DNA from: Kiritimatiellota bacterium
GTDB lineage: Bacteria; Verrucomicrobiota; Lentisphaeria; Oligosphaerales; JAADHN01
Direction: 5' to 3'
Assembly: GCA_013151865.1 (NCBI GenBank)
Contig: JAADHN010000018.1
Coordinates: forward strand, 1 to 32,256
Length of the DNA: 32,256 nt
Below, piece by piece: positions 1 through 32,256 of the stretch. The notes below the pieces were generated by a model. It saw only the letters and a list, made by a program, of their open reading frames with translations. It did no database searches and had not been told where the DNA came from. Both the position numbers and the translations under genes were made by a program. How positions within the stretch are numbered: position 1 is the stretch's first letter; each line of letters begins with the position of its first letter.

Positions 1-556
1 GACCGGCGCTTCAACCTACACTCGCACTTCCCGAAAAGTCAAGCGGTTTTCCGAAAAAAGTGCAACCGGTCGGTCTTGCGGGGCAAACGGCAGAGGATCC
101 GCCTCCGCCAAAGTGCCGGCGCACCCCGCGCCGGGCTCCAAAGCCTGTCGCTTTATGCGGCTCGCGAGGCCGCTCGCTCTCCAAAACCGTACTCGCGAGC
201 CATGTGTCGGGACGGCGGACGGCCTCGCGAGCCGTGGATTTGCCGCCGTCCGGCAATAGAACGACAGGCCTCCAAGCCGGTTGTTCCGCACGAGCGGCGT
301 TCACGGGGTCCGGCGGTCCCCGTCGCGCCTGCCCCGTTACAAGAAAAAGTAACTGGCCAGTCATGGGGGGAGGAAACAACTCGCAATCGAGACCGCATCG
401 AAATCGGGAGTGGCGACAGGATATTCGGATTCGAACCAGTTCATGCACCAGACGGCTCACACTGCGCTCCAGCCGCTTGTGGTGGTGTCGGTTTCGGGGC
501 AGGTCCCGCTCCGGTTGCGGGACACCCCGCACTGCAGTTGGGGACGTTCGCGGCGC
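1..556. other. Region without a convincing gene, with three CTCGCGAG palindromes
   Basis: No reading frame here resembles a known protein; the open frames are long only because the DNA is GC-rich. The visible structure is a perfect 15-bp inverted repeat (158-172 and 220-234). Its core CTCGCGAG palindrome occurs three times, at 161, 192 and 224, so 31 and 32 bp apart. A second hairpin, GTCCCGC at 503-509 with GCGGGAC at 517-523, lies just downstream of the rnhC stop but has no T tract. I see no tRNA, RNase P or tmRNA signature. Confidence 0.5.
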
Positions 557-1492
557 TCAGGCGGTCCCCAACACCTTGCCGGTGGTTCGGAAATGCAGCT
601 TGGCCACCTTGCGAAGGACATCCCGACCGTCCGTCTCGACAATTTTCCGAGCGGCCTCGATCACGGCCTTCGAGGCTCCTTTCGGCAACTTCACCTTGAG
701 CATCTCCCCGAGTTTGTCGAGACGTCGTACAAACTCGGCACGTGCCAGGATCGACGCTGCCGCGACGGCCACGTCCGCTTCGGCCCGGGGAAACTGTTCG
801 AGCCGGATGGACTTACCGCGTTTCATCAGGGCGCGCTGCACCGTCCTGCGGTCTCCGAACTGGTCCGAGATCACCCGCGGACACTCGGGCGTTTTTTCGA
901 GCAGGTTCTCGATGGCCCGAGCATGGGCCCACCCCAGGATCAGGTTGACGTTCGCCATTTTGTCGTGCAATCGGTTGTAGGCTTCCGGGCCTATGGAGAC
1001 GATGCTGAATCGCCCCGCAGTGATCCGCCGGATCTCGGACGCCAACCCTGTTATTCGCTTGTCGTTCCTGAAGCTCTTGGAATCGGCGACGCCCAGTTGG
1101 AGCATTTCCCGGGCCGAGAGCCGGTCCACGAACACCGCCGCGGTGACCAGTGGCCCGAAGTAATCGCCTTTGCCGCTTTCGTCCACCCCGGCGTGCGGTT
1201 CGAACATCTCCGGCGACTCTTCCTCTGCCAAGACGGCTTCATATCCGAAGCGGGCCTCGCCGAGGACGTGCGGTTCGAGGATGAACTGGACGAAGTCGGG
1301 CGTGCCCTTGCCCTGGACCACGAGCTTTCCCGACGTATAGGCCATCACCACTACATTATCACGGGCTGTCCGCCAATGGGCGTATGGCGCCGGAGCGAAT
1401 TCCCAGCCCTTCCCATCCAGCAAATCGTGCAGTTTGCGGACTTGGTCGGGGGTGAGTTTCTGCACATACGACGTTTTCGCAGGAGTCGCCAT
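557..1492 (-). CDS. rnhC: Ribonuclease HIII
   Basis: Degrades the RNA strand of RNA-DNA hybrids and removes ribonucleotides misincorporated in DNA; cytoplasmic. The 311-residue product has the usual RNase HIII layout: an N-terminal substrate-binding domain (about residues 1-95) and a type 2 RNase H catalytic domain beginning at GVDESGKGDYFGPLV. The acidic quartet is visible as Asp104, Glu105, Asp210 (in VISDQFGD) and Asp240 (in AEADVAVAA). The frame stays open upstream to 1594, but ATG 1492 is chosen because GGAAGG stands about 6 nt before it and the N-terminus then matches the family. It is the last gene of a minus-strand run, 102 nt after the ApbE stop. A run of seven T on the coding strand (1531-1537) follows only a weak hairpin in that gap, so separate transcription is possible but not shown. 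Confidence 0.96.
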   Translation of the reverse strand: MATPAKTSYVQKLTPDQVRKLHDLLDGKGWEFAPAPYAHWRTARDNVVVMAYTSGKLVVQGKGTPDFVQFILEPHVLGEARFGYEAVLAEEESPEMFEPHAGVDESGKGDYFGPLVTAAVFVDRLSAREMLQLGVADSKSFRNDKRITGLASEIRRITAGRFSIVSIGPEAYNRLHDKMANVNLILGWAHARAIENLLEKTPECPRVISDQFGDRRTVQRALMKRGKSIRLEQFPRAEADVAVAAASILARAEFVRRLDKLGEMLKVKLPKGASKAVIEAARKIVETDGRDVLRKVAKLHFRTTGKVLGTA

Positions 1493-1594
1493 AGTGACCT
1501 TCCATTGCTTGGTCCAACTTTTCTTAACAGAAAAAAACGTCTGACGCACCGGGGCCGGCCTGTTCGGACAGGGGCCGCCTTCGGTCATGCACAA

Positions 1595-3358
1595 TCACGG
1601 ACGGCGCCCCGACTTCGGTTCGGAAATGTTCGTGCGGCCGGGGCTGAGGCGGGGGACGTTCCCGAAACGGCGCAGTGTCGGCGCCTCGAACGAGCCCACC
1701 AACAGGATGGCTCCAACACCGAGCCGAGCGCAGCAGATTCGGACCTGCTCGGTGGACATTACCATGAAAGCCGTTGAAAGCGCGTCGGCCCGGGTTGCGG
1801 AATCCGCAAACGCCCAGGCGGCCAGGGCGCCGGTCGCGGGTCGGCCGGTATGCGGGTCGATGATGTGCGGTCCATGCACTACGGCGGCCGAGCCGCTCAT
1901 TGCCCCGTGCTCGAGTTCGAGGCTGCCCAGGGCGCCTTCGGAACGACGGGGGTCGCGCAACCGGAGAGGCCAGCGCTTTGCATCTCCGGGGGCGGAAGCG
2001 CGGCGCAACACGAGCGCGGTGCTCAGGCCGCCTTCGATCAGAGCGTCGTCGATTTTCCAATCCCGGAGGACGTCGGCCATTCGGTCGAGCGCGAATCCTT
2101 TGCCGATACCCCCCAGGTCCACGCGCAGTCCGGGACGGCGTACGGCGACCTCGTGGGTCGCAAAATCGACGTCCAGGTACTGCATTCCAATTGCGGCGGC
2201 GCCGCCGCCGGGTGCACCGACCGATCTTGCCGTAACGTCGAATGCCCCGCCGGTGTCTTTCCAGGCGGCGAAAGCGGCCCGCAGACAGGCCGCGGCAGTT
2301 TCGCCGATGCGCAGTCGGTCCCCGACTTCGAGGGCGTTGATTCGAGAGACGTCGCTGGTGGGGATAAACCGGCTCAGTTCCTGCTCGATCCGGTCGAGTT
2401 CGTCAAAGGCCGCACGGGCGGCCTGCCGGGCGTACCCGTCGTCCACAGGGGCGCGAATCAAGATGGCGAAATCCGTGGCCATGGCGGCATGCCGGTATGG
2501 CCGGATCGGGGGGGTCGGAGGCGGCTCCGGATCCTTCGCCGGAACAGCCGGCGTCCGGACTGCGGTACGCGCACGCGCATGTGTGTCCAGCCATGTCTGC
2601 CACAGTCCCGACCGAATCAGCAGCAGGAGGGGCACGGCCGGCCGCAGCCCGTAATACTGCTGTTCATATCGGGCCGGACCCAGCTTGTCTCTGATGTTCT
2701 TCGCAAAGCGCGGCGCGGTGACGATGATCGGCGCACGAACGGACGGTGGCGGGGCGGTCCAATAGCCGACCCGTGCCAGGCGTCGGAAATACCAGGGCAA
2801 CGGCCAGTACTCCGGTGCAATCACGAACACGGGGGTGGCGGTGCCGGTCGGGGCCAAGGCCGTGACTTCTTCGACCCGTTTTGCCAGGCGTACGAGGTCC
2901 GGCGACGTCTGGGCGTATACCCATGGGTTCCGGCGGTCCGTGCAGAAACGTCCTGCCGCGGCCCGTGCCTGGCGGCCCAAATCGACGACGGCCAAGATGA
3001 AACAGATTGCGAAGACCGCACGCAACATCGGGCGTCGCAGGCGTTGCCAAGCGGCCTCGACCCCCAGGCCCGCCACGCAAATCGCGGCAAACCAGGGCCC
3101 GAGAACACACCAGGGCGTTTTGTAAGGGACGGCGCTGTAGAGTGCGAACAGCCCCACTGTATAGAGCACCAATATCCGGAGTCCCATACGGCGGCGGGGA
3201 TTCTCACTGCAGGATTTGCTGAAAAAGGCGGCCCAAGCCCCGACGAGCCAGAATACGAGGATGATGCCTTCGTTCCAAGTCGGCCCCGGCCGGAACGGAT
3301 TGCCGAACAGGCGGGCGAAGTAGAAATACCAGGGGTGCCAGTGCGTGCAATGTCGCAC
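1595..3358 (-). CDS. apbE: C-terminal half of Agl23-like membrane protein fused in frame to ApbE FAD:protein FMN transferase
   Basis: This frame begins as the continuation of the frameshifted Agl23-like gene (HWHPWYFYF motif, then several hydrophobic segments) and runs without a stop through a Pro-rich linker into an ApbE domain of about 295 residues. ApbE attaches FMN from FAD to a Thr/Ser of FMN_bind proteins outside the cytoplasmic membrane. Family motifs visible are AMATDF (for the usual AMGT), VDLGGIGKGFALD, EGGLSTAL, HIIDPHTGRPA and ADALSTAFMVM, the last carrying the Mg-binding Asp and Thr. GTG 3358 is the first start codon after the frameshift, but the real start is probably that of the upstream half at 4124. 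ATG 2482 could restart the ApbE domain alone, but no ribosome binding site stands before it. A fusion of these two families is unusual. Confidence 0.85.
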   Translation of the reverse strand: MRHCTHWHPWYFYFARLFGNPFRPGPTWNEGIILVFWLVGAWAAFFSKSCSENPRRRMGLRILVLYTVGLFALYSAVPYKTPWCVLGPWFAAICVAGLGVEAAWQRLRRPMLRAVFAICFILAVVDLGRQARAAAGRFCTDRRNPWVYAQTSPDLVRLAKRVEEVTALAPTGTATPVFVIAPEYWPLPWYFRRLARVGYWTAPPPSVRAPIIVTAPRFAKNIRDKLGPARYEQQYYGLRPAVPLLLLIRSGLWQTWLDTHARARTAVRTPAVPAKDPEPPPTPPIRPYRHAAMATDFAILIRAPVDDGYARQAARAAFDELDRIEQELSRFIPTSDVSRINALEVGDRLRIGETAAACLRAAFAAWKDTGGAFDVTARSVGAPGGGAAAIGMQYLDVDFATHEVAVRRPGLRVDLGGIGKGFALDRMADVLRDWKIDDALIEGGLSTALVLRRASAPGDAKRWPLRLRDPRRSEGALGSLELEHGAMSGSAAVVHGPHIIDPHTGRPATGALAAWAFADSATRADALSTAFMVMSTEQVRICCARLGVGAILLVGSFEAPTLRRFGNVPRLSPGRTNISEPKSGRRP

Positions 3359-4124
3359 TCGAACGCGATGTGTAATGCGGGAACGCCCGGAAACTGTCCG
3401 CGATTCCGCGCGGGTTGACGAAAAAGTCCGAGAACAGCACGGCGGCGACAAGGCCGGCGGCCAAGGCGGCTGCGCCCAGACGGCCAGGATGCAGAAACTC
3501 CGGTGCGCTCGTCCGAGGTTCGCGCCGCCATCGCCCCCAGAGCCGGGTCCCGATAAAAGCCAGAACGAGCGCAACGGCCTCGAACACCCAGGTTTCTTTC
3601 GTCGCGCAGAGCAGGCCGAAAGACACGCCGACGGCCATGGCCCAGGCCATACGTGGACTTCGCCAGTATCGCTCGAATGCCAACAGGAACGCCCCGGTGA
3701 AGAATACGAACAGCGTTTCGTGAATGTAGTACCGACTGTAAAACACGAACACCGGGGAACAGGCCAGGAGAAACGCAGCGGCCAGGGCGGCCCGCACCCC
3801 GAGCAAACCGGCAAACCCGGCGGCGAGCAGAATCAGGCCGAGGCCGAAGACGACAGGCGTCATGCGCAGCTCGGTCTCTGTGGCGTCGGCCAATCGTCGC
3901 ACGCCCGCCATCCGGAGCCCCAGGGCCCCCAAGAGAGGGAGCGTGGGGCCGTGGTACTCTGCGGGGTCATAAATGTATCGGCCGGTCTCCAGCAAAACGC
4001 CGGTCTTCGCGGCTTGAACGGCTTCGTCCGTGTGCATGGGGCGGCGATCGAGACGCGGAAATCGCAGGACCGCTCCCACGAGAACGGCCGCCGCCAGCAA
4101 CAGAAAGCCAAGCCGTTTTCTCAT
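3204..4124 (-). pseudogene. N-terminal half of Agl23 (TIGR03663)-like GT-C membrane glycosyltransferase, frameshifted
   Basis: Starts with a signal-anchor (MRKRLGFLLLAAAVLVGAVL) followed by RPMHTDEAV, the Asp-Glu loop typical of the GT39/GT-C-like Agl23 family. Further hydrophobic segments follow, including FYSRYYIHETLFVFFTGAFL and an ATKETWV motif. Such proteins are polytopic and thought to use lipid-linked sugars; the substrate is unknown. Similarity stops at about FRAFPHYTSRS: the expected continuation HxHPWYFY appears one frame over (1595-3358). The remaining residues to 3204 are out of frame. The shift, one extra base or two missing, lies between about 3345 and 3375. It could be a sequencing error, a real inactivating mutation or programmed frameshifting. 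The start is coupled to the upstream gene through a 4-nt ATGA overlap (4121-4124). Confidence 0.8.
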
Positions 4125-4807
4125 TCGGCCGGTTTCCCGTAAACCTCCACCTCGATGTAATGGTTCGCGTCGTCCGCAATACTGCCGTGACTGTAAAGGC
4201 GCACGTACCGAGCCACGACGCCCTTGGCGTCCACCAACCTGCCCTCGTACGTCTCGAAGTATTCATGGTCCTTGCCGATGCCGAGTCCGGCGGAATTGTC
4301 GTGGTCGTTGTTGAACAGGGTCCGAACATTGGTGATGAAGTCCGGGTCATCCGCGACTTGAACAATGACGTCATGGTACACACGGGGGTCGGCATGGTAA
4401 TGCCAGACCACGACGGCGTAGATCCGGCTTTTCTTCTGGAGGTCGATCTGGACCCATTGCACGCCGGGGCCGAGTTCCACGTAGCTGCCGTCGGCGGCCT
4501 CCTTATCGCCGTCCGTAATCAGGGACAATTCGCCGATGATCGGCTCCTCGTCACTGCTGCTGACCGGTTTTCCCAAAGCGAGGTTGGTGGTCCCGGCCGG
4601 GGCCGGGAACGGCGGTCGCGGTTTGCCGCTGGGTTTCTCGACCGTGGTACCCGGCGGAATGTTCTTCGGCGTGCCCACGAAGACCGGACGCGGCAATTTG
4701 ATGGGGAGCGGAGTCAGGTCCTTGTCGCTCTTGCCGGCCGCCTGCAACGGTGCAACAGACAGAGCGATGCCCAGAGCCGTCACGATGGAAACCAGTCGGG
4801 TCTTCAT
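4121..4807 (-). CDS. Secreted discoidin (F5/8 type C)-like domain protein
   Basis: A 228-residue exported protein. Residues 1-24 form a signal peptide ending near PLQAAG. A Pro-rich spacer follows to about residue 75, then a single galactose-binding-like beta-sandwich starting at TNLALGKPVSSSDEEP. Its core includes LITDGDKEAADGSYVELGPG, WVQIDL, DVIVQVADDPDF and ARYVRLYS, and it ends IEVEVYG, which fits an F5/8C fold. Two ATGs are possible; 4807 is preferred because AAGGA lies 9 nt upstream, whereas it abuts the ATG at 4816. The stop overlaps the start of the Agl23-like gene (ATGA), so the two are probably translationally coupled. It has no catalytic motif. A role in binding glycan or another envelope protein is inference. 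Confidence 0.85.
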   Translation of the reverse strand: MKTRLVSIVTALGIALSVAPLQAAGKSDKDLTPLPIKLPRPVFVGTPKNIPPGTTVEKPSGKPRPPFPAPAGTTNLALGKPVSSSDEEPIIGELSLITDGDKEAADGSYVELGPGVQWVQIDLQKKSRIYAVVVWHYHADPRVYHDVIVQVADDPDFITNVRTLFNNDHDNSAGLGIGKDHEYFETYEGRLVDAKGVVARYVRLYSHGSIADDANHYIEVEVYGKPAE

Positions 4808-4832
4808 GTTTTTCATTCCTTTCGCGTGGTTC

Positions 4833-5027
4833 TCATTTGGGGTTGCCGTCGGTCCTGAACAGTGTATGAGCCGCCTTCTGCTCCGATGACGCATCTCGCA
4901 CGCCTTCAAAATATTGCCGCAACTCGCCCACCGACCGACCGAGGCGGTGCTTCAACACGACTTCGTCCAGTGTTCGACGCAACGACTTGAATCCGTGTAA
5001 GCTGCGCCATCTCGCGTCGAAGTCCAT
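4833..5027 (-). CDS. Small unknown ORF between cytochrome b and discoidin-like genes
   Basis: A 64-residue frame starting 12 nt after the cytochrome b stop and ending 25 nt before the discoidin-like start, so it fills an otherwise empty slot in the run. The product is charged and probably helical, with no signal peptide or membrane segment (for example LRRTLDEVVLKHRLGRSVGELRQ). No Shine-Dalgarno sequence is evident before the ATG. I do not recognise it. It may be a real small protein or a chance open frame; position and length are the only support. Confidence 0.4.
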   Translation of the reverse strand: MDFDARWRSLHGFKSLRRTLDEVVLKHRLGRSVGELRQYFEGVRDASSEQKAAHTLFRTDGNPK

Positions 5028-5039
5028 GAATGAAACAGA

Positions 5040-5783
5040 TTAGCCGTCGCCATTCTCGCTTGCATTTCCGTCGCCGATTTCTTCGGGAGCGGATTGCTCT
5101 GCCGGATCGAGTCCAAGGCGCTCCGCCCAAACGGGGTGATGGCGCCGGACCCAGGCCGGCCCCACACTCCCGAGGAGCATGGCTCGAATGGTTCCCGGGT
5201 TTGCCAGCGTGCCGAGGTAGACATGAACGATAGCACCCATTGTCAGGAACAAGGCTGCATAACGGTGCGCGGTCAGCGCCGCCGCCTGCCCCGGGGCCCC
5301 GAATACGGGCGCCATGCGGACCAGTCCGGACAGAACGGTCACCGCTCCGAGAAGGGCGACAATCCAGAAAAACGCCTTCTGCCCGGCATTGAACATGCCG
5401 GCCGGCAGGTCGTCCGCTCCGCCGAGGTATCCCCCCAGGCGCCGGACCCACGCCATGTCGTGCCGTTCGAAGCGCCCGAATTCGGGCCATGTCAAAGTCA
5501 GGGCGGCCAGGCCGACGGCGAAGAGGGGGGCCGTCGTCCAGTGTACGAGCAACAGCCATCCTTCCAAGGGACGCCCGCGCAACGCGGCGGTCAATCCGGT
5601 CGTCGCCATCACGAGGAAACTGAGGAGCGTCGCGGCGTGGATCAGACGCTCCCACAGATTGAAGCGGCGGACCCCGGGTTTTTCCTTGCGCAGTCCAGGA
5701 TGCTTCGGTCCATAGACCAGAAGGTGTCCCGCAACTCCAACGGCGGCGCTCAAGACCCCGATCACGACGATCAAACGGTACAC
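5040..5783 (-). CDS. FdhI-like cytochrome b (formate dehydrogenase gamma-type) membrane subunit
   Basis: A 247-residue integral membrane protein with about five hydrophobic segments (residues 3-25, 48-69, 75-98, 134-156 and 170-193). The NAGQKAFFW motif before the fourth segment and the spacing of His49, His81, His173 and His187 are typical of the b-type cytochromes that pass electrons between quinones and periplasmic or extracytoplasmic redox proteins. The start codon is GTG, with GGAG about 11 nt upstream. The C-terminal 30 residues are acidic and soluble. No dehydrogenase or iron-sulfur partner is in the window, so the redox partner is unknown. The ApbE domain downstream and the FMN_bind protein at 26457 make a flavin-linked partner plausible (inference). 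Confidence 0.85.
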   Translation of the reverse strand: MYRLIVVIGVLSAAVGVAGHLLVYGPKHPGLRKEKPGVRRFNLWERLIHAATLLSFLVMATTGLTAALRGRPLEGWLLLVHWTTAPLFAVGLAALTLTWPEFGRFERHDMAWVRRLGGYLGGADDLPAGMFNAGQKAFFWIVALLGAVTVLSGLVRMAPVFGAPGQAAALTAHRYAALFLTMGAIVHVYLGTLANPGTIRAMLLGSVGPAWVRRHHPVWAERLGLDPAEQSAPEEIGDGNASENGDG

Positions 5784-5852
5784 GATACTGTCGACTCCAC
5801 TCCTGTTCGGCCGGAGGACGCGCGGGACGTAGCGACGGCGAACGAGGTCGAA

Positions 5853-7109
5853 TCACCGCCCTTTCAGCAACCGCAGGAGGCGATTGGAGGGGCGGCGTTT
5901 CGCCTTTTGTCCCCGAACCTGCTCAGGCTCCGCCAGCAGGTATTGCAGTAGGGTCCCGCGGTAAACCTCGATGTCCGCCCGACCCGCCAGCCCCGGTAGG
6001 GGGGTGTACGGCTGGTTCTCCGCGGCAAGGTCCAATTCCACCCGGTATGCATCTGCAGCCGCCCTCCCGGAAACGGTCGGCAATTGGCCGAGATTGGCCA
6101 CGGTCGCCTCGAGCCTGCCGTACTTCAGGTAGGGGAAAGCTTCCAGGCGGACGAGGGCCTTCTGTCCCCGGTGCACCCACGGCGCCTGTTCACTTCGGAG
6201 GAAGGCCACGAACTTGAGACGTGCCGGGTCGGTGAAAACGCCGAGGAACGTTCCCTGTGGTGCGTATTCCAGCGCCGTGACCTGGAGGGCGCCCCATTCT
6301 CCGTTTGCGGGCGCCTGAAGTTCCTTGGCGTCCATATCGGCGCGGATATCCGCCAAGTCGAGCTTGAGTTGTCGGATTCGGCTCCGAACCTCGATCACGC
6401 CTGTTTCGTCCGGGACCGCGGCGGCCAGCTTTTCGACCAGCAACTCCTGTTTCCGCAGAGCGGCCCGGAGCCTTTTCAATCGACCGGTGCGGATCAGTGC
6501 GTTCTTCTTTCGGACCAATTCGGTTTCTTCGACCTGGAGCCTGGCGGTCGCCGCAGCCGTCTCCCCCCGAGCCACTTCCTGCCGAGGAACACTCTGCTGC
6601 TTGGCCAGTTCCTCGAGGATTGCATACTCTTTCTCGGCCAGGGTCTGCTGCCGTTTCCGGCGGTCCAATTGTTTGGATTCGATGTCCGACTCGATTTTGG
6701 GCAAGGCTTGCTGCGCCACGGAGTATTCCTCCCGCGCCTGATCCCGGTCCAGTCGGGCGATTTCCAAGTCTACGCGAGTCGCCTGTCGGACGGCCTCGGC
6801 TACGGCTATTCGGTTGCGGAGTTCCTGATCGAGGTACGAGAGCGCGTCCCCGAGGGCCTGCATTCGGCGCTCTTCGGCCGCGGTGCTCTGCCGCAGCAGA
6901 ACGTCGCCTTTCTGCACCGGTCCGGGATCTCGCAGGTAGACGATCAGGCCGCTTCGGGCGGCCGTGACCCGTACACGATGTTTTGGGACGATCCGGCCCG
7001 CTGCCGCGGTGGTAAAACGAATCGGGACGAAAACGGCCACCGCGGTGACTGTCAGAACTACCAGAAAGAGGGCCGGGATCACGAGGAGGAGTACCCAGCG
7101 CCATTTCAT
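5853..7109 (-). CDS. HlyD-family membrane fusion (periplasmic adaptor) protein
   Basis: A 418-residue adaptor for the ABC exporter encoded just upstream. It has one N-terminal membrane anchor (residues 3-32), then a biotinyl-lipoyl-like beta segment (GRIVPKHRVRVTAARSGLIV). A long, charged, heptad-rich coiled coil occupies about residues 75-275, and the second half of the lipoyl and beta-barrel domains follows (ELQAPANGEWG, GVFTDPARLKFVAFL, GQKALVRLEAFPY). This is the standard HlyD/EmrA order. Its ATG overlaps the ABC gene stop by 4 nt (ATGA, 7106-7109), so the pair should be coupled. It would link the inner-membrane exporter to the outer membrane; no TolC-like gene is in the window. Confidence 0.92.
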   Translation of the reverse strand: MKWRWVLLLVIPALFLVVLTVTAVAVFVPIRFTTAAAGRIVPKHRVRVTAARSGLIVYLRDPGPVQKGDVLLRQSTAAEERRMQALGDALSYLDQELRNRIAVAEAVRQATRVDLEIARLDRDQAREEYSVAQQALPKIESDIESKQLDRRKRQQTLAEKEYAILEELAKQQSVPRQEVARGETAAATARLQVEETELVRKKNALIRTGRLKRLRAALRKQELLVEKLAAAVPDETGVIEVRSRIRQLKLDLADIRADMDAKELQAPANGEWGALQVTALEYAPQGTFLGVFTDPARLKFVAFLRSEQAPWVHRGQKALVRLEAFPYLKYGRLEATVANLGQLPTVSGRAAADAYRVELDLAAENQPYTPLPGLAGRADIEVYRGTLLQYLLAEPEQVRGQKAKRRPSNRLLRLLKGR

Positions 7110-9121
7110 GACGCACCTCCTTCCCGGTCTTTGCCGTTTCCGGATTTGTCGTTTTCCCAGTCCAGATAAACGGAACTCCCCTTGGCCTTTTCCATCTGCT
7201 TGGTGAACATTTCCCAGTACCGTCCGCGTTTTTCCAGCAGATCGGGGTGCGTGCCCTGCTCGCAGATTTTTCCGGAGTCGATGACCACGATCTTGTCGGC
7301 ATCCATGACCGTGCTCAAACGGTGTGCGATCACCAGTGTGGTGCGATCCTCCATAATTCCCCGCAGGGCTTCCTGAATCAGGGCTTCGCTCTCTGAATCA
7401 AGGCTGCTGGTCGCTTCGTCCAGAATCAGGACCTTCGGGTCCCGGAGAATGGCCCTGGCCAAGCTGATCCGCTGTTTCTGCCCCCCGGAAAGTTTCACGC
7501 CGCGTTCCCCGATGATGGTATCGTACCCGTCGGGAAACTCCATGATGAAATCGTGGGCAAAAGCAGCTTCGGCCGCCGCAGCAATCTCGGCCTGCGTCGC
7601 CTCCGGACGACTGTACGAAATGTTCTCGGCAATGCTCCCGTCGAAGAGGAAGACGTCCTGAAGAACCAAGCTGAACAAGTCGCGGTACTCGGCCAGTTTG
7701 AATCGGCGTATGTCGTGACCATCCAAAAGGATGCGCCCACTGGTCACGTCATAGAAGCGCACGAGGAGATTGGTCACGGTGGTCTTGCCGGCGCCGGAAG
7801 GTCCCACCAGGGCGACGGTGCGCCCGCAGGGGATGTCGAACGATACATCGCAGAGGACCGGCTTTTCCGGCTCGTACGCGAAGGAAACCCGGTCGAAACG
7901 AATCTCTCCTTTCACTTCCCGGACCGACAGCGCGTCCGGTGGGTCTTTCATGGAGACTTCCTCGTCGAGCACGTCAAATATGCGTTCGGCACAAGCAATA
8001 CTGTTTTGGAGACGCGAGAGACTGTGCATGATCATGAAGACCGGTTGAAAGAACCAGTGAATGAACCGGACAAAGACCACCAAGTCGCCGATGGTCATTT
8101 TGTGTGCACGGATGACCATATAGCCTCCCGCGGCCCAAATGGCCACATTCATGCACCAATAAATAAAGTAAAAGATCCGGTGAGTACCGATGCTCAACAC
8201 TGCGGTGTGCAGATCCTTGCGGATCACCAGATGATGTGACGTGACGAATTCGCGGGACTCGAACTGTTCCCGTCCGAAGAGTCGAACCACACGGATCCCG
8301 CCGAAAGTCTCGGCCAGCCGCCCGGTGATTTGGGCCACGTCTTCCCGAATGTCCCGAAACAGCGGGCGCATCCAATTGAAAACGAAATAGGCCACAACGA
8401 ACAGTACGAGGCAGAGAGCGCAGCAGATCAAGGTCACCATCCTGCTGATGAACATCAGGGAGCCAATGGCAATGATGAACATCAAAAGGCCCGCCATCGG
8501 GGTCAGGAACCCCTCGTACAACAGGTCGGTGATACTCGATGCGTCCCCTTCGAGGCGACTGATTACCCCGCCGGTCTTCAACTTGTCCAGCTTGTCCAAC
8601 GGCATGGCCTGCAGGTGTTCGATCATCCGTCGACGTACATGGATGCGCATTTTGTTGGAGAGAAGGCGAGACGTATAATCGGTGATCGAACTCAGGATGA
8701 TGTCGCATATGGCAATGGAAAGGAGCACGGCGCAGGTACCGAAGAGGAGGAGAAGTTCCCCCTTGGCCAGGACGTAGTCGATCATGAACTTGCTGGTCCA
8801 GGGAAGGATGGCGCGAAAGACGAGACTGACCAGCGACAGGCAGATCAGAATGACCAGAAGGCCTTTGAAGCGGAGAACGATATGGACATATCGGCGCAGG
8901 TAGTATCGGAAAGGTGCGCGGGCTTCGTCCAGTTTCTCCTGATCCGTCTCGGGATTCGGCGGACGGCGTTGGCCGAAAAAACCGCGTTCCCGGCGATACT
9001 TGCGGTAGCGCTGCCGACTTGTCCCCTCGGCGGCACGTGCGGCAGGAGTGCGGCGCGTCCCTCCGGAAGTATCGCGTCGCCCCCTGCGGTAACCCGGTCC
9101 TGGTCCCATGCGAGGTGGCAT
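7106..9121 (-). CDS. ABC exporter, fused permease and ATPase (MsbA/LapB type)
   Basis: A 671-residue half-transporter. An Arg/Gly/Pro-rich cytoplasmic leader of about 80 residues precedes a six-helix type I exporter membrane domain (about 85-400). The ATPase domain has Walker A GPSGAGKTT (440-448), Q-loop LQD (487-489), signature LSGGQKQR (from 544), Walker B VLILDEA (about 565) and H-loop His600. All catalytic motifs are intact. It would act as a homodimer exporting a lipid, peptide or glycan with the HlyD protein directly downstream. The substrate cannot be read from sequence, and there is no C39 peptidase domain. ATG 9121 has no clear ribosome binding site, so translation could begin further in, for example at the in-frame ATG at 9109. 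It is the first gene of the minus-strand run. Confidence 0.93.
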   Translation of the reverse strand: MPPRMGPGPGYRRGRRDTSGGTRRTPAARAAEGTSRQRYRKYRRERGFFGQRRPPNPETDQEKLDEARAPFRYYLRRYVHIVLRFKGLLVILICLSLVSLVFRAILPWTSKFMIDYVLAKGELLLLFGTCAVLLSIAICDIILSSITDYTSRLLSNKMRIHVRRRMIEHLQAMPLDKLDKLKTGGVISRLEGDASSITDLLYEGFLTPMAGLLMFIIAIGSLMFISRMVTLICCALCLVLFVVAYFVFNWMRPLFRDIREDVAQITGRLAETFGGIRVVRLFGREQFESREFVTSHHLVIRKDLHTAVLSIGTHRIFYFIYWCMNVAIWAAGGYMVIRAHKMTIGDLVVFVRFIHWFFQPVFMIMHSLSRLQNSIACAERIFDVLDEEVSMKDPPDALSVREVKGEIRFDRVSFAYEPEKPVLCDVSFDIPCGRTVALVGPSGAGKTTVTNLLVRFYDVTSGRILLDGHDIRRFKLAEYRDLFSLVLQDVFLFDGSIAENISYSRPEATQAEIAAAAEAAFAHDFIMEFPDGYDTIIGERGVKLSGGQKQRISLARAILRDPKVLILDEATSSLDSESEALIQEALRGIMEDRTTLVIAHRLSTVMDADKIVVIDSGKICEQGTHPDLLEKRGRYWEMFTKQMEKAKGSSVYLDWENDKSGNGKDREGGAS

Positions 9122-9700
9122 ACTGATCGTCTCAGAATAACTGCTCGGCGCACAAGCGAACCCTCGGGCTCACCGACATCGTCCGGGCAATGATGACACG
9201 CACTGCTACCAGGGAATCTCACTCTTATGTCGTACGCCGAGGGACTCCCGCAGCCCTGTTCCCTTTCTCTGTCGGGACCTGCACCGGACCGCCGGAATGC
9301 TCTTTCGCGCTTGCGGCCAAACGCTTCCCGATTTCGCCCTCGACTGCCGGGTGCCGGCGCCGGGCGCAGCCGGCAGATGCCGATCCGGGCGTCCCGACCT
9401 GGGGAGTGTCTCGAAGGCCTCTTGCCGGGGAGGCCGGCGCCGGGCCGGGGGCGCCCGGGGGGGACTCGACGCTGCCGGGAAACGGATGTGCAGACGGACA
9501 GAAGCAATACTCTCCATGCTTGATACGAAAGTGCAAGGTCGCGCCCGGGCGAATTTACGCTCGCCCCTGCTCCCGGGCGGGGCAGGTCCCACAGCTCGCG
9601 CCGCCCTCGGGCCAACCGGGCGTGAATCCACGAAAGCGCCTTGCGATTTCGGCGGGACGTGGCATATTTCGGGCCGTTGCGGTTTCAGACTTTCTCCGGT
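9122..9700. other. Intergenic region between the exporter operon and tRNA-Lys
   Basis: About 580 nt with no frame resembling a protein. It should hold the promoter of the minus-strand exporter operon and that of the plus-strand tRNA. The best tRNA promoter candidate is TTGCGA (9641-9646) with a 17-nt spacer and ATATTT (9664-9669), which is weak. The frame running antisense across the tRNA is an artefact. Confidence 0.5.
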
Positions 9701-9776
9701 GCGCCCGTAGCTCAGTCGGGAGAGCAGCTGACTCTTAATCAGCGGGTCGCAGGTTCGAGCCCTGCCGGGCGTACCA
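9701..9776 (+). tRNA. tRNA-Lys (anticodon CUU)
   Basis: A complete 76-nt cloverleaf. The acceptor stem GCGCCCG (9701-9707) pairs with CGGGCGT with a G-U at the first pair. The D stem is GCTC/GAGC (9710-9713 and 9722-9725). The anticodon stem GCTGA/TCAGC encloses loop CTCTTAA, with anticodon CTT at 9734-9736. The T arm is GCAGG-TTCGAGC-CCTGC, the discriminator is A, and CCA is encoded (9774-9776). Confidence 0.97.
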
Positions 9777-9860
9777 TTTTCTTCCTTGTTCGTTTTGTCC
9801 CGGAGAAAACGCTTCCCTGCTTTCGCCGCGCCCGGGACCGACCCGCACCGGCGCGCTCGC

Positions 9861-9888
9861 ACAAAAGGAGCCGGGCACGTCCCGGCTC
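9861..9888 (-). terminator. Intrinsic terminator of leuA
   Basis: On the minus strand, GAGCCGGG and CCCGGCTC form a perfect 8-bp stem around a 5-nt loop (9868-9888), followed by CTTTT. It lies about 40 nt beyond the leuA stop. Confidence 0.8.
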
Positions 9889-9929
9889 GGAATACATGCG
9901 TCCCGCCCGGGCATCTTCCGGGGGGGCGG

Positions 9930-11615
9930 CTACCCTCCGGCGCTCTCCGCCTCCAGCAGGGCGTTGACTGCGGACACAATGGCGCGCACCGCGGCCTGAT
10001 CGATGTTGGACGCGAAGCCGACGCCGAACGGCTGGTGCTCCCCGGCCGTCAGGCGGATGAAAGCAACGGCTTCGGCGTCCGCCCCTTCGCCGATCGCGTC
10101 CTCCTTGTATTCGTCGAGGGTGAATTCCGGCAGTTCCGGCAGCTCCCGCAGTGCATGAACGAAGGCGGCAATGGGTCCGTTGCCGGAGGCGCACAGTTTG
10201 CGGGTTGTTCCCTCGAACTCGACATGCGCCTCGGCTTCGATGATCGAGGGGTCTTGCGCGCTGGGTCTGGGCCAGTAATTCAGCAAACGCAGCGGCCGAT
10301 CTTCGCGGACGTAGCTCTCCCGGAAAAGGGCCCAAACTTCCTTCGCGTCCACTTCACGGGCGGTGCGGTCGGTGAGTTCCTGGACGCACCGGCTGAACTC
10401 GATCAACAGCGGGCGCGGAAGGCGAATCCCGTATTCCTGTTCGAGCACAAAACCCACGCCGCCTTTCCCTGATTGACTGTTGATCCGGATGAAGCGCTCG
10501 AATCGCCGGCCGATATCGGACGGGTCGATGTGCAGGTAAGGGACTTTCCAGCCGCCGAAGAACCGGGTCAGCTCTTCGCGGCGACTCAAGCCCTTGTGGA
10601 TGGCATCCTGATGCGACCCGGAGAAGGCCGTGAACACCAGTTCGCCCGCATAAGGATGACGCGGACTGACCGGCATTCCGGTCAGGTCGATGATTTCATC
10701 CCGAATTTCCTCGATCCGGTCGAAACACAGGCCGGTGTCGATACCCACATACTGGAGATTCAGGACCAAAGTCACCAGATCCACGTTGCCCGAGCGTTCG
10801 CCGTGGCCGAACAGGGTGCCTTCCACGCGGTCGGCGCCGGCCAGCAATGCCATTTCCGTGGACGCGACTGCAGCGCCCATGTCGTTATGGGCGTGGAGAG
10901 AAATGATACTCCGGTCGCGGTGTTTTTGGCGTCGCACGAATTCTTCGATCATGTCGGCATACTCGTGCGGCAGGCGTCGTTCCACCGTGGCGGGAAGGTT
11001 CAGGATGACCCGTTCTCCCGGGGGCGGGTCCCAAGTCTCGACCACGGCGTCGCACGCCTCGACGGCAAAGTCCAAGTCGGTGTCGGTGAATTCTTCCGGG
11101 GAGAACTCGAGGCGGATGTCGCTCCCGCTCAGCTCGGAATTCACCGCGTCCCGGACCATTCCGACGGCCTCGAGGGCGGTTTGTTCGGTCTGCTCGGGGG
11201 TCTTGCCGAACACAAACCGCATGTGGAGTTCGCTGGTGGCGATATAAACGTGGCAAATCGCCCGGCGAACCCCGTGCAGAGCTTCCATGGTTCGCGCCAC
11301 CAGATGTTCCCGGGCCTGGGTCAGCACCGAGATGGTCACATCGTCCGGGATATGGCCTTGTTCGATCAAGTCGCGACAGAACTGGAAATCGTCCGCCGAC
11401 GCGGACGGAAAGCCGATCTCGATTTCCTTGAAGCCGATCTCGACCAGACGTCGGAAATAACACATCTTCTGCTGCGGCGTCATGGGGTTGGGCAAGGCTT
11501 GGTTGCCGTCGCGCAGGTCCACCGCGCACCAGATGGGGGCACGCGTCAGCGTTCGGTCCGGCCAATTGCGGCCTGCGACGCTCAATCGTGCCGGGCGAGC
11601 GTATTTGCTATTCAT
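9930..11615 (-). CDS. leuA: 2-isopropylmalate synthase
   Basis: Condenses acetyl-CoA with 2-oxoisovalerate in the first committed step of leucine synthesis. The 561-residue product has the length of the long LeuA form found in Actinobacteria and many Proteobacteria. The catalytic TIM barrel carries DLRDGNQAL (residues 33-41), the metal-binding HAHNDMG and the GHGERSGNVDLV loop. A C-terminal LeuA dimerisation domain that binds leucine for feedback inhibition follows (about residues 425-555). ATG 11615 is chosen because the N-terminus MNSKYARPARL matches the family and the open frame further up runs through the attenuator hairpin. Control is apparently twofold: leucine feedback on the enzyme, and transcription attenuation in the leader (11731-11872). 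It stands alone, with no other leu genes in the window. Confidence 0.96.
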   Translation of the reverse strand: MNSKYARPARLSVAGRNWPDRTLTRAPIWCAVDLRDGNQALPNPMTPQQKMCYFRRLVEIGFKEIEIGFPSASADDFQFCRDLIEQGHIPDDVTISVLTQAREHLVARTMEALHGVRRAICHVYIATSELHMRFVFGKTPEQTEQTALEAVGMVRDAVNSELSGSDIRLEFSPEEFTDTDLDFAVEACDAVVETWDPPPGERVILNLPATVERRLPHEYADMIEEFVRRQKHRDRSIISLHAHNDMGAAVASTEMALLAGADRVEGTLFGHGERSGNVDLVTLVLNLQYVGIDTGLCFDRIEEIRDEIIDLTGMPVSPRHPYAGELVFTAFSGSHQDAIHKGLSRREELTRFFGGWKVPYLHIDPSDIGRRFERFIRINSQSGKGGVGFVLEQEYGIRLPRPLLIEFSRCVQELTDRTAREVDAKEVWALFRESYVREDRPLRLLNYWPRPSAQDPSIIEAEAHVEFEGTTRKLCASGNGPIAAFVHALRELPELPEFTLDEYKEDAIGEGADAEAVAFIRLTAGEHQPFGVGFASNIDQAAVRAIVSAVNALLEAESAGG

Positions 11616-11730
11616 GGGAGGGGGGGCCTTTCGGATTCGATGATGGTTGGTTCGCGAGCGACCACGCATTGTCGGGGAAAGCCCGGACTTGCGGGCTGTA
11701 CCGTCGCCTGCGTCCGCGGCGACGGCCCAA

Positions 11731-11767
11731 AGAAAACGCCCTGCAGCCGCTGAGCGGTCGCAGGGCG
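11731..11767 (-). terminator. Attenuator (intrinsic terminator) in the leuA leader
   Basis: On the minus strand CGCCCTGC (11767-11760) pairs with GCAGGGCG (11744-11737). Inside it is a smaller CCGC/GCGG stem, and TTTTCT follows (11736-11731). It sits about 115 nt before the leuA start and 28 nt after the leader peptide stop. The 5' arm region (11763-11756, CTGCGACC) can instead pair with GGTTGCGG (11812-11805) in the leader peptide coding sequence, giving an eight-pair antiterminator that includes two G-U pairs. This is the arrangement expected of ribosome-mediated attenuation. Confidence 0.7.
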
Positions 11768-11794
11768 CATCGATTGCTTCGAAAAGTAACCGGA

Positions 11795-11872
11795 TCAGGA
11801 CGCGCCGCAACCGCCGCCCCCAAGGAGGGGGAGGAGCGACTGCAGGCTGCTAAGTCGACGTTGACCTGGCAT
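11795..11872 (-). CDS. Leucine-rich leader peptide of leuA (leuL-like)
   Basis: A 25-codon ORF, ATG 11872 to TGA 11795, upstream of the attenuator hairpin. The segment LSSLQSLLPLL (residues 7-17) contains six leucines in eleven residues, including the pairs CTC-CTC and CTC-CTT. When leucyl-tRNA is scarce the ribosome should stall here, leaving GGTTGCGG (codons 21-23) free to block the terminator. A GGA about 8 nt before the ATG is the only ribosome binding signal. It resembles enterobacterial leuL in logic, not in sequence. Translation of this peptide is inferred from composition and position. Confidence 0.65.
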   Translation of the reverse strand: MPGQRRLSSLQSLLPLLGGGGCGAS

Positions 11873-11919
11873 AATACGGTCCGTGGTGGACGCGACTCCG
11901 TGATCCGGGACAGCAACAA

Positions 11920-11947
11920 TTGACGAACTACATTCAACTATTACAAT
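11920..11947 (+). promoter_or_regulatory. Candidate sigma-70 promoter of the UgpC/MsmX-type ATPase gene
   Basis: TTGACG (11920-11925), 16-nt spacer, TACAAT (11942-11947): five of six matches in each box. Transcription from here would give a roughly 295-nt 5' untranslated leader. A second weaker candidate, CTGGCG (12042-12047), 17-nt spacer, TATACT (12065-12070), is closer to the gene. Confidence 0.5.
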
Positions 11948-11970
11948 AACAGCCGGGCGTGTGCCGTCAA
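11940..11970 (-). promoter_or_regulatory. Candidate promoter for leuL-leuA
   Basis: On the minus strand TTGACG (11970-11965) is followed after 16 nt by TATTGT (11948-11943), or after 19 nt by TGTAAT (11945-11940). This gives a short 5' leader before leuL. Its -10 region coincides with that of the divergent plus-strand promoter. Confidence 0.45.
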
Positions 11971-12249
11971 GTCCCGGCCGCACTTTTCCGTGTGTCCGGG
12001 TCGGGGAGCGAATCCGGTGCAGCGCTTTTTGGCAACGCCTACTGGCGAAGCGCCGGGAGAAGAGTATACTTACCGGGCGTCTTGGAATTGCCTGAGGGGG
12101 CCTCGTGCGGCTGCTCATGCCCCAACGCATCCGGGACGGTCGGCAGGTTCGCGCGGCGGACCGTCTTTGTCCGAGATTCCGTTCTTGAAAAGGGCGGCGG
12201 GGAGTGTGTGAGTGCGGTGTGCGGACCTATAACCGCAAGGAGCTGTCAA
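11948..12249 (+). other. Long 5' leader of the ABC ATPase gene
   Basis: About 300 nt between the divergent promoter region and ATG 12250. The frame is open in phase with the ATPase from 11959, but the residues do not resemble the family, so I treat it as untranslated. I recognise no riboswitch in it. Confidence 0.45.
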
Positions 12250-13350
12250 ATGGCGCGGGTATTGCTGGAAAACGTTACAAAAGTCTATCCCGGCAACGTG
12301 CTTGCGGTCAAGGATTTCAATCTCGAAATCCAAGATTGCGAATTCGTGGTCTTGGTTGGGCCGTCGGGTTGCGGCAAATCCACGACTTTGCGCATGATTG
12401 CCGGGCTTGAGGAGATTACCGGCGGCACCATCCGCATCGGCGACCGGGTCGTGAACGACGTTCCCCCCAAGGACCGCGACATCGCCATGGTTTTCCAGAA
12501 TTACGCGTTGTACCCGCACATGACCGTGTATGAGAACATGGCGTTTGGTCTGAAATTGCGGAAGTTCAAGAAAACGGAGACCGAGCGTCGCGTAAAAGAG
12601 GCGGCCGACATTCTGGGGATTGGGGAGCTGCTGGCCCGGCGACCCAAAGCCCTGTCCGGCGGTCAGCGGCAGCGGGTGGCGGTCGGACGCGCCATTGTGC
12701 GCAAGCCCGAGGCGTTTCTCTTCGACGAGCCCCTGTCCAACTTGGACGCCAAAATGCGTGTGCAAATGCGGACGGAGATCAGCAAACTGCACACCCGTCT
12801 TTCGACCACCATGATCTACGTCACGCACGATCAAGTCGAGGCCATGACCATGGGGGATCGGATCGTCGTAATGCGAGACGGGGTGATCCAGCAAGTGGCG
12901 GAACCTGCCGAACTGTACGACAACCCGGTGAATACGTTTGTGGCGGGGTTCATCGGCACGCCGCCCATGAATTTCTTCTCCGGCGTCGTGGGACGATCCG
13001 ATGGTCGTTTCGTGTTCCGGGAAGAGACCTTCGAATTGCCACTGCCCGAGGCCTGGAACGACAAGGTCGCCTCGTTTGTCGACCAGGAGGTCGAGTTTGG
13101 CGCACGCCCGGAGAACATCGGCTCCCCCACGGCAGAGGCGACCCCGGACGTCCCGCGCATCGAGGCGATGGTCGAGGTGATCGAGCCCATGGGGGCGGAA
13201 ACATACCTGTATATGAACACCGGCAAACATGCCTTCATCGCCCGGGTGGACCCGCACCGAAAGTGTCGGGTGGGGGACCGTCTGGCACTGGCCATCGTAT
13301 TGGACAAGTCCCATTTGTTCGATCCGAAGACCACCAATGTGATCGTGTAA
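12250..13350 (+). CDS. Orphan sugar ABC transporter ATPase (UgpC/MalK/MsmX family)
   Basis: A 366-residue ATPase that energises carbohydrate importers. ATG 12250 is set by AAGGAG at 12237-12242, 7 nt away. The ATPase domain has Walker [11 protein letters not shown]-loop [10 protein letters not shown], signature LSGGQRQR, Walker [13 protein letters not shown] and H-loop VTHDQ. A C-terminal MalK-type OB-fold (TOBE) region begins near ETFELPLPE and contains the FGARPENIG motif. No permease or substrate-binding gene accompanies it. In other bacteria such solitary ATPases (MsmX, for example) serve several sugar importers, which would suit the hydrolase-rich neighbourhood (inference). It ends about 105 nt before the FMN riboswitch. 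A hairpin in that gap (13403-13433) has no T tract. Confidence 0.95.
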
Positions 13351-13454
13351 ACGGCAGTCCGTGCGCGGTCGCTCGGCCGTGTCCCGGACCGTTCAGTATC
13401 TGCCGCCGGGGCGTGTTTTGCCTCCCCCGGCGGATTCCGAAAAAATCGACAACG

Positions 13455-13592
13455 GCATCTTCGGGACCGGGTGCAAATCCCGACCGGCGGTCAAAGTCCG
13501 CGAGTCCCGACCCCCGGCGGTTAACGCCGGGGACGGGACCGATGCGGTGGAATTCCGCAACCGACAGTGACAGTCTGGATGGGAGAAGATGC
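13455..13592 (+). promoter_or_regulatory. FMN riboswitch (RFN element) of the rib operon
   Basis: Closing stem GCATCTTC (13455-13462) pairs with GAGAAGATGC (13583-13592). Conserved RFN segments are present in order: TCGGGACCGGGTG, AAATCCCGACCGGCGGT, AAAGTCCGCGA, GGTGGAATTCCG and GACAGTCTGGATGGGAGA. FMN binding should switch off ribBA-ribH-nusB. The expression platform is unclear. An imperfect hairpin (13602-13609 with 13623-13632) and a 7-bp stem (13702-13708 with 13734-13740) lie between it and ribBA, neither followed by a good T tract. Confidence 0.95.
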
Positions 13593-13762
13593 GACTGCGG
13601 TCCGCGCGCTCGGCCCGTCGGTGCGCTCGCGGCCGTATTCCTCTCTCTCCCGTCTCTCGGGGCTTCCCCCCCCCTTTCTTGCCGTTTCTTTTCAACGTAT
13701 TCCGGCCCCGGCCGCCGCACCGTGCAGTCCGCAGGGCCGGCCATCGAGTGGAAACGGAAATT

Positions 13763-14983
13763 ATGGACGCTTCTACCTCAGAGAACGATGCGATCGTCTT
13801 CAATACGACCGACGAACTCATCCGGGACATTGCCGCCGGAAAGATGGTGGTCCTGACCGACGACGAGTCTCGGGAGAACGAGGGCGACTTGATCATGGCC
13901 GCCGAGGCCGTGACGCCGGAGGCTGTGAACTTCATGGCGACGTTCGGCCGCGGCCTGATCTGTGTGCCTCTCACCCGGCAGCGGGCCGAGGAGCTGGGGC
14001 TTCGGGAAATGGCGCCGCTCGAGGATCCGTATCACACGGCATTCACTGTCAGCGTCGATGCCCGGGAGGGAGTGACCACCGGCATCTCCGCCCACGACCG
14101 GGCGCGTACCATCAAGGCCCTCGCCGACCCATCCAAGGGTCGAGAAGACTTCGTGGCGCCGGGGCACGTTTTTCCGCTGATGGCCCGACGCGGGGGGGTG
14201 CTCGTCCGGGCCGGCCACACCGAGGCTGCCGTGGATTTGGCACGTTTGGCAGGACGCGCTCCGGTCGGCGTTATTTGTGAGATCATGAAAGACGACGGGA
14301 CCATGGCGCGGGTCCACGACCTCAAAAAGTTCGTGCAGCGGCACGACCTGCGGTGGGGGACCATTGCCGGTCTGATCGAGTTTCGCCGCCGGACCGAGAG
14401 TCTCGTCGAACTGGCTCGCGTGGTTAAGCTGCCCACCCCCTTCGGCGTATTCGACCTGCACTGTTACGTGGCGAAAACCGACGGCCGCGAGCACTTGGCG
14501 TTGGTCTGCGGGGACGTGTCCGAACGCGAGAATGTGCTGGTTCGGGTCCACAGCGAATGCCTTACGGGCGACGTTTTTCACTCCAAACGTTGCGACTGCG
14601 GCGACCAGTTGCACGCGGCCCTCCGGGTGATCGCCGCGGAAGGCGCCGGCGTCCTGGTGTACATGCGACAGGAAGGTCGAGGGATCGGGTTGGTCAACAA
14701 GCTCCATGCCTATCACCTCCAGGAACACGGCCTGGATACGGTCGAGGCCAATATGCGGCTCGGGTTCCCCCCCGACCTCCGCGAGTATGGGATCGGCGCC
14801 CAGATCCTTCTCAACCTGGGGCTCCACCGTATTCGACTGATGACCAACAATCCCCGGAAAATCGTCGGACTGGAAGGATACGGCCTGCGGGTGGTCGAAC
14901 GCGTCCCGATTGTCATTCCACCCGGCGAGCACAACCGAGACTACCTGCAAACCAAGAAGGAGCGCCTCGGTCATCTGCTTTGA
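13763..14983 (+). CDS. ribBA: Bifunctional 3,4-dihydroxy-2-butanone 4-phosphate synthase / GTP cyclohydrolase II
   Basis: Makes both riboflavin precursors: 3,4-dihydroxybutanone phosphate from ribulose 5-phosphate and the pyrimidine from GTP. Residues 1 to about 205 form the RibB domain with [11 protein letters not shown] (33-43) and RAGHTEA. Residues from about 210 form the RibA domain with its zinc cysteines Cys266, Cys277 and Cys279 in [26 protein letters not shown] and TNNPRKI. The length, 406, is normal. ATG 13763 follows GGAAACGGAAATT; the frame upstream overlaps the riboswitch and does not match the family. It is first in the FMN-controlled operon. ribD and riboflavin synthase (ribE) are absent from the window. 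Confidence 0.97.
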
Positions 14984-15021
14984 CCGGGACTGGCCGGGCG
15001 CGAACAAAAGGACCAGGACAA

Positions 15022-15510
15022 ATGGATGCAGAACTTGGCGCGGTTTACGAAGGAGAACTGGTGGCGGCCGGATTGCGGTTCGGCATTGTGTGCAGCCGCT
15101 TCAACGAGTTCTTCACCTCGAAATTGCTCGAGGGCGCCGTCGACGCCATCCTCCGTCACGGCGGCAGTGCGACGGATATCGAGGTGGCCTGGGTCCCCGG
15201 GTCGTTCGAGATTCCGGCCGTGGCCCGGCGTCTGGCGTCCGCGGGCCGGTACGACGCCGTGATCGCACTCGGCGTGGTCATTCAGGGCGCGACACCCCAC
15301 GCCGGATACATCAACGCGGAGGTCGCCAAAGGCTTGGCTCAGGCATCGGCGCAGTTCGGTTTGCCCGTGGTGTACGGAGTCATTACCGCCGACACCATCG
15401 AGCAGGCCATCGAGCGCAGCGGCACCAAAGCCGGCAATCGGGGGGCCTCGGCCGCTCTCACCGCCATCGAGATGGCCAATCTGTTGAAAAAGGTCCCGCC
15501 CCCCCAATGA
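15022..15510 (+). CDS. ribH: 6,7-dimethyl-8-ribityllumazine synthase
   Basis: Joins the two riboflavin precursors to form lumazine. The 162-residue protein has the family motifs SRFNEF (25-30), VPGSFEIP (58-65), GATPH with the catalytic-type His93, and GTKAGNRG (134-141). The usual FDY after GATPH is AGY here, a modest substitution. An AGGA lies 5 nt before ATG 15022. It follows ribBA by 38 nt and overlaps nusB by 4 nt (ATGA), as expected for one FMN-repressed transcript. The protein normally forms pentamers or 60-subunit capsids. Confidence 0.96.
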
Positions 15511-16031
15511 GCCCCGATCTCCGTACTTCCGGTGAAGAGCAGTTCCGCCGGCGCCGTCGGTGCGCCCGGGAATGCGTGCTGCAGGCCCTCTACCAGGCCG
15601 ATGTGAGCGCTGAATGGGACTGGAGCGACGTTCGCAGCGAAGCGTTCTGGCGGCAGCTCCAGGGCTCGGAGCGCCGGTTGCCCGAGACCGATTTGCAGCC
15701 CACACGGAAATTCGCCCAGGGGTTGATTCGGGGCGTGGTCGCGCATCGGGAAGAAATTGACGCCGCTTTGGAACGATGTGCCCGAAACTGGCGCGTCGCC
15801 CGCATGAGCGCCGTGGACCGCAGCATTCTGCGGATGGCGGCCTTCGAGCTGCTGCACCGCTCCGGCACGCCCCCGGTCGCGGTCATCGACGAGGCCATCG
15901 AACTGGCCAAAGAGTTCGGCGACCGAGAATCGGCGCGGTTCGTCAACGGCATCCTCGACCGGCTCTTGCGCGAATTGCCCACTGTCGAGGCTGTCGGCGG
16001 CGAGCCCTTCCCGCCGAAAGAAGACGTGTGA
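15507..16031 (+). CDS. nusB: Transcription antitermination factor NusB
   Basis: An RNA-binding helical protein that with NusE (S10) binds boxA and supports rRNA antitermination. The 174-residue product carries the NusB core motifs [11 protein letters not shown] near the N-terminus, [18 protein letters not shown], and [29 protein letters not shown]. An insertion rich in charged residues lies between the first two helices. The N-terminal 15 residues are Arg-rich and unlike most NusB. ATG 15507 overlaps the ribH stop (ATGA). The ribH-nusB order is common in bacteria. The stop faces the convergent UROD-like gene only 16 bp away. Confidence 0.95.
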
Positions 16032-16047
16032 GCGGCTCCGACAAGCC

Positions 16048-17142
16048 TCACTGCCGTGTCTGCGCCGGGGGGCAGGCATAGAGTTCGGGGTGTTCCCGGG
16101 CGTGGCGGTCCAGCCCATCCATGATCGCCGTGCAGCTTTGTCGCCAGCGTTCCGGGGGGATGTCTTCGGTGATCCCCATGATCAGACCGTCGATCGTGTC
16201 GACTTGGTTCAACAGGTCAAACGTGGCCTGTTCCACTTCCGGATCGGGCCGAAGGTGCAGTGACGAGGGGAAGTTGAGCCAGAGTACCTTGCCGGGCCAG
16301 GCCGCCCGGGCCTCGCCCAGGGTCATGTCCGTGTCCGGCGCCGGGGTGAACGCTTCGATGTAGTCCAGCGCGGTCCCGGCAACGGCTTCGGCGAGGAGCC
16401 GGCAATTTGCGTCCAGATGGGTCCCGATGAGCTTCCCGTACCGATGCATGATCTCCGCTGCTTCGTTGTAGTGCGGAACATAGTACCTCTCAAATACTTC
16501 TAGACCGATGATCTCGGGGGTCACGTTCCCGCCGTAATTGGCGTGACCGGCGGGGGATTCGGCAACCAGCGGATAGCTCTTGCGCCGGTTCTCCGCTATG
16601 GCGTCGTACAGCCTGAGCACTTCGTCGCGCCGGTCCATCCATTCCAGACAGAACGTTTCCGTGTCCATGATGCTTCCGGAGATCAGGGCCTGCAACGGTT
16701 CGAGCCCGAAAGCGGCCCGGAAGACGCCGTCCGGTCCGAACGCCTCCTGCGCCCGGACGAATCGCTCGTAACAGGGTGTGTACACCTCGTCCTCGAGCAG
16801 GAAGCGGATGACCTTGTAGTCTTCGGGACGCTTGAACATGCGTTCGTGATGCCACGTGGTGAATCCTGCGGGTTCGTCCAGGGTGTGAACGACGCCTACC
16901 GGCGTTTCGTACACGGTTCGCAACAGTCGTCGGCCGCTCCCGTACTCGTACTGCTGAGTCGTTTTCACGTGAGGGCGATTCGTCGTGAAAACCGGTACGT
17001 CGCGCTTGACGATGCACAAACCGCGGTTACGCATCAACCGCTCCGCCGTGCACTGCGGTATTTTCCGCTCGTAAATGGTGAATGGCACGGACGCGCCGTG
17101 TCCTCCGCGGAGCGCGATTTCCACTCTGTCTCTCGGTGTCAC
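16048..17142 (-). CDS. Uroporphyrinogen decarboxylase (URO-D) family protein, probably not HemE
   Basis: A 364-residue TIM-barrel protein of the URO-D/methyltransferase superfamily. It lacks the HemE N-terminal signature (FMRQAGRYLPEY type), so haem synthesis is unlikely. Recognisable parts are the opening MTPRDRVEIALRGG, GGNVTPEIIGLEVFERYYVP, the candidate metal site GTHLDANCRLL, and DYIEAFTPAPDTDMTLGEARAAWPGKVLWLNFPS. Many such genes stand beside sugar or one-carbon enzymes, and their substrates are undefined. The start is GTG 17142 with a GGGGGA stretch upstream. It is downstream of a Gfo/Idh/MocA gene on the same strand with a 249-nt gap, so co-transcription is uncertain. Confidence 0.85.
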   Translation of the reverse strand: MTPRDRVEIALRGGHGASVPFTIYERKIPQCTAERLMRNRGLCIVKRDVPVFTTNRPHVKTTQQYEYGSGRRLLRTVYETPVGVVHTLDEPAGFTTWHHERMFKRPEDYKVIRFLLEDEVYTPCYERFVRAQEAFGPDGVFRAAFGLEPLQALISGSIMDTETFCLEWMDRRDEVLRLYDAIAENRRKSYPLVAESPAGHANYGGNVTPEIIGLEVFERYYVPHYNEAAEIMHRYGKLIGTHLDANCRLLAEAVAGTALDYIEAFTPAPDTDMTLGEARAAWPGKVLWLNFPSSLHLRPDPEVEQATFDLLNQVDTIDGLIMGITEDIPPERWRQSCTAIMDGLDRHAREHPELYACPPAQTRQ

Positions 17143-17391
17143 GGTTCGGTCCCCCGTTTATGTTCTTTACCTGAGCGGTACTCGCAGTAGATGGCTCGTG
17201 AATAATCCAGGGCAGTACTGTCGGCCGTTGCCTGACTGCTGTCAAATACCGGGAAGGTCCGGCAGGAAGAACGGTGCCGGAGGCCGGTGAGAACGAGGTC
17301 CCGGAAGGGGCGACATTCCCGGCGGACGACGGGCGTGCTACGGTATGTTCGACGTCCGCCCGGAATCCGGCGACTCGACGGTTTCCGAAGA

Positions 17392-18426
17392 TCACGCCCG
17401 TCGCTTCGGCACCGGTACCCGTTGGCCCCCGGCCTCCGCCGAAGCGGCGGCCGCCAGCACAATCCCGATACTCTCGAGGTTGTCGGCCCCGGAGGTGGCG
17501 GAAGCGCGCCCTTCCCGAATGGCGCAGACCACTTCTTCGAGACAATCGAACCCGGCATATTTGTCGGGTGAGTACGGGACGGGTGTGAGGGACGAGTTCC
17601 GACCCCAGCCTTCCGACGTCCATACCTCGATCCGGTGCGCTGTTTTCACCAGCGTCCGGCGTTCGCCGGTTTGAATCCGCCAGTTGCCGCTCCAGTTGGT
17701 GGCCGCGCCTCCGGATGCCCAGCATCCGCGGTAACAGGCGACCAGGCCGTTCTCCAAGCCGATCAGCATGCGCAGGCCCGACGGGTGACGGTACCAGGAC
17801 CACGGGGGATTGTGCTCGACGGCAACCACCCATTCGGCGTTCAGACCCGTGAAGAAGCGCAGTAAGTCGACGTGATGAATCACCATGTCGAGTGTCAGGG
17901 GGTGGACCATTCCGGTACGGAAATCGGCCGCGCCGAAGTCGGCGTTGATGAAAAACTCGACGTCCACGTGTCCCGTCGTTTTCCCCTCGGCTTGCAACGC
18001 CTCCCGGAATTGCAGGTTCTCGGGATAGTAGCGGTAATTCTGCTCGATGGCGAAGACGCGTTCGGCACGTTCGGACGCCTCCACCATGCAAACACATTCC
18101 TCCCAGGTCGGGGCCATGGGCTTGGCAAGAATCACGTGCTTGCCCGCGGCCAGGCACGCCAGGACTTGCTCGCAATGCACCGCGGGGGGCGTCACGATGA
18201 CCGCGAGTTCGGCGGTCGTGGTCGACAGGGCTTCCCCGAGGTCCGTCCAGCGACGCGCGGGGCCGATCTGCAACTCTTCGGCTGCCGTGCTCAAGGCCGC
18301 TTCGGAAACGTCGACGATGTCAACGACCTCGTACCGGTCCCGGCGTTCGCGGAATCGGCGCACCCAACTTGCGCCGAACCCGCCGACGCCTACTTGAATC
18401 ACCTTCCCGGAAAAGGGTCTCATCAT
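17392..18426 (-). CDS. Gfo/Idh/MocA family NAD(P)-dependent oxidoreductase
   Basis: A 344-residue dehydrogenase of the family acting on sugars, inositol and related compounds. The N-terminal Rossmann domain has the dinucleotide motif VGVGGFGASW (12-21), and VTPPAVH follows. The catalytic-Lys motif normally reads EKP but is AKP here (LAKPMAP). The C-terminal alpha/beta domain carries DMVIHHVDLLRFF, matching the usual GxHxxD helix only loosely. Two adjacent ATGs are possible (18426 and 18423); AGGGGA about 6 nt upstream supports the first. The specific substrate is not deducible. It is divergent from the GH42-like gene across a 484-nt gap. Confidence 0.92.
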   Translation of the reverse strand: MMRPFSGKVIQVGVGGFGASWVRRFRERRDRYEVVDIVDVSEAALSTAAEELQIGPARRWTDLGEALSTTTAELAVIVTPPAVHCEQVLACLAAGKHVILAKPMAPTWEECVCMVEASERAERVFAIEQNYRYYPENLQFREALQAEGKTTGHVDVEFFINADFGAADFRTGMVHPLTLDMVIHHVDLLRFFTGLNAEWVVAVEHNPPWSWYRHPSGLRMLIGLENGLVACYRGCWASGGAATNWSGNWRIQTGERRTLVKTAHRIEVWTSEGWGRNSSLTPVPYSPDKYAGFDCLEEVVCAIREGRASATSGADNLESIGIVLAAAASAEAGGQRVPVPKRRA

Positions 18427-18910
18427 GTGGAATCCCCTATGGATCAGAGTCGTTTCAGTTCGGAGGACCGCGATACCGTTTCACGCAGCACCGGGAGCCC
18501 TTACTCCCCGAAAGATACCGGTCATCTCGGAGTCGTCTGGCGCGCAGATGAACTTTCAGGCTCTGCGACATCGTTCGCACGGGCCAGAGACGTCCTGTAA
18601 CATGACGCCATTTTCGAAACATGGGACACAAGGCCGGTCAGCTGCGGCGGGGAGGAAAGCGACTCGAAATCGGGATCGACCGCAAACACGATTGCGACTG
18701 CGGTAACGATTCAGTTTCCCCGAGACCGAGGCATGGCGTCCCGGGGGCTCTGTGATTTGGCGAAAGCACATTGCGCGCGTATTGTTCCGGCGCGAGATCT
18801 CCCCAGGGGAACGAAAACGACAAGATCTCACTCGGAATTATTCGCGGCACACGGCCATCCAACCTTACCCATTTGAACGGACTTCGGCGCCGGGGTACAC
18901 GGGAAGAATC
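18427..18910. other. Divergent intergenic region
   Basis: About 480 nt between the Gfo/Idh/MocA gene (minus) and the GH42-like gene (plus). No recognisable gene. One weak plus-strand promoter candidate is TTGGCG (18757-18762), 17-nt spacer, TATTGT (18780-18785). The region should carry the promoters of both flanking genes. Confidence 0.45.
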
Positions 18911-21900
18911 ATGAGACACATTCGGCTGCTGTCCGGGCTGGCCTTGCTTGTCGCCCCCTTCTGCGTTGCTCTGGACATGCGTGAACTCGAGGTGGACCAC
19001 AACGTCGATTCCGAGTTTGTCACGCCGCACACGGCTTGGGCCAAACCCTATGCGCTGGGCCAAACCCGCGTATTGTTTTTCGTGAACGGCCGCGGCGCCA
19101 ATGCACGCGAGGTCGTCGAGCTCAAGCAGCGCTTCGATCTCGATCCGCAAATGGTCTTCTGGGCGCGCCTCGTGGACACCCGGAAAGACGATTGGCATGG
19201 CGGCGCCGACGGCATTCGCCGCATGACCCGTCTGCTCGGTCGGAAATGGGACGCCTTCGTTTTTCTGGAAGTGCAATTGCAGAACGTGCCGGTCGAGCAG
19301 CAATACCTGCTCCTCAATGGCGTCATCCAAGGTGCCGGTTTGGTGTTGATCGGCACCGACGACAAACGCGTGTTCAAGGACGACAACCGGCTTGCGGAGA
19401 CGCCCGCCTTTCTCCATGACGTGCAGGGGGCAACGGCGTTCAAGGTGAGAAACGGACGCGGCGTGCGCCTGCCCAAACGGCCGACAATCACGTATCGCCC
19501 CGGCTGGGAAGTGGAATACGACGAGTGGGACATGCGCCTGGGAAAAGCAATCCTTTGGGCGGCCGGCAAAGAGCCGAAGCTGAGCCTGACGCTGACGCCG
19601 AAGAGCACCGAACTGGCGCGGGACACTTTGCCGCGGAGCGCCGCGATCCTCGCTTGGCGGGGCGCGACCCCCAACACGACGGCCGAGGTCGCCTTGCGTC
19701 GCGATGACGGCGCGGTGATCGCCGTCAACCAGCGGGTCCTCGACAAGCCCGGCGGGACCGTGGACCTCGACATCCCGCTCGTTCGGATGGGCAAGTACGT
19801 CCTCGACGTCATCGCCCGCGACGGCAAGAAGGTCGTCGGTTTCGGCAGCGTCCCGTTCGCCGTCGTCGGCCGGCGCAAGGTGGACGAAGTGGCACTCGAA
19901 CGGGACTGGGCCGAGATCGGGCAACGGCTCCGCGGCCGGGTCAAGCTTTCCGGCCCGCCCGGTGCCCATGAACGTTTGGTGGTGAGTCTGCTCGACCGGC
20001 GAGACCGCGAAGTGGCGCGGCAGGTCGTCAAGCCCGGCGCCGCCGAGGCAGCCTTCGCTTTCGACATCCATCCCTGGTTTCCGATGCTGCTCGAGGTCCG
20101 CGCCACGCTCGTGAACGGTGCCCGGGAGGTCGCCTCCGCCTGGCGCTTCGCCCATGTGGTCAAACGGCGTCGCGGGCGATTCAACTTCGTTATGTGGGAT
20201 GTGCCCCGGGGAAACCTGGCGCCGATAGCCGAAGAGAGCCTGGCCAGAACCGGCGTCACCGTCCAACTCGGAGGCGTCTCTCCGCCGACCTATGTCGCCG
20301 CCTACGACATCGCCTGGATTCCCTATACGACCCACATCCGCGCAAAAAGGGATGGTAAAGGCGTCATGAAACCGGCCTGCTGGAACGACGAAGCCGGAAT
20401 TCGGGCGGTCGTGGATCGCGTTGTAGAGAAGTGTCTTCCAGCGCGCCGTCATGGCGTGTTCGTCTATTCGCTGGGTGATGAAATCGCCGTGCGCGGCTCC
20501 TGTCTGAGCCCCTGCTGTCTCGACGCCTACCGCCGGTATCTGCAGGAACAGTATAAGGACATCGCCGCGCTCAACGCGTCGTGGGGAAGCAACTACGCGA
20601 GCTTCGCCGACGTGCAACTGAGCACGCCCGATGACAATGACGAGACGAGGGCGCTGCGCGCCGGCAACTTCCCCCGCTGGTTTGATCGCCAGGCCTACCA
20701 GTCGTACAACTTCTGCAAGCTGTGCGAGCGTTTCGGCCGGGGTTTCCGGCGCATCGATCCGAAGAGCCGCTGCGGCTTCGAGGGTGCCGGGACATTCGCT
20801 CACGGCGATGACCTGGACGGCTTTGTACGCTACAACGGCTTCTGGTCGCCATACCCGGGCACGGCCGACGAAGTGCTGCGCTCGATTGCGCCGCGCGACT
20901 TCCCGCGCGCCAACTGGATGGGCTACACCAAGGACGCCGATTCGTTGTTGGAGAAGTACTGGCGTATGGTCACCCGCGGTTGCGATGCGGTTTGGTGGTG
21001 GCGCTGGGAGGTCCTGAACCGCTTTCACGGGTGGTTGTCGCCCTGCCTCGACCCGTATCCCGCGGTCCGGGAAATCCTGCGGGACACGCAGATCGTGCGC
21101 GACGGCCTGGGCGATCTGCTGCTCCGCTCGGACATGCAGACCGACGGGATCGGCATTCTCTATTCACAGCCCTCTGCCTACGCCGCGAAGGTCCAGACCT
21201 CGCCCTCGTTCGGAAGCTACGAGAGCAATCACAGCGCCTTCCATCACGCCGTGCGCGAGCTGGGCTGGAACTTTCGCTACTTCACCGACCGGCAAATGCG
21301 GTTGGGGGAAGTGGATTTGAGCACTTTCAAAGTCATCATCCTGCCGCTGACACAGGCAATGAGCGCTCAGCAGGCGGAGATGTTCCGCCAGTATGTGCGC
21401 CGGGGCGGCGTGCTTGTCGCGGATGTGCGCCCGGCGATCTACAACGGCCACGTCAAGCCCCTGAAGGCGGGGCAACTCGACGATGTGTTCGGCGTCCGGC
21501 GCACGGGCTTTGACAAGGCCCTGAACCTGGACGGTCAGGTCAAGGTGGCTTTGGCCGACGGACGGCTGGAGCGGCTGGATCTCGGCAAGATACTGGTCGA
21601 TGGCGGGGTAGAATCTGCCGGTGCATCGGCGGCGGGTACGGCCGGCAAGGCCCCGCTTTTCCTGATCAACTCGTTTGGGAAAGGCCGGGCGGTGCTGCTC
21701 AATTTGGCCATGTCCTCTTTTCCGTCGGCCGATTCCGAGAGTGCACCCAATGTTGCGGCGCGCGTGTGGCGACTCATTCTGGGACGGCATTGGAGTTCTC
21801 CGGCAATCGAATTGACCGATGAGAAAGGACGGCGACTGCGCAACGTCGAAGTCACACGCTGGATGAATGGGCCGCTGCAGATTGTATCTGTTTTCCGGCA

Positions 21901-22336
21901 CAAAGGTCGGTCCGAACCTGCGCGGATGAAGTTGCCTAACGCCATGTATGCTTATGATCTGAAGATGCCCAAACCCCTCGGGAAGCAACGCGAGTTCCTT
22001 CTGAGCATAACGCCTTCGCGGGCCATATTCTTCGTGCTGTCTCCACAACGACTCGATCCGGTGTCTCTCGAAGTCTCGCCCTCCGTAATGCCGGGCGGCG
22101 TGCAGCGCGTGCGAATCAGCTCCCGGAGGCCGCAAGGGCGGCGCGCCGTTAAAGTGCAGGTCACCCTCCCGGACGGTGCCACGGCTGATTGGTTCGATTC
22201 GATAGCACTTGTGGGCGGGCACAGCGCCACAGTGACCGTGCCCGTGGCCTTCAACGACCCCAAAGGAACGTGGACGATAAGAGCGACCGAACTCTGTACC
22301 GGCAGGACGAAGACCGTGCGGTTCCGCGTGGAGTAG
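18911..22336 (+). CDS. Large secreted GH42-like glycoside hydrolase (beta-galactosidase-like)
   Basis: A 1141-residue exported protein. The N-terminal signal peptide is MRHIRLLSGLALLVAPFCVAL, followed by beta-rich domains up to about residue 420. A TIM barrel related to GH42 follows: VYSLGDEIAVRG with the presumed acid/base Glu524, then CLSPCCLDAYRRYLQEQYKDIAALNASWG, which closely follows the GH42 pattern including clustered cysteines. After GCDAVWWWRWEVLNRFHG comes a Rossmann-like trimerisation domain (ILPLTQAMSAQQAEMFRQYV) and C-terminal beta domains. The expected nucleophile Glu is not obvious: neither the ANWMGYTKDADSLLEKYW stretch nor Glu700 clearly fits, so activity is uncertain. GGGAAGA precedes ATG 18911. 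It is followed after 42 nt by a secreted unknown protein, probably in one transcript. Confidence 0.85.
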   Translation: MRHIRLLSGLALLVAPFCVALDMRELEVDHNVDSEFVTPHTAWAKPYALGQTRVLFFVNGRGANAREVVELKQRFDLDPQMVFWARLVDTRKDDWHGGADGIRRMTRLLGRKWDAFVFLEVQLQNVPVEQQYLLLNGVIQGAGLVLIGTDDKRVFKDDNRLAETPAFLHDVQGATAFKVRNGRGVRLPKRPTITYRPGWEVEYDEWDMRLGKAILWAAGKEPKLSLTLTPKSTELARDTLPRSAAILAWRGATPNTTAEVALRRDDGAVIAVNQRVLDKPGGTVDLDIPLVRMGKYVLDVIARDGKKVVGFGSVPFAVVGRRKVDEVALERDWAEIGQRLRGRVKLSGPPGAHERLVVSLLDRRDREVARQVVKPGAAEAAFAFDIHPWFPMLLEVRATLVNGAREVASAWRFAHVVKRRRGRFNFVMWDVPRGNLAPIAEESLARTGVTVQLGGVSPPTYVAAYDIAWIPYTTHIRAKRDGKGVMKPACWNDEAGIRAVVDRVVEKCLPARRHGVFVYSLGDEIAVRGSCLSPCCLDAYRRYLQEQYKDIAALNASWGSNYASFADVQLSTPDDNDETRALRAGNFPRWFDRQAYQSYNFCKLCERFGRGFRRIDPKSRCGFEGAGTFAHGDDLDGFVRYNGFWSPYPGTADEVLRSIAPRDFPRANWMGYTKDADSLLEKYWRMVTRGCDAVWWWRWEVLNRFHGWLSPCLDPYPAVREILRDTQIVRDGLGDLLLRSDMQTDGIGILYSQPSAYAAKVQTSPSFGSYESNHSAFHHAVRELGWNFRYFTDRQMRLGEVDLSTFKVIILPLTQAMSAQQAEMFRQYVRRGGVLVADVRPAIYNGHVKPLKAGQLDDVFGVRRTGFDKALNLDGQVKVALADGRLERLDLGKILVDGGVESAGASAAGTAGKAPLFLINSFGKGRAVLLNLAMSSFPSADSESAPNVAARVWRLILGRHWSSPAIELTDEKGRRLRNVEVTRWMNGPLQIVSVFRHKGRSEPARMKLPNAMYAYDLKMPKPLGKQREFLLSITPSRAIFFVLSPQRLDPVSLEVSPSVMPGGVQRVRISSRRPQGRRAVKVQVTLPDGATADWFDSIALVGGHSATVTVPVAFNDPKGTWTIRATELCTGRTKTVRFRVE

Positions 22337-22378
22337 GCCCGGGAATCGGTCTGAAAGCGACAAAGGAGAATCTATCAC

Positions 22379-23548
22379 ATGCGTAGATGGATGGCCCTAT
22401 GCGGCGCACTCGGTGTCTCGATCGCGGTCTCCGCCCAACCGCCCGCGCCCCGTGTCCTTGTCACTGACGGCGGCGCGCACACCAGTATTGCCGGACCGGG
22501 CGCGCCCAGGCATATCGTCGGGCTGAAACGCCTTTTCCACGACATTCTTATGGATACCGGCGTCAAAACCTATGGCTTGCGTTATGTCGTGGCCTTCGAC
22601 GACAAGCGTCCCGGCGTCGCGATTCCCGGCGAGGGGTATATCGGGATGCACCGGCCGGCGAACTGCAACTGGTACGCCGGCGGCTTCTTCGATCTGTCGA
22701 TCAATAACAAGAGCATTGGCAGTACCCCCATTCACTCGCTCGTCGGGCGCAGTGTCGGAACCCGCGGGTATGCGGATTTCGTGTTCGACACGCCCCTGTC
22801 CCTGGTGCGCATCCGCTTTGTCGCCCTTGCACGCGACGACGCCTTGTACTGCCAAGTCCTGCTGGAGCCGAAGACTGAGATCGAACGCCTGCGCCTGGTC
22901 TTGCGCTGCTATCCATCGGCCTACGTCAGCAATGCCGAGCGGCATGTGTTGACGCCGACGCGGGACTTGCCGCAAGGCAAACAGGCGGACCTGGACCTGC
23001 CCCGGGAGTCGTGGTTGCTGTACTACGACCGTATCTTCGATACGGGATACGTCTCTCAAAAACGCACCGGCGTCGGCCCGTGTTCCGTGCTGTGGCCGGG
23101 CAGCCAAGCGGAGAAGGTCGCATTTACGGTCGGCGCCTACGGGATCGAGACGGTGATGGACCTCGAGCCGCAACTGCGCGACTTCCGTTTTGTCTTCTTC
23201 GATTACAAAGGCACAAAAAACGAGGATGCCATGGCGGACCTGCGTCGGCGCGCGCCGGGACTGCTGAGGCAGTTGGCCGCGTTCCGTTTTGTCGATGACA
23301 GTGTCGCCAATTGGCCGCTGGCGGAAAAACAACGAGAAATCGAGAACGTGTTGGCGGCGATGCCGGATGAGAAAGAGGCGGCCTCCGGGTATCGGGCATG
23401 GGCGGCGGAGTTGACCAAACAGATCGAGCTTCTGCGGGCCGGTGGACCGGGAGGAATCATGGCAGAAGCAACGGCGGCAAGAATCATCCGGAAATGGGAA
23501 CAGGGCATTCCCACGCTGAAATTGAAAGCGCTCCTGAAAGGGATCTGA
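22379..23548 (+). CDS. Secreted protein of unknown function, co-transcribed with the GH42-like gene
   Basis: A 389-residue product with a clear signal peptide (cleavage near SAQ, residue 20) and an AAGGAGA ribosome binding site 9 nt before ATG 22379. The body looks beta-rich up to about residue 270, with GEGYIGMHRPANCNWYAGG, FFDLSINNKSIG, LRLVLRCYPSAYV and FVFFDYKGTKNEDAM. It then becomes helical, with a charged C-terminus (residues 285-389). I do not recognise a family and see no catalytic motif. Its position 42 nt after a secreted hydrolase suggests a role in binding or processing the same glycan (inference). Confidence 0.85.
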   Translation: MRRWMALCGALGVSIAVSAQPPAPRVLVTDGGAHTSIAGPGAPRHIVGLKRLFHDILMDTGVKTYGLRYVVAFDDKRPGVAIPGEGYIGMHRPANCNWYAGGFFDLSINNKSIGSTPIHSLVGRSVGTRGYADFVFDTPLSLVRIRFVALARDDALYCQVLLEPKTEIERLRLVLRCYPSAYVSNAERHVLTPTRDLPQGKQADLDLPRESWLLYYDRIFDTGYVSQKRTGVGPCSVLWPGSQAEKVAFTVGAYGIETVMDLEPQLRDFRFVFFDYKGTKNEDAMADLRRRAPGLLRQLAAFRFVDDSVANWPLAEKQREIENVLAAMPDEKEAASGYRAWAAELTKQIELLRAGGPGGIMAEATAARIIRKWEQGIPTLKLKALLKGI

Positions 23549-23597
23549 CCGTCCCGATACAACGTGTTCACGTCCGGGACCGGGGCTGTTCACGGTC

Positions 23598-23619
23598 CCA
23601 TGTTCCTGCAGGAACATGG
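23598..23619. repeat. Perfect 22-bp palindrome between convergent genes
   Basis: The half-site CCATGTTCCTG is followed immediately by its exact reverse complement, with no spacer. It lies 50 nt after the stop of the unknown secreted gene and about 170 nt beyond the minus-strand hydrolase stop. There is no T tract, so it is a poor intrinsic terminator; a protein-binding site or processed RNA hairpin is possible. Confidence 0.7.
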
Positions 23620-23787
23620 CGCCGGGAATGGAAAGCGGCGCGTCCGTTGCGGCGTCCTGTCAAGTCCGCCGTCTTGTGCGGGCACGGCAGGGCGCATTCC
23701 GGGGGGAAAGAGCCCCGAAGACAAGCGGCCCCGGAGACGGGCGCTCCTTCGGTCGCCCATTGCCGTGATGGTCGTCGCACCGCCCGA

Positions 23788-26394
23788 TCAGCGTTCGACG
23801 AGGTACCAGAGCGTGCGGAACTTGGGCCCCACCGCGATCCGCCACGTGCCCGGCGCCCCACGCACGTCGACCGGGGCCGCCCGAACGCCGTGCGGATCCA
23901 GGGCATGCACGCGCGGTCGGGCCGCGCCCGGCAGAGTCAAGTCTGCCGGGAGGCCTTGGGCCACGACAGGACCGCTCCCCCATTTGTTCAGGACCGTTGT
24001 TCGCTTTGCGTCCCACTCCATGTTCGAGTTCTCCGCGCGCGTCACTGCCACGAACAGCAGTTTTGCGGAGTCCGCAACCGACTTTCCGTCCAGGGCGGCG
24101 AGCGCCACACACGCCCAGCTCCCCTCCGGCGACCTCACGGTCAGTCGGACATCGCCCAGTTCCAGGGGGGCGCCGCCGATCTCGCCCACCGCCACTCGTA
24201 GGGCAGGGGCGGCGACCCGGTACAGGGCGCGGGGCGCGGGGGTCCATTCCATGATCGGGGTCCGCAGGAGAAAACCGTCGGGGGGCGGGTCGGGAAGGGC
24301 GGGGATTCGGACTTGGGAAAGGGTCGTGTCGAAGCGGACGGCAAAGCGATTGCTCAAAACGACGGGGAGCACCAGACGCTCGAGGGGCAGGAGCGAGTCG
24401 GCGGAGGGCCATCCGGTTTCCAGTCCCTTGTCGAGCAGTTCGACGGGGAGGTCCACCACCAGCTTCTCGGGAGCGGCGGGGACGCCGAACGCGCGGAACG
24501 CTACGGCGGCGATCGGGGCGAAAACGAGCTGTGCCGAGTGATGGCTGAGTTCGAAATAGCCGTTGATTTTGTCACGGTGGGCGTACTCGGCGCGGTTGAG
24601 GTAAGAGAATTGGTAGATGGCGTCCCAATCTTGGTGCGCGGCATAGGTCGCCAGCAACGGGAACATTTCGGCCGCATGATCGTTGGGCGCCGGATGATTG
24701 TACTCGCTGATTGAGTAGGGCTTGCCTGCATAGCGATAGAGTGTCAGTCGGCGAAACGTGCCCCCTTTCGGGTCGGCCGCCATCGACGTGTTGGGAATGA
24801 ACCAATTCTTCGAATCCCAAGGCCTGCCGGGGAAACGGGGATGTTGCCAATAGGAGTGGTTGTCCACGTAGTCGCTGAGACTCCCTTCGCGTCGCAGTCC
24901 CCACAGTCCGCCGTAGCCGGCCTGAGTGTCGGCAATCAACGCCTTGAGTCCCACTTTGTCGCGTAGGTGCCGGCGGAGGCGTTTTACGTAGGCCTGTTCG
25001 GTGTCGATCAGGAAACGTCGGAAATCCGCGGCCGCCGCGTCCGGCCAGTAGGAGGCCGGAAGCTCGATTTCGTCCAGGTTTCGCGCGGATATGTCGAGCG
25101 GGCGGCGGCCCGTTCGGAGCGATATCGCGGCGAACTCGACTTCGCCGGGCATATCGCCCATGTTGAAACTCAGGCGGATCGGCATGTCCGGGATCACGCC
25201 CTTCACGCCGGTGACGATCACATATTCTTTCCACTTCGGCGTACAGGCGATTCCGCTGTGCCGCGAGACCACGGTCCAGGGGGCTTTGGCAAAGCGCATG
25301 GAGACCCCGAGCGTCCGCGGCGGATTGGCTCGGGCCCGGAAGGCGATCGTGTAAGTCTGCCCATTCTTCGCCGGTACGCCGATCTGGTGCAGTTGATATG
25401 CCCAGGAGACCTTGCCCTTCTTGGCAATACGCACCCGCAGGGCCGGTCGGCCGTCGGGCGCCTTGGCGGACGTCGCTTCGCAGACACCGGGTTTCTCTCC
25501 CTCGAGCGTCCAACCTTCCGCGCCGCGTGCGAAGTCCGCATTCTTCAACAGTTCAGGCCCCAGAGGGACCGCCCCGCGATCCCAGTTCTTCCGCGCCGCC
25601 GGCAGTGTGGTGTAGCGCCGCTTCAGCCACTGTCGCCATTTGTCGCGCAACGCGTCCCGGAACGGTTCCGGCATGGAATCCAGTTGGCCGAGTTTCAGGT
25701 TCAGCAGCGTGTTCTCGTTGTTCAGTTCCACAAAGGCGATTTCCGGGTCGTCGGCCAAGCGGAACCCGGTGTACGCGTTGCGATACCCGAGCAGGTCGGA
25801 GGCGTATTGCTCCTGCAACCGGATGAAGGGCTCATAGAAAATGTCCAGGATCTTCCCGTAGCGAAAAGAACGCGGGAGGTCCCGGATGCGTCGAAGCGCC
25901 GGATACGTTCGGGACACGTGCAGGTTGATGTTGGCATAGATGCCGTTCTGTTTGAGGTTATGGAGAAACCAGGCAAGCCGGTCCAGTTTGGCCGGATCCA
26001 ATCCTTTCTGCCCGGGCAGCCAGATGTCGCGGGCGTCCATGTGGTGGAAGCGAACGACATTGAATCCGAGCTGCGCCAAACGCCGGGCGATTTTCGGCGC
26101 GTCCGCTTTCTCCGGAAAGGCGCCCGAGAAGGTGCAATTGGTCCCCAGAAAGCGGACCCGGCGTCCTTGCCCGTCCACAAACCGACCGTCTTGCACCCGG
26201 ATCCGTCCGCGCCCCCCCGGCGTATTCAGAAACGACATATCGAGTGCGGCATTGTCCGGCGTGTCCACGGGCGACATGACAAACGGGAACCAGCCCGGAG
26301 TATGGGCGTTCACCTGGGCGTTCAGTCGGGGCGCCGGGAGCAAGGCGCCGCCGGTCGTTGCGAAGGTCAGGACGGCAGCAATTCGAGTAAACAT
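23788..26394 (-). CDS. Secreted clan GH-A glycoside hydrolase (GH5-like) with inserted CBM-like domain
   Basis: An 868-residue exported enzyme. The signal peptide occupies about residues 1-26 (ending LNA-Q). A TIM barrel begins at FLGTNCTFSGAF and includes FNVVRFHHMD, a GH5-type feature. Glu227 in ELNNENT is the likely acid/base and Glu564 in SISEYNHP the likely nucleophile. Between them, about residues 285-435, lies a beta-sandwich resembling CBM4/9 (LLKNADFARGAEGW to GEVEFAAISLRTG), so the catalytic barrel is interrupted. C-terminal beta domains follow to 868. ATG 26394 has AAGGAG 10 nt upstream. Cellulase, mannanase or another beta-glycanase activity cannot be separated by eye. It follows the FMN_bind gene by 62 nt on the same strand. 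Confidence 0.88.
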   Translation of the reverse strand: MFTRIAAVLTFATTGGALLPAPRLNAQVNAHTPGWFPFVMSPVDTPDNAALDMSFLNTPGGRGRIRVQDGRFVDGQGRRVRFLGTNCTFSGAFPEKADAPKIARRLAQLGFNVVRFHHMDARDIWLPGQKGLDPAKLDRLAWFLHNLKQNGIYANINLHVSRTYPALRRIRDLPRSFRYGKILDIFYEPFIRLQEQYASDLLGYRNAYTGFRLADDPEIAFVELNNENTLLNLKLGQLDSMPEPFRDALRDKWRQWLKRRYTTLPAARKNWDRGAVPLGPELLKNADFARGAEGWTLEGEKPGVCEATSAKAPDGRPALRVRIAKKGKVSWAYQLHQIGVPAKNGQTYTIAFRARANPPRTLGVSMRFAKAPWTVVSRHSGIACTPKWKEYVIVTGVKGVIPDMPIRLSFNMGDMPGEVEFAAISLRTGRRPLDISARNLDEIELPASYWPDAAAADFRRFLIDTEQAYVKRLRRHLRDKVGLKALIADTQAGYGGLWGLRREGSLSDYVDNHSYWQHPRFPGRPWDSKNWFIPNTSMAADPKGGTFRRLTLYRYAGKPYSISEYNHPAPNDHAAEMFPLLATYAAHQDWDAIYQFSYLNRAEYAHRDKINGYFELSHHSAQLVFAPIAAVAFRAFGVPAAPEKLVVDLPVELLDKGLETGWPSADSLLPLERLVLPVVLSNRFAVRFDTTLSQVRIPALPDPPPDGFLLRTPIMEWTPAPRALYRVAAPALRVAVGEIGGAPLELGDVRLTVRSPEGSWACVALAALDGKSVADSAKLLFVAVTRAENSNMEWDAKRTTVLNKWGSGPVVAQGLPADLTLPGAARPRVHALDPHGVRAAPVDVRGAPGTWRIAVGPKFRTLWYLVER

Positions 26395-26456
26395 TTGTCG
26401 AGTGCTCCTTTTTCGCCTTTGTTCTTTCCCCGATTTTTCCGAGACGGACGGAGCCG

Positions 26457-27104
26457 TCAGAGGGAGATCGCGGTCACGGGTGCGAGCGCCAGACCATTGC
26501 GCCGGACGGCCGCGTCTTCGATCTTCACTCCATGCAGAAGCGCGCCCAGGTCGTCCAGCGTTTCACTTACTGTTCGTGTGACCGCCTCGCATGTGATCGT
26601 GGCGCCCGTTATGGCGAGCATGGGGCGGTCCTTCTGTCGGAGGCGTTGGCCGAGGAGGGCGCGCAACCGCATCCGAATGACCTTGATGTAAGTGGGGGTC
26701 TCCGGGCTGTCGATGAACACGATCCGACTGACCCGCCCGCGCCGGGTCAGCACGATCCCGAGGTCCGACACGCCGTTGTAACCTTTGTGGCGGGCGTATT
26801 CACCGGTGATCACCAGGAGTCGGCGCCCGGACAGCAGGGCGAAATGACGGCCGGCGATCTCATAGAGTCGGGCGTGTTTTTCGCCGATCAATTCCAGGGC
26901 CCGCCGGTATCGCGCCACCACACCGAGAGAAGACGCGGGCCCGGCGGCGGCGCCCGCGACTGTTGCGGTTGTCTCCGCCTTGGCGGTCGCTGCCGCCAGG
27001 AGGCACCCCAGTGCCAGAGCGGTCAAGCGCCTGTGTCGGGTGCGATGGGATGTGGACGGCCCAACGGGTGGTTTGCCGCCGGCTCCCGATGAGGATCGGC
27101 CCAC
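26457..27104 (-). CDS. Exported FMN-binding (FMN_bind) domain protein
   Basis: The C-terminal 130 residues match the FMN_bind fold: GHKGY-like HKGYNGVSDLGIVLTRRG, IVFIDSPETPTYIKV, and the flavinylation motif ITGATIT. ApbE attaches FMN through a phosphoester bond to the last Thr of [S/D]GAT-x-T; here that is the codon at 26592-26594. The first motif position is Thr instead of Ser/Asp, so attachment efficiency is uncertain. A signal-like segment RRLTALALGCLLAAATAKA precedes the domain. The start is ambiguous: the frame opens at GTG 27335, a few bases after the upstream stop; GTG 27104 is preferred here because it gives a shorter N-region before the signal. The Arg-rich stretch before it has no family resemblance. 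An ApbE domain is encoded at 1595-2482. Confidence 0.78.
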   Translation of the reverse strand: MGRSSSGAGGKPPVGPSTSHRTRHRRLTALALGCLLAAATAKAETTATVAGAAAGPASSLGVVARYRRALELIGEKHARLYEIAGRHFALLSGRRLLVITGEYARHKGYNGVSDLGIVLTRRGRVSRIVFIDSPETPTYIKVIRMRLRALLGQRLRQKDRPMLAITGATITCEAVTRTVSETLDDLGALLHGVKIEDAAVRRNGLALAPVTAISL

Positions 27105-27338
27105 GTGTCGTCCGCATCCGACAACGCGGATGCGGCTCGGCACGGGCGCCGCCCCCGCTGCGCGCGTGCTCCGGTCGAGGTTGGCGCGATCCCGCAGATC
27201 GAAAGGGATGCGGCCCGCATACGTAAACGGCATTGCGCCGCCCGGCAGGCGCATATTCGTTCTCGGCTGTTTTCGGAAAGGCGAATTCATGTTGGAAAAG
27301 TCCGACGGCTGTGGTGTCACGTCTTTCCTGAACACAGG

Positions 27339-28910
27339 TTAAACCAACATTTTGCGAATGAGTACCAGGCGGCGCTGGCGTACTGCCGTGGCGAAGTCCA
27401 GCTCGGCGGCGACCATGTGTTCGAGGTCGGTGTCCAAGGCGCGGCGCCGGGCCAGATATCGGCGGGCGTCTGCCGCGATGGACGCCAAATCGCGGAGGAC
27501 CTCGCAGTGCTCGACCTCCGCGAATTGTTGCGGGCTCAGGACACGACGAAGACTGTCCTCGTGCAGAACGCGCATGAGATCGCGATAGCGCCGGGCCACT
27601 TCTGCGGCGAGCAGTTCGTTCTCATGGTAACTGGCGTAATAGACCGCCAGCTCTTCGATTACTTTTTCGCGTTCCTCGAGAGAGTCGAATTCACTGGTGG
27701 CGAAATCGAGGTGAGACATCATGCGCAGAAACAGGTCACGGTCGCCGTAGCAGAAGCGACGAATGGTTTCGAGAGGACCGATTCCCCGTCGCAGATCGTT
27801 CAGGAACGCCTTGAGCAAGGTCCTTCGGGAAAACTCGTGCACGCGCTGTTCCCAGTTCCTGCGATTGTCTCCCGTCAACCCGAAAAACGCCAACGCGAAT
27901 CCGTAGGCCCCGTTGGGGACCGAAAGAATGAGATCGCCGAGCACCAGCACCGGCGGGAAAAGGGCCTCCACCTTGCGGATTTCGCGCAGGAGCGCGGCCC
28001 GGCGCCAGTCGGCGGTGGCCTCGTTCGGGTCGGCCAGCAGCGCACGACTGAGGTCGACGAAGAAGTGAACGCTGCTGCCGATGTCGGTTATGCTGCTTTC
28101 GAGCCACTCGAGCAATGGCTTGTCGCCGCGGTCTTGGCGTTCCAGAAGCAGGCGGAGGTGGGCGAGATTGGCGCTTCCCGAACGCTCTCGGTCCTGCCAT
28201 GAAGTCAGGGCGTGCTTGCGCAGAAGGAGGTCGGCTTCCCGGGTGACGGCCGGCCATTGCCGCTCGATATTGCGGTCGGCAGACCACTTGAACGCCCATT
28301 CAAGCGCGCTGCGCGGCAACTCCCGCTCCCGGCGCCAAGCCCGCAATAGGTCCCGGACGAGGTCCGAATCCAGGTCGCCCCGGTTCTTTTCCAGATACAC
28401 CGTCTCCCACTCGATGCTCCTGTCCAGATCGACCCGGTGCATGATCGCAAAAACTTCCTCGATCACGGAGTAGAGAAGCTGGTTCCGTCGTCGGGCCGCA
28501 TCCACCGCGCGGATGACCGTTCGAGGGATGCGGGCTTTGTTCACGACCTTGCACCAGTCCAGCGAGGAGTAGAGGTGCCGGGGCACAAGGGCCACGGACT
28601 GCTCCCCGGCGCCCCGCGTGTCCACGTCGATATTCAACTCGCCCGCGGCCGCCAAGAGGCGGGAAGCCTGCTCGATGTAGTGGAAGTACTCGCCGAGGAT
28701 CTGCTGCTCTTCCCGTTTCCAGGGACTGCTCAGATAGGAATCGATCAAGCGCTGGGCCAAACCTGCCAATCGGGGAAAATGCCGGGAATCGGTCTGGCCT
28801 GCCAGTTGATGAAGACGTGCGAGTTCGGGGCCTGTCAGCAGGTCCGGATTGAGGCGCTCGAACACGCGAAGCCGCTCGAACAGTTCGAGATGTGGTGTTC
28901 GTCTGGCCAC
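27339..28910 (-). CDS. Unknown large helical cytoplasmic protein
   Basis: A 523-residue product without signal peptide or clear membrane segment. It is rich in Leu, Arg, Glu and Ala with long amphipathic helices (for example REEQQILGEYFHYIEQASRLLAAAGELN and EEREKVIEELAVYYASYHENELLAAEVARRYRDLMRVL). One patch, LFPPVLVLGDLILSVPNGAYGFALAFFGLTG, is more hydrophobic and could pack in a core or touch the membrane. I do not recognise a family. The start codon is GTG 28910, with GGGAG about 14 nt upstream, farther than usual. The stop lies only 3 nt before the earliest possible start of the FMN_bind gene, so the two may be coupled. Confidence 0.75.
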   Translation of the reverse strand: MARRTPHLELFERLRVFERLNPDLLTGPELARLHQLAGQTDSRHFPRLAGLAQRLIDSYLSSPWKREEQQILGEYFHYIEQASRLLAAAGELNIDVDTRGAGEQSVALVPRHLYSSLDWCKVVNKARIPRTVIRAVDAARRRNQLLYSVIEEVFAIMHRVDLDRSIEWETVYLEKNRGDLDSDLVRDLLRAWRRERELPRSALEWAFKWSADRNIERQWPAVTREADLLLRKHALTSWQDRERSGSANLAHLRLLLERQDRGDKPLLEWLESSITDIGSSVHFFVDLSRALLADPNEATADWRRAALLREIRKVEALFPPVLVLGDLILSVPNGAYGFALAFFGLTGDNRRNWEQRVHEFSRRTLLKAFLNDLRRGIGPLETIRRFCYGDRDLFLRMMSHLDFATSEFDSLEEREKVIEELAVYYASYHENELLAAEVARRYRDLMRVLHEDSLRRVLSPQQFAEVEHCEVLRDLASIAADARRYLARRRALDTDLEHMVAAELDFATAVRQRRLVLIRKMLV

Positions 28911-29117
28911 GGCGGTGATTGTCTCCCTGAACTCGAGAAGGCGTTCGGAGGGCTGTAAAGTCGACCGCCCGCTTTTCGTGCCGTCCCCGTGCCCGTGTCC
29001 GGGCGCGGACTCCGTATGACTGGACCGCGCAGGTCATCCATTCAGCGTCCGGACGCCGGTTCGCTTCAATTGCGTGCCACGGGAAACGGGGCTTGACGTC
29101 GTGGGAGTGCCCCGCAT

Positions 29118-30965
29118 TCAACGTCCGGACCGCACCCCGCCCGCGCCGCCGGGCTCGTGGGAGCGCAACACGATGGACGCGAACGCAACGGCCAGCGCCG
29201 AATTTCCCGTGTCTTTCCGGACACGCAATTCCAAACGATTGTTCGATTTCAGTTCCGTCTTTTTCAGGGGGAACTCCTGGTAGGCACGGGCGCCGACTGC
29301 CAGATTCCGCCCGCCCAGCGTGCCGACCATCACTTCGCCGCCCTGGGTCCCCAGCAGGCCGATCCGCAACACGGCACGGTCGAAAGGAATGTCCTCGGGG
29401 ACACGAATGTTCAATACAGCCGGCGCCGTCGGCGTGAGGAACAATCGGGTTCGGTCGCCGAAAAACTCGCGGGTGACACGCCGGCGGTTTGGTTTGCCGA
29501 ACGTGTTCATGCGAAAATTGATCGACGCCGTCGCCCGGGCAGGCAGGCGCAGGCGTCCCACGGCCTTCCCCCCCTGTCGTTCGGGCCTGAAAACCAGTTG
29601 CAGGCGTTCGACTCCCGCGGTCGGCGAGGGACCGATGCCCCGCACCCGGGGGCCGGTCCAGTACGAGCAGGGCATATCGATTTCCAGGGCAATCGTCCGC
29701 GCCTCCGCGGCATCGTTGAAAACCACCACGGTTACACGGTCATCCTCGACCACGGCGAACGTTGCCAAGTTGGGATTTGCGGAGTCCGCAACCACGCGGC
29801 GGCCGCGGAGATCGCGGAGGACCCACAGAAGCCAATAGACCGGGTCCGGCGCGTCCGCGCCGCGCGGCAGAAGGGTGTGACGGCGCGCGTGCAGGTCGTG
29901 GTAGAGGTTGCCCTCGATCTTGTCGGCCTGGGGCAGGACTCCCCGAAGCAGGAACCGTTCGTACGGCAGAATGCGTTTGCGCCAGATGGCGCCGGGATCG
30001 TCCAGTTCGTTCGGGGCCAGGTTGTAGTTGCTCTCTGTGATCCACACGGGCAAACGGCGATTCTGGATGTGTTCGGCTGCATTGACCAGCATTTCGACTT
30101 GAACCATGAAGTCCGCCGGCGTCACGTTGTAAACGTGAAAGTCGAAGAAATCGATTCGGCCGGCAGTTTTCTCGAGCCAGGGGAGTGTCCACTGGTCCCA
30201 GGTGTACCACGGCGCATGTCCCTTCTGGGCACGCGGCCATGCCGGGGGCCAGCAAAGAACAGGCCCGCCCACCCGGACGTCCGGAAAGCGGGCCTTGATG
30301 GCTTTGGCCACGGCATTGGCCATACGGATGTGCAGCTCGGCCGCGCTGAGGCGTCCTTTGCCGGTGCGCGGGTCTTTGTACCAGGAAGCGTTCGGCTCGT
30401 TCCAGACTTGGACCAAACGCAGGGCCGGGTCCAACTTTTTCCAGAGGCCCACGTAAGCCGCACAATACTCCGCCCATCGCTCGAAGTCCGCCGGATTGGG
30501 CGTGCCCTTGTAGCGGAGATAGGGAGGGACGCCGCCCAGGGAACACATGGGTTCCGCACCGATTTGCCGCATCACGGGCAGAAAACGGCCCGTCGGATAA
30601 CGAGCCCCGAAAAGCAGGACTTGCGTGAATTCCCGCAGTGCCGCCGGCGTGTCGTACCAAGCCGGATCAAACGTCTTGGGAGAGCACCAAGCGACGTTTC
30701 CCGCGAGGCGGATACACCCCGGGCGGAGCACTTCGAGCCGGGCGCGGTAGTCGGGGTCCGCCACGACCGACGGGAACCCTTCGAATGCCGTGATCCCGAA
30801 CAGGTTGGCCGAAACGGTCTCCGTCTCATGCAAAATGTCCGAAACACGGGCGTCGACTCGAACAACGATTTCGGGGGGGGGTGAGGCGCCTCGGGCAAGC
30901 GCCAGTACGAGCCAGGGCAACAGCCAAAAGAGACCAAATCTGGAAACACGCCGATTTGCAGACAT
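29118..30965 (-). CDS. Secreted clan GH-A glycoside hydrolase (GH39/GH86-like)
   Basis: A 615-residue exported enzyme. The signal peptide runs to about residue 27 (FGLFWLLPWLVLALARGA). The TIM barrel carries the retaining-hydrolase pair of clan GH-A: Glu190 in VQVWNEPNASW as likely acid/base and Glu311 in VWITESNY as likely nucleophile, with FFDFHVYN between them. The C-terminal part (about 390-615) consists of beta-sandwich segments, including FAVVEDDRVTVVVFNDA and a final domain ending in FASIVLRSHEP. Xylosidase/arabinosidase-like (GH39, GH51) and agarase/porphyranase-like (GH86) relatives share this pattern, so specificity is open. GAGAGG 9 nt before ATG 30965 supports that start over the open frame above it. 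Confidence 0.87.
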   Translation of the reverse strand: MSANRRVSRFGLFWLLPWLVLALARGASPPPEIVVRVDARVSDILHETETVSANLFGITAFEGFPSVVADPDYRARLEVLRPGCIRLAGNVAWCSPKTFDPAWYDTPAALREFTQVLLFGARYPTGRFLPVMRQIGAEPMCSLGGVPPYLRYKGTPNPADFERWAEYCAAYVGLWKKLDPALRLVQVWNEPNASWYKDPRTGKGRLSAAELHIRMANAVAKAIKARFPDVRVGGPVLCWPPAWPRAQKGHAPWYTWDQWTLPWLEKTAGRIDFFDFHVYNVTPADFMVQVEMLVNAAEHIQNRRLPVWITESNYNLAPNELDDPGAIWRKRILPYERFLLRGVLPQADKIEGNLYHDLHARRHTLLPRGADAPDPVYWLLWVLRDLRGRRVVADSANPNLATFAVVEDDRVTVVVFNDAAEARTIALEIDMPCSYWTGPRVRGIGPSPTAGVERLQLVFRPERQGGKAVGRLRLPARATASINFRMNTFGKPNRRRVTREFFGDRTRLFLTPTAPAVLNIRVPEDIPFDRAVLRIGLLGTQGGEVMVGTLGGRNLAVGARAYQEFPLKKTELKSNNRLELRVRKDTGNSALAVAFASIVLRSHEPGGAGGVRSGR

Positions 30966-31316
30966 TGCTTGCGCCTCTCGCAGGTACGTTGGTCTTGAGC
31001 ATGGAAATGTCATACGCAGGCACCCGTCCCGGAGCCTCCTGTTGGGCGCACGCGTCATAGAAGTCAAGCCGCAAAGGGGAATCTATCACGATACCGGCAG
31101 TTTGAAACCCAGCGCGCAGTGCCTTCGGACGGGCCGCGACCGGACCGCATCGGCATCCGAGGAGCGTGCTGCGTCGCATACACATAGTGAGGCGGCGATC
31201 TTCCGCGGCTTGCGCACACGCCGGCTTTCTTGCGTCCCCTAGAGTTGCGACCCCGGACTGAATGCGATACGGTAGAGTACCGGTTCACGGTATCCCATGA
31301 TTTTCGATCAGTCTAT
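30966..31316. other. Intergenic region upstream of the hydrolase gene
   Basis: About 350 nt without a recognisable gene. It must contain the promoter of the minus-strand hydrolase; I see no convincing boxes. Base composition becomes visibly more AT-rich near 31290-31340, towards the attC-like site and toxin-antitoxin pair. Confidence 0.4.
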
Positions 31317-31344
31317 AAATATGCCATTAGAAATATGCCATTAG
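31317..31344. repeat. Tandem 14-bp direct repeat
   Basis: Two perfect adjacent copies of AAATATGCCATTAG (31317-31330 and 31331-31344). The segment GCCATT recurs at 31444-31449 at the far end of the attC-like palindrome. An inverted TTAGCG (31341-31346) and CGCTAA (31362-31367) pair bridges the repeat and that palindrome. Confidence 0.75.
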
Positions 31345-31361
31345 CGCCGCGCTGCGCGCGC

Positions 31362-31453
31362 CGCTAACAAAACGTTCGAACGAACCGGCGCATAACGTCC
31401 GCGAACTCGCGTTCGCTGCGTTATACGTCGGTCGCTCAACTCGGCCATTCGGC
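31362..31453 (+). repeat. Imperfect palindrome resembling an integron attC site
   Basis: A strand read as single-stranded DNA would fold into one long hairpin. The left arm (31374-31397) pairs with the right arm (31419-31440) over about 20 bp, and an apical stem GCGAAC/GTTCGC with loop TCGC caps it. The left arm carries two unpaired bases, C31377 and an A at about 31384, seven apart; on the bottom strand they are G and T, as in attC extrahelical bases. The ends CGCTAAC (31362-31368) and ATTCGGC (31447-31453) match the R'' (RYYYAAC) and R' (GTTRRRY) boxes at five of seven positions each. The R' core triplet is ATT, not GTT, which argues against full activity. No integrase gene is in the window. 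Confidence 0.45.
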
Positions 31454-31482
31454 TTGATATTCCGCGAATGGAAGAGTACAAT
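31454..31482 (+). promoter_or_regulatory. Sigma-70 promoter of the toxin-antitoxin pair
   Basis: TTGATA (31454-31459), 17-nt spacer, TACAAT (31477-31482), five of six matches in each box. The predicted transcription start is at about 31489-31490, on the vapC ATG itself, so the mRNA would be leaderless. Confidence 0.7.
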
Positions 31483-31487
31483 TGTAC
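31476..31487. promoter_or_regulatory. Palindromic operator candidate over the -10 box
   Basis: A perfect 12-bp palindrome, GTACAATTGTAC, that contains the -10 hexamer and ends 2 nt before the vapC start. This placement is what autorepression by a toxin-antitoxin complex would need; binding is inferred. Confidence 0.6.
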
Positions 31488-31489
31488 AT

Positions 31490-31879
31490 ATGAAGATAGT
31501 GGCAGACACGAATGCGTTCTTGGCCGTTGCCCTGGAAGAGCCTGAGAAGAGCCAGATCATTCGAGTGACGACGGGGCACGATCTTGTCGCCCCGGAAGTG
31601 CTGCCTTTTGAGATCGGCAATGCGCTGACGGCAATGCTGAAAAGGGGAGTCATTTCAGCCGCCGAGGTACCGGCCGCTTGGAATGCAGTTCAGGCGATAC
31701 CGGTCGATCTTCGAGGCTTGGACATGCATGCTGCGCTGGTACTGGCGGTTCGATTCGGCATCTACGCTTACGATGCCTACTTTCTCGAATGCGCGTTGAA
31801 CCTGCGGTTGCCTCTCCTGACGCTGGACCGCGGCATGAAACACATTGCCCGGGAACTGAGCATCCAGATCGTGGAGTAG
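31490..31879 (+). CDS. vapC: PIN-domain ribonuclease toxin (VapC family)
   Basis: A 129-residue PIN-fold toxin. VapC enzymes are Mg-dependent endoribonucleases, often cutting tRNA or rRNA. The four acidic residues of the active site are all present: Asp6 (VADTN), Glu41 (PFEIGNAL), Asp95 (AYDAYFLE) and Asp113 (LTLDRG). ATG 31490 is chosen because it gives the family N-terminus MKIVADTN and coincides with the predicted transcript start. No Shine-Dalgarno sequence precedes it, consistent with leaderless initiation. The antitoxin gene follows after 5 nt, the reverse of the usual antitoxin-first order. Base composition is less GC-rich than in the flanking hydrolase genes, and the gene follows the attC-like palindrome directly, both signs of acquisition. 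Confidence 0.93.
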   Translation: MKIVADTNAFLAVALEEPEKSQIIRVTTGHDLVAPEVLPFEIGNALTAMLKRGVISAAEVPAAWNAVQAIPVDLRGLDMHAALVLAVRFGIYAYDAYFLECALNLRLPLLTLDRGMKHIARELSIQIVE

Positions 31880-31884
31880 ATACG

Positions 31885-32163
31885 ATGAAAGTTTTCACAT
31901 ACTCCCAAGCCCGCCAGGCTCTGGCTACTGTTTTGGATACTGCCCGCAAGGAGGAGGTGCTTATTACTCGGCGGGGCGGGGATAAATTCGCTGTAACCTA
32001 CAAGGCTCCCAGGAAATCTCCCTTCGATGTCCCCGGCATCAAGACTCGAGCCACGACCCGGGACATTTTGGAGGCCATCAAAGAATCAAGATCGCGTGGA
32101 GCCGAACATGGCACTGCACAGGACGGGGAATCCGCTGACGCTTCTTCCCCGCCTGTGAGCTAG
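31885..32163 (+). CDS. Phd/YefM-family antitoxin
   Basis: A 92-residue partner of the PIN toxin. The N-terminal 45 residues (MKVFTYSQARQALATVLDTARKEE, then VLITRRGGDKFAVTYK) have the Phd/YefM fold that dimerises and binds operator DNA. SPFDVPGIKTRATTRDILEAIKES is the flexible helix that would wrap the toxin. The last 25 residues are polar and low in complexity. GGAG 8 nt before ATG 31885 gives it a ribosome binding site, which the toxin lacks. This would favour antitoxin over toxin synthesis despite second place in the transcript (inference). Confidence 0.9.
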   Translation: MKVFTYSQARQALATVLDTARKEEVLITRRGGDKFAVTYKAPRKSPFDVPGIKTRATTRDILEAIKESRSRGAEHGTAQDGESADASSPPVS

Positions 32164-32256
32164 AGCCCGGCCACAAAGCCCCAGCGACGGGGTTCGACAG
32201 GCCGCCGGCGACTCGATCGGTCATCTTTTTGTCAAACGCTTGATGGATGTAGTCGT
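32164..32256. other. Window edge downstream of the toxin-antitoxin pair
   Basis: 93 nt with no gene. A small CCCC/GGGG hairpin (32179-32182 with 32189-32192) lacks a T tract. No second attC-like palindrome is visible before the edge. Confidence 0.4.

Follow-up and report, generated by a model that had tools for sequence, protein, structure and literature searches.

Genes and reading frames at the locus

The DNA analysed here, hereafter the window, is the whole 32,256-nucleotide stretch of contig JAADHN010000018.1 (positions 1-32,256) in GCA_013151865.1, a single assembly of 176 contigs from a Kiritimatiellota bacterium. Its minus strand carries a run of tightly spaced genes encoding an ABC exporter (9121-7106) and an HlyD-like protein (7109-5853) that form the upstream part of the chain, a partner membrane protein resembling cytochrome b561 and formate dehydrogenase gamma (5040-5783; PF01292, E 9e-16), an exported discoidin-like (F5/8 type C) protein with a signal peptide (4121-4909; PF22633, E 4e-6), an Agl23-like GT-C protein, an ApbE (FAD:protein FMN transferase) and RNase HIII. 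The stop codon of the discoidin-like gene and the start codon of Agl23 overlap as ATGA. The Agl23-like protein is divided between two minus-strand frames. Its N-terminal half (frame A, 3204-4124) starts at ATG 4124, is recognised by TIGR03663 (model positions 5-261, E 9e-33) and PMT_2 (E 2e-12), and retains the HxDE (HTDEA) and HGP (YHGP) motifs; homology stops at about 3363, beyond which the frame runs on as an out-of-frame tail to the TGA at 3206-3204. The C-terminal half (frame B, 2561-3343), comprising the last transmembrane (TM) helices and the soluble domain, accounts for positions 271-432 of TIGR03663 (E 2e-11), with the motifs YKTPWC, NPWVYAQT and WPLPWYFRR aligning to homologues. This second frame (3814-1595, 739 aa) is already open ahead of HWHPWYFYF (at about 3342), ends with the TGA at 1597-1595, and passes through a Pro-rich linker, VRTPAVPAKDPEPPPTPPIR (2501-2560, minus strand, no start codon), into an ApbE domain (1595-2500, minus strand) that matches nearly all of PF02424 (positions 1-263 of 266; E 6e-38; 131 bits against a cut-off of 25.6). 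The original prediction of a frame uninterrupted by any stop from HWHPWYFYF to the ApbE end, joining an Agl23-like GT-C protein to an ApbE across a Pro-rich linker, was borne out. The span that it gave for the fusion, 1595-4124, is not one open reading frame—it had missed a +1 frameshift inside Agl23, as well as the cross-phylum adjacency and recurrent fusion described below.

Alignment with about 19 relatives from the same order and class, in which Agl23 is unbroken at this position, together with frame arithmetic, places one extra base (or two missing bases) between approximately 3365 and 3341 on the minus strand, and it is this shift that parts the two halves. Taken singly, they score 113.9 and 43.4 bits against an NCBIfam cut-off of 126.25 bits for TIGR03663, and two intact homologues (loci L193 and L151) score 196 and 170. 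The frameshift sits in a 20-nt palindrome, AGTGCG-ACATTGCA-CGCACT (3339-3358, minus strand), a possible hot spot for mutation or sequencing error. Programmed frameshifting at 3341-3365 was considered and rejected, given that neither a stop codon nor a slippery site occurs there and that the orthologues are unbroken. A full-length product can be expected from this assembly only if the shift reflects an error in the sequence or can be bypassed. As for a separately translated ApbE, no ATG, GTG or TTG lies in frame between GTG 2635 and ATG 2482; the latter encodes the Met of HxAM, a core motif that does not vary within this ApbE subfamily, and no Shine-Dalgarno-like sequence precedes the codon. 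An independent start at 2482 is therefore unlikely from the sequence, and nothing that we found supports it; the original prediction, which had seen no convincing internal ribosome binding site and had named this codon as the alternative, stands on this point too.

These features bear directly on whether the gene is decaying in the window—a case in which a recent +1 frameshift killed Agl23 and the ApbE start was lost, leaving a functionless fusion here while the pair works elsewhere. The frameshift site contains no homopolymer, so that short-read errors are less expected there, the sole ApbE start codon lies inside the core, and a second ApbE encoded in the genome could cover flavinylation. 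However, every Agl23 and ApbE motif outside the break is kept, no further stop or frameshift occurs across 2.5 kb, and both Agl23 halves and ApbE share the codon usage of the intact neighbours (GC3 of 0.75-0.76)—profiles that give no signal of decay, yet lack the power to rule out that the gene became a pseudogene recently. Decay of this copy is possible, if somewhat doubtful; the data fit a functional, a decayed and a mis-sequenced copy alike.

Conservation of the gene pair and its recurrent fusion

When 84,980 species genomes were queried with the fused sequence and its Agl23 relatives, 80 loci emerged, 71 of which have a separate ApbE gene directly after Agl23—counts from a biased sample rather than frequencies, as the query held both parts. 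The other loci comprise three single frames of 842-846 aa, three with ApbE nearby and three in which no ApbE was found. Their hosts are mainly Planctomycetota, with further members in Verrucomicrobiota, Lentisphaerota, Kiritimatiellota, Acidobacteriota, Nitrospirota, Bacteroidota, Ignavibacteriota, KSB1, Neomarinimicrobiota and Aminicenantes. The association of Agl23 with ApbE is well supported, and the pairing is not accidental. A homologue of the discoidin-like protein is encoded immediately upstream of Agl23 in 68 of 81 loci (window counted). The proteins of this kind at loci L140-L219 are 49-64% identical to that of the window—a strong conservation across phyla—and the structure model (pLDDT 72) depicts a mostly beta protein; we know of no function assigned to it.

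Redox genes recur around the pair. In about 34 loci, genes for cytochrome b, a heptahaem cytochrome c or both lie upstream, and the cytochrome b561-like protein of the window belongs to the cytochrome b group found ahead of the discoidin-Agl23-ApbE genes in other phyla. A Tat-type Gfo/Idh protein, nearest to glycoside 3-dehydrogenases, is often encoded upstream as well, and there is often a convergent GT2 gene, whose product resembles polyprenyl-phosphate sugar synthases; the full neighbour set, including a 3-keto-disaccharide hydrolase homologue, occurs in two of the fused-clade genomes examined. The window genome holds the same parts at two sites, namely cytochrome b, discoidin-like and Agl23/ApbE here, and heptahaem cytochrome c plus Gfo/Idh on contig C94. 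On that contig (L256), the heptahaem cytochrome c gene adjoins the one for the Tat-type Gfo/Idh protein, and the products are 44-52% identical to the cluster proteins. Local variants were also observed. An NCS1/Transp_cyt_pur-like membrane protein is encoded before the discoidin gene at L193 (2666-4087) and at about 19 similar loci, mostly planctomycete. Loci L160, L164, L171, L173, L177 and L194 (Verrucomicrobiota and Acidobacteriota) encode a small membrane protein that has no Pfam match and appears DoxX-like by eye, and some of these cluster versions carry two discoidin genes.

The window's own order and class present a different picture. The approximately 19 Agl23 relatives found there (about 430-665 aa in length, with some truncated at contig ends) finish, where the end is present, soon after LRPxxLLxLxIRxDLWxxWL, and no ApbE follows them in the DNA examined. 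No second fusion appeared among the matches listed for 198 genomes of the class, and a plasmid tblastn search gave nothing but ordinary ApbEs among the matches listed. The discoidin-Agl23 pair is common to five of these order and class relatives. The closest ApbE within the order (genome G022) carries no signal peptide, and its gene is preceded by those for a small cytochrome b and a multihaem cytochrome; this arrangement suggested that the discoidin-Agl23 genes had been inserted into an ancestral cytochrome b-ApbE pair, an idea that we rejected because the order cytochrome b-discoidin-Agl23-ApbE is the usual one in other phyla. Within the window's phylum, loci L120, L125, L126, L128, L131, L132, L136 and L137 encode a leaderless ApbE behind a seven-haem cytochrome c.

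The two-domain architecture, for which the original prediction had proposed a search in related genomes, recurs elsewhere. Among 148 relatives of the Planctomycetota MAG L151 (itself counted), 108 match the fused protein and 13 carry an unbroken fusion over nearly its whole length. Because the same two genes are fused unbroken in 13 genomes other than that of the window, the fusion as an architecture cannot be put down to chance. The 13 linkers have kept their frame across proteins that are now 41-70% identical to L151, and the main fused clade also conserves part of the linker sequence, PDKKxIxNLxKFSH. On the ApbE tree, the fused state requires six changes (gains or losses), at least four of them by well-supported branches, with the window as one separate case. 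The window locus may accordingly be read as one case among several in which a conserved gene pair was fused independently, a view that shares the roughly even credence we give to the explanation as a whole. Such recurrence is strong evidence for joint action of the two enzymes. Stop-codon read-through in separate pairs that share a frame was also considered and dropped, as the other two frames are equally common and chance suffices.

The same comparisons weigh on the idea that the fusion is an artefact, either an assembly chimera or an indel making two genes seem one. The linker contains a run of seven C (minus strand, 2508-2514), its sole obvious indel-prone site, one indel already lies 0.8 kb away, and the sequence comes from a single assembly of 176 contigs. 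Against this, the order cytochrome b-discoidin-Agl23-ApbE matches that of unrelated genomes, which makes a chimera unneeded; the same fusion recurs in other assemblies; and neither alternative frame of the linker offers a good ApbE start. We consider an artefact quite improbable.

Predicted architecture, flavin transfer and membrane side

Structure prediction was carried out on the intact homologous fusion L151 (34 aligned sequences) rather than on the window domain. The model (mean pLDDT 91, pTM 0.67) contains one disordered linker, at residues 519-528. Its ApbE domain aligns with solved ApbEs at Z scores of about 33-35, and residues 1-508 align with ArnT, STT3/OST and AglB at about 29-31, soluble domain included, as befits a GT-C fold; the mutual placement of the two domains in the model is not firm at this pTM. 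Membrane sides were deduced from helix order, hydropathy and charge. The 11 TM helices, the N-terminus placed inside and the positively charged inner loops together put the C-terminus, and therefore the ApbE domain, on the predicted extracytoplasmic side—the orientation on which the original prediction had sought information.

The ApbE domain of the window retains the catalytic Ser, His and Asp, within MSGS, HIIDP and ADALST, respectively (catalytic residues taken from PMC12052999). In an alignment to the E. coli and T. maritima structures, this triad and DLGGxxKG are invariant in 12 subfamily members, the window included. An export signal or lipobox is usual but not universal in ApbE, and was not used to exclude membership. 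No convincing signal peptide or lipobox was found in the 74 separate ApbE homologues, whose N-termini are short and hydrophilic; a weakly hydrophobic stretch occurs in one and a chance lipobox-like string in another. The original prediction had held that an ApbE encoded separately, with its own signal peptide, would speak against it; ApbE is indeed a separate gene in most homologues and fused in a minority, but the signal peptide is lacking. Judging from these N-termini, the separate leaderless ApbEs should remain cytoplasmic, in the compartment that contains FAD, and cytosolic ApbEs are known (PMC12052999).

The leaderless state invites the view that ApbE is a separate cytoplasmic enzyme in all these genomes, translated from a start codon of its own or from an internal one, with fused frames reflecting a lost stop between overlapping genes. 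Cytosolic precedents lend this view some substance, as does an ATG that several fused species have in frame close to where ApbE begins. Linkers kept in frame in 13 genomes across long divergence point the other way, as does the lack of a suitable ATG in the window and in some fused species, and we judge it rather unlikely. The leaderless separate form and the outward-facing fused form could be reconciled by partner-borne export, by two forms acting on different sides or by a wrong topology prediction.

ApbE attaches FMN at D-x-x-[ST]-G-A-[ST] (PMC12052999, PMC8238504), which offers a handle on the substrate. We rejected the discoidin-like protein, heptahaem cytochrome c, cytochrome b, Gfo/Idh protein, permease-like neighbour and Agl23 as carriers of an [ST]GA[ST] target, the motif being conserved in none of them. 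Agl23 deserves separate mention, since known ApbE fusions join the enzyme to its target (trypanosomatid fumarate reductase and DUF2271 proteins; PMC12052999, PMC8238504) and Agl23 might likewise be the FMN acceptor. Yet [ST]GA[ST] occurs in only 3 of 75 Agl23 proteins, at unrelated places, and D-x-x-[ST]-G-x-[ST] in 0 of 75, so that we regard this as very improbable. Among the Pfam-tested neighbours, no FMN_bind, DUF2271 or DUF3570 gene lies within five genes of ApbE; FMN_bind proteins are present somewhere in all ten genomes tested. The window encodes one such protein, a possible ApbE substrate (26457-27335, minus strand; PF04205, 31 bits, above cut-off), in which ITGATIT and an N-terminal hydrophobic segment mark the canonical type of ApbE target. 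Its gene lies 24 kb from ApbE, an association by content only, and the second ApbE of this genome, which is TM-anchored, could serve it.

A proposed envelope function and comparison with known systems

Our best reading, to which we assign about an even chance, is that the fusion constitutes an FMN transferase that is tethered to the membrane, associated with the transfer of lipid-linked sugars and in the service of an envelope redox chain. The GT-C part would use a polyprenyl-phosphate-linked sugar, probably the product of the neighbouring GT2 found in many relatives, while the flexible linker would hold the ApbE domain extracytoplasmically beside the GT-C soluble domain. From there, ApbE might move FMN from FAD onto a Ser or Thr of an envelope redox protein that would partner the cytochrome b, heptahaem cytochrome c and glycoside-dehydrogenase-like chain encoded with the pair. 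Fusion would guarantee equal amounts and co-location of the two enzymes and replace the lipid anchor of ordinary ApbEs. Here we infer both chemical activities, the substrate and the connection with sugar oxidation. In favour stand the computed evidence of adjacency (71/80), the 13 fusions and their distribution on the tree, the folds of the L151 model, the predicted topology, the invariant Ser/His/Asp and the redox neighbours. Counting against it are the leaderless separate ApbEs, expected on the side of the membrane opposite to that predicted for the fusion; the lack of a conserved [ST]GA[ST] in neighbours or Agl23; the frameshift in the window copy; and the Agl23 homologues of its own order and class that no ApbE follows. 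More tentatively, we envisage a multi-phylum envelope system in which GT2, Agl23, ApbE and the discoidin-like partner would be coupled to a cytochrome b/heptahaem cytochrome c chain draining electrons from periplasmic glycoside 3-oxidation, with an ApbE target that has no [ST]GA[ST] and an ApbE brought outside by partner tether or co-transport instead of a signal peptide.

Both protein families are known. In line with the original prediction, we found no description of their constant pairing or repeated fusion in the open-licence papers searched, and a term search of PMC8238504 did not find this cluster type. Their recurrent fusion suggests that lipid-linked sugars and covalent flavin share a role in electron transfer at the envelope, and the conserved cluster supplies concrete, testable substrate candidates for the ApbE subfamily.

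Compared with the ApbEs (PF02424) of E. coli and V. cholerae, Listeria FmnB and Treponema Ftp, the subfamily described here is alike in fold, FAD binding and the catalytic Ser/His/Asp pattern. It differs in having no signal peptide or lipid anchor, in an SG-to-HxIDP hairpin about eight residues shorter, and in its genetic setting, in which ApbE follows a GT-C gene or is fused to it and no FMN_bind gene adjoins. Haloarchaeal Agl23 (TIGR03663), a putative Dol-P-hexose flippase or GT-C protein, has been studied with Agl22, a glycosyltransferase of the same pathway (PMC11182771). It shares with our locus the family, the DE and HGP motifs, the GT-C fold and a GT2 polyprenyl-phosphate-sugar-synthase-like gene often nearby; the proteins reported here are instead bacterial, preceded by a discoidin-like gene and followed by or fused to ApbE, with no N-glycosylation locus seen. 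In the ApbE-substrate fusions of trypanosomatid fumarate reductase and DUF2271-ApbE (PMC12052999, PMC8238504), ApbE is likewise one domain of a larger protein, whereas the partner here is a glycosyltransferase-like membrane protein devoid of a flavinylation motif. Finally, in the survey of extracytosolic flavinylation by Meheust et al. (2021; PMC8238504), a cluster was retained only if an ApbE, FMN_bind, DUF2271 or DUF3570 protein in it bore a signal peptide or a lipidation site; because clusters without one were left out, leaderless ApbEs could be missed, and surveys that rely on signal peptides can overlook a widespread subfamily. The clusters described in that survey resemble those reported here in setting ApbE alongside membrane and other electron carriers.
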